Assembly: GCF_000316575.1 (NCBI RefSeq)
Contig: NC_019682.1
Location: 3,284,001-3,348,000 of the forward strand
From: Calothrix sp. PCC 7507
GTDB lineage: Bacteria > Cyanobacteriota > Cyanobacteriia > Cyanobacteriales > Nostocaceae
Length of the DNA: 64,000 bases
Direction of reading: 5' to 3'
Both the position numbers and the translations under genes were made by a program. How positions within the stretch are numbered: the stretch's first letter is position 1; the number at the start of each line of letters is the position of its first letter. Shown here piece after piece: positions 1 to 64,000 of the stretch. The notes under the pieces are model-generated. The model did no database searches, was not told where the DNA came from, and worked only from the letters and a program-made list of their open reading frames with translations.

Positions 1-302
1 ATACTTGGTTGCCATGTAGTAATAAAATAAGGAAATAGTAAGACTGCAATTAGTCCACACCAACAAACAAAACGAGATGAACGCTTGATACCAATAATTA
101 GGGTAAAAATAACGACTAAAGATAAAAAAATAGCAATAACTTTTCCTAAGTTGGCTAAAAATAAATTTATTCTAAAAACTTCTAAAGCTTGAGGTGGTAA
201 GTAATACCACGGGTAGATTGCTCCCACCACTAAAGCTAGTAACCCTATTAATAGAGCTATTTTGTCTCGGGTAAACCAATTGAAGTATCGGAGCAGACTC
301 AT
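1..302 (-). CDS. Membrane protein, N-terminal 100 residues only (runs off the left edge)
   Basis: An uninterrupted reading frame begins with ATG at 302 and stays open to the window edge. It encodes at least two hydrophobic segments (about residues 14-34 and 47-68) separated by a short loop containing YPWYYLPP, with a third hydrophobic stretch near the edge. I do not recognise the family from this fragment. The start lies 18 bases after the stop of the methyltransferase gene, so it is probably the next gene of the same minus-strand transcript. Its neighbours (glycosyltransferases, HlyD-type adaptor) suggest a role in making or exporting an envelope polysaccharide, but that rests on context only. 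Confidence 0.6.
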   Translation of the reverse strand, partial: MSLLRYFNWFTRDKIALLIGLLALVVGAIYPWYYLPPQALEVFRINLFLANLGKVIAIFLSLVVIFTLIIGIKRSSRFVCWCGLIAVLLFPYFITTWQPS

Positions 303-320
303 AGTGTTTTCTTATGAAAT

Positions 321-992
321 CTAATTAGTTGATGGCACTTCTGCAATAGTCAAAACATTCTGTTGTAATGCTGATTTGGTAAAAAAAGATAACTTTTTAG
401 GTAGTAAAAAATAGGGGAATATTTTACCCAATACATGTAACAATCCAGAAGTTTTAAAGAAGCAAGCCAGATAGTGTTCACTGCGAATAATCTGCCAGTT
501 ATTATCAAATAGCATATCTTCAATACGTTTTTTTGAAGTTACAAAAGAATGAGTATAGTCTACCCAAAAAAAATCTCCCCACTTTTCAATGTCGGGGTAG
601 AGAAGAATCAAATATCTTCCACCATGAGAACGTAATATTTTTTGAGATGCCTGGAGAAACTCCTGAGCTTCGTGAACATTATTGAGATGTTCAATTACGT
701 GTGAAGCAACGATAGCATCAAATTCTTCAGATATCTCAGGATATACAGGCATCATACCGTCATAAACCTTAAATCCATCAGCAATAGCGGCATTGCGTGA
801 TTGATTACTAGGTTCAATACCTGTCCACTCAATACCATTTTCTCGACAATAGCGAGCAAGGTGTCCATCTCCGATACCGACTTCGCATATTGAAGAGATT
901 TTTAATCCTGAGAGAAAAAGCTGATGAAGTCGATTCCGAACTTTAACAGCTAATTTAGGTTTATAAATCTGGTTTCTATCGTAGTAACGCAT
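321..992 (-). CDS. Class I SAM-dependent methyltransferase
   Basis: Predicted cytoplasmic methyltransferase of about 223 residues. The Rossmann-fold motif I is visible as EVGIGDGHLARY, followed by an acidic strand end (GIEPS). FDAIVASHVIEHLNN is typical of Methyltransf_11/23-type enzymes acting on small molecules or lipid-linked sugars. A longer frame reaches 1085, but it would overlap the 3' end of the upstream adaptor gene. The ATG at 992 has a good ribosome site (AGGGGTG) and sits 19 bases after that gene's stop, so I chose it. Family knowledge predicts S-adenosylmethionine as donor; the acceptor is unknown. Co-transcription with HlyD and glycosyltransferase genes suggests modification of an exported glycan or glycolipid. 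Confidence 0.8.
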   Translation of the reverse strand: MRYYDRNQIYKPKLAVKVRNRLHQLFLSGLKISSICEVGIGDGHLARYCRENGIEWTGIEPSNQSRNAAIADGFKVYDGMMPVYPEISEEFDAIVASHVIEHLNNVHEAQEFLQASQKILRSHGGRYLILLYPDIEKWGDFFWVDYTHSFVTSKKRIEDMLFDNNWQIIRSEHYLACFFKTSGLLHVLGKIFPYFLLPKKLSFFTKSALQQNVLTIAEVPSTN

Positions 993-1011
993 TAACACAC
1001 CCCTGTTATTC

Positions 1012-2526
1012 TTAACGTCCCTTAGCAATGGGCATTTGTACAGATTTGTTATCCAGGCGATCGCCTGGATTGAAAGCTCTAGCATTAGGTACTACCTGTT
1101 CTCCAGCCTGTAAGCCTCCCAAAACCTGACGTTGGTTATCAAAAATTCTCCCTAGCTTCACTTTTTTGACAACAGCTTTACTATCTTGTGCAACCATCAC
1201 CATACCCTCGCCAGCAGACAAATGAGTAACTGAACTTTCTGGAATTACTAAGCTCACCTTGCTTTGATCTACAAATTGGACATAGCCCTGCAAACCTGGA
1301 GGCATTTGTATACCATCAACACCAACCCAAACAGAGTAAGTAAACTGGCGATTGGTACCTACTTGACTGTTTTTAGCTGCATTAGTTTCGACTGTGGGAT
1401 TAACTTGAATTACTCGTCCCTCGAAGGTCTGTCCAGGATATGCTACTAAACGCACTATAGCTTTATCACCAGTTTTGACAGCATTAAGTCGTGCTTGATC
1501 AATATATGCCTTAAAGACCACATCTTGGGTAATAGTCATTAAAGAACTGCGATCTACTATTTCTCCACTATTAATATTTACGCTACTTACCAGACCATCA
1601 GTACTTGCATAAATTACTGTCTTGCCTAAATCTCTAAGAGCGTTTTGCAGAGCTAGTTTATTGTTTTCTACTGCTAGACGAGCATTAACTAAGTCTTTAT
1701 CTAGGCTTGTTTGAGAAATTTCTAGTGCTTGCTTGGCAGAAATCACTTCTTTTTGACGGGTAATATAGAAATCTTGGTTGCTAAATTGCAAGTTTTTGTT
1801 ATCAATAAATCCTTGTTTAGCCGCTAGTAGTTCTTTTTTACGAGTAGCATAAATATCTTGCATCTCATAAAGTTGAAACTGAGAAATTGCTCCTTGCTCT
1901 GCTAACAATTGTATTTGTTTTAATTTTTTTTCAGCGGTCAAAAGTCTGGCTTGATTAGCCTCAACATTGTTTTTGATTTCCTGTTCTGTTAAGGAGTAGA
2001 TTTGTTGAAGTCTATTTTCCGCAGCATCAAGCCTTACCTGTGCAGTTTTTACATCATCTTTCAAAGAAAATAATCTTTGAGGTATCGAATTTTGTAAAGC
2101 CAAAAAGTTCTTTTCAGCAGTAGCTAAGTTGTTACGGGCTGTATCAACCCGATTTTCAAAGGGTGTTGGTTGTAAACGAAGTAAAGGTTGTTTTTTCAGT
2201 ACTCTCTGCCCTTCTTTAACATAAACTTCTTCGACTTGTCCTGAAACTAAAGAGCGAACATTTACCTGTTGCATAGCAACAGATTCACCCGGAGCCGCTA
2301 GACTGTCTTCTAAATTTTTTTCTGCTACTGCTACAGTTTCTACTTCAATGGGTTTACCCGCCATGCGCTGCAAAGCCGGATAACCAAAACCAGAAGAGTA
2401 AATTCTTGATTCTGGATCTTTTAAGGCGGGCAAAAGTACATTTACAGACAAAATCCCCATTAGACCCAACGGGCCTACTACCAGAGTGGTCAAAACTCCA
2501 CGAGATAGAGAAATTTGAAAACGCAT
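1012..2526 (-). CDS. HlyD/RND-type periplasmic adaptor (membrane fusion protein)
   Basis: A 504-residue adaptor of the kind that links an inner-membrane ABC or RND transporter to an outer-membrane channel. Residues about 12-35 form an N-terminal membrane anchor. A biotinyl-lipoyl half (VSGQVEEVYVKEGQRV, near 94-110) precedes a long Gln/Ala/Lys-rich coiled coil (about 125-300). The second lipoyl half follows (STDGLVSSVNINSGEIVD) with beta-barrel and membrane-proximal domains after it. No transporter ATPase or permease gene lies beside it here, so the partner may be beyond the left edge or elsewhere. It is probably co-transcribed with the methyltransferase 19 bases downstream. A DevB-like role in heterocyst glycolipid export is possible, but nothing specific shows it. 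Confidence 0.85.
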   Translation of the reverse strand: MRFQISLSRGVLTTLVVGPLGLMGILSVNVLLPALKDPESRIYSSGFGYPALQRMAGKPIEVETVAVAEKNLEDSLAAPGESVAMQQVNVRSLVSGQVEEVYVKEGQRVLKKQPLLRLQPTPFENRVDTARNNLATAEKNFLALQNSIPQRLFSLKDDVKTAQVRLDAAENRLQQIYSLTEQEIKNNVEANQARLLTAEKKLKQIQLLAEQGAISQFQLYEMQDIYATRKKELLAAKQGFIDNKNLQFSNQDFYITRQKEVISAKQALEISQTSLDKDLVNARLAVENNKLALQNALRDLGKTVIYASTDGLVSSVNINSGEIVDRSSLMTITQDVVFKAYIDQARLNAVKTGDKAIVRLVAYPGQTFEGRVIQVNPTVETNAAKNSQVGTNRQFTYSVWVGVDGIQMPPGLQGYVQFVDQSKVSLVIPESSVTHLSAGEGMVMVAQDSKAVVKKVKLGRIFDNQRQVLGGLQAGEQVVPNARAFNPGDRLDNKSVQMPIAKGR

Positions 2527-2687
2527 AATTTAATCCATACAAAAGTAGTACTGTGAAAAATTGACAAAGATCTATCTAGAGCCAGGTAAGTATGCCCCTC
2601 TCAATGGGTACATTTATACACTTCCCTAAAACCTGGCAAAAGTAACATAATTCTGGACAAAAAATTTAAATTTACCTTAAAAGCTCA

Positions 2688-3914
2688 CTAGGCGAGAGTT
2701 TCAGTATTTTTTTCGGTTAAAGAGCTATCTAGAGCTTTCGCAAAAACCTGTTCCCACATAGGGATAATCCGCAACCAGTTAAAACGGTTTTGAGCGTCTA
2801 TCAAACCTTTTTGTGCCATTTGTTGGGATTTAATGGGGTCTGATAATAGCGCCAGGATGGCTGTAGCTAGCGCTTCTGGATCTTTTTCAGGTACCAACAA
2901 TCCGGTAGTTCCAGAATGGATGACATCGACAATACCGCCGACAGCACTGGCAATTACAGGCTTTTGGTGGGCTAAGGCTTCTATCATGACAATTCCCAAG
3001 CCTTCTGTATCACCTTTGCTGTCTATAATTGCTGGCAGTACGAAGATATCGCACCCAGCATATTCATTAGCTAATTCTTCTTTACTAACAAATCCCAAAA
3101 AATCTACTACGTTATCTAAACCCATAGCTTGGCTCTGAGATTTAATCTCTGCTTCGAGAATTCCTTTGCCTACAATACGTAACTGCACAGGTTGTTTAGC
3201 CAACACTAAAGGTAATGCCGACAGTAGATATCGCAAACCCTTACGTTCATCTAGCCTACCTACAAATAATATCTGAGGAACTTCTCCTAATTGACGTTTT
3301 TGAGGTGGTTTAACTTCTATAGTTAGACCATAAGGGATTACAGTCACGGGTGCATCGTGAATTTTACGAATTAGCCCACTAGTAAAAGATGAATTTGCCG
3401 TAATACCTTTAGCAAGGGGCAATAACCACCTGAGAACATGTGTTACAAAACCGAATTTATTAGCTAACATCAATTCGGAACCGTGGAAACTGAACACCAT
3501 CGGCATACCTAATAAAATACTCGCAGGTAAAGCCATCAATCCATGAGGAAAAGGCCAATGAATCTGGAGCATATCTGGCTTTTCTTTGTAGCAGATCCAA
3601 AACAATTGCAATGTACCCAAGAAGATATACAAAGCAGCAGCTAGCAGATAAAGAGGCTGCTTTTGTAACTTAGTAGGAGCGCCATCTCTTACCAAATTTT
3701 CAAAATGTTTGAGACAGTAGCGAAATCGGTATACTCTAACGTCATCTAATACATGGCTTTGAGAACCTTCGTAGGCGGGAGCAAATACTGTAAATCTAGC
3801 CCCGGTTGGTTTTAAGCGTATAATTGCTTCCCGCACAAAAGCACCATGATTAGCATCAGCAGTCATGGGATAGACTGACGTGATCACCAGAATATGTTTA
3901 CCTACAATATTCAT
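2688..3914 (-). CDS. Family 4 glycosyltransferase
   Basis: A 408-residue GT-B fold retaining glycosyltransferase. The N-terminal half has the usual opening (HILVITSVYPMTADANHGAFVRE) and a HWPFPHG segment. The C-terminal half carries GRLDERKGLRYLLSAL and the nucleotide-sugar binding motif EGLGIVMIEALAHQKPVIAS followed by VGGIVDVI. The EX7E-type glutamates typical of GT4 are present. Substrate cannot be read from sequence. The gene stands 161 bases upstream of the HlyD gene and 93 bases downstream of a GT2 gene, with a hairpin between them, so it may start its own transcript. Likely role: sugar addition during envelope or exopolysaccharide assembly. Confidence 0.88.
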   Translation of the reverse strand: MNIVGKHILVITSVYPMTADANHGAFVREAIIRLKPTGARFTVFAPAYEGSQSHVLDDVRVYRFRYCLKHFENLVRDGAPTKLQKQPLYLLAAALYIFLGTLQLFWICYKEKPDMLQIHWPFPHGLMALPASILLGMPMVFSFHGSELMLANKFGFVTHVLRWLLPLAKGITANSSFTSGLIRKIHDAPVTVIPYGLTIEVKPPQKRQLGEVPQILFVGRLDERKGLRYLLSALPLVLAKQPVQLRIVGKGILEAEIKSQSQAMGLDNVVDFLGFVSKEELANEYAGCDIFVLPAIIDSKGDTEGLGIVMIEALAHQKPVIASAVGGIVDVIHSGTTGLLVPEKDPEALATAILALLSDPIKSQQMAQKGLIDAQNRFNWLRIIPMWEQVFAKALDSSLTEKNTETLA

Positions 3915-3951
3915 AAGACTTGCATAAAATTCCTAAGTTGGTATAAATATT

Positions 3952-3986
3952 AAACCCAGGAGAGTTTCATTACTCTCTCTGGGTTT
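3952..3986 (-). terminator. Hairpin between two glycosyltransferase genes
   Basis: An inverted repeat pairs 3952-3964 with 3973-3986: thirteen base pairs interrupted by one bulged T, with an eight-base loop. It lies directly after the stop of the GT2 gene and before the GT4 start. On the minus strand it is followed only by an A/T-rich stretch, not a clean T-run, so termination is probable but not certain. Confidence 0.5.
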
Positions 3987-4007
3987 AAATGCTGCTAGTT
4001 GAATTGA

Positions 4008-4832
4008 CTAAACAGTTCTTTGGTGAGAAACACCAACGTAACTTCTTACTGCTGTTTTTTGTCGCTGATGGCGTCGATTAATTAGATAACCGTCAGTTTT
4101 AAACCACCACCATAGCTTAACGAAATCTATAGCTGAAGTGAAAAGACGCTTTTTACCAAATTTAGTTGTTCCAGCATAACGAGGATGCCAAGGTGTAGCA
4201 ACTTCTGTAATGTTATATCCCTGTGCTGCTAGTACGGCTAATAAATAGCGATGGGTAACTTTTTCTATGGGTAAAGTCAGTAATAAATCTCGACGAACTA
4301 GTTTTATCCAGTTCATATCATGGATTTTTAACCCAAAAAGTAACCGACAAGCTAAGTTAGCAAATTTAGATGCAAAAATTTTGCCATCTCCACGCTTTTG
4401 TCGCCAACCTGCAACTGCATCACATTCTGATGTACAAGCTTTTAAGAGTAATGGCAAATCCGTCCGGGGATCAGACTCTAAATCTGCTTGTCCCCAAAAT
4501 ATCCAATCAGTTTTTACATAGGCTAAAGCTGTTTTCCATACCCCCGTAACACCTTGTCTTTGGGAATGACGAACAATTTTTAAAAATGTATATTCTTTGC
4601 TCAGGCTATCGAGAATTTCTGGGCTATCATCTGTACTACCATCATCAATTAGCAGCACAGGTAAAGTAAATTCAAGGTTCTGGAAAGTTTCTTGCAGAGT
4701 CAATAAAAGCTTTTCTAGATTACCTGCCTCATTAAAGGAAGGAATTACTACTGTAACGGAACGACTTAGTTGTAAGTTTGTAGATGAAAAAATTGATTCT
4801 CTTTCTAATAAATTGGTAGCATTTTGAGACAT
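4008..4832 (-). CDS. Family 2 glycosyltransferase
   Basis: A 274-residue GT-A fold glycosyltransferase. After a 25-residue leader it shows VTVVIPSFNEAGNLEKLL and the first aspartate motif LLIDDGSTDDS, then WGQADLESDP as the equivalent of the DXD metal and nucleotide-sugar site. No clear membrane segments follow, unlike DPM/GtrB relatives. A GTG lies nine bases further out (4841), but the ATG at 4832 has AAGGTG at the right distance, so I prefer it. The gene is divergent from the histidine kinase gene across a 603-base gap. Polyprenyl-phosphate or envelope glycan synthesis is likely; the exact sugar is unknown. Confidence 0.85.
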   Translation of the reverse strand: MSQNATNLLERESIFSSTNLQLSRSVTVVIPSFNEAGNLEKLLLTLQETFQNLEFTLPVLLIDDGSTDDSPEILDSLSKEYTFLKIVRHSQRQGVTGVWKTALAYVKTDWIFWGQADLESDPRTDLPLLLKACTSECDAVAGWRQKRGDGKIFASKFANLACRLLFGLKIHDMNWIKLVRRDLLLTLPIEKVTHRYLLAVLAAQGYNITEVATPWHPRYAGTTKFGKKRLFTSAIDFVKLWWWFKTDGYLINRRHQRQKTAVRSYVGVSHQRTV

Positions 4833-5435
4833 TTTTATCACCTTGAAAGCATTTTATTGTTATACGAATGCACCCATAATGCTTTAACTGATATCCATGC
4901 AATATCAACTTCAGTTTCAATCCAATCAAGTTGCTATATTCTTGTATGAGTAGATAGATTGATAATGAATTAAAAATATTCATGTCAATATCTATTCATT
5001 TAGGAGGGTTATTCAATACTCAGTCAATAAATTTGTACAGTCATATTTCTTGAATCGATGAAACTAAAAAATCCAGCAGAATAATGTCTAATCAGCTGGT
5101 AGTAAATTAAAGCGTTTTATGGAAATAGTTATCAGATGTGACAATCTTTAATATCTCTTGTAACTCGCCTAAACATTTCCTGATTTTTTTATTGCTATCA
5201 CTATTAAAATTTAACCTTGATTAAAAATATATTGCTGCGGTGAAACTACTTAAAAATAAAAAAATATTGCTAAAAATTTTAGGTTAAAATATTTTGATTT
5301 TAGGTATAAAAAAAATCTTTTATACCGTTATATCTAACAATACCTTTGCTCGTAGTTACAACCAAGACCAACTCAAGTTAGCGACTATATAAAGTAAAGG
5401 TAATGAGTTAACATTTCTCCAGAAAATTCCCAAAT
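4833..5435. other. A/T-rich divergent intergenic region with a perfect 9-bp inverted repeat
   Basis: No convincing gene is seen. It must hold the promoters of the minus-strand glycosyltransferase gene and the plus-strand histidine kinase gene. A perfect inverted repeat pairs 5303-5311 with 5318-5326 (GGTATAAAA against TTTTATACC, six-base loop), about 110 bases before the kinase start. It could be an operator or a transcript hairpin. Short frames here are not gene-like. Confidence 0.4.
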
Positions 5436-6902
5436 ATGTTTCAAGCTACCCGTCGCCGTCTTGCTCTGTGGTACACCGCTGTAACTGCCGTATTATTACT
5501 ACTATTTGCTAGTGGTGTGTATTTATACGTAAGAAGTACACTAATTGAGCGGATTGATGATACCCTCAATCATGTAGTGGAGGTAGTAGAACGATGCCTA
5601 ACAACAAGTCGCTGTGCATCTGGGCTTGTTATTGACCCGCTCAATAGCGATACGGATAAGTTACGCATTAATTTAGAAGCTAGTTTTGGCGATGGCGAAA
5701 CGCCCACCTATGGCGATCGCACTGAAATTGTAGAAGATGACCACATTGACCTAGAATGGTTTAGCCCAACTGGTGAATTGCTTTGGTCAACCCTGTTTGA
5801 ACCACTAAATATTCCTATTCATACCAACCGTACTGGTGAAACTGTGCGCGTAGTTAAACCAGAGAGTGCAAAATGGCAAGATTCAGGACTGTTATTGCGA
5901 CAAGTAACGCAACGTGTGGAAGTAGGACGGCAAGTATTAGGATATTTGCGTGTCAGCCATCCTTGGTTTGAAGTTACTAAACCCAGCCATCAGTTGATTT
6001 TTGATTTGGCGTTGGGGACTGGATTAATGGTGCTGTCTGTAGCTACAAGTGGTTGGTTTCTTTCTGGTAAAGCAATGGAACCAGTCGATCAATCTTACCA
6101 ACGCCTCAAACAATTTACCGCTGATGCTTCGCACGAACTTAGAAGTCCTATTACTTTGATTCAAACTAATATACAGGTTGCTCTGGCTGACTTGGAGTTA
6201 GTAGAGACAGAAGCTACTAATTCCTTAAACTATCGCCAACAGTTAAAGGTGATGGAACGACTAACTCAGCGTTTGGGTAGGTTGGTTAATGACTTACTGT
6301 TTTTAGCAAGACAGGATAGTGGGATGAGCAAAGATGAATTTTTGTCTTGTCCACTAGATGCATTGCTGATAGAAGTACTGGAAGAACAACAATTATTAGC
6401 TACAGAAAAAGGAATTATATTTTCTTTGGACTTAGTTGATTCTTGTATCTCAGAAACTAGCCCCGAATTACTAGAAAATTGGTTCACACTTATGGGTAAT
6501 TGGGATCAGCTGGTGCGGCTATTCACAAATTTAATCGGCAATTCTTTACAATACACACCATCTGGTGGCAGGGTAAATGTGGAAGTAACCCGTCTAGAGG
6601 GAATCAATCGGATCTCTGGACTACGTTATAGTCCTGCACAGTTGCAAGTTAAGGTTAGTGATACTGGAATTGGTATTCCAGCGGCAGCATTACCTCACTT
6701 ATTTGATCGCTTTTATCGAGTAGATCCAGCACGTACTCATAATAGTGGGAAGTCGGCTAGAGAAAGTACTACTGGTTCTGGATTGGGATTAGCGATCGCT
6801 CAAGCTGTTGTGGAATATCATCATGGTCTGATTCAAGTTGAAAGTACCCTTGGTAAAGGCACTACTTTTACTGTCACTTTACCAATAACACTCGAATCTT
6901 AA
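5436..6902 (+). CDS. Membrane-bound sensor histidine kinase
   Basis: A 488-residue two-component sensor. Residues about 9-31 are the first membrane helix and 186-206 the second, enclosing a periplasmic sensor region of about 150 residues. The phospho-acceptor is His233 in DASHELRSP. The N box (NLIGNSLQYTPSGG), G1 box (VSDTGIGIP), F box (LFDRFYRVD) and G2 box (GSGLGLAIA) are all intact, so the kinase should be active. Only about 15-20 residues separate the second helix from the H box, so a standard HAMP domain seems absent. No response-regulator gene is adjacent, making it an orphan kinase here. The stimulus is not readable from the periplasmic domain. Confidence 0.92.
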   Translation: MFQATRRRLALWYTAVTAVLLLLFASGVYLYVRSTLIERIDDTLNHVVEVVERCLTTSRCASGLVIDPLNSDTDKLRINLEASFGDGETPTYGDRTEIVEDDHIDLEWFSPTGELLWSTLFEPLNIPIHTNRTGETVRVVKPESAKWQDSGLLLRQVTQRVEVGRQVLGYLRVSHPWFEVTKPSHQLIFDLALGTGLMVLSVATSGWFLSGKAMEPVDQSYQRLKQFTADASHELRSPITLIQTNIQVALADLELVETEATNSLNYRQQLKVMERLTQRLGRLVNDLLFLARQDSGMSKDEFLSCPLDALLIEVLEEQQLLATEKGIIFSLDLVDSCISETSPELLENWFTLMGNWDQLVRLFTNLIGNSLQYTPSGGRVNVEVTRLEGINRISGLRYSPAQLQVKVSDTGIGIPAAALPHLFDRFYRVDPARTHNSGKSARESTTGSGLGLAIAQAVVEYHHGLIQVESTLGKGTTFTVTLPITLES

Positions 6903-7148
6903 GTTTTCTCACATAATACAGTTCTAGTAATTTATTTGTCTCTGGCTGGAGGCAGAAATATAAATTGGCAATTTTATATGTTATTAAGCCAATAGTGAGA
7001 TTTTAAAATGACTATTAATTGCTATTCTAAAATCATCAAATGCTTGACCACAATCTAAGATAAATATGCTGATCTAATTAAAGTGGCATCTGGCTAAATG
7101 TAAAACCTTTTTATCTAAGAAGTATAGAGATTTTATTAGGAGTTGAAA

Positions 7149-7922
7149 ATGATGAATCAAAAATCTCACAATTTTCCCAAATACGCTGAGTTGTTTGGTG
7201 CTGTTTGTGGAGGCTTATTAATAAGTGTGGCAGCAATTCCTCAAGTAGTATTAGCACAACAGCTTAATTCTCAGGTTAATCGCTGCCCACGAATTTTCTA
7301 TGAAGAACCACACAACAACAGGGTTTTAGTCCCTCAAGGATGTCCTCCTAACGCTCTGACTCAAAGACTTTTAGAACAAGGACTTATTCCTGAATCTCCA
7401 AACGCTGCTAACCCATCACCAGATCAAACAGGCTTGGGTGTTGGCGGTGAAGCGCCTGGTGTAACCAATTCTCCAGGACTTAACCCTAATCCTAATATTT
7501 TCCAAGAAGCGCCTTATAATCGCTCTCAAGGCGCTTTGCCCAATCCTAGTACACCTGCAGTGCCAGATTCTGGAGTTCAAACACCACCCAGACAACAACA
7601 ATCCCCCATCGCGACAATTACACCAACGAATGGCACAGTCAATGTGCGTTTGGTAAATAACACCGCAGCTAATGTAACCTATGAAGTGATTGGGGATACT
7701 GCACCGCGATCGCTACAAGGAAAGTCAAATGCTATCCTGCAAGGTCTGAGTATCCCAACGACGGTGACATTTTACCGTGAGGATGGGGGACTATTGACAG
7801 TGACACCACAAATAACTTCTCAACAAGGAATTTTGGAAGTTACTTTACGGGAAACAACCGCAGTAGGTAGAGATAGGGGTGTGATGAGGATTACAGAAAA
7901 TGGCGGTGTGTTCTTAAATTAG
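7149..7922 (+). CDS. Exported proline-rich protein of unknown function
   Basis: About 257 residues; not recognised. An N-terminal signal peptide (hydrophobic core AVCGGLLISVAAIP, cleavage after LAQ or VLA) precedes a short region with two cysteines (RCPRIFYEEP and QGCPPNA). A Pro/Asn/Gly-rich linker follows, then a C-terminal beta-rich domain of about 100 residues beginning near ATITPTNGTVNVRLVN. The frame extends to a TTG at 7143, but AGGAG at 7138-7142 is placed correctly for the ATG at 7149, which I take as the start. Probably periplasmic or outer-membrane associated. It stands alone, 246 bases after the kinase gene and convergent with the TPR gene. Confidence 0.75.
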   Translation: MMNQKSHNFPKYAELFGAVCGGLLISVAAIPQVVLAQQLNSQVNRCPRIFYEEPHNNRVLVPQGCPPNALTQRLLEQGLIPESPNAANPSPDQTGLGVGGEAPGVTNSPGLNPNPNIFQEAPYNRSQGALPNPSTPAVPDSGVQTPPRQQQSPIATITPTNGTVNVRLVNNTAANVTYEVIGDTAPRSLQGKSNAILQGLSIPTTVTFYREDGGLLTVTPQITSQQGILEVTLRETTAVGRDRGVMRITENGGVFLN

Positions 7923-7943
7923 TCAACAGTCAACAGTCAAAAG

Positions 7944-9071
7944 TTATCGCTTGAGCATTTTAGTCAGGCGATCAACTAGTAGCAGTTCCCGCTTGTCGTC
8001 TTTTAGTGTCCGTGCTAGTAGGATAGCCCTTTCGTAAAAGTTGCTGGCAGTTGGGTAATTACCCATTTGCTCGTATAACTGAGCATAAGACTCAAAAGAT
8101 TTAAGTTCTTCTCGGAGATTTTGTGATTCTTTAGCGATCGCTAAACGCTGCTCTAATAAGTCAAAGGCACGTTCATAACGTCCCACGGCACTGTGAGCTG
8201 TTACTAAGCCGTCAATGGCGCGTAAATAGTTAGTGCGATCGCTCTTGGTTTTAGCTATTCGCAGGGCTGCACCATAAGCGCCAATGGTATCTTGATAATT
8301 TGCTGCTCCTAGGTAAGCATCACCCAAATTATTCAGGGTATTAGCCTCAGCGATCGCATTGCCAGTTTGACGACGGAAATATAAGGCACTTTCATACAGT
8401 TTAATTGCCTTGTTGTAATCTCCTGACCTGGCAGCGACTAAACCCAAATTACTCAAAGACAGCCCTTCACCTTCGATATTTTGGACATTCCGAGCAATTG
8501 TCAGTGCTTCCTCAACTGTGTTCCCGGCTGGTTTGGATTCTCCTTGTTGCAGCAGTAAGGTACTGATATTGTTCAGGGCAAAAATCTGAGATTGGAAGTC
8601 TTGAGTATCACGGGCGATCGCTAACCGCCGACGGAAAGCATCTTCTGCTTCTTTGAAACGACTCAGCCCCACATAGGCTTTAGCCAGTAAATCATAAGTT
8701 ATACCTTGGGCTTTCAAGTCGCCCACAGCATGATAAGTATCCAGCGCCCGCAAGCAAGACTCAACTGTTTTCTCGGCATATCCTGAAGCATATTGATCTT
8801 GGGCGATCCGCAGTAAGCTATCTGCATCGTCTCTTGATTCTCGCAATACCGAACTATTCAAAGGACGATGTAGTTGCTGTGTAATGTCAACAGCACCAAC
8901 AGATATAGGACTCAGGCAAAAAGTAAAAAATAAAATGTAAAAGGTAAAAAACTGAAATTTACTACTCTGGCGTGCAGCAAGAGTTAAAAAATCCAACCCG
9001 CAGCGTTTTGATTGGAGGGTTGGATTTAAATCCAAAGTGAGATGCTCTAGGAATTTATGCCGTTGTTTCAT
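7944..9071 (-). CDS. TPR-repeat protein
   Basis: A 375-residue protein built mostly of tetratricopeptide repeats from about residue 80 to the C-terminus, with recurring motifs such as ALNNISTLLLQQGE, SLSNLGLVAARSGDYNKAIKLYESAL and TLNNLGDAYLGAANYQ. TPRs serve as protein-protein binding scaffolds; no catalytic domain is visible. A hydrophobic stretch near residues 38-58 (FFTFYILFFTFCLS) followed by VGA looks like a late signal peptide, but it is encoded by a dispersed A/T-rich repeat, so the true N-terminus is doubtful. Residues 1-37 may not be translated. It lies 93 bases downstream of the sigma-like gene on the same strand. Confidence 0.75.
   Translation of the reverse strand: MKQRHKFLEHLTLDLNPTLQSKRCGLDFLTLAARQSSKFQFFTFYILFFTFCLSPISVGAVDITQQLHRPLNSSVLRESRDDADSLLRIAQDQYASGYAEKTVESCLRALDTYHAVGDLKAQGITYDLLAKAYVGLSRFKEAEDAFRRRLAIARDTQDFQSQIFALNNISTLLLQQGESKPAGNTVEEALTIARNVQNIEGEGLSLSNLGLVAARSGDYNKAIKLYESALYFRRQTGNAIAEANTLNNLGDAYLGAANYQDTIGAYGAALRIAKTKSDRTNYLRAIDGLVTAHSAVGRYERAFDLLEQRLAIAKESQNLREELKSFESYAQLYEQMGNYPTASNFYERAILLARTLKDDKRELLLVDRLTKMLKR
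8914..8956. repeat. Dispersed A/T-rich short repeat inside the TPR gene
   Basis: On the minus strand this reads as successive TTTTTACC, TTTTACATT, TTATTTTTT and ACTTTTTGCC units, the style of repeat commonly found between genes in Nostoc genomes. Here it lies in frame within a coding sequence and encodes the hydrophobic FFTFYILFFTFCL segment. The dispersed status is recalled rather than searched. Confidence 0.5.
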
Positions 9072-9164
9072 GGAACTTACCCGTGAAATTTCGGGTTTAA
9101 GTATTAAGGTCTAGAGGAAGTTCTTAATTTTTTAATTAAAGACCAGAAATATACGCATTAATAC

Positions 9165-9800
9165 TTAGGAGCCTGATTGTACTAAATCTTCACCTAAGTA
9201 GATGGTGCGGACATCTCCAGGTAATTTGTCCTCTAACATACGATATCCTTCCCGGAGAAAATTGGCTACTTCAACAGGCGTAATATTTTCTCCTTCGGCT
9301 TGGAGATAGGCGGCAATTCTAGTTTCACTCCAATGGAAAGTCTGAGCCATCAAAACCACAAACCGCAAAACGGCAGGCAGTTGTTCCAATGCCTGTTCGA
9401 CATAGCACCATAATGGGGGAGAAGTCGTTTTGAGAGAATAATGAATGGCTTCCGTGGGCGGTAGTTGGATCTCATTAATGCAGTAGGCTGTCATGTTAAT
9501 CAGCCAATTTTGCAGGGTTAAGCTTTCCTTACCTGGTTCTGGACTGGTTAAATCGAGTCCACCGAGTTCATAGTAGATATGTCGCCAAGTCAGAGCAAAC
9601 AGATAATCTGCTTGTACAGGCGATCGCGCTGAATGGCAAATCAAGGTGTAAACTATCGGGCTATAGCGGCAAAAAATCGCTGTGAAGTACTTGCCTGTAT
9701 CGGGATAGCGCTGAAGCAAAGTCAGCAGTTCCTCGTCACTTTGGTGAAACAGTGACTTCACTAGAGGGTGATTAGCTTCGGGAAAATGAGGAATTTGCAC
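9165..9800 (-). CDS. Sigma-70 family (ECF-like) protein
   Basis: A 211-residue protein laid out like a small sigma factor. Residues about 20-75 resemble region 2 (SDEELLTLLQRYPD, then FCRYSPIVYTLICH and ADYLFALTWRHIYYEL). Residues about 138-195 resemble region 4 (LEQLPAVLRFVVLMAQTFHWSETRIAAYL), including the low-complexity start of a helix-turn-helix. The match is divergent: the usual acidic and basic DNA-contact residues of region 2 are reduced, so it could be a specialised sigma factor or a sigma-like regulator. The start is a GTG at 9800 without a strong ribosome site. It is divergent from the glyoxalase-fold gene and upstream of the TPR gene on the same strand. Confidence 0.6.
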   Translation of the reverse strand: MQIPHFPEANHPLVKSLFHQSDEELLTLLQRYPDTGKYFTAIFCRYSPIVYTLICHSARSPVQADYLFALTWRHIYYELGGLDLTSPEPGKESLTLQNWLINMTAYCINEIQLPPTEAIHYSLKTTSPPLWCYVEQALEQLPAVLRFVVLMAQTFHWSETRIAAYLQAEGENITPVEVANFLREGYRMLEDKLPGDVRTIYLGEDLVQSGS

Positions 9801-9997
9801 AATCGTTGGGGTTGACAGTTGTTAAAATATTATTGGGAATGCTAGTCTCACATTTAAGCGCATAATATCTTGATGTTTGTCTGTTTGAGGTTAAGACTCA
9901 GACTAGTAGAGTATTGATACACTATAAACAAGGACTTAATTTTAGTCTTAATCGACAATAAGAAAAGTGGTTCACTTATACAATATTTGCTTTGTTC

Positions 9998-10594
9998 ATG
10001 GTTATAGCAGCTAGTGTGATACCGTTCCTGATTAACTCTTATACTTTAGGCTCATTTCTGCCTTCCCTCCCCTTGGATAGCCTACTCTCTACCCAAGGTA
10101 TTATGGTGTTGCTACTGGCTGCCTATGCTGGTGCAATGTGGATGTTCCTCACCAGTGCGCCTAAAGTACATACTGTGATGGTGTCGGATTTGGAAATTGC
10201 GCGACAGTTGTATGAAGGGCTACTAGATTTACCAGCGGCTGAGGTGCCTTTGCACTACTACTACAACTACGAGCAAACTATAGGCGCAACAGGCATTGAT
10301 CCTCTTTATATGTCTGCAGCCCCTAGCTTCGCTGGCAGAACAATGAATAATGCCAGCGAAGGGCTATGGTATCAATTAAAGAAAAATACCCAGCTACACG
10401 TCATTACTGGAGCGAGTTTGGGTATAAAAAATCAGCAGCGCCACGTTTGCTTTGACCGCGACTGCCTAGAAATGATTTTAATGCGAGTGGAAACCCGCGG
10501 TTTAAAGTTTAAGATTCGCAACCAAAAGCCCCTTAATTTTTTGGTTAAGGATTATGAAGGGCGCATTATTGAACTGGCCGAGGTAGCGAATTAG
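9998..10594 (+). CDS. Membrane-anchored glyoxalase/VOC-fold protein
   Basis: About 198 residues. Two N-terminal hydrophobic segments (about 2-20 and 34-52) are followed by a domain that opens with VHTVMVSDLEIARQLYEGLLDLP, the typical first beta-alpha unit of the vicinal-oxygen-chelate fold. It closes with FLVKDYEGRIIELAEV, the typical last strands with a Glu in the metal position. The first metal ligand (His in VHT) and last ligand (Glu in IELAEV) are present. No known enzyme is matched specifically. The frame extends to a TTG at 9992; I use the ATG at 9998, though no strong ribosome site is visible. The membrane anchor is unusual for this fold. Confidence 0.65.
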   Translation: MVIAASVIPFLINSYTLGSFLPSLPLDSLLSTQGIMVLLLAAYAGAMWMFLTSAPKVHTVMVSDLEIARQLYEGLLDLPAAEVPLHYYYNYEQTIGATGIDPLYMSAAPSFAGRTMNNASEGLWYQLKKNTQLHVITGASLGIKNQQRHVCFDRDCLEMILMRVETRGLKFKIRNQKPLNFLVKDYEGRIIELAEVAN

Positions 10595-10715
10595 TCATAA
10601 ATGTCTGTAGCCTGATTTTACAGGGCGTTATCTACCATACCTATAAACATGGTGCGTTAACCTGGCGACAACTCACCATATTTTTTTGACCTAGTATATT
10701 CTAGCTGAGATTTTT

Positions 10716-11195
10716 CTAGGTTGTTGAGCGCAGAATTTCTGCCAGCTTTTCTAGCAGTTCTTCTGCTAGGTCCAAAATCTCAATTTCATGATTATGTATA
10801 TCACTAGCATCACGGTAACTCGTAACACCTATTGCGCTACTATTTAACAAATTTTTCACAGCAAAAATTCGTTCTTCTGCTTGAGGTAAACTGAGGTATT
10901 TTTCTAACTCAGATGCAATCTCTGAGAGAGATTTGTCCACTAGCTGCTTTCTTACCCTCACAGCTACCCAGTCATCACTATGCAGGAATGTGGTTAAAAT
11001 TTCTGCTGTTTTATTTTGCTTATCTTCGTCCTCACCCCACTTTTCTAACCAATCGCTGTCTATTTCTTCAAAATATAAGTTTACACAGTCAACCCCATAA
11101 TTCATCCAATCTCTTTGCAAGTGCCTGGCTGCTTCTAAATGTTTCAGAAATTGCTCTAATCTTTCTTGAGGTTCAGTGAGTCGTTCTTTCCCCAT
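10716..11195 (-). CDS. Domain-X protein, copy 1 (unrecognised family)
   Basis: A 159-residue soluble acidic protein of no family I recognise. It is closely related to the protein encoded at 15030-15506 over its whole length, sharing DWLExWGEDED near residue 48 and SDDxVAVRVRKQL near 73. The shared blocks IFAVKN near 110 and the C-terminal EILDLAEELLEKLAE also match. Residues about 65-155 (domain X) also match the C-terminus of the XRE antitoxin at 16394-17110. It follows the A-family gene by 60 bases, the same order as the second A-X pair. The acidic helical make-up suggests a protein-interaction domain. No signal peptide or membrane segment is seen. Confidence 0.8.
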   Translation of the reverse strand: MGKERLTEPQERLEQFLKHLEAARHLQRDWMNYGVDCVNLYFEEIDSDWLEKWGEDEDKQNKTAEILTTFLHSDDWVAVRVRKQLVDKSLSEIASELEKYLSLPQAEERIFAVKNLLNSSAIGVTSYRDASDIHNHEIEILDLAEELLEKLAEILRSTT

Positions 11196-11255
11196 AATGA
11201 TTTAGTTTGGTTAAGACCTATTACTACAAAACTGGTGAACGAAAATCATTTGAGA

Positions 11256-11951
11256 CTATAGATTAAATTTTAAGTAAATGCCTGTCCTCAGATTATCACT
11301 GTTATATAGTGATACATTAACTATCTGATGCAAAAACTGGTTGATGCGCGGATTGTAACTTAAGAATAGACCTCTCTCTATACCCCACCGTTGCAGTGCC
11401 TTTTCCCAATTATCAGACTTATCTGGAGAAAATTCATCAGAGAGACTAGTCAGTTGAATGCATAATGGCTTCTTCTGTCTATTACTAATTATTATATCAG
11501 TCGCCATCGAAAAATCTGCAATATAGCACTGCCAAAAAGTGCCTTCTCGATGGACGATATCAGTAGCTATTGATTGTAGAATACTGGTATCAGCTTGATT
11601 AAACTCACCTGCCATCAGTTTTTGTTTCCAGATAAAAAACTTTGGATCAGTTTCATTTAGCCATTTGGGAAAGAGATAGCTGTACCAATAGTGTTCTGTT
11701 GGTGTCATGCGATCGTAATATTGCTGCTGCTCTTCTGCGGAAGTTAAGGCTTGAATATCTAGCCAAACTAGAGCATCCTTGATTATTTGTTGCAGAAAAA
11801 AAAGTACAAATTTTTTAGCAGTTAACGAACCGGGCTTGACATCTTTAACCCAGCGATTTATTTCATCTAGCCTTTTGGCCAAACTGGGATCTACAGCAGA
11901 CGCTTCCTTTATAAGTGAATTTAGTCTATTTTTAATCTCTTTTGCTTGCAA
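11256..11951 (-). CDS. A-family protein, copy 1 (unrecognised family)
   Basis: A 231-residue protein, equal in length to the product of 15570-16265 and about 60 percent identical to it by eye. Shared blocks are EINRWVKDVKPGSLTAK (near 30-46), KLMAGEFNQ (near 110), SMATDII (near 148), PLCIQLTS (near 161) and RGLFLSYNPR (near 193). The pair of strands ATDII and PLCIQLTS around an Asp and a Gln faintly recalls a degenerate restriction-nuclease core, but this is only an idea. The start codon is TTG, in a context conserved in the other copy (AAGG eleven bases upstream). Located 139 bases downstream of the CHAT gene. Confidence 0.78.
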   Translation of the reverse strand: MQAKEIKNRLNSLIKEASAVDPSLAKRLDEINRWVKDVKPGSLTAKKFVLFFLQQIIKDALVWLDIQALTSAEEQQQYYDRMTPTEHYWYSYLFPKWLNETDPKFFIWKQKLMAGEFNQADTSILQSIATDIVHREGTFWQCYIADFSMATDIIISNRQKKPLCIQLTSLSDEFSPDKSDNWEKALQRWGIERGLFLSYNPRINQFLHQIVNVSLYNSDNLRTGIYLKFNL

Positions 11952-12090
11952 ACAATGCTAAACCTTAAAAATTGAGTGGCTTTAGGAGCTAAAGAATATT
12001 TTATAGCATTATCAAATCAAAACCTGTATGAACGCAAAATTTCATGTCTCTATATCAGGGCTATACCTACAGACTTTGGCAAAACTACCA

Positions 12091-15012
12091 TCACCGTAAC
12101 CCTTGGCAGATAAAAGCAGCCCAGTAGCGAGGATGTAAAAATGGCAACTCTTCCGTGGAGTTTTCCATTTCTTTAATTTTTCTATTAATTCCGGCATACA
12201 TCTTATATTCACGCTCCCATTCTAAATACTCCACTGAACCAGGGTTATATTGTTTTCTCATTCTTATCAGTGATTTTTCCCTTGTTTCTGCATCTCGAAA
12301 CATTTCTTTGAAATCTTCTTTTCTCAAGGTGCGTAGTTTGATTTGGGCTTGGCGCATAGCTTCGGGACGGCTTTTACCTTGTTGTCGGAGTTGGTAGTAA
12401 AAGATGGAAAACACTGCTGTTGCTAAATCATCTACCGCCCAAAGGCTACTAACAACACTTCTTGCACCAGCACACAAAAAACCTGTAGAGAGAGTCAGAA
12501 TATCATCTGTTAGGGAAGGAGTACCCAAATTAGTTTCGCAGCAAGAGAGAAACACTTCTAGAAGTTGAGGTAAACGCCAGCTTGGTGTCATCAATTGCCC
12601 CAAGGTGATACTACCACCAGCTAATTTTAACTGTGATTCTAAAGGATTATCGAGGCGAGATTGGGCATGGTGGCAGGAATGAAGTACTTGAACTTTTTGT
12701 GCTAATTGTCGATAGTTTTTAGCAGTGGCTTGAATGCTGCCAATTAATCTATTTTCTGGCGGAATATTATACATTTGGGCGAGTTTGTCGCCTTCAAATC
12801 TGGCACAGGGAAGGTTATCCTCGGCATCTTCCACAGTTCCATATTGTAAAGATATTTCATTAAATGTCCCTACATTATCGCGTTGTTGACAAAATTCTAA
12901 AATTTGGCAACTTGGGGTATAACGAATCAGAAATTTATCTCCTAAATATTCCTGATATTCTCCTGTAGGTAAAGCAGCGAAGGGAATTTGATGTAATAAC
13001 AGATGAGGGACTACAATTATTTCCTCTATTCCTTGAAGATGTTCAGATATGAGTTGAGATATTTGAAGACGTTCAGCTAGTTCGCGGAGAATACTGTTAA
13101 TTTGAGTTTCCCATTTTTGGGAGTCATTCATATAAGGCAATAACCAATTTTGGTTAATCCAGCCTTGTAATGTATCTAATCCTTGTCCTATGCAGGTGTG
13201 GAGAGTAATTTTGTTTTGCTGCACGACAAAAATATGGGTGTCGCTATTGGTAGTGTAGAAACTGAGAATAGCTGTATTAGGCTGGTCAATTAGCTTTTGA
13301 ATTTCTGATAAGCTGAGGGGGTTAACTTGAATTTCGCCAGCTAATACGGGATCTTCGCGTCTGAGATTTTCCCAAACTTGTTGTTTTTGGGTTTCTAAAG
13401 ATGCGATCGCTTCATTATAAGCTTCCCAAGCAGCGCGTGTTTCATTACGATTATTTTCAGATTTATGACTTTGGCGTTCTTGGTCAATTTGTTGTTGCAG
13501 TTCTTCATATTGCTGCAATAATTCTTGAACTTTTGGGGGGATGTCTTCGCCTTGAGAGAGGTTGTAGCTTGCCATTAAGTCTACCAGGCGTTTGGAACGC
13601 GATCGCTCTGAATATTCAAAGGCTTTTTCTATTTGTCCAGCATTGATGCAGGCTTGCACCATATTTTGGTAAATGCCTACGGATTCTTCTAAAATCTCTT
13701 GGCGACGTGATTCAGAATGCGCCCAAGTGCGGCTGGTTTCTACGGCTTCAATGGCTAGGCGATATCCTTCAATAGCTTGTGTCCATCGACGAGCAATGAA
13801 AGTCACATTACCCAAGTTACACGCTGATTTATAACATTCAAAAGGATCTGCTGTATGTGTGTGGATTGTGAGTGCTAACTGAAAACAGATGATTGCTTCA
13901 TCAATCAGTCCTTGGTGAAAGTAAGGAACGCCCATATCGCTGTGGGTTATTGCCCATTTATATGGATACTCAAACTGAGTAAAGACTTGCAGCGCATTGT
14001 TGAAGGAAGCAATCGCACAATCCAAGTTATCAGGCTTATTGCCATGTATTCTCTCACAGTAAGCAAGTCCCTGATGTTCTTGGAGATCAGCCCATCGCTC
14101 AGGATATACAGGACGAGTATGAACTTGTAGCGCCTGTTGATATGCGGTGATTGCTAACTCTATGTTCTCAGCCTTATCACCCTGAATTCGCTTCCAGTAG
14201 ACCAGCCCCAAGCAATTTTGAGTATCCGCCCATTGTTTTGTGAAGGGGATACGAACTTGCAAAGCATTTACGAAAGCAGCAATTGCTTGCTCCTGATTTT
14301 CAGCTTGGTTGCCGTGTATCCTTTTATTTAAGGCAATGCCCAGATTATGTTGAATTGTTGCCCATTCTTCGGGAAAATGATCACGAGTATAGATTTGCAA
14401 AGCATCTTCGTAATTCCTGATTGCTTTCTCAATATTTGCTGCCCGATCCTGCCTTATCCGATGAAAGAATGCAATGCCTTGATTAGTTTTAGTTTCTGCC
14501 CATCTTTCAGGGAGTGCAGAATAGTTACGGACTTGCAATGCTGCTTCAAAACAACACAAGGCTGTTTCGAGATTTTCCAATCTATTCCCACGAATCCGAT
14601 ATAAGAAGGCTATACCCATATTGTTTTGGATTTGTGCCCACTCTTCTGGGAAAGCATCACGGGTAAAGACTGTAGTAACTACCTCGTAGCCTGCAATTGC
14701 AATCTCTAAGTTGTTAGCTTTGCTACCAAGTGGAAAATCCTGGATCAGCTTACTAAAAACAACAATAGCAGCTGCCAAGATTTGCGCTTTACCTGGCTCT
14801 ACTTGATATAATCTCGGAAATGCCCACTGATATAGCAAGTTGGCAAAATTGTCATCTAATTTGTCCAAATTTGCTTGCAGAAGTGGATATATAACTTGTG
14901 TATTGCCTTGGGTATTTGCACATTCCCATGTTATCTTTAACAGAAAATTGTTACAGTCTTCATGGCTTTGTTTAGCATTTTTAACTTTTCCACTACCGAA
15001 TCCTTTTCCCAT
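12091..15012 (-). CDS. TPR-CHAT caspase-like protease
   Basis: A 973-residue cytoplasmic protein. Residues about 95-400 hold six or more copies of a roughly 50-residue TPR-type repeat with the signature PEEWAxxQNNxGIAxxxRIxGNxxEN. A coiled coil lies near 500-550 (EELQQQIDQERQSH). The C-terminal CHAT domain (about 660-973) has the dyad candidates His782 in LHSCHHA and Cys825 in LSCCETN, followed by GARSVVSSLWAVDD. CHAT proteins are clan CD peptidases related to caspases and separase; TPR-CHAT proteins act as activated proteases in some type III CRISPR systems. No CRISPR genes are here. It starts 17 bases after domain-X copy 2, so A2-X2-CHAT forms a tight operon. The substrate is unknown; the X or A proteins are candidates by linkage. 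Confidence 0.88.
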   Translation of the reverse strand: MGKGFGSGKVKNAKQSHEDCNNFLLKITWECANTQGNTQVIYPLLQANLDKLDDNFANLLYQWAFPRLYQVEPGKAQILAAAIVVFSKLIQDFPLGSKANNLEIAIAGYEVVTTVFTRDAFPEEWAQIQNNMGIAFLYRIRGNRLENLETALCCFEAALQVRNYSALPERWAETKTNQGIAFFHRIRQDRAANIEKAIRNYEDALQIYTRDHFPEEWATIQHNLGIALNKRIHGNQAENQEQAIAAFVNALQVRIPFTKQWADTQNCLGLVYWKRIQGDKAENIELAITAYQQALQVHTRPVYPERWADLQEHQGLAYCERIHGNKPDNLDCAIASFNNALQVFTQFEYPYKWAITHSDMGVPYFHQGLIDEAIICFQLALTIHTHTADPFECYKSACNLGNVTFIARRWTQAIEGYRLAIEAVETSRTWAHSESRRQEILEESVGIYQNMVQACINAGQIEKAFEYSERSRSKRLVDLMASYNLSQGEDIPPKVQELLQQYEELQQQIDQERQSHKSENNRNETRAAWEAYNEAIASLETQKQQVWENLRREDPVLAGEIQVNPLSLSEIQKLIDQPNTAILSFYTTNSDTHIFVVQQNKITLHTCIGQGLDTLQGWINQNWLLPYMNDSQKWETQINSILRELAERLQISQLISEHLQGIEEIIVVPHLLLHQIPFAALPTGEYQEYLGDKFLIRYTPSCQILEFCQQRDNVGTFNEISLQYGTVEDAEDNLPCARFEGDKLAQMYNIPPENRLIGSIQATAKNYRQLAQKVQVLHSCHHAQSRLDNPLESQLKLAGGSITLGQLMTPSWRLPQLLEVFLSCCETNLGTPSLTDDILTLSTGFLCAGARSVVSSLWAVDDLATAVFSIFYYQLRQQGKSRPEAMRQAQIKLRTLRKEDFKEMFRDAETREKSLIRMRKQYNPGSVEYLEWEREYKMYAGINRKIKEMENSTEELPFLHPRYWAAFICQGLR

Positions 15013-15029
15013 TTTTATTTAGATAATCT

Positions 15030-15506
15030 CTAGTTATGCTTCCCAAAAAATTCTGCCAACTTCTCTAGCAGTTCCTCTGCTAAATCCAACAATTCTATTT
15101 CATCAATTTCATTACTACTTCCGCGATTACTTTCTGCAACACCCACACCACCCGCTAATACATTTTTGACAGCAAAAATCCGGTCTTCATCTTCAGATAA
15201 ACCCAGACATTGCTCCAAATCAACAGCAATTTTTTGGAGTGATTTATCTTTTAGCTGCTTTCTCACCCTCACCGCTACCAAGTCATCACTTTGCAGGAAA
15301 TTAGTCACTAATTCTACAAAACTTTGCTGACCATCTTCGTCTTCTCCCCATGTTTCTAGCCAATCCCCATCAACATCATCACAATATAAATGAGCGGCTT
15401 TAAGCCCATACTTTATGATGTCATCCTGTACTTTTTGAGCAGCTTCTACAGCTTGTAAAAAGTTGTCTAATCTCTGTTGACGGTCAGATTGTTTTTCCTG
15501 AACCAT
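15030..15506 (-). CDS. Domain-X protein, copy 2
   Basis: A 158-residue paralogue of the 10716-11195 protein. N-terminal residues 8-35 are helical and Gln-rich. Residues 48-58 read DWLETWGEDED, and domain X spans about 64-152 with SDDLVAVRVRKQL, EDRIFAVKN and EIELLDLAEELLEKLAE. Copy 2 is closer to the X domain of the antitoxin at 16394-17110 than copy 1 is: both share VAESNRGSS and the LSExEDRIFAVKN block. It lies between the A2 gene (63 bases upstream) and the CHAT protease gene (17 bases downstream). Function unknown; partner or substrate of the protease is an inference from linkage. Confidence 0.82.
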   Translation of the reverse strand: MVQEKQSDRQQRLDNFLQAVEAAQKVQDDIIKYGLKAAHLYCDDVDGDWLETWGEDEDGQQSFVELVTNFLQSDDLVAVRVRKQLKDKSLQKIAVDLEQCLGLSEDEDRIFAVKNVLAGGVGVAESNRGSSNEIDEIELLDLAEELLEKLAEFFGKHN

Positions 15507-15569
15507 AAGGACTCACTTTGTTAAGTAATAACTGGCTATATAAATCCAGTAAATGCAATTGAACGACAA

Positions 15570-16265
15570 CTATAAATTAAGTTTTAAATAACTACCTCTA
15601 ATGAGATTGTCGCTGTTAGATAATAATATGTTGACTATCTGATTTACAAAATCAGTTGCACGGGGATTGTAACTTAAAAATAATCCTCTATCTATTGCCC
15701 AAAAAATTAGTGTATTTTCCCAATCATCAAACTTTTCTTGAGAAAATTCATCTGAGACGCTAGTGAGTTGAATACATAGTGGACTCTCTTGCGTACTGCT
15801 AACAATTATATCAGTTGCCATAGACAGGTCTGCAACATATCGTAATACAGTCGTACCACCAGAAGTTTTAATATTATTAGCAATAGAGCCAATTAATTTG
15901 GCATCCTCCTGATTGAACTCCCCCGCCATTAGTTTTCGTCTCCAGATATAAAATTTAGGGTCGTTTTCACTCAACCATGTAGGAAACAAGTAGCCATACC
16001 AATATTTTAAAGTTGGATTCAGCGCTGTTAAAGCTGATTGCTGCTCTTCTTCAGATGGTAATGATTTAAGTCTCAGCCAAACCTCAGCATCTTGGAGCAT
16101 TTGTTGCAAAAACAGGATGACAAATCTTTTAGCAGTCAGCGAACCCGGTTTGACATCTTTCACCCAGCGATTTATCTCTTCTAACCTTTTCGCTAAATCA
16201 GGATCTATGACAGATGCTTCCTCTATAAGTAATCTTAATTGTTTTTTAATTTCTTTGGCTTGCAA
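15570..16265 (-). CDS. A-family protein, copy 2
   Basis: A 231-residue paralogue of the 11256-11951 protein with the same TTG start and a GAGG element eleven bases upstream. Conserved blocks are the same (EINRWVKDVKPGSLTAKRF, RRKLMAGEFNQ, LSMATDIIVSS, PLCIQLTSVSDEFS, RGLFLSYNPRA). The N-terminal 70 residues are predicted helical, the C-terminal half alpha/beta. It is the first gene of the A2-X2-CHAT unit. The 128-base gap to the antitoxin gene upstream may hold a separate promoter, but I see no clear motif. No known family recognised. Confidence 0.8.
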   Translation of the reverse strand: MQAKEIKKQLRLLIEEASVIDPDLAKRLEEINRWVKDVKPGSLTAKRFVILFLQQMLQDAEVWLRLKSLPSEEEQQSALTALNPTLKYWYGYLFPTWLSENDPKFYIWRRKLMAGEFNQEDAKLIGSIANNIKTSGGTTVLRYVADLSMATDIIVSSTQESPLCIQLTSVSDEFSQEKFDDWENTLIFWAIDRGLFLSYNPRATDFVNQIVNILLSNSDNLIRGSYLKLNL

Positions 16266-16393
16266 ATAATGATAAACCTCAAAAATAAAGTTTATTGCTG
16301 GATTTTAAGATTATTTTATCAGTCTAAGCGATAGGTGCAAAACTCCCCGTATTGAGTTTGGAAATGTAGCACCAAAGTAGACTTGAGTCTGTA

Positions 16394-17110
16394 TCATCCT
16401 AAAATATTTGCCAACTTCTCCAGCAGACTCTCAGCTAAATCCAACAACTCAATTTCATCAACTTCATCACTACTACTTCCGCGATTACTTTCTGCAATCG
16501 CCTCACTACCCACTAATATATTTTTGACAGCAAAAATCCTATCTTCTTCCTCCGAAAGACTCAGACATTTTTCCAAATCTACAGCAACTTCTTGGATTGT
16601 CCTTACACCCAAACGTTCTCTCACTTTCACCGCTACCGAATCATCACTTTCCAGCAGTTTTACCAAAGCTGTTCTCAGTCCATCATCCCCACCAGAAAAC
16701 TTCTCAACGGCTACACGCACATATTCGCGCACGCTCATGTTTGCCGCCAATGCCTTTTGGAAAACTACATCTGGTACATCTACCAGCAATACACCTTCGT
16801 TATCACTGGCTTGATATAAGTCATCCCCTTGTTTGACGGCTACTAGCAAATCTGCACCCAATGTATGTAAATAGTGCAACACTGATTCCAATTCATGTTC
16901 CTTTAACGCCGACTCCAGTTTGGACACCGCCGCTTGCTGCACTCCCAGTTTTTCTGCTAGCTGTGCCTGAGTTAATCCGGCTTTATTACGTATTTCCCGC
17001 ATGGCATCGGTGAGATATAGGCGCAGGTACTCTAACTTTCCCGCCAGAATTACCTCTGGTTCGTCGCTTACCTTTTGCTGTAACCAAGCTTGAAAATTAG
17101 GCTTTTTCAT
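16394..17110 (-). CDS. XRE-family antitoxin fused to domain X
   Basis: A 238-residue protein. Residues about 36-66 form a Cro/C1-type helix-turn-helix (AGLTQAQLAEKLGVQQAAVSKLE), placed as in HigA-type antitoxins. A middle region (about 85-140) is alpha/beta. Residues about 147-238 match domain X of the two stand-alone proteins (SDDSVAVKVRERL, EDRIFAVKN, ESNRGSS, EIELLDLAESLLEKLA). Its ATG overlaps the stop of the restored toxin frame by four bases (ATGA), the standard arrangement for translationally coupled toxin-antitoxin genes. Such antitoxins repress their own promoter; a perfect palindrome upstream of the toxin gene is the likely operator. The toxin is frameshifted, so the antitoxin may have been retained for the X domain. 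Confidence 0.85.
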   Translation of the reverse strand: MKKPNFQAWLQQKVSDEPEVILAGKLEYLRLYLTDAMREIRNKAGLTQAQLAEKLGVQQAAVSKLESALKEHELESVLHYLHTLGADLLVAVKQGDDLYQASDNEGVLLVDVPDVVFQKALAANMSVREYVRVAVEKFSGGDDGLRTALVKLLESDDSVAVKVRERLGVRTIQEVAVDLEKCLSLSEEEDRIFAVKNILVGSEAIAESNRGSSSDEVDEIELLDLAESLLEKLANILG

Positions 17111-17505
17111 GACTTTTCCCTCTGCTGCAATTCACTCAATCTCACTCTTGCAGGTTCTTTGTCTCTTTCTTTGATAGCACCGTCGTATTTCTTCATAAAG
17201 GCGTGCAGCACCACAAGCCTCTGAGGAGTCAGCCGTTAAGATAAACCGTGGATTATGTTGGCTCTTAGTCATGCGTAACTCATAAAAATCATCTTCCAGT
17301 TTCTCAAAGATGCCACTGGTAAGTGATGCGAGTCCTTTATTACACAGGTAGCCAAGATTTACTTGCAGACGCTTGGGGTTTCGCAAGCACTCAGTAATGG
17401 TTTTGGTGGATTTTCTGGTTGTTCCTGTTCTGGAATCATCCTGATAAAAAAAGCCAGCAAATCTTTAGGGATTTCCCCATTGACATCTTGATAAAGTTCC
17501 CACAT
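17107..17505 (-). pseudogene. RelE/HigB (Gp49-like) toxin, broken by frameshifts
   Basis: Three reading-frame pieces together give a typical toxin of about 130 residues. The start, with ATG at 17505 and an AGGAAG ribosome site, reads MWELYQDVNGEIPKD. The middle, in a second frame, reads LEDDFYELRMTKSQHNPRF and LTADSSE. The end, in a third frame from about 17222, reads LVVLHAFMKKYDGAIKERDK and ends at 17107. FYELR and VVLHAFMKK are the hallmarks of phage-derived Gp49-like/HigB ribosome-dependent mRNA interferases. The first shift lies between about 17386 and 17460 (near T7 and A4 runs), the second near 17222. Either the gene is dead or the assembly has two errors. The restored stop overlaps the antitoxin start. 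Confidence 0.75.
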
Positions 17506-17534
17506 CTAAGTCACTTCCTACCTCACAATATAAT

Positions 17535-17583
17535 ATTCTTTATGAAGAATGTCAATCATAATATTCTTTTGAAAGAATATTAT
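17535..17583. promoter_or_regulatory. Palindromic operator pair upstream of the toxin-antitoxin genes
   Basis: A perfect palindrome with 12-base arms (ATAATATTCTTT and its complement, TG centre) occupies 17558-17583. A shorter one at 17535-17550 (ATTCTT, four bases, AAGAAT) shares the ATTCTT half-site. Both lie 30-80 bases before the toxin start, where autorepressing XRE antitoxins normally bind. Confidence 0.65.
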
Positions 17584-17618
17584 ATAGAATAAGCGATCGC
17601 AACTTAGGTAATAAAAAT

Positions 17619-17757
17619 GGTGCGTTAGGCAAATCCATAACGCACCCTATTGGAACGACACAGCTAAAATAGTGCATTAGACGTAGGTTAGGTGGAGGAA
17701 CGGAACCCAACAAATCCGCGAAAATGTTGGGTTTCACGACGTTCCACTCAATCTACG
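17619..17757. repeat. Dispersed hairpin-forming repeat element
   Basis: Two nested inverted repeats. A perfect 9-bp hairpin pairs 17619-17627 with 17638-17646 (GGTGCGTTA against TAACGCACC). A longer imperfect hairpin pairs 17682-17712 with 17725-17757 (arms built on CGTAGGTT, GAGGAACG and AACCCAACA). This is the style of a small MITE-like repeat common in Nostoc intergenic DNA. A short frame on the minus strand here is a by-product of the repeat. The dispersed status is recalled, not searched. Confidence 0.55.
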
Positions 17758-17832
17758 ATTATCCTTAACTAGAAAATTGTCAGCTTATACCTATTTTGTA
17801 TGAAGATGCACATAATAATACCCCCCTGTAGT

Positions 17833-17850
17833 CCCCGGCGATAGCCGGGG
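17833..17850 (-). terminator. G/C hairpin downstream of lysS
   Basis: CCCCGGC at 17833-17839 pairs with GCCGGGG at 17844-17850 around a GATA loop, 40 bases after the lysS stop. There is no T-run on the minus strand beyond it, so it may be a weak terminator or a 3' stabilising hairpin. Confidence 0.4.
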
Positions 17851-17890
17851 GGTGAATTATATGCTGCTTCACAAAGAAACGGTATTAGGA

Positions 17891-19576
17891 CTAACTCAAT
17901 TGTTCAAACTTAAATTTTCCTTTAATCAACTTGTTAAAATATTGACCTTTAGATGGTGCATTTTCTAAATCTTCCTTGACGCTGGGAGGTACTTTGAAAT
18001 ACTCATAAACACTTCCACTATCAAATTCAATAGTCAGTGTTTGAGTTTTTGGCTCATAGCTAAACTGCTTAATAACACTGCCTTCAGGTTTGAGGAGAGG
18101 GAAGGCAATTACATCCCGAATACTTGCAGCATCGGTTAAGAACATCACCAAACGATCAATCCCAATCCCTAAACCACCTGTAGGTGGCATACCATATTCC
18201 AAGGCTGTCAAAAAGTCTTCGTCTACGCCTTGGGCTTCTAAATCACCTGCGGCTTTCTTAGCAGCTTGAGCTTCTAAACGTTCTCTTTGCTCAATAGGAT
18301 CAGTCAGTTCTGAGAAGCTATTAGCAGTTTCTCTGCCCACGACAAATAACTCGAATCGTTCCACTAAACCGGGCTTAGAACGGTGAGGTTTTGATAAGGG
18401 TGAAATTTCTACAGGATAATCAATGACAAAGGTAGGTTGGATTAATTTAGTTTCTACCTTTTCTTCAAAGGCTAAATTTAGTAATTTTCCTATAGATTCA
18501 ACTGCATCTACATCGGCAATTCCAGCATTTTTACTTGCTGTTTTTGCTGCTTCTAATGTTTGGAAAGAATGGAAATCTAAGCCTGCATATTCCTTCACCA
18601 AATCGTGCATGGTTGCTCGTCGCCAAGGAGGTGTCAAATCCAAATTTTCCCCTTGGTAGGTAATTTCTAATGTGCCGATTACCTCTTGGGCAACAGTGGT
18701 AATAATCCCTTCTGTCAGCGCCATCATATCGTTGTAATCGGCGTAGGCTTGGTAAATTTCAATCGTTGTAAATTCGGGGTTGTGTCGAGTCGAAATTCCC
18801 TCGTTGCGGAAAATTCGTCCTAATTCAAACACCTTTTCAAAACCACCGACAATGAGGCGCTTGAGATGAAGTTCTGTAGCAATTCGCAGATATAACTCCA
18901 TGTCTAAGGTGTTGTGATAAGTGACGAATGGACGTGCTTCCGCACCGCCAGCTTCACTTTGCAAAACAGGTGTTTCAATTTCGAGGAAATCTCGCTGTTC
19001 TAAATAGCGACGAATCCCCGCCGTAATTTGGGCACGACGACGGAAGGTTTGTCGCACTTCTGGGTTGACAATTAAGTCAACGTAGCGTTGGCGGTAGCGT
19101 TTAGCAACATCCGTCAAGCCATGCCATTTGTCGGGTAGGGGCAATAGAGATTTGGTGAGGATGCTGTATTGTTTAACATAAACTGATAACTCGCCCTTTT
19201 CAGTCCGTTTAATAGTACCTTTAACTCCCAGAATGTCACCGGCATCTGTGAGTTGTTTAATATGGTTAAAGGCATCAGCATCAATATCTGCCATGCCTTC
19301 CTGGATGCGATTTTTTTCTAGATAAAGCTGAATTAAACCAGTTTCATCTTGCAAAGTGAAGAAAGCCAGTTTACCAAAAACACGACGTGCGATGATACGT
19401 CCAGCGATCGCTACTTCTAGATCATTCTCTTCACCGCTGGGTAAATCGACAAACTTTGCTTGTAATTGCGCTGCGTGGTGGGTTGATTCCCAACGATAGG
19501 CATAGGGATTAAAACCTAGCTGCTTGATTTGTTCTACTTTTTCTAGCCTAGCGGCACGGATATCTTCTTCCGACAT
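17891..19576 (-). CDS. lysS: Lysyl-tRNA synthetase (class II) with C-terminal KTSC domain
   Basis: Charges tRNA-Lys with lysine using ATP in the cytoplasm. The N-terminal OB-fold anticodon-binding domain (about 50-150) is followed by the class II core. Motif 1 is around [21 protein letters not shown], motif 2 is [14 protein letters not shown], and motif 3 is [16 protein letters not shown] near residue 478. The synthetase proper ends at FPLLKPE near 498. The remaining 63 residues ([39 protein letters not shown]) form a KTSC domain, a small domain named for this position in lysyl-tRNA synthetases and also found as a stand-alone protein. At 561 residues it is longer than the usual 490-510 because of this tail. 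Stands alone. Confidence 0.97.
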
Positions 19577-19798
19577 GGTAACGAACTATATCATAGGGCA
19601 AGATTAATTATAGATGCTGCGATCCAATGGAGCGATTATCTGCAATCTTGATAAACTTCTGATTTGGTGTTGCCATCAAACACTACCAAAAATTTGCCAT
19701 CGGGTATTAAGCGTAATATATAGATCAAGCTAATGACGTTTTTAGCAGAAGGTCAGGTGATTATGGCGATCGCATGAGATAAAGCTACATCTGGGGAA

Positions 19799-19894
19799 AT
19801 GACTCTTAAGGAGTTCTTTAACTATGACGATGGCACAGATGCCATATATGAGTTTGAAGATGGAGAATTGCCGCTGATGACGGCGGAAAGTTAG
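19799..19894 (+). pseudogene. Uma2-family (DUF820) nuclease remnant
   Basis: A 31-codon frame, starting at ATG 19799 and ending in TAG, reads MTLKEFFNYDDGTDAIYEF and then DGELPLM and AES. This is the opening of Uma2-type proteins (compare YDDG, LYELFNGELIEMPPES in the intact gene at 28852-29433). Nothing downstream continues the fold, so it is a decayed fragment. The rest of the 19577-19922 gap holds no gene; around 19647-19740 a minus-strand frame ending LIPDGKFLVVFDG looks like the tail of another lost gene. Confidence 0.5.
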
Positions 19895-19922
19895 ATAAAT
19901 CGGCGACTTGCCATGTTTATCC

Positions 19923-20318
19923 TTACTTTCGCGCTACTGGTAGGGCATGACGCATTGCGATCGCTCTCAACTTTAAGTTGGTCAATTGTACGATCGCTTT
20001 GACAAAATCTGCCTGTTCTGGTCGTAAATTCAGTGTTCTTAAGGCTTGAGTGAGATCGTCGCCATGTCGTAGATTGTGGGCAAGTTGGGCACGTTGTGAC
20101 GAGTCTAAAATAGCCAAAATTTCCCGATTTCTTCTTTGACGTACAGCTTGGAGTTCTTGACGCTGTAAGGGAGTCAGGTCAATATCTGAAGATGCAGTAC
20201 TAGCTTGAGCAAGAATTATGGTATGTGTTGGTGCTGCTAAAGCTATCCCAGGTATAAAGAAAATCAGGGTAAGAATAATTGCTAATATAGATAGTTTTTT
20301 TGTAAAAATACTTGACAT
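19923..20318 (-). CDS. Small exported protein, Spy/CpxP-like layout
   Basis: About 131 residues. The signal peptide (LSILAIILTLIFFIPGIALA) would be cleaved before APT. The mature part is helical and rich in Arg/Gln/Leu, with two LT/LR-type helix starts (LTPLQRQELQAVRQRRNREI and LNLRPEQADFVKAIVQL). This arrangement recalls periplasmic Spy/CpxP-type proteins, which buffer unfolded protein or metal stress, but the LTXXQ motifs are not exact. The frame extends to 20360; the ATG at 20318 (start of MSSIFTKK) gives a normal signal peptide and has AGGAAT upstream. No operon partners. Confidence 0.65.
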   Translation of the reverse strand: MSSIFTKKLSILAIILTLIFFIPGIALAAPTHTIILAQASTASSDIDLTPLQRQELQAVRQRRNREILAILDSSQRAQLAHNLRHGDDLTQALRTLNLRPEQADFVKAIVQLTNLKLRAIAMRHALPVARK

Positions 20319-20887
20319 CTTGAAAAATTCCTGAATCAGATTTGGATTTTCGCCACCCAAAAAGGGATCGTGCCTGTGACGATGTGCTTATCAAAAAAGC
20401 AGTAGCCCACTTCAAGTATTATCTGGGCTGAAGTCACATAAAAATAAAATCTGCTCGGAAGCAGTCAGTTTTATATTGCCCTAGCTTTGCCACTTGGGAA
20501 TGCTTACTGTAAACAACTCAAAATGTGTGATTTGATTAAATCAGTGAACAGTTATCACGGTTCCAGTCTGGTATTTAACCCCGACTGTAGCAATATCCTG
20601 CAGGGTAACCCACCACTTGACCCTCCGAATTTTAGATTTTGGATTTTGGATTTTGGATTTGAGATTTTTTGGGGTACGAGCAAGACCCCATGTGTCTGTA
20701 ATCAATCTAAAATCGTATGCATCTTCAATCCCCAGAGCCAAGTACCGCAAGTGGCGCGGGGTCAATCCAAAAGACGCTACGCACAGTCGCTCGCTTGCGG
20801 AGCTATGCCGCAGGCTTTACGACTTCGCTCAGTAACCATTAGACGTGAGGGACTCTGTAGGGCAAATGATAACTGATAACTGTTGAT
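20319..20887. repeat. Gene-free gap with heptamer and other dispersed repeats
   Basis: At 20629-20670 the heptamer GGATTTT is repeated about four times. Further on (about 20755-20850) the sequence has CGCTTGCGGAGC and CGCAGGCTTTACGACTTCGCTC stretches of the kind spread through Nostoc genomes, and ends with AACTGATAACTGTT. Frames reading through this region are repeat translations and are not called as genes. It contains the promoter side of the exported protein gene at 20318. Confidence 0.5.
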
Positions 20888-21850
20888 CTACTCAGACCTT
20901 TTCATTTTGTTAATTTCTCGTTGTAATTCTTCAATTTGACGACGCAAAGTTTCTGCGGTATTTGCGGGTGTTTGAGCTGCAACATTTACTGCTCCTTCAG
21001 CAGGCGATCGCTGATAGTTTCCTCGGCGAATTTGCTGATATTCTTCTGATACTGCCCACTCCCGTAGATAGTGTAAGCGTTCAACAGGGAAAGGATGGCT
21101 CAACATCATACCTTGAGCGCCGTTGTACATCAAGAATTTATATATTTGATTCAGTCCATCCACGTCTAACGCTTGATAACTTTCTGACTGACGGATGAAT
21201 TCCTGTAGACTACATTCATTAGCGTATTTAACACTACCACCAGACACTTTCATCATTGTTAACATGACTGGATTTAAGTCATCCATCACTAACAAAGCTG
21301 CTCGATCTGCTGATAACTCAGCTTTCCGCCGCCATTCAAAAAAGGCATAAATCAAGCCTTGCGTCACAAAATTACCCATACCAAAAGTCAATTCACCTAG
21401 GGCGGAAGCAGCACTCATTGCCCACATCGCTATTTGAATTAAAATAGTATGACCACATTTAATATGCCCCAGTTCATGGGCTAACACCGCCCGAATTTCA
21501 GCTTCGTCCAGTAAGTCTAGTATCCCTGTATTTATGACTATGTAAGGATTTTCTTGCCCTAGTGCATAGCTATTTGCTTGTGGATTTTGTGAGACAAACA
21601 GTGCCGGTTCTGGATAAATATCCAAATCCCGCACACATTCTCGAAATATCTGGTAAATAGTGGAATATTGACGCGGCCCGACTTGGATGGTGTTGCCCAT
21701 TAAATAGACTAACTGAGGGCGTTCGTAGATAAATTCCACAAATTTATGAGCAATTAAATCAAATCCCGGTAGACTTCGTAAAGCTTGCTCGGCTTGGCGA
21801 TCCAGTGGATGTCTGAAGGCTTCGCTGGAAATTCCGGTGTAAGTTGGCAT
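20888..21850 (-). CDS. M48-family zinc metalloprotease
   Basis: A 320-residue peptidase. The zinc site HELGHIKCGHT is intact (two His and the catalytic Glu), and the third ligand is probably the Glu in RRKAELSADRAALL, the usual ExxxD motif of M48 enzymes. A hydrophobic region between them (ILIQIAMWAMSAASAL and FVTQGLIYAFF) suggests membrane association, as in HtpX relatives. It lacks the multiple N-terminal helices of HtpX, so it is a shorter M48 type. The C-terminus is a coiled coil (ETLRRQIEELQREINKMK). Likely role: quality control of membrane or secreted proteins; substrate unknown. Confidence 0.9.
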   Translation of the reverse strand: MPTYTGISSEAFRHPLDRQAEQALRSLPGFDLIAHKFVEFIYERPQLVYLMGNTIQVGPRQYSTIYQIFRECVRDLDIYPEPALFVSQNPQANSYALGQENPYIVINTGILDLLDEAEIRAVLAHELGHIKCGHTILIQIAMWAMSAASALGELTFGMGNFVTQGLIYAFFEWRRKAELSADRAALLVMDDLNPVMLTMMKVSGGSVKYANECSLQEFIRQSESYQALDVDGLNQIYKFLMYNGAQGMMLSHPFPVERLHYLREWAVSEEYQQIRRGNYQRSPAEGAVNVAAQTPANTAETLRRQIEELQREINKMKRSE

Positions 21851-21870
21851 AATTCAGGGAAATTGGTGAT

Positions 21871-21931
21871 TTGTCATTGGTCATTAGTCATTGGCAACTA
21901 CAAAGGACAAGTGACGAATGACTAATGACAA
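21871..21931. repeat. Inverted GTCATT repeat between divergent genes
   Basis: TTGTCATT, GGTCATTAGTCATTGG units at 21871-21894 are mirrored by GAATGACTAATGACAAG at 21916-21932, giving an imperfect hairpin. The same unit recurs at 59485-59545, showing it is dispersed within this window. Confidence 0.6.
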
Positions 21932-21987
21932 GATAATAGATATGGGGCTTTGTGCGTAAAAGTCACTTTGTATGGGATTAAAAGCGT

Positions 21988-23532
21988 GTGATTGAGGCAG
22001 AAGTTCATTTGTCATTACATAACTTCCTGCGATCGCAGGCGGGGTTTCCTTCCTGGCATCATCATCTAACGATGGCAAGGTTGGTAGCACGTGCCCTGCG
22101 GTTGGGACGTAGTGCCCTAATTCAAGTAGGCGCAGTTTCCGGCTATCAGGGGCGATATCGCACTAGTTTTGTCGCATCAGCATTGATGTGGCATGGCCCT
22201 GTAATCATTGTTGCCCCCGAAGCGGTGCAGCAACGTTTACTAAAAGTGGAAATTCCGCGACTACAGCAATGGCTACAAGCCAAAAAGCCCATCAGAACAG
22301 GTGACGCTTGGCCTAGTGCTGAGTTCCAAGGACTCCTACTTACTTCCCCGGAAGCTTGGTTAAAAGGTCAATTTGCAGATGTTAAACATTTTCCCCCAGG
22401 TATACCCACAATTATTGATGGAGTGGATGATTTAGAAGATTGGGTACGTCATCAGCTTACTCAAGATATTCAACCTCAAGATTGGGAGCAACTCATGCTT
22501 GCTTGTCCAGATCAAGCTGAGTTAATTCGTGCGGTGCGAGTGCAACTAACACATGAATTGTTCCAGCATCCTGCTAACCCCTATGAATGCTATGTGATTT
22601 CTCAGCCAGAGTTAGAGATTTTGCAGCAACTCTATTTAGCTTTAGACAAAACTGCTCTCCCTGAATCTTGGCGGCAGTTCTGGCAAAAATTCCCCAGCCT
22701 TGATGAGAATTTTGCTTTCCCTCTGTTGTGGGCGACTATTGCCCGTCGTCAAGGTTTATTTTCTTTACACTGCTCCCCAATTGAATTAGGAAAAATACTG
22801 TCGCCAATTTGGGAACGCCAGCCGGTGGTGTTGATTGGTAGCGCCTTAGAACCAGAAACTGAGGCTCCCTTATTTCGTGAGCGCCTGGGTTTGGAAGATG
22901 TAACTTGCTTGAAGTTCTCGAATGATAGTCAAGGGGAAGCGATACAACTGTATATACCCTATAAATTGCCTTTACCCAACACGCCGGAATTTCAGGCGGC
23001 ATTTATTCACAAAGTCCGGACACTTCTATGTTTAAGTGCTACAGCCCCAGGATTGACTGTTGTATTAGTTGGGGATGTGCCACTCAAGGCTCAAGTAGGG
23101 GCGGTTTTGGCTGGTGAGTTCGGCTCGCGGGTACAGGTAGAAAAAACTTGTTTGGATGAAAATGGTATTTTAATCAGCGGTTGGGAATTTTGGCGATCGC
23201 ATCAAGGTGTCTTACCTGCACCCCATCTGTTAATTATTGCCACTTTACCTCTACCATCTTTAGAAAATCCCCTTGTGGCTGGTAGGGTAGCCCACTATAA
23301 GCGATCGCATCAAGATTGGTTTCGTTTATACTTATTACCCACAGCTTTGAATGAATTGCAACGGGCGATCGCTCCAGTCCGAGAAAGTCAAGGTATTGTA
23401 GCTTTACTTGATGGTCGTGTGGTTAACCGGAGCTACGGCGCTCAAATTCTCTCTGCTCTCAGTCCTCTAGCACGAATTAACTATCTCGATCCCAGTTTGT
23501 TCTCCAATAGCAACGAAGAAAATTCTGTCTAG
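21988..23532 (+). CDS. DinG-like helicase-fold protein without helicase motifs
   Basis: A 514-residue protein whose overall plan resembles a superfamily 2 (DinG/XPD-type) helicase but whose catalytic motifs are gone. The Walker A position reads GAVSGYQGRYRTS (48-60), lacking the GKT lysine. The DEAH position reads IIDGVDDLEDW (142-152). The C-terminal block VALLDGRVVNRSYGAQILSAL matches the motif V-VI neighbourhood of DinG, again without the final arginine finger pattern. From memory, similar proteins occur across cyanobacteria annotated as helicase, so the loss may be family-wide. It is probably not an ATPase; nucleic-acid binding is possible. Start is GTG at 21988. Divergent from the M48 gene. 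Confidence 0.65.
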   Translation: MIEAEVHLSLHNFLRSQAGFPSWHHHLTMARLVARALRLGRSALIQVGAVSGYQGRYRTSFVASALMWHGPVIIVAPEAVQQRLLKVEIPRLQQWLQAKKPIRTGDAWPSAEFQGLLLTSPEAWLKGQFADVKHFPPGIPTIIDGVDDLEDWVRHQLTQDIQPQDWEQLMLACPDQAELIRAVRVQLTHELFQHPANPYECYVISQPELEILQQLYLALDKTALPESWRQFWQKFPSLDENFAFPLLWATIARRQGLFSLHCSPIELGKILSPIWERQPVVLIGSALEPETEAPLFRERLGLEDVTCLKFSNDSQGEAIQLYIPYKLPLPNTPEFQAAFIHKVRTLLCLSATAPGLTVVLVGDVPLKAQVGAVLAGEFGSRVQVEKTCLDENGILISGWEFWRSHQGVLPAPHLLIIATLPLPSLENPLVAGRVAHYKRSHQDWFRLYLLPTALNELQRAIAPVRESQGIVALLDGRVVNRSYGAQILSALSPLARINYLDPSLFSNSNEENSV

Positions 23533-23755
23533 GTTGTCAGTTATTTATAGCAGCCAACGCCGAATGACTAATGACTCTTTACATTTTGTCAACGGCAGTG
23601 CGATCGCCCTACAGCAAGCGCTATTATCACTTTATTCAGACATTTTCTGTCGTATATTTCGTTTGTAGCGAAGAAAGATTTCATCTTGTCTCTGGTTTAG
23701 CCAAGATACCTACCAATCTAAACTCATAACCTAAGTTAAATTTAAATTGCTGATT

Positions 23756-23968
23756 ATGGGCGAAGCAAAACGTCGTAAAACATCTCTTGGAGAAGAATAC
23801 GGTCAAGAAACTCGGATCTTACCGTGGGTGCCGATCACCAAAAACCAAGCCGAACTATTTGTTAGTTGGTCAACTCGCGGTGCTTGGATCGGCATTGGTG
23901 TTATGGTCGCTGCATGGGTGACAATCCGTTTTATCGGGCCAGCTTTCGGTTGGTGGCAAGTAGTTTAA
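23756..23968 (+). CDS. DUF2839 small membrane protein
   Basis: A 70-residue protein starting MGEAKRRKTSLGEEYG, which is the hallmark opening of cyanobacterial DUF2839 proteins. One transmembrane helix lies at about 43-62 (WIGIGVMVAAWVTIRFIG), so a basic cytoplasmic head is followed by a single anchor. Function is unknown in the family. The frame extends to a TTG at 23747, but the ATG at 23756 fits the family's start. It stands alone. Confidence 0.82.
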   Translation: MGEAKRRKTSLGEEYGQETRILPWVPITKNQAELFVSWSTRGAWIGIGVMVAAWVTIRFIGPAFGWWQVV

Positions 23969-25128
23969 TCCAATTTTCAGGATTTTATGACTGCGGCAGT
24001 GCGATCGCCAATTATTAAATCCAGTTGTGTCAGCTATTGCCGCTAGCAAAATTCTAATTATGCAAAGCTGGACTTATCAATAAATTACAGACTTTGCCTA
24101 GTCTTATTTAGATAAATATTATGGTATTTCTTTAACTCATCAGTAATATTAATATACTTAATCAGCGATCGTAGAGTTGTGCTGAGTTGATAGAAGCTAA
24201 ACATCTCATCAAAGGCGGCGTGAAACCCAATCTCCTTTTAGGATACGACTAGCGAATAGGGGATATAACCCCTCATTTGCACACAAAATGGTTGGTAGAG
24301 ACGTTGTTTTCGTAGCGTAGCGGGGCGTTCGCGATAGCGTCTCGTAGAGAAGCCCAGTCCAATTTCGCGTCTCTATATCTAAGTTCTTGTGCTGATAACT
24401 GATAACTGTTGAACCCATTTCACTCAAAATTAGCTTTTTTGTATTCTATGCAACTGTTTATCATTGGCTTCATGAAACTTTTAGTAGTCTATGCAACAAT
24501 TTCGCCATAATCTCAAAAGGTGCGAAAATACTGCCGAAATGGCAACATGCCTCTTCTGGGTTTAGTTATTCTCAGTATTGAGTCTAGCAATTTTGGGTTT
24601 TACATTTTTCTCTAGATTTTCAGTGCATACTTTGTATAATCAGGAACTTTTAGCTCAATAACACGTCCCTGACTTCAACCCTAGAATTTCTAAGGTCAAC
24701 TGCTCAATCTCTTATATCTGGCAGATATAAAACTAGTACACCCACCAATTAGGCGATACTAATTCTCTGTAAATAGCAGATTTCACTGCATATAAGCGAT
24801 AAAAATGCAATATGTATCTTTTATGTAGTTGACGGATAGCAAATTTAAGTTACTCTTAAAGCGGATTACTTTTTGTGACCATCCATCATGACAGAAATGT
24901 CTAAAGACAACATTAAACTTAACAATTCTGTCTGATATTCTGATTTCACAAACTGAATAGTTTGATACCGTACGCAAACCTATTATCCACTACCCTAAGC
25001 AGGGTAGCTAACAAACTACTCTTTAGGTATCTGGTAATCGTAACCGATAGTTTACAATACCAGTGGATGAGAAAATCTAAAGAAAATATAAAAGAAACTC
25101 AAATGACTGTGGTGTCAGGAGGAAAAAC
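23969..25128. other. Long gene-free region with palindromes
   Basis: About 1160 bases without a credible gene. Positions about 24290-24420 are dispersed repeats (CGTAGCGTAGCGG, GCGATAGCGTCTCG, AACTGATAACTGTTG). A TATAAT lies at 24635-24640. A palindrome with 9-base arms and a single central G covers 24712-24730 (TTATATCTG and its complement). A 7-bp hairpin pairs CTACCCT at 24990-24996 with AGGGTAG at 25001-25007, about 120 bases before the DUF1815 gene. A small RNA or long leader is possible but unproven. Confidence 0.4.
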
Positions 25129-25473
25129 GTGTTTCTAAGACTAGCGCATCAACATCGGCAATTTGTCCAAGACTTGGTAATGAACCTACAAGCTTTGGCG
25201 ATTGTACTAGAGCGACGCGGATACCCTGCGTCCTGTTATACCTGTGGCGACCAGATGAACAGTGCTTCATTCATGGTGAGCTTGGGAGACAACCACTTGA
25301 TTCGGTTTTTGGTGTCCGATTACGGCATTACTTGGACAGAAATGCGGGACGATCGCGAATTAATGAAATTAGAGGGTGCGGAGGCAATTAACCAGTTACA
25401 GGAACTTGCCAATATTGTCAAGCAACCTGCACCAGCTGCTACAGATAACAAAGCCCTAGCTAAGAAATTTTAA
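25129..25473 (+). CDS. DUF1815 conserved cyanobacterial protein
   Basis: A 114-residue soluble protein that I recognise as the cyanobacterial DUF1815 family (FVQDLVMNLQALAIVLERRGY, SASFMVSLGDNHLIRFLVSDYGITWTEMRD). Two cysteines occur as CYTCG near residues 37-40. No function is established that I know of. It begins with GTG at 25129 preceded by a perfect AGGAGG ribosome site (25117-25122). The family's strong conservation and the long upstream leader suggest regulated expression. Stands alone between two long gaps. Confidence 0.8.
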   Translation: MFLRLAHQHRQFVQDLVMNLQALAIVLERRGYPASCYTCGDQMNSASFMVSLGDNHLIRFLVSDYGITWTEMRDDRELMKLEGAEAINQLQELANIVKQPAPAATDNKALAKKF

Positions 25474-25816
25474 AGATTTCTGTATTGAGTAGGGTATTTC
25501 AACAAAAGCGCCAATAATCTATGTTGATAATTGGTAATTATGAGTTGGGAGAGGATCATCTATCTCCCTATGACAGTGGAGTGATTGGCTGACTGTTGGT
25601 CGATCACCTAATGGTTTGGCGTAAATCAGGAAATTATCAACAGCATTCTTAAAATACCTGGCATATCAAGAATGTATCTAGGGATCTGCTAAGGCGTATT
25701 CCTCTTACCCTGATTGAAAAGTAAGAGATTTGACATTGCCCTCGATAGTCAGTTGTTCTGTGTTGAATTCCTGATTCTGGGAATGAGCGAAGTGCTGAAC
25801 TTATAGCTGGAAGTCA
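25474..25816. other. Intergenic gap, nothing recognised
   Basis: The gap between the convergent DUF1815 and CHAT genes. No gene, long repeat or strong terminator hairpin was seen; the sequence is of ordinary composition. Confidence 0.4.
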
Positions 25817-27886
25817 TTACAACCCGTTTCCAATCAAAATAAAAGGTGCCCAATAATAGGGATGATTAAAGCTGCTGTTTCCTCCTGCCGATATATTGTT
25901 ACTTTTTAGCTGTAAGTTTCCGGTAATCAATGCGATTTGTGCTTGTCGCAAGGCTTCAGATTTTGTCAAATTATCTAGAGTCAACAACGTATAAAAAGCG
26001 TTCATTAATGCTTGAGTGCCGCCATCATCTACAGCCCATAAAGAGGCAATAGCTGCCCTGGCACCTGTTCTTTGCATTTGGTAGCCAAAACCTAATATTT
26101 CTTCTCCGTTACCTAGCTGGCCGCCCAAGCCAGTTTCGCAAGCACTCAACACCACCAAATCCACATGGGGTAACGACCAAGTGGCGATATCTCTCAGGTT
26201 AATGCGATCGCCATTGCCAAATAAAATAAACGAATCTTCTGGTTTACCGACTATAAAAGCCGCATGTGTGGCTAAATGGACAATGGTATAATCATCCATC
26301 TGCGGTACAGTCACCTTGGGGCTGAAAGCATGATCTAAAAGTCTCTTAGTGTCAGGAACTATAGCTGCTAAATTTTCCACCTCTCGTGCTGCAAATGGCA
26401 AGCCGGAAAAAGACAGCTGGCGATTACCCACAGTGACTTTATAGCTACCGGCAGTAAATGCACCAGCTAAAACCCGCAAAGTCGATTTCCGTGGAGTGTT
26501 CAAGTTAGTCAAACTGGCAGCAGTGATATGGTTCACACTGAAGCGTTGCACTAACCACTGTTTACCATCATACACAGCACCCAGAGGAATGTAACGTAAC
26601 TGGTCATCTGGTGCATAAATTAGAGTTTTTGTACCTGAAAGCTGCAAGTCGTTTTCAATAGGTTTGATCAGCCATACATATAACTGGCGTGCTGGGGTTT
26701 TAACATCGCGGTTGGGATTACCTAAAGCTTGACGGAAAGACAAAATAGTTTGGTTGAGCTGGGCGCGGGTGACTGGAACTGTGCGATGGATGGGTACAGA
26801 TTCAGGACTGACCAGTACCAATTCTAAGCTATCTTTTAAAACTAGTGGATAGAGAAGTGCGGATTTTTGCGGTAATCTCGCTAAATTATCCCGAATTTCG
26901 TTGATACTTTCCAAGTCCAAATTTTGCCGCCTAGCTGTGCGGCTAATTTGTTCCAATTGTGCCTTAACTGTGGGACTAGCCAGAAAATTGTTAAATTGCA
27001 CCAGGAGTTGCTGTTGAGTTGCGACTAGTTGCTCAAGGCGTTGTTTTTGTTGGGGCGATCGCTTTTCGGGAGGAATTTTACGTAAAGTTGTTAATTCTTT
27101 ACCCAGTACCACAGCATTATTGAGGGTTTGCTCCAACTTTTGTTTAATAGGTTTTTCTTCTAGAACTAAATCAATGCCTTTAGCAGTGCGTTGATTACCT
27201 GGTACACCTGGAAGATACTCCTGTAGTTCTTCAACCTTGAGTAAATCCATAGTTCTTTGTGCTTCTGACACACGTTCTTGTTTCAGCAAGCGTTCAGCCA
27301 AAATGCGATATGTTTGGGCAACAGTGATACTATAAGCATCCGGTTGGGGAACAGAAAGTGTAGCTGGATTTAGCCTCGCTTTCTCGCGATTAATCAGGCA
27401 ATGCTTGTAGAAAAAAACTGCCAACTCTGGTTGGTTTTGGATATCGAATAAGTAGCCGATATTACTATAGGTTTTGCCAAGTCGGACTTGATCTCCGAGT
27501 TCTTTATTAATGAATAAGGCTTGTTGATATGATGTGAGTGCTGGGGAATACTGACCTTGTTTTTGGTATACTCTGCCAAGATTATTCAAAGTCACAGCTT
27601 CCCAAGAGCGATCGCCAATGTCTCTACTAATGGCTAACGCTGTTTGCAATCTCTGCAATGCCTCTTTTAAGTTACCTTGCCCAGATAGCTGAATGGCTTC
27701 TTCATTGAGATGTCTAACATGAGATTCGCTATTTTTTTGAGATAAAGCCTGAGATTTTTCTCTGTAATTGTACTGTGTCCTAGCGTTGGCATTTACGCGA
27801 TACTTTTCTGGGTGTGCTATCCCAAAAGCCAGGAAAACAAGTATCGTAATCTTGACAGTAATAAAATACTGGAGAAAAAGGTGCAT
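25817..27886 (-). CDS. Exported TPR-CHAT protein
   Basis: A 689-residue protein. An N-terminal hydrophobic segment (about 8-24, ITVKITILVFLAFGIAH) looks like a signal peptide or anchor. TPR motifs follow at about 55-160 (AVTLNNLGRVYQKQGQYSPAL, KTYSNIGYLFDIQNQ). A helical region (about 215-330) leads into the CHAT domain (about 400-689) with His541 in HLATHA and Cys583 in LSACETGLG, then GARAAIASLWAVDDGGT. The likely protease dyad is intact. This is the common extracytoplasmic type of cyanobacterial CHAT protein, distinct in repeat type and location from the one at 12091-15012. Substrate unknown. It is divergent from the thioesterase gene. Confidence 0.88.
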   Translation of the reverse strand: MHLFLQYFITVKITILVFLAFGIAHPEKYRVNANARTQYNYREKSQALSQKNSESHVRHLNEEAIQLSGQGNLKEALQRLQTALAISRDIGDRSWEAVTLNNLGRVYQKQGQYSPALTSYQQALFINKELGDQVRLGKTYSNIGYLFDIQNQPELAVFFYKHCLINREKARLNPATLSVPQPDAYSITVAQTYRILAERLLKQERVSEAQRTMDLLKVEELQEYLPGVPGNQRTAKGIDLVLEEKPIKQKLEQTLNNAVVLGKELTTLRKIPPEKRSPQQKQRLEQLVATQQQLLVQFNNFLASPTVKAQLEQISRTARRQNLDLESINEIRDNLARLPQKSALLYPLVLKDSLELVLVSPESVPIHRTVPVTRAQLNQTILSFRQALGNPNRDVKTPARQLYVWLIKPIENDLQLSGTKTLIYAPDDQLRYIPLGAVYDGKQWLVQRFSVNHITAASLTNLNTPRKSTLRVLAGAFTAGSYKVTVGNRQLSFSGLPFAAREVENLAAIVPDTKRLLDHAFSPKVTVPQMDDYTIVHLATHAAFIVGKPEDSFILFGNGDRINLRDIATWSLPHVDLVVLSACETGLGGQLGNGEEILGFGYQMQRTGARAAIASLWAVDDGGTQALMNAFYTLLTLDNLTKSEALRQAQIALITGNLQLKSNNISAGGNSSFNHPYYWAPFILIGNGL

Positions 27887-28003
27887 GACAACACACTCCC
27901 GATTTTCGGAAGGGTAGATGCTAAACCTTATAAATTTTACAATGCAACTAATTTTTATGCTATTCCAGATATGGAAAATCCATAGCTGTGCAGAAATTTA
28001 AAA

Positions 28004-28504
28004 ATGTCTGAAGAAAAACCAAGCCAACCAACATTACCGCCAACTACGGCTCTTGACAAACCATCCCATCGTGAATTTGAGAATTGGTTTGAATATCCTG
28101 TGAGGACACAACCCCACCATACTGATTATGCAGGCGCTGTCTGGCATGGCTCATATATCGCTTGGATGGAAGAAGCACGGAATGAGTGCTTACGTTCAAT
28201 TGGCATCAACTTTGCTGATTTAACAGCTTTAGGTTGTGATTTACCAGTTGTAGAACTTTCAGTACTCTATCACCGTGTACTACAGTTGGGTATGGCAGCT
28301 ATAGTCAAAACGCGTATGGCCGATGTGACTGGCGTGCGGATCAATTGGGATTATGCGATTCTCTCACCCGATGAACAACAATTGTATGTGACTGCCAAGG
28401 TGACTCTAGTCGCATTAGACCGCGAAAGAGGTAAGATAATGCATCAGTTACCTCCAAGTGTCAAGGATGCGTTGGCACGAATTTCCGCATTGCATAATAA
28501 CTGA
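28004..28504 (+). CDS. 4HBT/YbgC-type acyl-CoA thioesterase
   Basis: A 166-residue hotdog-fold protein. After a 30-residue Pro/Thr-rich leader comes the family signature HHTDYAGAVWHGSYIAWMEEARNECL, equivalent to the catalytic DxxGxVxHxxYxxWxxxAR region, with Asp as the likely catalytic residue. LPVVELSVLYHRVLQLG and DVTGVRINWDYAI follow as the core strands. Such enzymes hydrolyse acyl-CoA thioesters. In cyanobacteria one relative acts on 1,4-dihydroxy-2-naphthoyl-CoA in phylloquinone synthesis, but I cannot assign that substrate here. Cytoplasmic, single gene. Confidence 0.82.
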   Translation: MSEEKPSQPTLPPTTALDKPSHREFENWFEYPVRTQPHHTDYAGAVWHGSYIAWMEEARNECLRSIGINFADLTALGCDLPVVELSVLYHRVLQLGMAAIVKTRMADVTGVRINWDYAILSPDEQQLYVTAKVTLVALDRERGKIMHQLPPSVKDALARISALHNN

Positions 28505-28851
28505 TGTCAAAGCGGCTGTTGTGCGGTTGAAATCAAAACATTTTTAGGTGACTCGCCCATCACCGATTACCATGCAGCATGTGCGGGAGTATACAAGATT
28601 TGGCGTCGGGTAATGAAAAAGAGGGCGAGTCTATCTCCTATGGTGCAAGTACTTTGAAATACTGGTAATGAGATGATGAGGGGGCGATAGAATTGACTTC
28701 ATGTGGATACTAATTATCTTTAACGGGTCGAAGCTCTAGTTCAGCCGTAGGCAACTAGTACCGCAAGGCGGAAGTCAAAAGTAATATGGAGTAAGCTTTT
28801 TAGCGATTGAGAATGGTCTGCTTATTTCCGCCGCACTGTACTAGGAGTAGT
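28505..28851. other. Intergenic gap with a short dispersed repeat
   Basis: No gene seen between the convergent thioesterase and Uma2 genes. Around 28738-28780 the stretch TTCAGCCGTAGGC and TAGTACCGCAAGGCGGAAGTC is of the dispersed-repeat type. No strong terminator was found. Confidence 0.4.
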
Positions 28852-29433
28852 TCACGCTTGATTTACTGCATCAAAGATTTGTGATGCTTTGAGATTTAGT
28901 TGATTGAATTGTGGAGATACAACTAAATTATTACCAGCAAAGTTACCTATCTCAGTGTAAGTTTTGTCAATAAGTTCTAAGACCAATATAGTTTGAGTTT
29001 CGGGGTCGATAATCCAATATTCAGGAATACCACAATCTTGATACTGCGATCGCTTGGCGATGAAATCTCTGTCTCGTTGCAATTCTCCTGGGCTAACTAC
29101 TTCAATCACCAGTAGAGGAGGTAGCATTGACAAGCGGATAGTATTACGTTTTGCTAACTGCTGAATATGCTCGCTTGCAATAATTGTCAGATCAGGATAA
29201 CGGTTTCTGGGTTCTCCTCTCACTTCCAGTTCTAAACCATGTCCTCGAACTCTTTTATAACCTAACAGAGATGCAAATTGAATTAATAAAAATGTGGCAA
29301 TCTGAACATTGATTCCTGATTCTGGAGGCATCTCGATTAACTCTCCATTAAACAACTCATAGAGTTTATCTGAGCCATCATCATAAGATAGGTATTCTGC
29401 GAAACTTTGAAATCTATGTTTAATTTGTAGCAT
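28852..29433 (-). CDS. Uma2-family (DUF820) endonuclease-fold protein
   Basis: A 193-residue protein of the large cyanobacterial Uma2/DUF820 family, which has a PD-(D/E)XK nuclease fold. Seen: YELFNGELIEMPPES near the start, the catalytic-type Asp in RYPDLTIIA, and LVIEVVSPGELQRDRD, then GIPEYWIIDPETQTILVLEL. The EVVSP block lacks the classical ExK lysine, as is usual in the family. Often present in many copies, perhaps linked to mobile elements or defence; no activity is established that I know of. The ATG is preceded by GGAG. It lies 55 bases downstream of a second nuclease-fold gene on the same strand. Confidence 0.88.
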   Translation of the reverse strand: MLQIKHRFQSFAEYLSYDDGSDKLYELFNGELIEMPPESGINVQIATFLLIQFASLLGYKRVRGHGLELEVRGEPRNRYPDLTIIASEHIQQLAKRNTIRLSMLPPLLVIEVVSPGELQRDRDFIAKRSQYQDCGIPEYWIIDPETQTILVLELIDKTYTEIGNFAGNNLVVSPQFNQLNLKASQIFDAVNQA

Positions 29434-29488
29434 CAGGGTTGCTCCATGATGAGCCTCAATGTAAGTTTAGCTTAATTCAGGCGATGTC

Positions 29489-30091
29489 TTATCCGGCTTT
29501 CACCATCCAAACCAAAAAACTCAGAATTGGCTCGATAGGAGGAAGGGAATAATCAATTAAATCAATAGTTACCGTTTCTTGCTCTAGCTTCAGAAATCGC
29601 CATTGTGTTCCACTGCTTACAGTACCGTAAACTGCTATTAGGGGTTTTCCTTTGGCTTCATTAAATCGCTGTGCAGCTACCATTTCGGCAATACATTGTC
29701 CAAGTCCAGATTTTATATCTGATTTTTTCGCCTCAACAATAACAATTGCAGGCGCTTCCACAGTTAATTGTTCGGGTGAACGGCAAAGCAGGAAGTCACA
29801 AACACCGTTGAGTCCAATACTCGCATCAACGTTAAACTCTTCCCCTGAAAACACACTGATTTGCTGATTAAAAATGCGCCGCACTTCTAAAAGTACGGGA
29901 TTAATAATCGCTTCTGAACGCGCTTTTTCTGTATCAACTGCGATTGCCCACGGTAAATCCTCTAAAATACCTTGTAGTCTGGAACTCGGAGTAACTGGTT
30001 CAATTGAGTCTGGGAAAAAGCGGACTCCCTCTACAGTATTTAGGTGAAAATCTTGTTTGACTCTATCAATCGTGAATTGACTATAGGGCAT
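29489..30091 (-). CDS. PD-(D/E)XK nuclease-like protein of unknown function
   Basis: A 200-residue protein. Residues about 108-140 contain GLNGVCDFLLCRSPE and, after a short gap, AIVIVEAKKSDIKSGLGQCIAEM. The Asp followed by a strand ending VEAKK is the classical D...ExK arrangement of restriction-type nucleases, and here the lysine is intact. AQRFNEAKGKPLIAVYGTVSSGTQWRFLKL follows as in other type I-related nuclease folds. The family is common in cyanobacteria as hypothetical protein. It is co-directional with the Uma2 gene (55 bases) and follows the small membrane protein gene by 17 bases. Confidence 0.7.
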   Translation of the reverse strand: MPYSQFTIDRVKQDFHLNTVEGVRFFPDSIEPVTPSSRLQGILEDLPWAIAVDTEKARSEAIINPVLLEVRRIFNQQISVFSGEEFNVDASIGLNGVCDFLLCRSPEQLTVEAPAIVIVEAKKSDIKSGLGQCIAEMVAAQRFNEAKGKPLIAVYGTVSSGTQWRFLKLEQETVTIDLIDYSLPPIEPILSFLVWMVKAG

Positions 30092-30108
30092 AAGTAACTT
30101 TATCCTTC

Positions 30109-30306
30109 CTACTTACCGCCGCGTATTTGTGACAGGGTTTGAGGTATCTGAAGTATCTGATGCCAAATATCTTGAGGAGTAATCCCAAAAGCTACTTGCA
30201 ATAAAACGACGATCGCAGCTATAGTCAATGCTGTTTTTACAGTTGTTTTTAGTACCTTCCATAAGATGGCAAATACAATCCAAGCTAAAATCAGGGTAAT
30301 AATCAT
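30109..30306 (-). CDS. Small membrane protein, unrecognised
   Basis: Sixty-five residues with one or two transmembrane helices (about 2-17 and 24-43), then a soluble tail (GITPQDIWHQILQIPQTLSQIRGGK). The tail is typical of a family of small cyanobacterial proteins I cannot name. It lies 17 bases upstream of the nuclease-like gene on the same strand, so it may be its co-transcribed partner. Function unknown. Confidence 0.6.
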   Translation of the reverse strand: MIITLILAWIVFAILWKVLKTTVKTALTIAAIVVLLQVAFGITPQDIWHQILQIPQTLSQIRGGK

Positions 30307-30657
30307 AAAATATAAATTACTTAAAAATTACTCTCAGGTAAGTATTTAACTTTTTTCTAGGAAATGCATCCGAGAATTATACTCGAAAATATTACAATAA
30401 TTCACCCACTAAAAGGCCTTGTCAGTGAAATTATCAAAAATATTTTGGTTTCTTCATATGTAACTGTAAGTCGGCATAATCAAACCAAACTATGTGAAGC
30501 AAAGTAAGCAAAGCAAAAACTTTCTTCCCTCTTGTATTCTGCCTCCTGTATTCTGCCTCCTGACACCCACCCACCCACTTATCAATAACCATGACAATGC
30601 TGAGGGTGGTTTGCTCAAGTTACCATCCTCACCAGTGTCTTGTCACTAACTAGCTAC
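30307..30657. other. Gap with a short tandem repeat
   Basis: No gene seen. At about 30532-30561 the unit TGTATTCTGCCTCC is repeated twice in tandem, followed by a CACCCACCCACCCAC stretch. This is low-complexity dispersed-repeat DNA. The gap separates dxr from the small membrane protein gene. Confidence 0.4.
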
Positions 30658-31854
30658 TTAGCGCAGAGAAATTATCTGCGGGGCGTGTTCTAGCGATTCA
30701 GTAGCAATTAAAACTTCTTGTCGTGCCCATTTATCTGCGGTCAAAATGTCATCTAAAGCAGGATTTGCTAGGTTATGATTTTGATGGCGATCGCACACCC
30801 ATTCGATACAACGGGGAATATCTAAAAACCGGATTTTTTCTGCTAAAAATAACGCCACAGCTTGCTCATTGGCTGCATTTAAGACTGCTGGCATAGAACC
30901 ACCAGCCCTACCTACTGCATAAGCCAGCTGCATACAAGGATACTTCTGGTGATCGGGTTCACGGAAAGTAAGATTTCCCGCTTTGACCAAATCTAGGCGT
31001 TCCCAGTCAGTGTAAATGCGATCGGGCCAAGATAGAGCATACAACAGGGGTAAGCGCATATCAGGCCAGCCGAGTTGGGCTAAAACTGAAGTATCTTGCA
31101 GCTCAATCAACGAGTGAATAATACTCTGGGGATGAATAACAATTTCAATCTTGTCGTAATCTAAGCCAAACAGAAAATGAGCCTCGATTACTTCCAGACC
31201 CTTATTCATCAAAGTAGCTGAGTCTACAGTGATTTTACGTCCCATTGACCAGTTAGGATGCTTGAGAGCATCAGCGACAGTCACTTCTGCTAACTTGGCT
31301 ACATCCCAATCCCGGAAAGCGCCCCCAGAGGCAGTGAGCAAAATCTTTCGCAGTCCGCCTTTAGGCACACCTTGGAGACATTGGAATATTGCGGAATGTT
31401 CTGAGTCCGCTGGTAGTATTTTTACCCCATATTTTTCAATCAGGGGTAGAACCACAGGGCCACCAGCAATTAAGGTTTCCTTATTTGCCAAGGCAATATC
31501 TTTACCAGCTTCAATGGCGGCGATGGTGGGTAATAGCCCAGCACAACCAACAATACCAGTGACAACTGTTTGAGCATCACCGTAGCGAGCAACTTCTATG
31601 ACTCCACCTTCGCCAGCTAGTAAAATAGGTTGAGGATCAAGGTCTTTGATAGCGGCTTGCAGTGCTGGTAGTTTTTCTTCTGACCAAATCGCTGCTATAC
31701 TCGGCCGGAACTGCCGAATCTGAGCAGCCAATAGTTCCACATTACTTCCAGCTGCCAATCCCACAATCCGAAATTGCTCCGGGTACTGAGCGACAATATC
31801 TAAAGTCTGAGTACCGATAGAGCCAGTAGAACCAACAAGAGTAATCGCTTTCAC
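30658..31854 (-). CDS. dxr: 1-deoxy-D-xylulose 5-phosphate reductoisomerase
   Basis: Second enzyme of the MEP isoprenoid pathway: converts 1-deoxy-D-xylulose 5-phosphate to 2-C-methyl-D-erythritol 4-phosphate with NADPH, in the cytoplasm, feeding carotenoid, phytol and quinone synthesis. At 398 residues it is full length. The NADPH-binding start ([15 protein letters not shown]), the metal and substrate region [14 protein letters not shown], and [12 protein letters not shown] are present. [27 protein letters not shown] and [11 protein letters not shown] complete the signature. The start codon is GTG at 31854. Single gene; also called ispC. Confidence 0.98.
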
Positions 31855-32501
31855 AATTGTTTAAGGATTTACAGACAACTCTCACTATAAATTGCTGAGG
31901 ACTCCTTAATTAACTTGAATTTAATTTGTGAGTGGGCATTGGGCATGGGTAAATTGTCACGTTTTGAGTTTAAAAGTGGAAGTTTCGAGTTCTGAGAGGA
32001 TGTTTGTAAAGTCCCAGACAGGTATAAATTGTCATTCTGAAGGAACTGAAGAATCCCAATTTTTCGTTGAGGCTAAGATGCTTCTCTTCGAGAGGCTACG
32101 CCAACACTCCGCAAAGCTACTTACCCTGTGGGTTCCGCTTGCGGTACAGCATGACAAAAACTATACTTTTCAAACATCCTCTGAGACTGAAGCGTCAAGA
32201 GTTAATATTTAATTCTTCCATGCTCAATGCCCAATGCCCCATTCCCTTTGTATTTGACTCAACTACAAAATGTGTATATAAATACTATAGATATAACCAA
32301 TATTGCCTAGAATATCGGCAATATTAGCTGAATTGTAATTACTGAATAGCAACTGGTAACAAGTTTGCTACTGATGTTTCTGTTTAGTTTATTACTAAAA
32401 TTGGTAGAGGAGTGTGAGGTATCTAATGTTACACAAAAATGAAATATTGAAAGCCATAAGTAAGGGGATGCATTAGGAAGTCGGTTGAAAAACTCAAACT
32501 T
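31855..32501. other. Gap holding a MITE-like element
   Basis: Nothing coding is seen. The left 136 bases carry the dxr promoter region. The middle is the element described at 31991-32186. The right 315 bases are A/T-rich and should hold the promoter of the plus-strand glycosyltransferase gene, though no clear consensus box was found. Confidence 0.4.
31991..32186. mobile_element. MITE-like element with 21-bp terminal inverted repeats
   Basis: The ends 31991-32011 and 32166-32186 are inverted copies that agree at 19 of 21 positions (TCTGAGAGGATGTTTG... against its complement). A second, inner inverted pair (TGTCAT near 32030 and ATGACA near 32150) follows. The 196-base element has no coding capacity, so it would depend on a transposase elsewhere. 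The internal GAGGCTACGCC and TTCCGCTTGCGG stretches are dispersed-repeat type. No clear target-site duplication was identified. Confidence 0.6.
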
Positions 32502-33809
32502 ATGGTTAAAGTTCAAATAGTTATAACAAAAATTTTATGGACAAATGAGTTCATCTTTCCCATAGCAATCTGGTTTTTCAGCAGAATATTCATCTGGACT
32601 ACCATGTTGTTGATTGCGCCATATGTCTCGGCACAATTGGAGGGAACTCCACCCAGTTTTACCTGGGAGGTTTTCCATGCATGGGATAGTGTCCATTACA
32701 GATCAATTGTTACTTCTGGATATGAATTCATCGATGACGGCAACCAACATAATCTAGCCTTCTTTCCCCTATTTCCTTTAAGTATTTGGGTTTTGACGCG
32801 ACTGGGGTTGCCATTTGAAATTGCAGGCACGCTGGTAAACAACATAGCGTTTTTTGCCGCGCTTTGGTGTTTGTATTTTTGGGTTAAGGAACATTGTGGG
32901 ATCAGTGCTGCACAGTGGGCTACTACTGTGTTGGCTTGGTGTCCGATGTCTTTGTTTACGGGGGTGATTTACACAGAGGGGTTGTATTTATTTTTAAGTA
33001 CAGCGGCTTTGCGTGCCTTCGATCAAAAACAATATGGCTGGACTGCGCTTTGGGGTGCAATGGCGACAGCAACACGTCCTACAGGCATGGCATTGATTTT
33101 AGCGTTGGCGATCGCATCTTGGAAAGAACGTAGACCGCTTGTTGCCTATGTTGCATCTTTGACTACTGCCACTGGAATACTTCTATTCAGTATTTATTGT
33201 GCCATTCACTTCGGACATCCCTTAGCTTTTATCCAAGCACAGCGGGGATGGCGGCCATCTTTGGGGTTTGATTGGCAAGGTTGGTTGAATATGCTGATGC
33301 AAATTCCCTTCGGTACGACAAATTGGCAGTTTGGTTGGGTTCTAGATCCTCATGGAGGAATTAAAGACCCTTGGTATCCCCTATTATTTACCATTCTTGT
33401 TGCTAGTGCTTATAGTTTATGGCGCTTCCATAAACATTTGAGTTCTGCAAAAGTGGTCTATGGCTTTTACGCTTTCGTCGGATTTTTGTTAATCTTGGCA
33501 GACGAACAGTTAATCAATAACTTGCTGAACACTTTGATGATCTTAGGTGGCAGCTATTTATTGTGGTACTTACGCCGGGAACTTACCCCAGTAACAATCA
33601 TTTATGGCTTTTGTGGCTTAGGTTTGCTACTCGCTTCTGGCGGTACAATCTCTTTGAGTCGTCTGGCTTATGGCATTGTCTCCCTGAGTGTAGCTTTGGG
33701 CGTGTTATTATCTCGTCACCGCCGCCAAGGATTTTTGATGCTGGGTTTGTGTGTCATATTACTTGCCAAGTTAGCTGTAGGTTTTGCCCAAGAACTTTGG
33801 GTGGGTTAA
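32502..33809 (+). CDS. PIG-V-like mannosyltransferase (GT76, GT-C fold)
   Basis: A 435-residue polytopic membrane protein with about ten hydrophobic segments. AWDSVHYRSIVTSGYEF (61-77) carries the luminal/periplasmic Asp typical of GT-C enzymes, followed by NLAFFPLFPLSIW, YTEGLYLFLSTAALRA and MATATRPTGMAL, the order seen in PIG-V-type mannosyltransferases. Such enzymes use a polyprenyl-phosphate sugar as donor on the outer face of the membrane. The acceptor is unknown. A strong terminator follows, so it is probably a single-gene transcript upstream of the next GT-C pair. Confidence 0.8.
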   Translation: MVKVQIVITKILWTNEFIFPIAIWFFSRIFIWTTMLLIAPYVSAQLEGTPPSFTWEVFHAWDSVHYRSIVTSGYEFIDDGNQHNLAFFPLFPLSIWVLTRLGLPFEIAGTLVNNIAFFAALWCLYFWVKEHCGISAAQWATTVLAWCPMSLFTGVIYTEGLYLFLSTAALRAFDQKQYGWTALWGAMATATRPTGMALILALAIASWKERRPLVAYVASLTTATGILLFSIYCAIHFGHPLAFIQAQRGWRPSLGFDWQGWLNMLMQIPFGTTNWQFGWVLDPHGGIKDPWYPLLFTILVASAYSLWRFHKHLSSAKVVYGFYAFVGFLLILADEQLINNLLNTLMILGGSYLLWYLRRELTPVTIIYGFCGLGLLLASGGTISLSRLAYGIVSLSVALGVLLSRHRRQGFLMLGLCVILLAKLAVGFAQELWVG

Positions 33810-33826
33810 AAATTCAAAGTTAAGAG

Positions 33827-33885
33827 TTAGGAGTGAGTAGTTGGGAATTCTCAGCTACTCACTCCTAATTTTTACTTATTTTTTT
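33827..33885 (+). terminator. Strong Rho-independent-type terminator
   Basis: A perfect 14-bp stem pairs 33827-33840 with 33855-33868 around a 14-base loop, and is followed by T-rich sequence (TTTTTACTTATTTTTTTG). It ends the PIG-V-like gene, whose stop lies 17 bases upstream. Confidence 0.85.
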
Positions 33886-34082
33886 GTCTATCCATGTACT
33901 CTCATGTCCATGCTTCTCTGATAACATACAACTGAATGATAAGAATTCAGAATCCAGACTGAACTTTGACTCCTCTAATTACGTCTATCTAATACTGATT
34001 ACAGAAAAGAGTGCTGGTGCTTTGTCTGTATAATTTTTCACCATAAAAAGATTTCGTGAGTTTTGAAAATTAGACAAAATTT

Positions 34083-35291
34083 ATGACGAAAACCTCAGAC
34101 AAGGAATTATTAAAACTAGTCAAAAATCATTCCAATAGGGCATTAAACTCTCTGCAATATCCAGTCATAAGATATTTAGTTATAGGCATTATATTCGCAG
34201 TACTCATCCGATGGCTTTGTTATCCCAATAAATCGGTAGATTATAAGTATTTCTTAGATCCTTGGTACGATTTCATCGTGTCTCATGGTGGATTTAGTGC
34301 TTTAAAATATGGTTTTGCTGACTATACCCCTCCTTATCTCTACTGGATTTTAATTGCGGCTACTCTCCTTTCTGGATTGCCAAAAATCTTGGCAATAAAG
34401 CTTTTTGCTATGTCTGTTGATTTTGTTTGTGCTTTTTTGGTTTACAAAATTGTCAGACTAAAATACCCAGAAAATAACAAACCAATCTATGCTTTTTTGG
34501 CAATTATATTAAGTCCTACTGTCATTTATAATAGCGCTCTTTGGGGTCAATGTGATGTTATTTATACAACGGGGCTAATCGCCTGTATTTATTTTTTATC
34601 TATTAAAAAACAAGTTCCAGCATTAATTAGCATAGGTCTAGCAGTTTCTTTTAAATTGCAAGCGATGTTTTTATCACCTTTATTATTAATTTTATTAATT
34701 AAAAAAAGAATTTCTTGGTATTATTTACCATTGGTTCCAGCAACATATGTAGTCGCCATGTCACCAGCTTGGTTTGCTGGCAGGCCAATGTCAGAATTGC
34801 TGTTAGTTTACTTTAAACAAGCTAATACATATAAAGAACTGGCTAAAAATGTACCTAATCTTTATCAATGGATTCCTAACAACTTTTATAGTATTGTCGT
34901 TCCTATAGGCTTAATTACAACTGTATTTTCAATATTCTTATTGGCATATTTAGTTTATAAAAGTAAGCTAAAAATTACTCAAGATAGATTGATATATTTA
35001 GCTACCCTATCAGTTTTGTTTATGCCGTATATTCTACCCAAAATGCATGAAAGATATTTCTATCCGGCTGATATCTGTTCTATTATCTTCGCCTTTTACT
35101 TTCCCCAATATGCTTGGGTAGCGGTATCGGTGCAGATGGCATCATTTGTTAGCTATTTGGGAACGCCTCTATATATTCAAATATTTTCTATACCTTTGGG
35201 TTTTACACTTTGGTTTGTGGTGCAAAACTGTGACATGATTTATCCGAAATTAAAAGCTAATCTTTCTCTAAATACTAATAATAAGCTGTAG
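34083..35291 (+). CDS. GT-C-fold membrane glycosyltransferase
   Basis: A 402-residue protein with about ten transmembrane segments. After a basic cytoplasmic leader, VDYKYFLDPWYDFIVSHGG and YTPPYLYWIL form the first outer loop with acidic residues, then ILSPTVIYNSALWGQCDVIYT and AVSFKLQAMFLSPLL. Near the C-terminus is FMPYILPKMHERYFYPAD. The WGQxD and KMHERY blocks are shared with ALG6/ALG8-like and mannosyltransferase-type GT-C proteins. Donor and acceptor are unknown. The stop is one base before the ATG of the DUF2079 gene, so the two are co-transcribed. Confidence 0.78.
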   Translation: MTKTSDKELLKLVKNHSNRALNSLQYPVIRYLVIGIIFAVLIRWLCYPNKSVDYKYFLDPWYDFIVSHGGFSALKYGFADYTPPYLYWILIAATLLSGLPKILAIKLFAMSVDFVCAFLVYKIVRLKYPENNKPIYAFLAIILSPTVIYNSALWGQCDVIYTTGLIACIYFLSIKKQVPALISIGLAVSFKLQAMFLSPLLLILLIKKRISWYYLPLVPATYVVAMSPAWFAGRPMSELLLVYFKQANTYKELAKNVPNLYQWIPNNFYSIVVPIGLITTVFSIFLLAYLVYKSKLKITQDRLIYLATLSVLFMPYILPKMHERYFYPADICSIIFAFYFPQYAWVAVSVQMASFVSYLGTPLYIQIFSIPLGFTLWFVVQNCDMIYPKLKANLSLNTNNKL

Positions 35292-35292
35292 T

Positions 35293-36705
35293 ATGAGCAG
35301 ATGGATTAAAGTCATAGAAAAAATACAAAGACACAATACTATTGTTGTCATCATCAGTATTAGTGCCTTGGTTTTGTTTGTATCTAGCAGCCTTAGACAT
35401 GAGTTATTTAATTCATCTGGAGATTTAGCATTTTTTGACCAAGGTATTTATTTAATTAGTCAGGGACAACTACCAATTTCTTCTATACTTGGTTTTCACC
35501 TGCTGTCAGATCATGCTGCTTGGATTTTATATTTTTTGGCTTTACTGTACAAAATTTATCCTAGTGTTTATTGGCTATTTGCAATCCAGTCTGGTGCTTT
35601 AGCTTTAGGTGCTTTACCTACATATTTGCTGGCGCTACAAGCTGGTTTAAAAGAAAGTCAAGCAGTCGCAATGGTAGCTGTATACCTACTGTATCCGGTG
35701 GTGTATAACAGCAATTTGTGTGATTTTCATCCAGATGCGATCGCTGTTCTCGCACTTTTGACAGCAGTTTTTGCTGCAAGATCGAGAAAACTAGCTTGGT
35801 TTTGCGTCAGTGTGCTGGTGGTGTTGGGCTGTAAGGCTGTACTTTCCTTGACTGTAGTGGCTATGGGGGTGTGGCTACTATTTTTTGAACAGCGGCGTTT
35901 GTATGGTGCGATCGCCATTATTAGCGGTATAGCTTGGTTTTTGATTGCCAATAATGTGATTATTCCATTTTTTGGCAGCGAATCAGCATTAATCCAGCGT
36001 CATTTTTATCGCTATAGCTATCTGGGAAAATCTTTTCCCGAAATGGTACAAATTTTACTATCCCATCCAGAAGTTATTTTCAGCAATATTTTTTCAGCTA
36101 TCAATTTAGAATATTTGTTTTTTTTATTTGTACCTGTCATTTGGGCTTTAAAACCACAATGCATGATACCTTTGATAGGAGCAATTCCTTGTGTAGTGTT
36201 GAATCTACTTGCTGATCATCCGTCACAAAAAAATCTAGTTTTGCATTATTCTTTACCAGCTATCCCATTTCTTATGCTAGCCGTAATTGCTAGCCTAGCA
36301 ACAGGTAAAGCATGGATACAACAAAAAAGATTGATTGTTTTGTGGTCATTGGTGGGATTTTTAGCTTTAGGTAAATTTGGATTCTTCACCTCAAGATATA
36401 TAGAAAATTGGGACAATTGGCAAGCTACAAAAGATGCGATCGCTCTAATTAAAACTCAAGATACCGTTCTGACAACAGACATTATTACCCCACATTTAAC
36501 CCATAGAAAGTTGATTAGTTTCAAATATGATAAATCTCAACAATCCGATGAATTAGATACCTTTAAGTATATATTACTCAATGTCCGCCATCCAGGTTGG
36601 GCTGCAACCTCAGAATCTTATCAATACTTAGTCAATAATCTGAAAAATCAGTCACAATATAAATTGGAATATCAACGCGATGACGTTTACTTGTTTGTGA
36701 AGTAG
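35293..36705 (+). CDS. DUF2079 membrane protein (GT-C-like)
   Basis: A 470-residue polytopic protein recognised as DUF2079, a family related to the GT-C glycosyltransferases. The N-terminal loop has SSGDLAFFDQGIYLIS, with the acidic pair in the catalytic position, then LGFHLLSDHAAWILYFLALLY and CDFHPDAIAVLALL. About nine hydrophobic segments precede a soluble C-terminal part of about 100 residues (TQDTVLTTDIITPHLTHRK). It starts one base after the preceding gene's stop. Likely role: transfer of a sugar from a lipid carrier. Convergent with the Uma2 gene, with only 17 bases between. Confidence 0.82.
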   Translation: MSRWIKVIEKIQRHNTIVVIISISALVLFVSSSLRHELFNSSGDLAFFDQGIYLISQGQLPISSILGFHLLSDHAAWILYFLALLYKIYPSVYWLFAIQSGALALGALPTYLLALQAGLKESQAVAMVAVYLLYPVVYNSNLCDFHPDAIAVLALLTAVFAARSRKLAWFCVSVLVVLGCKAVLSLTVVAMGVWLLFFEQRRLYGAIAIISGIAWFLIANNVIIPFFGSESALIQRHFYRYSYLGKSFPEMVQILLSHPEVIFSNIFSAINLEYLFFLFVPVIWALKPQCMIPLIGAIPCVVLNLLADHPSQKNLVLHYSLPAIPFLMLAVIASLATGKAWIQQKRLIVLWSLVGFLALGKFGFFTSRYIENWDNWQATKDAIALIKTQDTVLTTDIITPHLTHRKLISFKYDKSQQSDELDTFKYILLNVRHPGWAATSESYQYLVNNLKNQSQYKLEYQRDDVYLFVK

Positions 36706-36722
36706 TAAAGCTAAGAATCAGC

Positions 36723-37334
36723 CTAAGTAGCAGCCTGAAAAATTTGTTCAGCAGTTAAATTCAACTCAGGAAAGGTTGGTGATACTATTTTGTCACTACC
36801 TCTAAATTGGTTAACTTGATACTCACCCTCAATCAATGAGCAAATTGATATAGTAGGCTGTTTTGGATTACCCACATATTTATAAGCACCAAGCGCAAGG
36901 TAATCTACTATCCAATATTCATTAATTCCGAGTTCCTCATAATCACCATATTTCCTATAGTAATCAACTCGCCAGTTAGTACTAACTACTTCAATAGCTA
37001 ATGGAATTGAATCACCTTTAGTAACAGTAGATTCTTTTTTCCATAACGGTTCATCTACCAACTTAGAACGATTGAGGAATAACACATCTGGCAAATAGGC
37101 TGATTCACTTTCGGGTAGTTTTACCAATGCTTTATTAGGAATCAAGTAAGGAAGATTTAATCGTTTACATTCAACAGCTAAATCTATAGTCAAAAAACCT
37201 GTAACTTCTTCATGTCCTCCCAATGGCTGCGACATCTCAATAATTACTCCATCATGTAATTCATATCGTTTATCTTCAGGTTTCCACTCTATAAATTCTG
37301 CAAAAGTTACTGTTTTTTTTAAAGCTTGAACCAT
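36723..37334 (-). CDS. Uma2-family (DUF820) endonuclease-fold protein
   Basis: A 203-residue Uma2 protein. Seen: YELHDGVIIEMSQPLGGHEEV, then AYLPDVLFLNRS and LAIEVVSTNWRVDYYRKYGDYEELGINEYWIVD. The PD and EVV residues of the nuclease core are in place. The GINEYWIVDY block is characteristic. It is a distant paralogue of the one at 28852-29433. It follows an orphan antitoxin-like gene by 15 bases, a position normally taken by a toxin gene, which may be coincidence or a non-standard pair. Convergent with the DUF2079 gene. Confidence 0.85.
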   Translation of the reverse strand: MVQALKKTVTFAEFIEWKPEDKRYELHDGVIIEMSQPLGGHEEVTGFLTIDLAVECKRLNLPYLIPNKALVKLPESESAYLPDVLFLNRSKLVDEPLWKKESTVTKGDSIPLAIEVVSTNWRVDYYRKYGDYEELGINEYWIVDYLALGAYKYVGNPKQPTISICSLIEGEYQVNQFRGSDKIVSPTFPELNLTAEQIFQAAT

Positions 37335-37349
37335 AATTTACCCTCATTT

Positions 37350-37595
37350 TCAATATTTTAGGGGACTGAGAAAATCTTTTAAACTATCTTCTGGCAGGGG
37401 TAAGTTAAAGTCGGGGGAGATGACTACTTTACCACGATCTAATCCGGGAATCCGGGGTATTGGCTGCTGGGAAACAGGCACAATACGGGCGATAGGAGTG
37501 CCAGCTTGAGAAAGAATAACCTCTTCTCCCGACAAAACTCGACGGAGTAATTCTCCAAGTTCAGCTAAGTTTGTAGGAAGTTCTGTACTATACAT
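37350..37595 (-). CDS. Phd/YefM-type antitoxin, toxin gene missing
   Basis: An 81-residue protein: LPTNLAELGELLRRVLSGEEVILSQAGTPIARIVPV is the typical N-terminal DNA-binding fold of Phd/YefM/VapB-like antitoxins. The C-terminal tail (VVISPDFNLPLPEDSLKDFLSPLKY) is the usual toxin-wrapping part. No PIN or RelE toxin follows; instead a Uma2 gene starts 15 bases downstream. The ATG overlaps the 3' end of the GT39 gene by eight bases, which suggests translational coupling or that the antitoxin inserted there. Confidence 0.8.
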   Translation of the reverse strand: MYSTELPTNLAELGELLRRVLSGEEVILSQAGTPIARIVPVSQQPIPRIPGLDRGKVVISPDFNLPLPEDSLKDFLSPLKY

Positions 37596-39138
37596 TGCTA
37601 GAACTAATTGGTGGCGAAATCAGCATAAATCCTTTAGCTTCTCCTATAATTTTACTATTAGTTAGATTTATTTTCACTAAAGCCTGTTGATCTAACAGCA
37701 AATAAGATTTCTTAGACAACATTTTTTGTAAAACTGGCACACTTTCAGCAATCACTTTGCAATCACTATAAAAGTCTAAACTAGGACGACTATAAGCAAA
37801 AGAAGTATAGATTGTTGTTCCTGGTGAGACATGTTGGCGAATTAATTCTGCAACTGGTTTAACTGGGAAGGCTTCGTTTAATTCCCATATCCAGGATTGG
37901 GAACTGACTAATAGCAATAAAACTAGATACATACCTGAAAATAAAACTGGAATAAAATTGCGATCGCTCTTTTTTACAAGCCATGTTACTATCGCCATAC
38001 TGATTGACAAAACAATACTCATGACGATTAACACAGGCTGAGGATCGACCATGACAAAGTAAGCACAGCCTCCTAAACCAGCAATAGCGATGATAGCAAA
38101 AAATATTGCCCAATTTAGTCCCTTAAACTTACTTAGCTGCCAAATCACACTTAATTTTGCCCCAATTGCTAAAGCTAAAAACGGATAAACAGGCATCACA
38201 TACCACGGTAGTTTAGTTCCCATCAAAGAAATAGTTAAGAAATAAACTATTGTGCCTATCAGAACTAAAGCAGCCCAGCTAGTATGACGTTTTTTCCAAG
38301 CTAAATAAAACCCTCCTGGTAAAAACAACAGCCAGGGAAAACCATATTTAAGTACCTCAATTAAATAGTACCAGGGCGGGCCATTATGACCTTCTACTGC
38401 TTGTCCAAGACGGTTAAATGATTGGTCTTGAAAATGGACTTGTAAGAAAGTGTTACCATAATGTTGCCATTGAGCCACATACCATGCTACGGCAGGAGCA
38501 TTTCCTAATAATATTCCTGCCCATAAATAGGGACTTTTTAACAATATTATTTGTCGATTTACCAGCAGAAACAAACCAGCTATCGCTCCCAATACCAGCA
38601 CTAAAATCCCTTTGGTTAGGGTAATTAATCCCAAACAAAAACCTATACCAAGCGCATATTTTTGGTTATGACGAGATTTTAAAAGACAGAATAATAATAG
38701 TAGAAAAAAAGAAATAGTCATACCATCTAACATTGCTAGTCTGCCATGACGTACGACAGGTAACATTGTCAAGTACACTAAAGCAGCAAACAAAGCTGGC
38801 AAACTTTGATTAAAAACTAAACGTCCCACTAAATAAAGTAAAGGAATTCCCAAAGCTGTTAATATCGCACCAGGAAATCTGGTAGTAAATTCTTGCACTC
38901 CTCCTAGCTGATAGCACAATGCAATTAACCATTGCATTAAAGGCGGCTTGAGCATAAATGGTTCGCCTTGGAGGGTAGGATAAAGCCAGTTACCAGCACG
39001 GTAAATTTCTCTAGCGACGATCGCATAAGTTCCTTCATCCCAGTCTCGTAAGGGTAAATTTCCCAAAAATAGGAGGAACAAAGCCAGAGATGCTAGCAAC
39101 AAGGCTAATAACCATTCTTTTTCTTTGAAGGGATACAT
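37588..39138 (-). CDS. Family 39 (ArnT/PMT-type) glycosyltransferase
   Basis: A 516-residue polytopic membrane enzyme. LPLRDWDEGTYAIVAREI (near 28-45) holds the catalytic acidic pair of the PMT_2/ArnT family on the first periplasmic loop. KPPLMQWLIALCYQL and TTRFPGAILTALGIPLLY follow in the usual order, with about eleven transmembrane segments and a soluble periplasmic tail. Family members transfer a sugar from a polyprenyl phosphate to protein or lipid outside the cytoplasmic membrane. It is transcribed ten bases after the neighbouring GT-C gene. Acceptor unknown. Confidence 0.88.
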   Translation of the reverse strand: MYPFKEKEWLLALLLASLALFLLFLGNLPLRDWDEGTYAIVAREIYRAGNWLYPTLQGEPFMLKPPLMQWLIALCYQLGGVQEFTTRFPGAILTALGIPLLYLVGRLVFNQSLPALFAALVYLTMLPVVRHGRLAMLDGMTISFFLLLLFCLLKSRHNQKYALGIGFCLGLITLTKGILVLVLGAIAGLFLLVNRQIILLKSPYLWAGILLGNAPAVAWYVAQWQHYGNTFLQVHFQDQSFNRLGQAVEGHNGPPWYYLIEVLKYGFPWLLFLPGGFYLAWKKRHTSWAALVLIGTIVYFLTISLMGTKLPWYVMPVYPFLALAIGAKLSVIWQLSKFKGLNWAIFFAIIAIAGLGGCAYFVMVDPQPVLIVMSIVLSISMAIVTWLVKKSDRNFIPVLFSGMYLVLLLLVSSQSWIWELNEAFPVKPVAELIRQHVSPGTTIYTSFAYSRPSLDFYSDCKVIAESVPVLQKMLSKKSYLLLDQQALVKINLTNSKIIGEAKGFMLISPPISSSNV

Positions 39139-39148
39139 ATTTCAAGTT

Positions 39149-41578
39149 TTAAAAATGGACTATTGGTAAAAATTTCATGATATTTGTGACAGTTTTTAAA
39201 GTTTTTAGCTCAGGTATATCTGGTTGCAATTTTTCGGCGATCGCTAATTTTGGTTCAGCTTCTCTGGGTTGAAAGTTATATAAATAAATAAAAGCTAAAT
39301 AAAGCCATGTGTAAGGATTTTGAGCATCATATTTAGTTAATTCCGTTAAATTTTGGATTAATTCGGGGACTTGGCGCTGTAAAAGTTGTGAAAGTAATAG
39401 AGTGTAGCGCCAATTGAGATTATTTGGTTCATTTTGCAGGCGATAATTAGCTGCTATTGCAATTTGTTTTAAATAATCTTGAGTAGGATCATATTGATTG
39501 AAATTATCTATTTGCACAAATATATTATCTAATTTACCCTTTTGTAACTCTATTGCCAATTGTGACATCCGAGAAACTAAGTCTAATGGTTGTGATTTTT
39601 CTACTTTGCTTTCATTTGTTACATTTACAGCAATATTAGGAATATTTAAAGGTGTAATTTTCGAGTTTCTTCTATCTAAGTAGAGCGCTGATAGTTGATA
39701 TTTTCCGAGCGGTAGCGTTTTGGGGACAAATGTGGCAATATTTTCATTTACCCGGAAACTTCCTTGAGGGTGGCATTTGATACCACAGTACGCATTGCCT
39801 AGAGCGATCGCATGATCGTGATACCAGGATGATTGCTCACTTTGCCATTTTAAAAGCAATAAACCATTTTGCAAATCATCCCACGAACCTGTTATTTGAT
39901 ATTTAACTGGGTTATTTTGATTTACTACTACTTGGTTAGGAATTATTGCTTTTTCTAGAGCGATCGGAGAATTGGTATCACTTAATTTTTCGATAACCAC
40001 ATCAGGATTTTTACGGTGATATATTCTTAATTTATCCTTATTAGGTAATAACCATTCACTCTGTAATTTTAAATCAGGAGAAGATTCCACCAAAGATTTT
40101 AATTTCCGTTTAGTTTCTCCTCTTTCTCCCGGTTCATCTGGTTCATTATCTCTAGTGACATACCAAGAAAAATATTGTAAATCTTGAGCCACTTGAGATA
40201 ATTTTGTAGTTAATTTTCTCCCATATACGCGAAAATCCGCTAATGTCCCAAAATAATCTAAAGTAAACTCATTAACTTGGGGTGTAGAAACCGGAATTAC
40301 TCCTAAAGTTGACCTTAAATATGGATTTGTTTGGTTAATCTTATCCATTAACTGAGCAAGGGGATATTTTTTAGCTTCATCATTGGGCAAATGTTTTCCT
40401 CCCCATGCTTGAATTAGCGGTAAAGGAAACAAATTATTAAGTAACACTATGCCACTTAATACAAGAGTTGCTAATCTCAATCTATCAAATAATATATTTT
40501 CAATTAAATTAAATAAATCAGCCAAAATTACACTAATTATCGGAAAGCATGGCAATATAAACCTGATATCTTTGTTTGTGCCCAAAGAACAAATTATATA
40601 ACTACTTAATAGAAAAACTAGCAACCAAATCCGAGCCGATGTTCTCAGATTTGCTGCAATTAAATTACTACTAACCCGATATTTAATGAGATAAACCAAG
40701 AAAATACCAATGCTCACAGATAATATTGGTAAGCCAACACTTTCTGAGAGCAATTGTGGATAATATAACCACCCAGCAATAGTTGTAGGAGCCGGATCAC
40801 CCTCCCCTTTCCCGACTTGGTTAGCGTTTAATGCGGATGTAATAATCGTTAACCAATTTAAACCATACCAAAAACCACAAATTAACCAAGCTAAAATTAA
40901 AGATAACCCCGTTTGAATTAGCTTAATAAATTTACGGTTTTTAATAAAACTAATTAATGTCCAGATACTAGGAACTAAAATAAAAATAAAGCCCGTAGGT
41001 TTAGCCAACATGATTAACCCTATTCCTAATCCTAGGATGATAGTTAATCCCCATGACAAAAATCTAGTATAGTTATCTTTCCAAATTGTTAAAACTGTGA
41101 AAGTTAGTGTAACAATTGCCGTTAACCCATAATCTAATAAATAATCTGTCCGCATAATTCCCAGAATTGGAAATAACAGACAAAACATGCTGGCGGTTAT
41201 ACCAATTTTGCGGTTTTGAAATAAATAATTACCTAAATGATATACTGATACTATAATTAATGCGGTATATAACAAGTTAACTAAACTCGCTTGATCGTAT
41301 CCCCTACCGAACAATACTAAGAACGGTACGGTGCAAATATATACAAAAGGAGCGCGGTAACTGGGAGTTAATTGCCACAGAGATAACCACCAGTCTCCGG
41401 ATAAGATATTGAAGTGTTGAAAAATTCTATAATGATGTAATGCTGTCGTTAAATGTGCGCTTTGATCATAATATGGTATAGATTCATCTAAGAAAAACCA
41501 CATTCTATCTATAACTAATCCCACCAACCAAATTATTAAGAGGATTATATAATCTCTCTTAAGTTTAGAATGATTCAT
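39149..41578 (-). CDS. Large GT-C-like membrane glycosyltransferase with TPR-like tail
   Basis: An 809-residue protein. Residues 10-420 hold about ten membrane segments; the first outer loop contains DESIPYYDQSAHLTTALH, a PMT_2-like acidic motif. Residues about 420-680 are soluble and beta-rich (GSWDDLQNGLLLLKWQ). The C-terminal 100 residues are helical, with a TPR-like pair (YDAQNPYTWLYLAFIYLYNF and REAEPKLAIAEKLQPD). The N-terminal half is a phospholipid-carrier-dependent glycosyltransferase by pattern. The soluble tail is unusual. It is the first gene of the two-gene unit with the GT39 gene. Confidence 0.78.
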   Translation of the reverse strand: MNHSKLKRDYIILLIIWLVGLVIDRMWFFLDESIPYYDQSAHLTTALHHYRIFQHFNILSGDWWLSLWQLTPSYRAPFVYICTVPFLVLFGRGYDQASLVNLLYTALIIVSVYHLGNYLFQNRKIGITASMFCLLFPILGIMRTDYLLDYGLTAIVTLTFTVLTIWKDNYTRFLSWGLTIILGLGIGLIMLAKPTGFIFILVPSIWTLISFIKNRKFIKLIQTGLSLILAWLICGFWYGLNWLTIITSALNANQVGKGEGDPAPTTIAGWLYYPQLLSESVGLPILSVSIGIFLVYLIKYRVSSNLIAANLRTSARIWLLVFLLSSYIICSLGTNKDIRFILPCFPIISVILADLFNLIENILFDRLRLATLVLSGIVLLNNLFPLPLIQAWGGKHLPNDEAKKYPLAQLMDKINQTNPYLRSTLGVIPVSTPQVNEFTLDYFGTLADFRVYGRKLTTKLSQVAQDLQYFSWYVTRDNEPDEPGERGETKRKLKSLVESSPDLKLQSEWLLPNKDKLRIYHRKNPDVVIEKLSDTNSPIALEKAIIPNQVVVNQNNPVKYQITGSWDDLQNGLLLLKWQSEQSSWYHDHAIALGNAYCGIKCHPQGSFRVNENIATFVPKTLPLGKYQLSALYLDRRNSKITPLNIPNIAVNVTNESKVEKSQPLDLVSRMSQLAIELQKGKLDNIFVQIDNFNQYDPTQDYLKQIAIAANYRLQNEPNNLNWRYTLLLSQLLQRQVPELIQNLTELTKYDAQNPYTWLYLAFIYLYNFQPREAEPKLAIAEKLQPDIPELKTLKTVTNIMKFLPIVHF

Positions 41579-41774
41579 ATTTATTTGATAGCAAAATAAA
41601 ATTCAACCAAATCTTACCATCTGCTTCAGACAATGTATAGTTAAATATCAAAGACTTGATATAGGACTCGTAATTTTTTTTGAAAAAACTTAGTATAGTT
41701 TGAAAAGCTTTCTTTCCCATTGCCTATTGCCTAAAAAAGCTTAATTATAAGTTGCTACCAAATAAACAATCACA

Positions 41775-42737
41775 GTGAATCAGCCCATCTACTCTTTAGT
41801 CATCCCCATTTATAACGAAGAAGAAAATATTACAGAAATGTACCGCCGTCTGATTAATGTTATGGAACAGTTAGACGGCGAGGCTGAATTGATTTTAATT
41901 GATGATGGAAGCCGCGATCGCTCTTTAAGTATGATTCGTGAACTCCACCAGCGCGATAGCCGAGTGCTATACCTCAGTCTAGCTCGGAATTTTGGTCATC
42001 AAATCGCTGTCACGGCCGGTTTGAACTTTGTTCAAGGGAAAAGCGTCATTGTCATGGATGCCGATTTGCAAGATCCTCCAGAGCTAATTTTAACGATGAT
42101 TGAAAAATGGCAAGAAGGCTACCAAGTAGTTTATGCTCAACGTTTAGCTCGCAAAAAAGAAAGCTGGCTGAAACGTTTTACAGCCTATGCCTTTTATCGC
42201 ATTCTCCGGCGCTTGGCTAACGTAGACATACCCGCAGATACAGGAGATTTCTGCTTGATGGATCGTCAAGTAGTAGATATCCTCAATGCTATGCCTGAGC
42301 GTAACCGCTACATTCGCGGCTTACGTGCTTGGGTGGGTTTCCGGCAGACAGCCGTACATTTTGAACGCGATCCTCGGTTTGCTGGAGAAGTTAAATATAC
42401 ATTCGGCAAATCTTGGGCTTTAGCGGTTGACGGAATTATTTCCTTCTCAAAAGTTCCCTTAAGGCTAGCAACTTATTTAGGAATGCTGTCAGCTGCGGCG
42501 GCTCTATTAATGATTTTGCTAGTACTATATTGGCGCTTATTTGACCCAGTTTCTCCATTAATTGGGTTTACATTAATTACACTTGCGATGTTTTTCCTAG
42601 GTTCTGTGCAATTAATTTGTATTGGTATTCTAGGCGAGTATATTGGTCGGATTTATGAAGAAGTGAAAGGTCGTCCTATTTATACATTAAAAGAAACTGG
42701 AGGTTTTGTTAAAGCGTCAGAAATATCAGCTAAATAA
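41775..42737 (+). CDS. GtrB/DPM-like polyprenyl-phosphate glycosyltransferase
   Basis: A 320-residue GT2 enzyme. The N-terminal GT-A domain has [25 protein letters not shown], and the DXD site [27 protein letters not shown] and [16 protein letters not shown] are characteristic of GtrB/YfdH. Two C-terminal transmembrane helices (about 234-255 and 264-288) anchor it. It would transfer a nucleotide-sugar moiety to undecaprenyl or dolichyl phosphate on the cytoplasmic face. The start is GTG at 41775. The neighbouring SMR-type gene and GT-C genes fit the rest of the pathway. Confidence 0.9.
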
Positions 42738-43070
42738 ACCATCATCAGATAATTCAAAAGTCAGGAGCAAAATGTATTTTATCTCGCATGTATTTGAGCA
42801 ACCTGTAAATTACTGTAAATATTCTTCTTGATAAAAACTCTATTCTTTTACGAGTAGAGTATTCTGATACCAATTTAAAAAAAGAAGGCGACAGATGGAA
42901 TGAGCAGAAGCTTATACAGTAGCTCTCTGACAATCCAAAATCGTTCGACTGAGAGACTTGTGCCGACTTGTACTGAGCGTAGCCGAAGTAGCGAAGCCGA
43001 GGTAAGTCGAAGTCTAAAATCCAAAATGGTATGACTCCTTCTTTATCTGTAAAATATCAAGGAAATCTCT
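42738..43070. other. Gap with a dispersed repeat
   Basis: No gene. At about 42965-43025 the stretch GACTTGTACTGAGCGTAGC, GAAGTAGCGAAGCCGAG and TCTAAAATCCAAAATGG matches the dispersed-repeat style seen elsewhere here. It separates the GtrB-like gene from the SMR-type gene; no strong terminator lies between them. Confidence 0.4.
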
Positions 43071-43439
43071 GTGACACCACAAGAATTTAGTTTATTACTG
43101 ATTTCAGTTCTCATTAGTGTAGCAGGGCAGTTTTTTTTAAAGATGGGTGCAATTAAATTAGGCAGAGTTCATGCAGGGAATGCTATCAGTCACATTTTTA
43201 GCATGATGACAATACCTGAACTTTTAATAGGCCTTACTTGCTATGCTCTTGGTGCTGTAGCATACATCTTGCTTTTAACTAGAGTCAACCTAAGTGTAGC
43301 TGCTCCCGCAGTATCAATAGGTTATATCTTCTCGGTATTACTGGGCTATTGGATTTTACAAGAATCCATTTCATTAGTCCGTCTATTAGGCTTGAGCTTG
43401 ATTGTGACTGGAGTGATATTAGTAGTCTGGCGAAAGTAA
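43071..43439 (+). CDS. SMR/EamA-type four-helix membrane transporter (ArnE-like)
   Basis: A 122-residue protein with four transmembrane helices (about 6-24, 45-62, 70-90 and 97-118). VAGQFFLKMGAIKLG at helix 1 and YALGAVAYILLLTRVNLSVAAPA in the middle fit the small multidrug resistance/EamA fold. The position after a GtrB-like gene suggests an ArnE/ArnF- or GtrA-like carrier that flips a polyprenyl-phosphate sugar; a drug-efflux role is the alternative. The start is GTG at 43071 with AAGGA seven bases upstream. Confidence 0.75.
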   Translation: MTPQEFSLLLISVLISVAGQFFLKMGAIKLGRVHAGNAISHIFSMMTIPELLIGLTCYALGAVAYILLLTRVNLSVAAPAVSIGYIFSVLLGYWILQESISLVRLLGLSLIVTGVILVVWRK

Positions 43440-44294
43440 AATCAAATAACTGCGGCAAGTTTCCTAAATCTGTAATTAAAAATCTTAGGAATTGTTGTAT
43501 TAAATATTACTTTTTGTAAATTATTCAGTGATTTAACGAATTCAGTATTCAGTATAGTAATATACAATTTTTATCTTGATTTATGATGCTGAGTAAATAT
43601 TAAGTATTTACCCAAAAAAAAATTACATATTGAATTGTCATATTAATTATGCAATCATTTCTATTCACCTATTTTTGACGGTGGCAGGTAAAAATTTCCT
43701 GGGAATAGAAAATTTAACTTTTTCTTAAAAAGGAAGCGATGACAGACAGCCGTAGAATGTACATAGTCGGCGATAAAACTGATAATTCCTGGGAATATAT
43801 TTGGTTAGATACTCTGCTTTTAATCTCAATCATTTAGCTAACACACCTCGTAAAAAAAGGCGCAACATCTGAGATGGTTGATACCAACAGATAATTAGTT
43901 GCCGAAGCAATAAGTTTATGAGGAAAGAGGGATGAGCAAACTCATCGCTTTTGGTGAAATAATTTGTAGAGATGCGGTCTATCGATCAATCATTCTGTTT
44001 CATAAAGCTACCTGTAGAATAAGTGGCAGCACAAGCTATATCCCTTGTGCGCGAGCTATCTGAGATTAAACAGGAGTATGTATTTTATGGGCAGGGTTAT
44101 CTCAAGTCAGATATCCCTGGCTATGGATTGAAGTTGACCATGTATTAAGCCTAATCTCTGTGCTTCTGTAAACCGGGAATTCAAGTTCTCAAGATTACTA
44201 GAAAGTAGTTAGATATCTAAGTATATAGAAAAAATGTGCTATAACGTACCGTCAGAACCCTGACTGATGGTTCGATCCTTGAAGGAGCTATAAG
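43440..44294. other. Long gap with repeated TTCCTGGGAATA motif
   Basis: No gene seen over 855 bases. The 12-base near-palindrome TTCCTGGGAATA occurs at 43696-43707 and again at 43786-43797, 90 bases apart. The region just before the deacetylase gene (about 44240-44294) has a TCAGAACC-CTGACTGATGGTT stretch. A TTCGATC loop-like stretch there does not form a tRNA. The ribosome site GAAGGAG lies near 44280. Probably contains the deacetylase promoter and leader. Confidence 0.4.
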
Positions 44295-45218
44295 GTGGAA
44301 AGCAATAAGTCGTTTTTTTGGCCGCAAGGAATATTAATTGCGTTGGTTGCCTTAACTGGTAGTTTGAGTCTTGGCCTGATGATGCTTGTCAAGCCAAATG
44401 CCTCTGAGGCTCAGAGTAAACAAAGTATAAATGAAAACTATATAGCTGCCAAACCAGGAACTCAACAACGAATTGAGGGATTAAAGGCGGCGATGTTGAC
44501 AATTTGGCAGCAGGAAGCAAGTGCTAAAGGTCTGGCGTCAGACTTGCCACAACGCTTTCAAGGTGCGACGATCGCAGAAGCCAAACTAGCTCAAGGTCAG
44601 AAAGTAATTGCGCTGACTTTTGATGACGGCCCTTGGCCTCAGACCACTTTGCAAGTCTTGGATATTCTTAAAAATAATGATATCAAAGGCACATTTTTTG
44701 TCGTTGGGCAGAATGTCAAGAATTATCCAGATATGATGAAGCAAATTGTGGCTGAAGGTCATGCCATTGGCAACCATACGTGGCATCACTGGTATCATTA
44801 CATGAATCCACAAACCGCTGCTTATGAAATTGATCACACCACAGACCTAATTTATAAAACCACGGGTGTGAAAACTAGTTTGTTTCGACCACCAGGGGGA
44901 ATGATGCACAATGGGGTGGCTGCTTATGCGAGAAACAGCAAGTATGGCATTATCATGTGGTCATCTGATTCTATAGATTATTCTCGTCCTAGCGTGCCAA
45001 AGTTGATTAACAACGTTTTCCGACAGGCGAAACCCGGCGGCATAGTGTTAATGCATGACGGTGGTGGGAATCGTTCCCAGACGGTGCAAGCGTTACCAAC
45101 TATTATTGATAATTTTCGCAAGCAGGGCTATAGTTTTGTCACTGTTCCCGAACTTTTACAAATGGAAGACAAATATCAAAAATTAATCGCCAACAAAAAT
45201 AATAGTAAAAAGCAATAG
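44295..45218 (+). CDS. Polysaccharide deacetylase (carbohydrate esterase family 4)
   Basis: A 307-residue exported enzyme. An N-terminal hydrophobic segment (about 10-31) acts as signal or anchor. The NodB homology domain (about 100-290) has motif 1 TFDDGPWPQTT with the catalytic and metal Asp pair, and motif 2 HAIGNHTWHHWY with the metal His residues. Motif 3 FRPPGG, WSSDSIDY and motif 5 IVLMHDGGGNR follow. Such enzymes remove N-acetyl groups from peptidoglycan or exopolysaccharide. The start is GTG at 44295 with GAAGGAG upstream. It ends at a hairpin shared with the convergent gltS gene. Confidence 0.92.
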   Translation: MESNKSFFWPQGILIALVALTGSLSLGLMMLVKPNASEAQSKQSINENYIAAKPGTQQRIEGLKAAMLTIWQQEASAKGLASDLPQRFQGATIAEAKLAQGQKVIALTFDDGPWPQTTLQVLDILKNNDIKGTFFVVGQNVKNYPDMMKQIVAEGHAIGNHTWHHWYHYMNPQTAAYEIDHTTDLIYKTTGVKTSLFRPPGGMMHNGVAAYARNSKYGIIMWSSDSIDYSRPSVPKLINNVFRQAKPGGIVLMHDGGGNRSQTVQALPTIIDNFRKQGYSFVTVPELLQMEDKYQKLIANKNNSKKQ

Positions 45219-45261
45219 TCAAGGGTCAAGGGTCAAAATAATGTACTCTTGACCCTTGACT
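45217..45261. terminator. Bidirectional hairpin between the deacetylase and gltS genes
   Basis: A perfect 14-bp stem pairs 45217-45230 with 45248-45261 (AGTCAAGGGTCAAG and its complement). It lies between the two convergent genes and overlaps the deacetylase stop codon by two bases. It resembles dispersed GTCAAGGGTCAA repeats, so it may be a repeat co-opted as a terminator. No long T-run on either side. Confidence 0.55.
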
Positions 45262-45266
45262 CATAA

Positions 45267-48200
45267 CTAAACTGTACTCAGTTGTTTTTGTTCAGTATTG
45301 GCTTCTGGGCTATCAGCTTCGGAAGGTGGCACTAATTGCCAGAACTTAGGCAGAAATTCTGTCCAATTTTGCAGAATTAGCTTCGCTTTTAGTGAACCAG
45401 TGCGATCGCTAAATGCTCTAATTAATTCTTGCAATTGTTTCTCACCAGCTTCTGTGTTCACCCGCTGTATTTTGACAATTTCTCGGTTGACAAACTCTGG
45501 GAAGTTGCCGTCTTCATCGAGGAAGTACGCTAAACCACCAGTCATCCCAGCAGCGACGTTGCGTCCTGCTTTACCGAGAACGACAATCACACCACCAGTC
45601 ATATACTCGCAGCAGTGATCCCCCGCACCTTCAATTACAGCCACAGCTTTGGAATTACGCACTGCAAAGCGTTCTCCGGCTAATCCATTGGCAAACAGCA
45701 CTCCACCGGTAGCACCATAGAGGCAGGTATTGCCAACTATGACGTTTTGTGATGCGTCATAGGTAGCATCCGCTGGTGGTTTGATAATAATTTCACCACC
45801 ATGCATCCCCTTACCTACATAGTCGTTGGCTTCGCCTTCCAATCTGAGAACTATCCCAGGAAGGTTAAAAGCACCAAAACTTTGTCCGACACTACCGTGG
45901 AAGTTGAGGTTAATTTGTCCTTCAAAACCGCTATCGCCATACTGAGAAGCGATCGCTCCGGCTAATCTCGCACCCACTGTCCTGTCGGTGTTTACCACCT
46001 TCAAAGTCTTGGTGACAGTAGATTGATTGCGAATCGCAGCTTGAATTTCTGGATCAGCAAGCAACTGATCGTCTACAACTGCGCCATTGCTATGCACCTC
46101 TTCATGCACCAACCAGCTACGGTTATTTTTGCTATCTGGTAGCTTGAGTAAACAGTTGAGATTCAGTGTTTGGGTTTTGGTGAGTTTTACCTCGTCGCGC
46201 AATGTCAACAAATCAGCGCGGCCAATCACTTCTGATAACGAACGGTAGCCGAGTCGTGCCAGAAGACTACGTACTTCTTCTGCCACAAAATAGAAGAAGT
46301 TGACTACATGTTCGGGCATTCCTGTAAACCGTTTCCGCAGTTCTTCTTTCTGCGTAGCAACACCCACAGGGCAGTTATTGGTGTGGCAAATCCGCGCCAT
46401 AATGCAGCCTTCAGCGATCATGGCAATCGAGCCGAAGCCGAATTCTTCGCCACCCATCAACGCACCTATTACCACATCCCAGCCACTCTTGAGTCCGCCA
46501 TCTACGCGCAAAATCACGCGATCGCGCAGACTATTTTCCATTAAGACGCGATGCACTTCGCTTAAGCCCAATTCCCACGGGGAACCAGCGTGTTTAATAG
46601 AACTTAAAGGTGAGGCTCCTGTACCGCCATCGTGTCCGGAAATTTGAATGATATCAGCGTTGGCTTTAGCTACACCAGCAGCGATCGTCCCAATGCCAAT
46701 TTCTGCCACTAGCTTGACTGACACCTGAGCTCTGGGGTTAATTTGATGCAGGTCAAAAATCAGCTGGGCTAAGTCTTCAATGGAATAGATATCGTGGTGT
46801 GGCGGTGGTGAAATCAGAGTTACACCGGGCTTCGAGCGTCTCAACATGGCAATGTAAGGACTCACCTTTGGCCCCGGTAGCTGTCCACCTTCTCCTGGCT
46901 TGGCACCTTGGGCAATTTTGATTTCAATTTGTCTGGCGCTGGCTAAATACCCTGGTGTGACACCGAAGCGTCCCGATGCGACTTGCTTAATTGCACTAGA
47001 AGCTGTGTCACCATTCCGCAGTCCTTTGAGGTGCGGTAGGGTAGGCGAGTGACCAGATTCATCTACATCATTGAGAACTTTGTAACGTACCGGGTCTTCG
47101 CCACCTTCCCCAGAGTTAGATTTACCACCAATGCGGTTCATGGCGATCGCTAAAGTTTCATGTGCTTCTCGCGACAACGCACCTAAGGACATACCCCCAG
47201 TGCAGAAGCGTTGGACAATCTCATGGATTGATTCCACCTCTTCTAGAGGAATTGCTGGGCGATCGCTTTGGAAGTCTAGCAAGTCACGTAAGGCGGTAAC
47301 TGGTCTAGTTTGTAGGTGCTGTTTATAAACTTCGTAGTGGTCATATTTTTTACCATCTACAGCCTTGTGCAACGCCTTTACTAGTTCGGGGCTATTCATG
47401 TGATACTCGCCGCTGCGACGATACTGCACAAAGCCCAAATTGTCTAATTTCTTGGTTGTCAGTTCTGGGAAAGCCTTGTGATGGAAGGATAGTACTTCTT
47501 GGGCTAGTTCGCTGACACTTAACCCACCGATGCGGGAGGTTGTACCCCGGAATCCCAGTTCTAATAAATCCCCACCAATACCAATAGCCTCAAAGATTTG
47601 AGCGGCTTGATAGCTGGAAAGCAGAGAGATTCCCATTTTTGAGAGAATCTTTAATAAACCAGATTCTACCGCTTTGCGATAATTGGCGATCGCCTGCTCT
47701 AGAGTAATGGCAGCAATTTGACCCCGCGTCATAAATTGTTGAGTCTTCGGGTCAGACCACCAATCACGCACAGTCTCTAAAGCCATATAAGGGCAAACAG
47801 CACCCGCACCATAGCCAATCAGACAAGCAAAGTGATGGGTACTCCAACACTGGGCTGTATTGACAATTAGGGATGCTTTCATTCGCAATCCCTCACGGAT
47901 GAGGTGGTGGTGGACAGCACCCACTGCTAACAAGGGCGGAATGTATGTGTATTCAGCACTAATCCCCCCAGTCTCTGATGGGGCGATTTTATCGCTTAAG
48001 ATCAAAATCTTCGCCCCCGCCCGCACCGATTCTGCCGCTTTAGCTTGTAAGGACTCTACCGCTGCTTTTAAGCCTGCTGGGCCTGTGGCAATTTCCAACA
48101 GCGTTGACAACTCAGCTGTCGCAAATCCCGACAGTTTAATCGCCTCTAATTCAACCTCAGTCAATACCGGCGAATCTAGCTTGATTCTCCTGGCATATTC

Positions 48201-49985
48201 TGGTTTAACTTCTAATAAATTACCCCGTTCGCCCAGTTCGACTTTCAAGGACATCACCAACTTTTCCCTTAAGGGGTCAATTGCTGGGTTCGTCACCTGA
48301 GCAAAACGCTGTTTGAAATAGTCATATAACAAGTGGGGTTTTTCTGACAGCACCGCTAGGGGGATATCATCTCCCATACAGAAAGTCGGCTCTGCACCTT
48401 GCAATGCCATTGGTTGAATAATCATTTCCACATCTTCTGTGGTGTAACCAAAAGCACTTTGATTTTGCAGCAAGGTCTGTCTATCAATCAGCTTTTGTCC
48501 TTGGTCATTTGCAAGTTGGACTTTGCCATTGCCATTCCCATTCACAGATGACGGATGACCGTTAACTAATTCTTTGAGTTCTTGGCGGTGCTGTCGCAAC
48601 CATTCTCCATATGGGTGCTGCTTGGCGATGCGCTGCTTAATTTCCCAATTCTTCAGCACTTCATGGGTTTCTAAATCCACAGCAATCATTTGCCCAGGGC
48701 CAAGTCTGCCTTTTTCAATAATGTCAGCTTCTGGGAAGTTAACAACACCCGCCTCGGAAGCCACCACGATGTAATCATCCTTGGTAATCATATAACGAGC
48801 TGGTCTTAAGCCGTTGCGATCCAATGTTGCACCGACTTTTTGCCCATCGCTAAATACCAGCAGTGCAGGGCCATCCCAAGCTTCTTGCAAACCACTGTAA
48901 TATTCGTAGAAATCTACAATTTCTGGATATTCGCGCAACGAAGGCTGATTTTGGTAAGCCTCTGGTACCAACATCATCAGGGCTTCTAAGGGGCTGCGTC
49001 CAGAACGCACCAATAACTCTAAGACATTATCTAAGGTAGCTGAGTCACTATTATCAATGTGAACTAGTGGCTTGAGTTCATTGATGCGAGTCTCCTCCGG
49101 AGAGGCTGCGCCAGCGCCCCATAATGGATGGCTTAAGATGGCTTCTCGTGCCATCATCCAGTTGATGTTACCCAATAGAGTATTGATTTCACCGTTATGA
49201 CCCAATAGCCGCATTGGTTGAGCCAAAGGCCATTTGGGCATCGTGTTAGTACTAAAGCGGCGATGATAGACAGCAAAAGCACTCTTATAGGCGGGATTTT
49301 TTAAATCTTGATAAAACTCTCCCAATACAGCCGAACGCACCATACCTTTATAGACAATTGTGCGGCTTGACAAGGAGCAGACATAAAATTCTTCGGAAAT
49401 ATTCTTTGCAGCCTTCACAATGCGGCGACTAGTAATGTACAGTTGCCTTTCTAGTTCATCACCACTTTTGTGAGCAGCAGCCAGAAAAACTTGTTCTATT
49501 TGGGGCTGATTTTCTTTAGCTTGTATTCCTAGTAAATCAGACTGTACTGGGACTACTCGCCAGCCTAATACAGTCAATTTTTCCTCAGCAGCTATCTCCT
49601 CAATCACCGCACGAGATTTCTGGGCTGCTTGGGGATCTTGGGGCAAAAATATCATCCCCACAGCCACATTATCTGTAGATACAAATTCCCACCCTTCTGG
49701 AGCAGATTCTTGTTGGAACAACTCCCAAGGTATGGCTGTCAATATGCCTGCACCATCACCAGAATCTTGGTCTGCACTACAACCACCCCGGTGTTCTAAG
49801 CAGGTCAAAGCTGCTAAGGCTTTAACCACAACTTCGTGACTGCTATTATTTTGGCGCTGGGCAATAAAACCCACACCACAAGCATCTCGTTCCTCCACTA
49901 ACCACTTTTGACCCTGGTAGGTATCTTTTGATTCAGCATCCGACAATATAATTTTTTGATCTTGATTCATCGGTTGATTATTCAT
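45267..49985 (-). CDS. gltS: Ferredoxin-dependent glutamate synthase (Fd-GOGAT)
   Basis: Converts glutamine plus 2-oxoglutarate to two glutamates with reduced ferredoxin, the main ammonia-assimilation step after glutamine synthetase. The 1572 residues begin with a 35-residue propeptide; Cys36 in ERDACGVGF is the N-terminal amidotransferase nucleophile. The central domain is followed by the FMN-binding synthase domain ([33 protein letters not shown]). The 3Fe-4S cysteines are 1194, 1200 and 1205 ([12 protein letters not shown]). The C-terminal GXGXG beta-helix is present ([32 protein letters not shown]). No gltD small subunit lies nearby, which favours the ferredoxin form over the NADPH form. 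The ATG has AGGAACAGGG upstream. Confidence 0.96.
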
Positions 49986-50748
49986 ACCCTGTTCCTGAGA
50001 TTTTGAGTTGCGAATGTTGCTGCTAGTTGTGAGAAAAATTTTCTAAATTTAGCAAGGGAAAATTTAAGTATGGAATCATCGAAATTTAGGGAAAAAAAAT
50101 TTTAACTTCGGTTTTACTTTTTGGTTCACCCGTGTTAAAATCGTCGCGTTATTTTTTTTGTTTATTCTGAGTTAGACAAATTTTTTTCGCTCTAATAGTC
50201 TTCTATTTAGATCGTGAAGTTAATTGCTGGCTTGCTGCTTTTTTTCTAGGTAGCAGGTTGTCAGTCAGGTAAAGCCAGTCTCGGCTTACCATTGACAGAA
50301 CTCAATCTAAACACTTCATCGTTTTTAGTGCTGAAACTGTCCTGATTTAGCAACAAAATCAGCCTAGTACACTATGTCCCCATTTGACAATTCCTAAATA
50401 TCTCTGTTGTTGTCTAAAATTTTGCTAATTACTCAGTTGCCACTTGTGTTACTACTAGCTAAACCTCACTTAAGTAGCAACATCAGCAAACATCGGTGAG
50501 GAAGTAATATTTTAACTCAGCTTTGCCAACCAAGAATAACAACATGGTTTGCCGTGGACTAGTGCCACTTCAAACGCTTAGTTACAGTGGTTTTTATAGG
50601 AAAATGCTTGTTTTTTCTACAAGAGATAGAAAGCCAATATATACATTATCACGTTTCCTTAAAACTTATATCATCATTTTTTAATATTTCCGCAGAATTT
50701 AGTTAAATTACACCTTGGGTGATAGCTTTCAAAAGTACTTAGCAAATA
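49986..50748. other. Divergent regulatory gap upstream of gltS
   Basis: A 763-base gap between divergent gltS and the glycosidase gene. No gene seen. I looked for an NtcA box (GTA, eight bases, TAC) and found none convincing. A hairpin pairs GGTAAAGCC at 50268-50276 with GGCTTACC at 50283-50290 with one bulge. The left 150 bases are very A/T-rich. A long leader or small RNA is possible, unproven. Confidence 0.4.
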
Positions 50749-52716
50749 ATGGTGAACATGGCTAATTGTTACCGACAAAAATACCACAGTGCGATCGCCT
50801 GGATGAATAATCACAGGTTTTTCTATGCTGCTATGTCGCCAATACTTTCAGTAGCACTGAACTTATCTACTACTAATGCTACCAATGCCCAACAAATTCC
50901 CACAGATACTACAGTAAAACCAACACTGACTCCACGGTCAGTTCTATCTTCCGGTAATCAAATTTCCCTCAATGGTCGCACATTGCCAGGAACTTGGTTA
51001 CAACAGCCTGGAGCTACTGGTCAGGTGACAACTCATCTGAGTGATGGTGTATTCAGGCAAGTATTCGGGATAAATTTCTTAAACAGCAGCAATCCAGTCA
51101 GTCAACCAATCGAGTGGTTTTCTTCAGCCACAAAGCCACTTGTTTTGACTGCTAGGTTACTGGGAGCATATCGCTATCTAGATATTACTAGTTTTTCTCA
51201 AACAGCAGGGTGGCAGATCCAAGCTAATGGTAACACCTTAGTCATTGTCACTCCAGAAGCCAAGGTAAAAGACATTCTTCAGGGTAAACAACCTAGCGGT
51301 AATCGCATTGTTGTTGATTTAGATCGTCCAACTCCTTGGCAAGTCGCACAAGGGTTACCCATCACCAAAGCCATAGACCCCGACACACCAACCCCTAAAC
51401 CCTCAACACCACCTAATAGGGAGTGGAAAATTACCTTAGATGGCATAGCTGATCCTGGCTTGATCCAACGTTATACTCCCGTACCACCACCGACACCCCT
51501 ACCCAACCTGATCAAACAATTACCACCAGTAGCAGCCCCAGAACCACTGATCAAAAAAGTGGAAGTAGTTAAAAATCAAACAATTGTTAGTCTAAGTGTT
51601 CCTTTTGGGCAATCTCCCCGAATTACTACTGTAGCTAACCCCAATCGCCTCATCGTTGATATTCGACCCGATGCTTTGGTAGACAAAGATATTACCTGGG
51701 CGCCAGGATTGCGCTGGCGACAAAAAATTGTCAATTTAGGCACAGAACGTTTTCCGATTGTCTGGCTAGAAATTAACCCTAAAGCCTTTGGATTAACCCT
51801 AAAACCAATTTTAAGTAATCCTAATGCTTCAGTAGGGACTGCACCGCTGATGCAAACAGCACAACGGTATTTAGCAGTAGCAGCAATTAATGCTGGTTAC
51901 TTTAACCGCAATAATCGCTTACCCTTAGGTGCGATTCGTCGAGATAATCAGTGGTTGTCAGGCCCGATACTTAATCGAGGGGCGATCGCTTGGAATGATT
52001 CAGGGCAATTTTACTTAGGTCGTCTCACCTTAGAAGAAACTCTGAATACCGCCAATAATCTCCGCTTGCCAATTCTCTTTCTCAATAGTGGCTACGTCCA
52101 AAGTGGCATTGCCCGCTATACTCCAGCATGGGGTTCAACCTATACACCCTTGACAGACAACGAAATCATCCTCATTGTTCAAAAAGACCAAATCACCAAT
52201 CAGGTATCCGGTGGTAAAGCTGGTCAAATTAGTACCCCCATACCTCAAGATGGTTACTTATTAACTTTACGAGGTAATGCCAGCACCGCTGCGGCACAGT
52301 TACCCATTGGTACAGCCATCAGCATTACTAGTGTGACTGCTCCCAGAGACTTTAGCAGCTATCCCTATATTGTGGCGGCTGGACCCTTGTTAGTGAAAAA
52401 TCGTCAAATCGTTCTCGATGCTAAAGCTGAAAAATTCAGTAATTCCTTTATTGCGGAAAAAGCAATTCGTAGCGGCATTTGCACAAATACCACAGGCAAC
52501 ATAGCGATCACTACAGTACATAACCGTGCTGGCGGACCCGGCCCCACCTTGGCAGAACACGCCCAACTGATGCAACTTCTGGGGTGCGTGGATGCTCTCA
52601 ATTTGGACGGTGGTAGTTCTACTAGTCTTTACTTAGGAGGACAGCTACTTGACCGTTCTCCTAGTACTGCGGCTCGTGTCCACAATGGTATTGGTATTTT
52701 TATCCAGCAGAAGTAG
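50749..52716 (+). CDS. Exported phosphodiester glycosidase-family protein
   Basis: A 655-residue secreted protein. An N-terminal hydrophobic region ending NATNAQQ is a signal peptide. Residues about 50-250 are beta-rich, with repeats related to AMIN-type domains (RIVVDLDRPTPW and later RLIVDIRPDALVDKD). The C-terminal domain (about 370-655) is the NAGPA/DUF2233 phosphodiester glycosidase type: AAINAGYFNRNNRLPLGAI, and LNLDGGSSTSLYLGG near the end. Such domains hydrolyse sugar-phosphodiester bonds, suggesting wall or envelope glycan processing. ATG at 50749 (or 50758). Confidence 0.85.
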   Translation: MVNMANCYRQKYHSAIAWMNNHRFFYAAMSPILSVALNLSTTNATNAQQIPTDTTVKPTLTPRSVLSSGNQISLNGRTLPGTWLQQPGATGQVTTHLSDGVFRQVFGINFLNSSNPVSQPIEWFSSATKPLVLTARLLGAYRYLDITSFSQTAGWQIQANGNTLVIVTPEAKVKDILQGKQPSGNRIVVDLDRPTPWQVAQGLPITKAIDPDTPTPKPSTPPNREWKITLDGIADPGLIQRYTPVPPPTPLPNLIKQLPPVAAPEPLIKKVEVVKNQTIVSLSVPFGQSPRITTVANPNRLIVDIRPDALVDKDITWAPGLRWRQKIVNLGTERFPIVWLEINPKAFGLTLKPILSNPNASVGTAPLMQTAQRYLAVAAINAGYFNRNNRLPLGAIRRDNQWLSGPILNRGAIAWNDSGQFYLGRLTLEETLNTANNLRLPILFLNSGYVQSGIARYTPAWGSTYTPLTDNEIILIVQKDQITNQVSGGKAGQISTPIPQDGYLLTLRGNASTAAAQLPIGTAISITSVTAPRDFSSYPYIVAAGPLLVKNRQIVLDAKAEKFSNSFIAEKAIRSGICTNTTGNIAITTVHNRAGGPGPTLAEHAQLMQLLGCVDALNLDGGSSTSLYLGGQLLDRSPSTAARVHNGIGIFIQQK

Positions 52717-52860
52717 GAGGATTGGGGATTGGGGATTGGGGATTGGGACTGGGTAAGAATCATCTCCCCCGTATCCGGAAAAGAATGTAGCAACAACGGA
52801 ACCCAGCAATGATTGGGACTGGGTAAGAATCATCTCCCCCGTATCCCCCATATCCCCCAG
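52717..52860. repeat. G-rich tandem repeat and a 36-base direct repeat
   Basis: Just after the glycosidase stop, the heptamer GGGGATT is repeated about four times (52733-52757). A 36-base segment at 52741-52776 recurs exactly at 52811-52846, a period of 70 bases. Frames on the minus strand across it are repeat artefacts. The rest of the gap up to 53080 shows no gene. Confidence 0.7.
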
Positions 52861-53080
52861 TCCCTTCTTAAAGTTTGTAATAAGTCGCGTTTTTTTTGAT
52901 GAAGACTTAGTGTTAACACCACGGTTCTAGCCAAGTTTTTTGACACCCTAAAAGCTGATCTTGCTATGTTTGGCAAAGTAACGATGAATTACTGGTTTTC
53001 ACGGTTGCAACATTAGGTCAAATTTTTCCATCAATGGTTAAGAGTACAGACGGTTTGTCATGTCTTTAAATGAGGTAATT

Positions 53081-53509
53081 ATGGCTCAATATCAAGAAAA
53101 AACACAAACTCACACCTTGCCCCTACCTCCTACCGTCACTCCTGGAGGCGTAGCTGCGACTGAGTTACGTCCTTGGGGTTCTTTCACAGTTTTGGAAGAA
53201 GGGCGCGGATACAAAATTAAGCGCATTGAAGTTAAGCCAGGACATCGTCTTAGCTTGCAAATGCACCACCACCGCAGTGAACACTGGATTGTCGTTTCTG
53301 GCACAGCTAGGGTAGTCTGCGGCGACAAGGAAGTGCTGTTGAGCAACAATCAATCAACCTATGTACCTCAATGTACAACTCATCGTCTAGAAAATCCTGG
53401 TGTGATTTCCTTAGTGTTGATTGAAGTGCAAAATGGAGAATATCTAGGAGAAGATGATATTATCCGCTATCAAGATGACTATGCTCGCACAGAAGGGAAA
53501 AGCCATTAG
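53081..53509 (+). CDS. Cupin, mannose-6-phosphate isomerase type II-like
   Basis: About 142 residues. The pattern RPWGSFTVLEEGRGYKIKRIEVKPG followed by LSLQMHHHRSEHWIVVSGTARV is the metal-binding cupin of the C-terminal half of ManC/AlgA-type enzymes (type II phosphomannose isomerase), here as a stand-alone domain. His residues in HHHRSEH and THRLENPG are the metal ligands. It probably isomerises mannose 6-phosphate and fructose 6-phosphate, supplying GDP-mannose, but stand-alone versions may have other sugar substrates. The frame extends to 53060; the ATG at 53081 has TGAGG upstream and is preferred. Confidence 0.85.
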   Translation: MAQYQEKTQTHTLPLPPTVTPGGVAATELRPWGSFTVLEEGRGYKIKRIEVKPGHRLSLQMHHHRSEHWIVVSGTARVVCGDKEVLLSNNQSTYVPQCTTHRLENPGVISLVLIEVQNGEYLGEDDIIRYQDDYARTEGKSH

Positions 53510-53549
53510 ACTTACATCTTAGACCAGTTGCGATCACACATTTTTGTAG

Positions 53550-53573
53550 GGTGGGCAGTGCCCACCTTTGCTT
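53550..53573 (+). terminator. Hairpin downstream of the cupin gene
   Basis: GGTGGGC at 53550-53556 pairs with GCCCACC at 53560-53566 around AGT, followed by TTTGCTT. It is about 40 bases after the cupin stop. The unit is also a common Nostoc repeat type, so its role as terminator is likely but not certain. Confidence 0.5.
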
Positions 53574-53741
53574 GAATCCTTGATGTTTATGGTGGTGGCT
53601 AGACGCATCACTACGATTACTGAGGATATCGCAATATATTTCAGTTAAACCCTTTCTCAAGCTTTAAAGGTATTGTTATGAAGGGTAGGGTTTAATTCCC
53701 ATCCATCACAGTCTCAGTTCAATTGCCAGTTTAAGAATTCC

Positions 53742-54068
53742 ATGATTCATCTGAGTCCAGCCGCCACGTGTGAAATTGGGCGATTAAAAGCAAAGCGGCA
53801 ACTAAACGTCTTCTTGCGACTGGAAATTAAGCCCGGTGGTTGTTCCGGGTGGATTTACGAAATGTCTTTCGATGAAACAGTAGCAGCCAGCGATCGCATT
53901 TTTAACTTGAATGGCATCCAATTAGTAGTCGATGCCAAAAGCTTAGATTATGCCGATGGTTTGTCAGTGGATTACTCAGAAGACTTGATGGGCGGAGGTT
54001 TTCGCTTCCAAAATCCTCAGGCGATCGCCACCTGTGGCTGCGGTAATTCTTTCTCCATGAGTCAGTAG
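53742..54068 (+). CDS. HesB/IscA/SufA-family iron-sulfur assembly protein
   Basis: A 108-residue A-type iron-sulfur carrier. The three conserved cysteines are Cys34 (KPGGCSGW), Cys98 and Cys100 (ATCGCGNSF). MIHLSPAA and DYSEDLMGGGFRFQNP are typical of the family. It would hold or transfer Fe-S clusters or iron to apoproteins. It sits just before the str ribosomal operon, on the same strand, with the ribosomal promoter in between, so it is transcribed separately. Which of the IscA/SufA subtypes it is cannot be settled by eye. Confidence 0.93.
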   Translation: MIHLSPAATCEIGRLKAKRQLNVFLRLEIKPGGCSGWIYEMSFDETVAASDRIFNLNGIQLVVDAKSLDYADGLSVDYSEDLMGGGFRFQNPQAIATCGCGNSFSMSQ

Positions 54069-54106
54069 TTAGTTGTTTTTTGCCAATCACAAATGACAAT
54101 TACTAA

Positions 54107-54136
54107 TTGACACAAAACCAAAAAAAAAGTTATAAT
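54107..54136 (+). promoter_or_regulatory. Consensus sigma-70-type promoter of the str operon
   Basis: TTGACA at 54107-54112 and TATAAT at 54131-54136 are both exact consensus boxes, separated by 18 bases. Transcription would begin near 54143, giving a leader of about 43 bases before rpsL. Confidence 0.75.
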
Positions 54137-54185
54137 TAGGATTTGTTAAAACTTAGACCCTAAGCAGCTTCACGCGCTGTAACTC

Positions 54186-54569
54186 ATGCCAACAATACAG
54201 CAGCTCATACGTAATGAACGCGAAAAAGCGCGTCAGAAAACCAAGTCCCCAGCTCTGAAACAATGCCCTCAACGTCGGGGTGTTTGTACCAGAGTATACA
54301 CGACCACACCTAAAAAGCCCAACTCAGCCCTACGCAAAGTAGCAAGAGTAAGATTGACTTCTGGATTTGAAGTGACAGCCTACATTCCAGGAATTGGTCA
54401 CAATTTGCAAGAACACTCGGTAGTAATGATTCGTGGCGGTCGGGTGAAGGACTTACCAGGCGTGAGATACCACATCATCCGTGGCACCCTAGATACAGCC
54501 GGAGTTAAAGACCGGAAGCAAGGTCGCTCCAAGTATGGAACCAAGCGCCCGAAAGCAGCGAAGAAATAG
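54186..54569 (+). CDS. rpsL: 30S ribosomal protein S12
   Basis: A 127-residue component of the small ribosomal subunit decoding centre. The universal blocks [55 protein letters not shown] and [17 protein letters not shown] are intact, including PKKPNSA and the Lys/Pro residues where streptomycin resistance arises. It is first in the order rpsL-rpsG-fusA-tuf-rpsJ and has a consensus promoter just upstream. Confidence 0.99.
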
Positions 54570-55048
54570 GAAGTAGGCGATTAATTGTCATTAAATGCAA
54601 TTAATCGTCTATGCCCAAGCAAAACGGCGATCGCCGCAAAACAACATTAGTTAAAGTTCTTGTGTCTGTTGTCTGTGTCCACAAATCAAGCCACGCCCTG
54701 CACTAAGCGAGCAGTGTAGGCTGTTTAGAGAAAAATCTCGTAAGCGACAGATGCATTTTAATCCGGAGATTAAAGTTTATAATGTTGTCGCCTCGTGTTT
54801 ATAGTTGCGAGTAGCAAGTCAATTAAGTCAGCAACGGTGCAACTGTAGAGAAAAATTGAGTAAGTTTGAGTGGCGGTGAGACAGCGCTGTAAGAGGATAG
54901 CTACTACACTTTTGGGGACTCCCCAAGTTCAGCAAGTAGCCTTTTGCCTTCATAAGCGAATGCGAACCCAAAGGGCTGACACCGCTTTTAGCTTCCAGTG
55001 TCTGATAGCATATAATTTCGTTGCCAAATCCGAATCTAAGGTTGAAGT
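54570..55048. other. Unusually long rpsL-rpsG spacer with a duplicated motif
   Basis: A 479-base spacer inside the str operon. The 19-base motif TAGAGAAAAAT...GTAAG occurs at 54726-54744 and, with three changes, at 54846-54864. A hairpin TTGGGG-ACT-CCCCAA lies at 54912-54926. No convincing gene; a frame at 54870-55118 overlaps rpsG and is not gene-like. It may be a regulatory leader or separate promoter for rpsG-fusA-tuf. Confidence 0.5.
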
Positions 55049-55519
55049 ATGTCTCGTCGTGGTGTTATTCAAAAGCGCCCAGTTCCGTCTGACTCGGTGT
55101 ATAACAGTCGTCTCGTGAGTATGATCATCAGACGGATCATGCGGCATGGCAAGAAATCACTTGCTGCACGCATTGTTTATGATGCGTTGAAAACTATTGA
55201 GGAACGCACTGGTAACGGTGCGTTGGAAACTTTTGAAAGAGCAGTGCGAAACGCCACTCCTTTAGTAGAAGTAAAAGCTCGGCGAGTCGGCGGAGCCACC
55301 TACCAAGTACCAATGGAAGTGCGCTCAGACCGAGGTACTACCCTAGCACTGCGTTGGTTAGTGCAATTTTCCAGGTCTAGACCAGGTCGTACAATGGCTA
55401 GTAAATTAGCAAATGAATTAATGGATGCTGCCAACGAAACCGGGAATGCGATTCGCAAACGTGAAGAAACACACCGGATGGCAGAAGCAAACAAAGCTTT
55501 TGCACACTATCGTTACTAA
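55049..55519 (+). CDS. rpsG: 30S ribosomal protein S7
   Basis: A 156-residue primary 16S rRNA-binding protein that organises the head of the small subunit and contacts the E-site t[58 protein letters not shown] and [24 protein letters not shown] are all typical. Second gene of the str operon; an AAGG element precedes the ATG. The 140-base gap to fusA is normal. Confidence 0.99.
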
Positions 55520-55659
55520 GCAAGGAAGCGATATATCGCCTACTTAAAATCGGTATATCGCGAATTTACAAAAACCAAGACGGTTTTCCGTAAAAGTATA
55601 GAATCTTAACAAAGAGTAATATACAAGATATCATGAGGCAAAAACTATAGGAGGCTACT

Positions 55660-57738
55660 GTGGCACGTACGATCCCGCTAGAGAGAGTACGCAATATCGG
55701 TATTGCGGCGCATATAGATGCGGGCAAAACAACGACAACAGAGAGAATATTGTTTTACTCTGGGATAATTCATAAAATTGGGGAGGTTCATGAAGGAACC
55801 GCCGTAACAGACTGGATGGAGCAGGAGCGGGAGCGGGGAATTACCATCACCGCCGCTGCTATTACTACCAGCTGGAAAGATCATCAAATTAACATTATCG
55901 ATACTCCAGGTCACGTTGACTTCACGATTGAAGTTGAGCGTTCCATGCGCGTGTTAGATGGTGTAATCGCGGTATTTTGTTCTGTAGGTGGTGTACAACC
56001 CCAGTCAGAAACAGTGTGGCGGCAAGCAGACCGCTACAAAGTGCCACGGATTGCCTTTATCAACAAAATGGATCGCACAGGCGCGAACTTCTACAAAGTT
56101 CACGAGCAAATGCGCGATCGCCTGCGAGCCAATGCCATTGCCATTCAATTGCCAATTGGTAGCGAAACTGAATTCCTCGGTATTATCGACTTGGTACGGA
56201 TGTGTGCATATATATACAACAACGACCAAGGAACTGATATTCAGGAAACTGAAATTCCAGCCGAATTGCTAGAACAGGCACAAGAATACCGCACCAAGCT
56301 GGTAGAAGCAGTGTCAGAAACCGATGACGCGCTGATGAATAAGTACTTCGAGGGTGAAGAACTTACAGAAGCGGAAATACGTGCTGCCTTGCGTAAAGGT
56401 ACAACTGACGGAACAATTGTACCAGTGCTTTGCGGTTCGGCATTCAAAAACAAAGGCGTACAGTTGATGCTGGATGCAGTTGTAGATTACCTACCAGCAC
56501 CAACTGAAGTACCACCAATTCAAGGCTTACTGCCAAATGGCGAAACCGTTGAGCGCCGAGCCGATGACAACGAACCGTTATCAGCTTTGGCATTCAAGAT
56601 TATGGCTGACCCTTATGGTCGCCTGACCTTCGTTCGAGTTTATTCTGGCGTTCTGAAAAAGGGTAGTTATGTCCTCAACGCCAGCAAAGGCAAGAAAGAA
56701 CGGATTTCCCGCTTAGTCTTGATGAAAGCTGATGATCGACAAGATGTCGATGAATTGCGGGCTGGTGACTTAGGAGCAGCATTGGGATTGAAAGACACCT
56801 TGACAGGTGACACTTTATGTGATGAAGGATCGCCAGTAATTCTGGAATCCCTATTCATTCCTGAACCTGTAATCTCGGTAGCGGTTGAACCCAAAACCAA
56901 GAATGACATGGATAAGCTCTCCAAGGCACTGCAATCTCTCTCAGAAGAAGATCCCACCTTCCGTGTGCGTGTCGATCCGGAAACTAACCAAACCGTGATT
57001 GCAGGGATGGGAGAACTACACCTGGAAATTCTGGTAGACCGGATGTTACGGGAATTTAAAGTGGAAGCGAACGTCGGTGCGCCGCAAGTAGCTTACCGCG
57101 AAACAATTCGCAAAGCCGTCAACAAAATTGAAGGTAAGTTCATCCGTCAAAGTGGTGGTAAGGGTCAATACGGACACGTTGTCATCAATTTGGAGCCAGG
57201 AGAATCAGGTAGTGGCTTTGAATTCGTTTCCAAAATTGTTGGTGGTACGATACCTAAAGAGTACATCGGCCCCGCAGAACAGGGAATGAAGGAATGTTGT
57301 GAATCTGGCATTTTAGCTGGATATCCACTCATTGATGTCAAAGCTACCTTGATAGATGGCTCCTTCCACGATGTAGACTCTTCGGAAATGGCTTTCAAAA
57401 TTGCTGGCTCAATGGCATTGAAAGAAGCAGTATCGAAAGCTTCTCCCGTACTGTTAGAGCCTATGATGAAAGTTGAGGTGGAGGTTCCTGAAGACTTTAT
57501 CGGGAATGTCATTGGCGACCTGATCGCCCGTCGTGGGCAGATTGAAAGCCAAAGCACTGAACAGGGACTCGCTAAGGTGACATCCAAAGTTCCACTGGCG
57601 ACCATGTTTGGCTACGCCACAGATATCCGGTCTAAGACCCAAGGCCGGGGTATCTTCACAATGGAGTTCAGTCACTACGAAGAGGTGCCTCGCAGCGTAG
57701 CTGAAACTATCATTGCAAAAAGCAAAGGGAACGCTTAA
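55660..57738 (+). CDS. fusA: Elongation factor G
   Basis: A 692-residue translocation GTPase. G1 [11 protein letters not shown]2 [10 protein letters not shown]3 DTPGHVDF and G4 NKMD are intact, followed by domain II and the C-terminal domains IV and V ([32 protein letters not shown]). It hydrolyses GTP to move tRNA and mRNA on the ribosome. The start is GTG at 55660 preceded by a perfect AGGAGG. It is third in the str operon. Confidence 0.99.
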
Positions 57739-57761
57739 TTAGAATAAGGAAATGAGTATTC

Positions 57762-58991
57762 ATGGCACGCGCAAAGTTTGAAAGGAATAAACCCCACATA
57801 AATATCGGTACTGTTGGCCACGTTGACCACGGTAAAACTACCTTAACGGCAGCTATTACCATGACCTTGGCAGCTATGGGTCAGGCTGTAGCTAAGGGCT
57901 ATGATCAAATCGATAACGCGCCAGAAGAAAAGGCACGGGGTATTACTATTAATACCGCTCACGTTGAGTATGAAACCAAAGAACGGCACTATGCTCACGT
58001 AGACTGTCCTGGACACGCTGACTATGTGAAGAACATGATCACCGGCGCTGCTCAAATGGATGGCGGTATCCTTGTAGTTGCCGCTACCGACGGTCCTATG
58101 CCCCAAACCCGTGAACACATCCTACTGGCAAAACAGGTAGGCGTTCCCAGTCTGGTTGTCTTCTTGAATAAAGAAGACATGATGGACGATCCAGAACTTT
58201 TGGAACTAGTGGAACTAGAACTTCGGGAATTGCTTTCTAGCTATGATTTCCCTGGCGATGACATTCCTATTATCAAAGGCTCTGGTCTGCAAGCTCTCGA
58301 AGCCATGACCAAGAACCCCAAAACCCAACGTGGTGAGAATCCTTGGGTAGACAAAATCTACGAATTGATGGACGCTGTAGATTCCTTCATTCCCACCCCT
58401 GAGCGGGATGTGGATAAGCCCTTCCTGATGGCGGTGGAAGACGTGTTCTCCATCACAGGCCGTGGTACAGTCGCCACCGGTCGGATTGAGCGGGGTGTAG
58501 TCAAAGTCGGTGATAACGTTGAACTAGTAGGTATTCGAGATACCCGCGCCACTACTGTCACCGGGATCGAGATGTTCAAGAAGAGTCTTGATCAAGGTAT
58601 GGCTGGGGATAACGCTGGTGTACTGCTGCGTGGTATCCAAAAAGCTGATATTGAACGCGGTATGGTAATCGCCAAGCCTGGTTCAATTAAACCTCACAAT
58701 GAATTTGAAGGTGAAGTTTACGTTCTCACCGAAAAAGAAGGTGGCCGTAAAACCCCATTTTTCGCTGGCTATCGTCCCCAGTTCTATGTGCGGACAACTG
58801 ATGTAACCGGCACTATCAAAGCTTTTACCTCTGATGAAGGTGAAGCGGTAGAAATGGTGATGCCAGGCGATCGCATCAAAGTAACAGTAGAATTGATCAA
58901 CGCGATCGCTATTGAACAAGGAATGCGCTTTGCTATTCGTGAAGGTGGACGCACAATCGGCGCTGGCGTCGTTTCTAAAATCATCAAGTAG
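57762..58991 (+). CDS. tuf: Elongation factor Tu
   Basis: A 409-residue GTPase that delivers aminoacyl-tRNA to the ribosomal A site. G1 [14 protein letters not shown]2 [13 protein letters not shown]3 DCPGHADYV and G4 NKEDMMDD are present; the length of 409 is the cyanobacterial/plastid norm, with the insertion near 190 ([12 protein letters not shown]). Preceded by AAGGAAATGAG. A hairpin terminator follows, so rpsJ may be partly uncoupled. Confidence 0.99.
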
Positions 58992-59011
58992 CACCTTTTT
59001 ACTGTAATAAC

Positions 59012-59052
59012 AAAGGAGCAGAGATGGTGGTAAGATACCTTTCTGCTCCTTT
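59012..59052 (+). terminator. Terminator downstream of tuf
   Basis: AAAGGAGCAGA at 59012-59022 pairs with TCTGCTCCTTT at 59042-59052, an 11-bp perfect stem with a 19-base loop, 20 bases after the tuf stop. It is followed by CTCTTCCC rather than a strict T-run, so it is probably a partial terminator before rpsJ. Confidence 0.6.
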
Positions 59053-59072
59053 CTCTTCCCTCAACCAATTTT

Positions 59073-59139
59073 AAATTTTGGATTTTGGATTTTGGATTGC
59101 ATCTAAAATCTAAAATCTAAAATCTAAAATCTAAAATCT
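59073..59139. repeat. Heptamer repeat, two halves in inverted relation
   Basis: ATTTTGG units (about three) at 59073-59098 are followed by ATCTAAA units (about five) at 59101-59139. The second half is nearly the reverse complement of the first. This is the short tandem repeat type of heterocyst-forming cyanobacteria, here inside the tuf-rpsJ gap. Similar heptamers occur at 20629-20670. Confidence 0.7.
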
Positions 59140-59160
59140 CTAGAACCTGGAAAATTAAAG

Positions 59161-59478
59161 ATGGCAACTCTACAGCAGCAAAAAATTAGAATTCGCTTAC
59201 AGGCTTTTGATCGTCGCTTGCTGGATACATCTTGCGAGAAGATTGTAGACACAGCTAACCGCACTAACGCTACAGCTATTGGGCCGATTCCTCTACCAAC
59301 AAAGCGGAAAATCTACTGCGTGCTGCGATCGCCCCACGTAGATAAAGATTCACGAGAACACTTTGAAACCCGCACCCATCGCCGCATTATTGACATTTAT
59401 CAGCCTTCCTCCAAAACTATTGATGCCCTAATGAAACTGGATTTACCATCTGGTGTAGATATTGAAGTCAAACTTTAA
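59161..59478 (+). CDS. rpsJ: 30S ribosomal protein S10
   Basis: A 105-residue ribosomal protein, also the NusE transcription antitermination factor. [60 protein letters not shown] and [15 protein letters not shown] are all intact. Last gene of the str group. It lies 169 bases after tuf, beyond a hairpin and a heptamer repeat, and ends before a terminator. Confidence 0.98.
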
Positions 59479-59484
59479 TTAATC

Positions 59485-59545
59485 ATTGGTCATTGGTCAT
59501 TAGTCAATAAACACAGGACAAATGACAACTGACTAATGACATCAG
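59485..59545. repeat. Inverted GTCATT repeat (second copy in window)
   Basis: CATTGGTCATTGGTCATTAGTCA at about 59485-59507 is mirrored by AACTGACTAATGACAT at about 59527-59542. It is the same unit as at 21871-21931, showing a dispersed element. Confidence 0.6.
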
Positions 59546-59561
59546 TATGAATATTTACCTG

Positions 59562-59592
59562 GCTCTGAAGAAATGTATCTCAGAGCTTTTTA
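59562..59592 (+). terminator. Rho-independent-type terminator after rpsJ
   Basis: GCTCTGA at 59562-59568 pairs with TCAGAGC at 59580-59586 around an 11-base loop, followed directly by TTTTTATT. It ends the str operon. Confidence 0.75.
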
Positions 59593-59681
59593 TTAGCTGT
59601 GAAACAAGTGATAGAATGTAGACAAAGTACGGGAAAAAAATTACAAATAAATTTTAAAATTAAATTTATACCAAGGTAACA

Positions 59682-60323
59682 ATGGCATCCTCCTCTAAAA
59701 TAGCAGTTCGCGAACTACCTCTATTCCCGTTACCTGAAGTAGTTCTATTTCCTAGCAGACCATTACCCCTGCATGTTTTTGAATTTCGCTACCGAATCAT
59801 GATGAACACGATTTTAGAGAGCGATCGCCGGTTCGGGGTGTTGATGGTCGATCCAGCCAGAAACACAATTGCTAATATTGGTTGCTGTGCGGAAATTGTT
59901 CATTATCAGCGACTGCCAGATGACCGTATAAAGATGTTGACTTTGGGGCAGCAAAGGTTTCGCGTTTTGGAATATATTCGGGAAAAACCCTATCGCGTCG
60001 GACTGGTTGAGTGGATTGAAGACCAAACGCCAACAAAAGATTTACGACCTTTAGCTTCCGAAGTAGAACAACTGCTAAGAGATGTTGTGCGTCTCTCGGC
60101 TAAGTTAACCGAACAAAACATTGAACTGCCAGAAGATTTACCCGATTTGCCAACAGAGTTATCCCATTGGGTGGCGAGCAACCTTTATGGCGTGGCAGCA
60201 GAACAGCAAGCATTACTAGAAATGCGAGACACTGCTGCTCGTCTAGAACGAGAATCAGAAATTTTGACTTCTACTCGTAATCACTTGGCAGCGCGCACTG
60301 TTCTTAAAGATACCTTTAATTAG
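59682..60323 (+). CDS. Stand-alone Lon N-terminal (substrate-binding) domain protein
   Basis: A 213-residue protein equal to the N-terminal LON domain only: LPLFPLPEVVLFPSRPLPLHVFEFRYRIMM, FGVLMVDPARN and IKMLTLGQQRFRVLEYIREKPYRVG. A helical C-terminal part follows. There is no AAA+ ATPase or Ser-Lys protease region, so it cannot be Lon itself; it may act as a substrate adaptor or protein-binding factor. Family members occur singly in bacteria and plastids. It overlaps the convergent pheA gene by four bases. Confidence 0.9.
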   Translation: MASSSKIAVRELPLFPLPEVVLFPSRPLPLHVFEFRYRIMMNTILESDRRFGVLMVDPARNTIANIGCCAEIVHYQRLPDDRIKMLTLGQQRFRVLEYIREKPYRVGLVEWIEDQTPTKDLRPLASEVEQLLRDVVRLSAKLTEQNIELPEDLPDLPTELSHWVASNLYGVAAEQQALLEMRDTAARLERESEILTSTRNHLAARTVLKDTFN

Positions 60324-61186
60324 CTGATCGACAAGACACTATAACTGCCAAAGATTTTGACAATTTCTGTATGTGTGGTTAATTCTGCCAAGGCGGATTG
60401 TGTTTTTACGTCAGTAGTATCTGCTTCTATATCAATAAAAAAGAGGTAGTCCCCAAGCGATCGCTTAGTTGGACGTGATTCAATCCGACTAAGGTTAATT
60501 CCTAGTTGGGCAAATATTTGCAATGTTTTTACTAGTGATCCAGGTGCATTAGCAGGCAAACTGAAAGCTAGTGAGGTGTGACTAGCACTTGTTGAAGATA
60601 TCTGGTGTGCAACTGCTGTTTTACCGTGACTCACCACCCAAAAGCGGGTACAGTTTTCTGGATAATCATTAATGCCACTGGCTAGTATGGGTAAGTTATA
60701 GAGTTGAGCAGCTCTGCTAGATGAGATCGTGGCGATCGTCAAATCATGCTCCAGTTTCTCTAGTGCCTCGGTGGTGGAATTGCTGGGAATTAGCTGTACA
60801 GTCGGCAGAAACTGCCCTAACCATCCTTGACATTGTGCCAAAGCTTGGGGATGAGAATAAACAGTTTTAATCTCATCTAAACTAGTGGCACAGGAAATTA
60901 ACATATGAGCGATCGGCATTACCAACGCCAACTGGATTTGCAGACTGTCCAATTGCCACAGGGCATCCATTGTCATGGTGACACTGCCTTCAATGGAATT
61001 TTCTACTGGTACAACAGCTAACTGAACATCATCTTGGGCAACTGCTTGGAGTGACTGGGCAATGCTGGGATAAGGAGATAATATCCCTTCAATTCCTGTA
61101 CTTTGACGCAGCCAGTTGACATAAAAAATAGTTGCTTGTTCTGCGTAAGTGCCAGGTGGTCCTAAATGTGCGATTGCTAAGGTCAT
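60320..61186 (-). CDS. pheA: Prephenate dehydratase
   Basis: Converts prephenate to phenylpyruvate in phenylalanine synthesis. About 288 residues. The catalytic domain has AHLGPPGTYAEQATIFY, VVPVENSIEGSV and NCTRFWVV (the Thr of the TRFW motif is the key residue). The C-terminal ACT domain has LVKTLQIFAQLGINLSRIESRPTKRSLGDYLFFIDIEAD, with the ESRP motif for phenylalanine feedback. There is no chorismate mutase domain. The frame extends to a TTG at 61207; the ATG at 61186 has GAGAG upstream and is chosen. Confidence 0.96.
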   Translation of the reverse strand: MTLAIAHLGPPGTYAEQATIFYVNWLRQSTGIEGILSPYPSIAQSLQAVAQDDVQLAVVPVENSIEGSVTMTMDALWQLDSLQIQLALVMPIAHMLISCATSLDEIKTVYSHPQALAQCQGWLGQFLPTVQLIPSNSTTEALEKLEHDLTIATISSSRAAQLYNLPILASGINDYPENCTRFWVVSHGKTAVAHQISSTSASHTSLAFSLPANAPGSLVKTLQIFAQLGINLSRIESRPTKRSLGDYLFFIDIEADTTDVKTQSALAELTTHTEIVKIFGSYSVLSIS

Positions 61187-61759
61187 ACTCTCAGCCTTTA
61201 GTTGCAAGTTTAATTTGGAAGTAGGGGTGAGTTATGGTTTTTTAACTTGGGCAAACTACACACACCTAATGCAAACTCCTATTACACACTATATATTTAT
61301 ACGACTTACGCAGTACACAAATAGAGTGAAATAGAAATCAACGAAACCCCATCGTGAATAAAAGTTTAAAAAACAGATTTAAAGACATTTTTTGCTCACC
61401 TGCTCGCAAAATTGTATAAATTGTTTACAACTATCCGAATTCATGTTTTCTTATTTATGTCAATGCGTAATTTTTAGCAAATTTCTCTAATAAAAAATAA
61501 TTACTAACGAAATTATCAAGTTTATTGCTAATAAGCAATCATTATCTTTATAATTATGGAAGTTTCAGTAAATTTCCTCCAGTAGAAATTACTAGGGAAT
61601 TCCGAGTGAAGAACCGTAGGGGCATACCGCCTATGAACCCTCATGGTATGGTTGTTTGCCCTCCAATTGGTAAAATTATTTCTAGAAATCACGTAAGTAC
61701 AATCAATCTAAATTGTTAAAAAATATTAAAATTAAATAACACATATTTTTAATTCGCTC
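61187..61759. other. A/T-rich divergent gap
   Basis: Between divergent pheA and the DUF1997 gene. No convincing gene; a 64-codon frame at 61525-61719 has no family look and is not called. A weak hairpin pairs CATACC with GGTATG around 61623-61650. It should hold promoters of both genes, but no strong consensus was recognised. Confidence 0.4.
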
Positions 61760-62347
61760 ATGGCTACCCGGTTTACTGCCTCTCAATCGGTTGAAATCGC
61801 TGTTCCAGAGCAGCCTATCCCCATTCAGCACTACTTGCGTCAGCCCCAACGACTAGTACATGCTTTGGTTGACACCAGCCGGATAAAGCCCCTTTCTGAG
61901 GAAGTATTTCGCTTGAAAATGCGTCCTCTGACTTTCATGTCACTGAGTATTCAACCCACCGTAGACATGAGAGTATGGGCAGAGTCAAATGGCCTGATTC
62001 ATTTGCAATCAGTCGGTTGTGAAATATTAGGCTTTGAGTATATCAACCAGCGCTTTGCTTTAAATTTAAAAGGGCATTTGTCTCCCTACCAGTCGAGTAC
62101 TGGCACTCGCCTGCAAGGAAGAGCCGATTTAGAAGTACAAGTGGATCTACCACCGCCTTTTGTCTTCACTCCCAAGCCAATTTTAGAAGCCACTGGCAAT
62201 GGCTTGCTCAAGAGCGTTTTGTTGTCGGTGAAGCAACGATTACTACATCAACTTTTAGCGGATTATCGGCGCTGGGTGATATCACAAACGAAGGAAAAAG
62301 CACTTAGTGATGATACTACGGAATTGCCAATCCTCAATCTAGAGTAA
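61760..62347 (+). CDS. DUF1997 conserved photosynthetic-lineage protein
   Basis: A 195-residue soluble protein recognised as DUF1997, found in cyanobacteria and plants. YLRQPQRLVHALVDTSRI, MRPLTFMSLSIQPTVDMRVW and RFALNLKGHLSPYQ lead into DLEVQVDLPPPFVFTPKPILEATGNGLL. The fold is probably a lipid-binding-like beta barrel, but function is not established that I know of. Convergent with rnhB; stop codons lie 18 bases apart. Confidence 0.82.
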   Translation: MATRFTASQSVEIAVPEQPIPIQHYLRQPQRLVHALVDTSRIKPLSEEVFRLKMRPLTFMSLSIQPTVDMRVWAESNGLIHLQSVGCEILGFEYINQRFALNLKGHLSPYQSSTGTRLQGRADLEVQVDLPPPFVFTPKPILEATGNGLLKSVLLSVKQRLLHQLLADYRRWVISQTKEKALSDDTTELPILNLE

Positions 62348-62365
62348 TTTTTTACTCGCCATAAC

Positions 62366-63028
62366 TCAGGGCTGATTTTGACAAGGTCGAAATGACTTGC
62401 GATGCAGAGGAGAGGGTCCATATTTTTGCAGGGCGAGCAAGTGCTTTTGGCTACCATAACCCTTGTTACGATCCAGTCCATACATAGGGTACTTAGAAGC
62501 CAAGCGCAGCACCAGATCGTCACGCCAAACCTTAGCCACAATGCTAGCAGCAGCAATGGTGAGCGATCGCTCATCCCCTTTAACTATTGTTTGTTGTGGC
62601 AAGAGTAAGTCCTTAACCGACTGATTACCGTCAATCAAACAGATTGTGGGCTGTACCTTCAGCTTCAGCACAGCCCGCTTCATCGCTAACAATGTCGCCT
62701 GCAAAATATTTATTTGGTCAATTTCTGCAGTAGAAGCGAATCCTATTTTCCAATCTATTGCTAGAGTACAAATTTGCTGCGCTAACTTGGTTCTCCGAGA
62801 GCTAGAGAGCTTTTTACTGTCCTTGATTTTAGCTGCCATCAGTTCTGGCCAAGCATGATTTGGTAGGATCACTGCTGCTGCAACCACAGGGCCAAATAAA
62901 GCACCTCGCCCCACTTCATCCACACCTGCCATACCAGAAGTGTCTGATAAAACCGATAATTCCAGCCAACTCGGCTCACTTAAAGGTACAGTTGACCAAC
63001 TAGCAACAGTCTGCATTGCCTCTGCCAT
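62366..63028 (-). CDS. rnhB: Ribonuclease HII
   Basis: Removes ribonucleotides and RNA primers from RNA-DNA hybrids. The 220 residues have the catalytic DEVGRG motif (AGVDEVGRGALFGPVVAAAVIL), KDSKKLSSSRR, CLIDGNQ with the third carboxylate, and VKGDERSLTIAAASIVAKV with the fourth. Full length for the family. It starts nine bases after the rne stop, so rne-rnhB are co-transcribed. Confidence 0.97.
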   Translation of the reverse strand: MAEAMQTVASWSTVPLSEPSWLELSVLSDTSGMAGVDEVGRGALFGPVVAAAVILPNHAWPELMAAKIKDSKKLSSSRRTKLAQQICTLAIDWKIGFASTAEIDQINILQATLLAMKRAVLKLKVQPTICLIDGNQSVKDLLLPQQTIVKGDERSLTIAAASIVAKVWRDDLVLRLASKYPMYGLDRNKGYGSQKHLLALQKYGPSPLHRKSFRPCQNQP

Positions 63029-63037
63029 ATCAAACAG

Positions 63038-64000
63038 TTAAGTTTCGTCCGAAGTACCATCTGCCGCAGAGGAACGACGGCGACGGCGACGGCTAGCGGC
63101 AGAGGCGCTATTGGCTTCATTCTCATCCGCAACTGGCACAAACTCTGGTGGTTCAATCACTGGTTCGGGTAAAGGTTTCGGCTCTATCTCAACTTTCGGT
63201 ACAGGTGTCTTGACGGCGATAACTTCGCTACTGGTTTTTTCGGCAGCAGTTGTGTTTGCGGTTGGTTCTGTTGATGTAGCTGGAACCTGCCCAGGCTGAA
63301 CAATATTAATAATCACAGATTTGGGATTTTTCACTTCTCCATCCAACTTCACTAAAGGAGAGACTCCCATCAAAGCGAATATATCCTGTTCTGACAGCGT
63401 CATTTCCACAGTCCTAATCTCAGGCGGTTCTACCACTGGTTTGACTGGTTCTACCTTGGTGATTTTAGTCCGATCTACTCTTTCAGTCCAACTAGGTTTG
63501 CCAAGACTGGGTGCAGGTATCTCTGGTGTTGCTACTAATTCGTTTTCAGCATCAAGGTCTAAATCTGGTTCGTTGACAAAAGCTAGAGGATTAGGAACAA
63601 CCCTTGGTTCATCTTTGCCATTCCCCCCATTTATGCCAATGCGACTACGACGGGTGCGGGTACGGCGCTTGTTGTCGCCAAGTTCTTGATAGCTCGGATG
63701 ATTGATCAGATTTAAGGCGCTCAATTCAGAATCGGGGTCGAATGGTTCTCCAAATGGATCATAGGTTTCCCGTGGTTCTGTGATGCGGGTAGCGGCTGGC
63801 AGGCGCGGTTCTTTATGAGGTAGGGAGATAAAACGGTCTGGTATTTCTGTGGGAGTTGGCAATCGGCTATCATTTTCTCCAGGCAGACGTACGGTGTGTC
63901 CTAAACCGCCACAGGTGGGGCAAGTTTCGCCAAACAATTCGTAAATGTTTTGACCTTGACGCTTGCGGGTGAGTTCTACTAAACCCAGTTCAGTTAGTTG
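63038..64000 (-). CDS. rne: Ribonuclease E/G, 3' part (5' end beyond the window)
   Basis: The frame is open to the right edge. At the edge it reads GLVELTRKRQGQNIYELFGETCPTCGGLGH, the end of the RNase E/G catalytic domain including the zinc-link cysteines (CPTC). A Pro-rich, natively unfolded tail of about 280 residues follows. It holds one conserved-looking helical block (MTLSEQDIFALMGVSPLV) and ends in ASRRRRRRSSAADG. From memory, the C-terminal RRRRRRSSA peptide of cyanobacterial RNase E binds polynucleotide phosphorylase, making this a degradosome scaffold. It cleaves single-stranded A/U-rich RNA. Upstream of rnhB by nine bases. Confidence 0.95.
   Translation of the reverse strand, partial: QLTELGLVELTRKRQGQNIYELFGETCPTCGGLGHTVRLPGENDSRLPTPTEIPDRFISLPHKEPRLPAATRITEPRETYDPFGEPFDPDSELSALNLINHPSYQELGDNKRRTRTRRSRIGINGGNGKDEPRVVPNPLAFVNEPDLDLDAENELVATPEIPAPSLGKPSWTERVDRTKITKVEPVKPVVEPPEIRTVEMTLSEQDIFALMGVSPLVKLDGEVKNPKSVIINIVQPGQVPATSTEPTANTTAAEKTSSEVIAVKTPVPKVEIEPKPLPEPVIEPPEFVPVADENEANSASAASRRRRRRSSAADGTSDET

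Follow-up and report, generated by a model that had tools for sequence, protein, structure and literature searches.

A shared C-terminal tail probably lets a TPR-CHAT protease destroy putative inhibitor proteins and free putative toxins in filamentous cyanobacteria

The locus lies in a 64,000-nucleotide stretch of Calothrix sp. PCC 7507 DNA, here called the window, and its features are collected in Table 1. The computed gene architecture reproduced what a sequence-only reading of the same DNA had described: five genes sharing one strand in the order A2-X2-CHAT-A1-X1, over the same span and with intergenic gaps of 63, 17, 139 and 60 nt. The A copies had been described as equal in length and about 60% identical, and we measured 231 residues for each and 64% identity; the likeness of the X copies (158 and 159 residues) was also borne out, at 52% identity. 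The unit reaches beyond A2 upstream, first to a gene for an XRE HTH protein that ends in the X-C module of X and then to a HigB-like gene broken by in-frame stops.

Table 1. Genes and sequence features of the TPR-CHAT locus, in positions of the window.
Feature	Position	Strand	Description
A2	15570..16265	-	231 aa; predicted toxin (nuclease-like), family undescribed
A2 C-terminal alpha/beta domain, residues 122-231	15573..15902	-	conserved D146, S148-M149, D152, Q166-x-T168, K178
X2	15030..15506	-	158 aa; predicted antitoxin / CHAT adaptor (X-N + X-C)
X-N module of X2, residues 1-58	15333..15506	-	part paired with A
X-C module of X2, residues 63-158	15033..15320	-	part common to other CHAT-linked proteins
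X2 loop, residues 119-132, with Arg128	15111..15152	-	candidate CHAT cleavage site; AF2 pLDDT < 50 for 121-132
TPR-CHAT protease	12091..15012	-	973 aa; catalytic His782/Cys825
A1	11256..11951	-	231 aa; lineage that relatives carry here, some with CHAT and some without
X1	10716..11195	-	159 aa; X-N 11022-11195; X-C about 10719-11009; loop Arg128
HigA-type XRE HTH protein, X-C at its end	16394..17110	-	X-C about 16397-16696
HigB-like (Gp49/DUF891) toxin gene, frame disrupted	17110..17514	-	intact relatives e.g. L124, L125

The protease matched the CHAT family PF12770 (E 1.7e-38, 133.2 bits, cut-off 24) and TPR_12 (38.9 bits, cut-off 30.1). Its His782 and Cys825, previously read as an intact catalytic pair, align with His585 and Cys627 of Csx29, the catalytic residues according to the available text of PMC9729208. 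The dyad is retained in relatives, with His in 24/27 and Cys in 25/27. With the Csx29 family NF041237 of NCBIfam the window CHAT scored 77.2 bits, below the cut-off of 300. Peptidase_C14 (p20) was absent among the 13 Pfam families listed for the window protease, no SecB family was found in the Pfam families listed for the ten proteins scanned, and no protein of the unit gave an NTPase match above the Pfam cut-off.

The AF2 model of A (pLDDT 91) comprises an N-terminal helical domain and a C-terminal restriction-endonuclease-like domain. Among the first 18 Foldseek matches to this model, 13 are what we take to be restriction, repair or CRISPR-ancillary nucleases. The computed fold assignment has weak statistics: the best E was 0.034, with VRR_NUC at prob 0.80 and TMt 0.55, no Foldseek match reached E 0.001 or better, and TM-scores by query length were at most about 0.28. 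Across 28 diverse A proteins D152, Q166 and K178 never vary and T168 hardly does, giving a motif that is non-canonical yet conserved, D152...Q166-x-T168, with K178 in the following helix of the AF2 model; the canonical D...(D/E)xK motif of the PD-(D/E)xK superfamily is absent from A, and the usual ExK lysine is missing. On this model A resembles a toxin-like protein of restriction fold more than it does a bait. Given the lack of a Foldseek match at E 0.001, the low query-length TM-scores and the missing ExK lysine, A may be inactive as an enzyme, or its fold may have been misassigned. The earlier reader had not recognised A or X, and indeed Pfam, NCBIfam, PADLOC and PHROGs returned just weak, scattered matches and no described family for either; sequence searches of the PDB with A and X gave nothing meaningful.

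X is modular. The first ~58 residues form X-N, and the last ~95 form X-C, a helical domain. The AF2 model of X (pLDDT 75) found no PDB match with Foldseek, and an X-C profile searched against PDB chains gave nothing meaningful, the best match (E 0.94) not being Csx30. X-N is encoded directly after A in 125/125 testable distinct A genes, testable meaning at least 180 aa long and on a contig that extends far enough (2 genes at contig ends and 5 fragments were left out), and 7 of 132 distinct X-N lack A. Of the 388 cyanobacterial genomes sampled, 41 carry A (E <= 0.001), all of them together with X-N, and A was found in 41 of the 46 genomes with X-N (E <= 0.01), figures that record co-occurrence and not always adjacency (e.g. 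G063); on this co-occurrence, the pairing of A with X-N is not due to chance. The bare X-N forms found after A are antitoxin-like in size (63, 71 and 73 aa), and elsewhere X-N is fused to RNase III, M78, DUF1822 and AAA_21 domains. As two small, tightly linked and co-found genes, A and X fit the gene arrangement of type II toxin-antitoxin systems.

X-C behaves as a portable tail: it ends proteins whose genes lie upstream of members of one TPR-CHAT clade. The loci for this comparison were gathered from CHAT, not from X, and near and distant refer to similarity to the window's CHAT. X-C was present within two genes upstream in 9 of 10 testable near CHATs (first-search bits >=740) versus 1 of 19 distant ones, and in 8/10 versus 2/19 when near was defined by whole-ORF BLASTP (bits >=840). 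There are two counts because L290 scores as distant by first-search bits and as near by the whole ORF (900 bits). L308, a duplicate of L264, was left out, and L292 was counted as lacking X-C, its X-C protein lying 930 nt before CHAT with two opposite-strand ORFs between. The two near CHATs without upstream X-C are L283/G422 and L290/G401.

In these upstream positions X-C is joined to four module types: X-N, HigA-type proteins, DUF1822 proteins and a 196-aa protein of no recognised kind. Where one was found, each module has its own gene just upstream, namely A for X-N, a HigB-like gene for the HigA type, a gene of ~230 aa for DUF1822 and one of 127 aa for the 196-aa protein. The HigBA class is recognised in relatives, where PF05973 (Gp49) scores above cut-off in L124 together with HTH_3. 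Gene overlaps of 4 nt are frequent in toxin-antitoxin pairs, and overlaps of this length are seen between the HigB- and HigA-type genes in L284 and L124 and within the 127/196-aa pair. The ~230-aa gene is not a proven sigma factor, its best Pfam match being Sigma70_r4_2 at just E 0.1, and it had no BLASTP match to the sigma-like gene of the window.

An arginine in the X-C loop was computed to be one of two invariant columns among CHAT-linked X-C. It occurs in 27/27 scored X-C within 900 nt before CHAT, whatever the N-terminal module, and in 28/90 X-C not so placed, of which 7 precede a more distant CHAT or a contig-end CHAT fragment. Clustered at 70% identity, the comparison is 12/12 clusters before CHAT versus 17/51 clusters of other X-C. 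The arginine is also kept in genomes without a close CHAT (G357, G366, G212 and G084). This correlation is not independent of phylogeny, since one CHAT-less clade of 46 holds most losses, and an independent-pairs test found 5 or 9 pairs on supported branches, which is too few (median p = 1). The residue sits in a low-confidence AF2 loop, and the loop around Arg128 is probably flexible, as judged from the model. In Craspase, the separase residue that reads the P1 Arg is Lys670; the window CHAT has Ala866 at this position, in a Csx29 alignment extended three residues past its end, and a separase-type P1 pocket is thus not supported as the reason for the loop Arg. TPR-CHATs need not read Arg, since no single residue of Csx30 was essential for cutting as far as PMC10028731 describes it, and the cut site reported for another Csx30 in the available text of PMC9729208 follows a Leu.

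Most A-X pairs stand away from a protease gene. The sequence-only reading had made A and/or X dedicated partners or substrates of CHAT, and had named as evidence against itself homologues lying mostly without a CHAT gene nearby, or both proteins belonging to well-described families. The neighbourhood count found the former, with 79 of 95 distinct A-X pairs lacking an adjacent CHAT, and the profile searches did not find the latter. On this count neither whole A nor whole X is dedicated to the protease, and both were rejected as CHAT-only partners; what stands of the proposal is the C-terminal half of X, through which X looks like a CHAT partner. A local duplication of the pair, with copies diverging as sensors or baits, had also been suggested. 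In the tree of A proteins, A2-X2 clusters with CHAT-linked pairs (L124-L126), and A1-X1 clusters with relatives' copies with and without CHAT (the second copy of L126, L137, L138, L140 and L144-L146). Because A1 and A2 fall in separate groups, the tree rules out tandem duplication, and the window's two pairs are, on this tree, older lineages brought together. The three neighbours that A-X has in the window accompany it at 21 of 79 named loci, whether or not CHAT is there. Plasmid records matched A three times and X once, phage records gave no match to A or X below E 0.8, and no A was found in viral contigs, where 99 stretches fitted the pattern and 0 were confirmed. One phage-like contig carries two tandem bare X-N genes, with no A detected.

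We give about an even chance to the hypothesis of a protease-gated toxin-antitoxin cassette, in which A is a restriction-fold toxin and X its antitoxin, to be cut by CHAT. This is our best reading, with a separase-like protease gating toxin-antitoxin pairs in a way that resembles Csx29-Csx30-sigma. X-N would hold toxin A inactive, and X-C would be the docking tail that TPR-CHAT reads. Once switched on by some trigger, for which phage infection is a guess, active CHAT would cut the flexible loop of X, at Arg128 or close by; the cut would strip the last helix of X-C and destabilise X, and freed A would damage nucleic acid. With the same tail on HigA-type, DUF1822 and 196-aa proteins, one kind of protease could gate several unrelated pairs. 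We infer that A is toxic, that X-N neutralises it, that CHAT cleaves X and that the locus serves in defence. In favour of this reading are the linkages of X-N with A and of X-C with CHAT, the antitoxin-like size of bare X-N, the fold and conserved motif of A, the loop Arg, the kept CHAT dyad, the phage-like contig with bare X-N and the precedents of Csx30 and MaOC1. Weighing against it are the many A-X pairs that stand apart from CHAT, the two near CHATs without X-C, the phylogenetic dependence of the Arg correlation, the weak fold statistics of A and the Csx30 and Ala866 data on what TPR-CHATs read.

Several of these observations would also suit a relay in which a non-catalytic restriction-fold A senses nucleic acid that is foreign or damaged. 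X would then bridge A (through X-N) to CHAT (through X-C), further sensors or regulators would be plugged in by the remaining X-C proteins, and CHAT would be the effector, cutting other targets. Consistent with this are Q166-x-T168 in place of the canonical ExK lysine, the joining of varied N-terminal modules, HTH and DUF1822 included, to one CHAT clade by X-C, and the X-N fusions to RNase III, M78 and AAA_21, which fit a recruiting domain. We nevertheless consider such a relay unlikely, because the 79/95 pairs without adjacent CHAT mean that A must often work without it, one module type of the four has a HigB-like toxin as its upstream gene, the 4-nt overlap of the 127/196-aa pair is toxin-antitoxin-like, and cleavage accounts better than binding alone for an invariant Arg placed in a loop that is probably flexible.

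The conserved CHAT dyad (24-25/27) argues against X-C being an addiction tail and TPR-CHAT a holdase that stabilises X, with loss or titration of CHAT freeing A and protease activity being secondary. The many X-C-bearing X proteins without an adjoining CHAT also indicate that the tail alone imposes no dependence on a neighbouring CHAT. We find this arrangement improbable, even though the tail is borne by HigA-type proteins, as in SecB-dependent TAC in the available text of PMC6377645, and the CmdTAC toxin is freed when its chaperone dissociates, according to the portion of PMC11618068 used here. No joint function, with A-X an ordinary pair passed down mainly by vertical descent and CHAT merely a neighbour, would agree with A-X pairs mostly standing alone and with the 21/79 loci that share the window's three neighbours, CHAT present or not. 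This seems very improbable to us, as X-C with unrelated N-modules recurs before one CHAT clade (8 or 9/10 near versus 1 or 2/19 distant) and the loop Arg is present in 27/27.

If the gated-pair hypothesis is true, it would give a non-CRISPR bacterial TPR-CHAT clade a predicted substrate with its docking domain and cleavage site, the specific prediction being that CHAT cuts X at or near Arg128, and would offer a simple rule by which an inhibitor tail lets one caspase/separase-like protease command several toxins. A and X are in addition two protein families missing from the libraries searched (Pfam, NCBIfam, PADLOC and PHROGs). A broader version, which we hold only tentatively and with some doubt, is that X-C might be a portable CHAT-readable cleavage tag that makes any inhibitor/partner pair (nuclease-like A, HigB, the possible sigma-like genes or the 127-aa protein) a caspase/separase-triggered switch, a modular apoptosis-like circuit of multicellular cyanobacteria that phages answer with bare X-N decoys.

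The locus shares features with several known systems, each compared here with the available portions of the published accounts. In the EAD/caspase conflict systems of multicellular bacteria, regulators are likewise connected with nuclease and caspase-like effectors by small portable adaptor domains, and DUF1822 occurs with ECF sigma genes beside EACC2-caspase; none of the A, X-N, X-C and CHAT families is named in that portion of the account (PMC8195603). As in the TAC systems HigBA-SecB and CmdTAC, there are three genes, and in TAC an antitoxin tail ties the antitoxin to the third protein (PMC6377645, PMC11618068), a C-terminal extension conferring chaperone dependence in the SecB-dependent case (PMC6377645). 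Here, in contrast, a TPR-CHAT of protease fold takes the third place instead of a SecB-like chaperone, and the tail consists of a helical domain ~95 residues long. The closest cyanobacterial likeness in gene order is a caspase-like protease gene adjoining a toxin-antitoxin pair, that of the Microcystis orthocaspase MaOC1, whose cut in the antitoxin most likely lies at the C-terminus, and which together with the RelE/ParE-type pair is lethal to E. coli (PMC7935541). MaOC1 cuts only antitoxin that is free of toxin (PMC7935541), which speaks against the gated-pair hypothesis. The window protease differs in being a TPR-CHAT without Peptidase_C14, the tail is portable and common to antitoxin-like proteins, and the A-X pair is undescribed. 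From the type III-E Csx29-Csx30-CASP-sigma system the locus is set apart by its partner, restriction-fold-like or HigB-like where theirs is a proven sigma factor, by an X-C with no meaningful match among PDB chains and by a CHAT with 77 of 300 Csx29 bits. In Csx30 the N-domain binds the sigma factor and the C-domain is recognised by Csx29 and cut in a flexible loop (PMC10028731). The two systems have in common a TPR-CHAT, a two-domain inhibitor with an N-domain for the partner and a C-domain with a flexible loop for CHAT, and the placing of inhibitor and partner genes in one locus (PMC10028731, PMC9729208).

X is built of two modules: an N-terminal one (X-N, residues 1–58) that is paired with A, and a C-terminal tail (X-C, the last ~95 residues) that is tied to one clade of CHAT proteases. 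In a survey of 388 genomes of the class, 41 gave a match to A, 46 to the X-N profile (first ~58 residues of X) and 34 to the X-C profile (last ~95). All 41 A-bearing genomes carry X-N somewhere, and in the five genomes with X-N only the matches are weak, short or at a contig start. Among distinct A genes that are at least 180 aa long and leave contig space for a further gene, 125/125 have an X-N gene next, at a median gap of 57 nt (comparison loci L064–L202 plus the window; two other A genes run up to contig ends, and fragments of A, five in all, are excluded); these loci were mostly picked for holding A, and the genome-level counts are less biased. Conversely, 7 of 132 distinct X-N proteins have no A directly upstream. 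The X-N copies of L116, L117, L119 and the L139 fragment look decayed; in the first three the X genes have broken frames and neither A nor CHAT was found alongside.

X-N also occurs as bare proteins of 63, 71 and 73 aa and in fusions with RNase III (plus NCH2 in L075), M78 peptidase (L104), the C-terminal part of DUF1822 (L097, L098) and AAA_21 ATPase (L113, with no A immediately upstream), and may be a general recruiting module. The fusion loci noted were L075, L076, L097, L098, L104 and L113; by eye, L102 and L106 resemble L104. Two bare X-N genes on a phage-like contig are possibly phage-borne decoy antitoxins, known from this single record. The parts of the contig that were read hold phage-type genes (phrog_7203, phrog_33479 and a DNA polymerase processivity factor) and weak virion and tape-measure matches. 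A search of this contig for A came back empty, which carries little weight as the record is possibly incomplete. Of three additional viral-contig scans, two recovered just this record and one recovered none. Against PHROGs, X itself weakly matched phrog_10879 (70-aa profile, E 0.0034, X residues 26–60).

In the window, the coordinates, single strand and gaps that the sequence-only reading gave for the five genes were all borne out, as was the likeness of the copies: A1 and A2 share 64% identity (about 60% had been claimed), and X1 and X2 share 52%. The protease is a TPR-CHAT protein (PF12770, E 1.7e-38) whose His782 and Cys825, proposed as intact catalytic residues, align with those of Csx29 as named in PMC9729208. 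The unit continues upstream past 16265 with an HTH protein that ends, over ~100 residues, in a third copy of the X C-terminal half (59% identity, X2 residues 54–157). The HigB-like frame before it is broken, while that of its HigA-type X-C partner is open; HigB-like relatives, for example in L124 and L125, are open at 135–137 aa.

Features located in the window and in comparison loci
Feature	Source	Position	Remark
HigB-like gene	window	17110-17514	before HTH protein; in-frame stops
XRE-type HTH protein with X-C tail	window	16394-17110	upstream of the five genes
CHAT residue 706 codon	window	12895-12897
200-aa gene	window	9992-10594	downstream neighbour; no Pfam match; relatives in 24/79 named loci
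561-aa gene	window		upstream neighbour
Sigma-like gene	window		downstream neighbour
127-aa gene and 196-aa X-C gene	L279	3847-4817	4-nt overlap; before TPR-CHAT
127-aa gene and 196-aa X-C gene	L281	3343-4313	4-nt overlap; before TPR-CHAT
Run of X-C proteins before one CHAT, as in window	L281	2531-4313	HTH-X-C, then 127/196-aa pair
Run of X-C proteins before one CHAT, as in window	L286	1982-3785	X-C protein, followed by A and X
Tandem pair of bare X-N genes that overlap (59 and 52 aa)	L309	4826-5005, 4989-5147	54-kb IMG/VR contig IMGVR_UViG_3300033080_000004

The sequence-only reading had inferred that X and/or A are dedicated partners or substrates of the protease. For the pair as a whole this did not hold, as CHAT adjoins A-X in 16 of 95 distinct pairs (10 downstream, 6 upstream), with L094 counted among the 79 lacking it. 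The tie to CHAT lies in X-C. Beyond A-X loci, this tail forms the C-terminus of DUF1822 proteins preceding TPR-CHAT genes, of HigA-type proteins (L118, L130, L137, L139, L145, L146, L284) and of a 196-aa protein (L279/L120, L281). The genes found immediately before these proteins are HigB-like (Gp49 by Pfam in L124, by length and likeness elsewhere), ~230 aa long or 127 aa long. The ~230-aa gene (386 aa in L268) has no significant match in Pfam and to us looks sigma-like; its order with a DUF1822-type X-C protein and TPR-CHAT recurs in L263, L264, L266, L268, L280, L282 and L285. No family was found for the 127-aa gene, and the 127/196-aa genes are a candidate new toxin-antitoxin-like pair, neither of known family.

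The reverse test, starting from CHAT, covered 70 genomes of the order and 32 places other than CHAT's own at E ≤ 1e-100, all fetched, 3 of which begin at a contig end. At search scores of at least 740 bits, X-C lies within two genes upstream in 9/10 places (exception, genome G422; the L286 match is weak, E 7e-5), compared with 1/19 (L268) below. Scored by whole-ORF BLASTP at 840 bits or more, the figures are 8/10, with L290/G401 as a second exception, and 2/19 (L266, L268) for the remainder; 4 of the 19 distant CHATs (L293, L294, L295, L299) show merely 0.5–1.1 kb of upstream sequence, and L292 has an X-C protein farther upstream. CHAT residue 706 is acidic in 24 of 26 X-C-linked CHATs versus under 30% of 22 unlinked ones, and is possibly an X-C interface or substrate pocket.

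An AF2 model of X2 (pLDDT 75) is all helical, with residues 121–132 below pLDDT 50; Arg128 falls in this segment (AESNR-G), and X1 residue 128 is likewise Arg (TSYR-D). This loop Arg, one of two invariant columns, is present in 27/27 distinct X-C domains with a same-strand CHAT starting within 900 nt downstream (12/12 clusters at 70% identity), and by eye in the L286 X that immediately precedes CHAT, which fell below the score cut. It is found in 5/6 domains with CHAT upstream only, and in 28/90 (17/51 clusters) without CHAT within 900 nt downstream, the rest having mostly shorter loops and three unreadable ones (L117, L267, L269). Six of the 28 precede CHAT past 900 nt (the window HTH protein, L124, L125, L281, L286, L292), and another, L094, precedes a partial CHAT where the contig ends. 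Among X-N proteins alone the counts are 10/10 with CHAT versus 20/80 without. The association is not clean, because one CHAT-less clade of 46 holds most losses. Independent pairs on supported branches were few (9 for any adjacent CHAT, 5 for CHAT downstream; median p = 1), and four Arg-bearing genomes (G357, G366, G212, G084) have no match to the window CHAT above 330 bits. The solid part of the result is invariance across four different N-terminal modules.

At about even confidence, we propose that A is a toxin which X-N would inhibit, and that CHAT would dock on X-C and cut it, freeing A. The main rival, which we consider rather unlikely, reverses this direction: A would be the sensor and CHAT the effector. 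The AF2 model of A (pLDDT 91) has a helical N-terminal and an alpha/beta C-terminal domain. In a Foldseek search of the PDB no match reached E 0.001, and TM-scores normalized by query length were low; 13 of the best 18 matches are restriction, repair or CRISPR-ancillary nucleases (BsaWI, VRR_NUC, NucS, MUS81, EcoO109I, Ecl18kI, BamHI, Can2, Cdn1, EndoMS), enzymes of the PD-(D/E)xK type. Across 28 diverse A proteins, D146, D152, Q166 and K178 never vary and T168 hardly does; this motif is non-canonical, and A may therefore be a nuclease of an unusual kind or one that is catalytically inactive. For the toxin model, a simple Arg-specific cut is disfavored by Lys670, which replaces the separase P1 residue in Craspase, by Ala866 at the corresponding place in the window CHAT (Csx29 alignment extended by three residues), and by the Csx30 site, reported after a Leu.

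Relatives of three window neighbors, the 561-aa gene (presumably lysyl-tRNA synthetase), the 200-aa gene and the sigma-like gene, accompany A-X in 21/79 named loci. In the A tree, A1-X1 groups with copies from such loci (the second copy of L126, L137, L138, L140, L144–L146), and A2-X2 with L124–L126, each directly before CHAT. This split suggests that a resident A-X was joined by a CHAT-linked unit, either A-X or HigBA-X-C.

Among the matches listed in the open-licence literature, the titles and abstract openings describe neither A nor X, nor a tail on an antitoxin that TPR-CHAT recognizes. Because this covers open-licence literature and the best matches, our claim of novelty is limited: protease-gated inhibitor or partner pairs are already known, and it is the protein families composing the system here that are undescribed. 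For the cyanobacterial caspase homologue MaOC1, PMC7935541 shows that antitoxin cleavage can release toxin, only free antitoxin being cut. The DUF1822-X-C loci resemble type III-E in their sigma/anti-sigma/CHAT logic, the sigma-like gene here being only possibly so. The closest worked-out parallel to A-X-CHAT is Csx29-Csx30-CASP-sigma: according to PMC10028731, the N-domain of Csx30 binds the partner and CHAT recognizes the C-domain, where it cuts a small flexible loop whose shortening prevents cutting and in which no single residue is essential.
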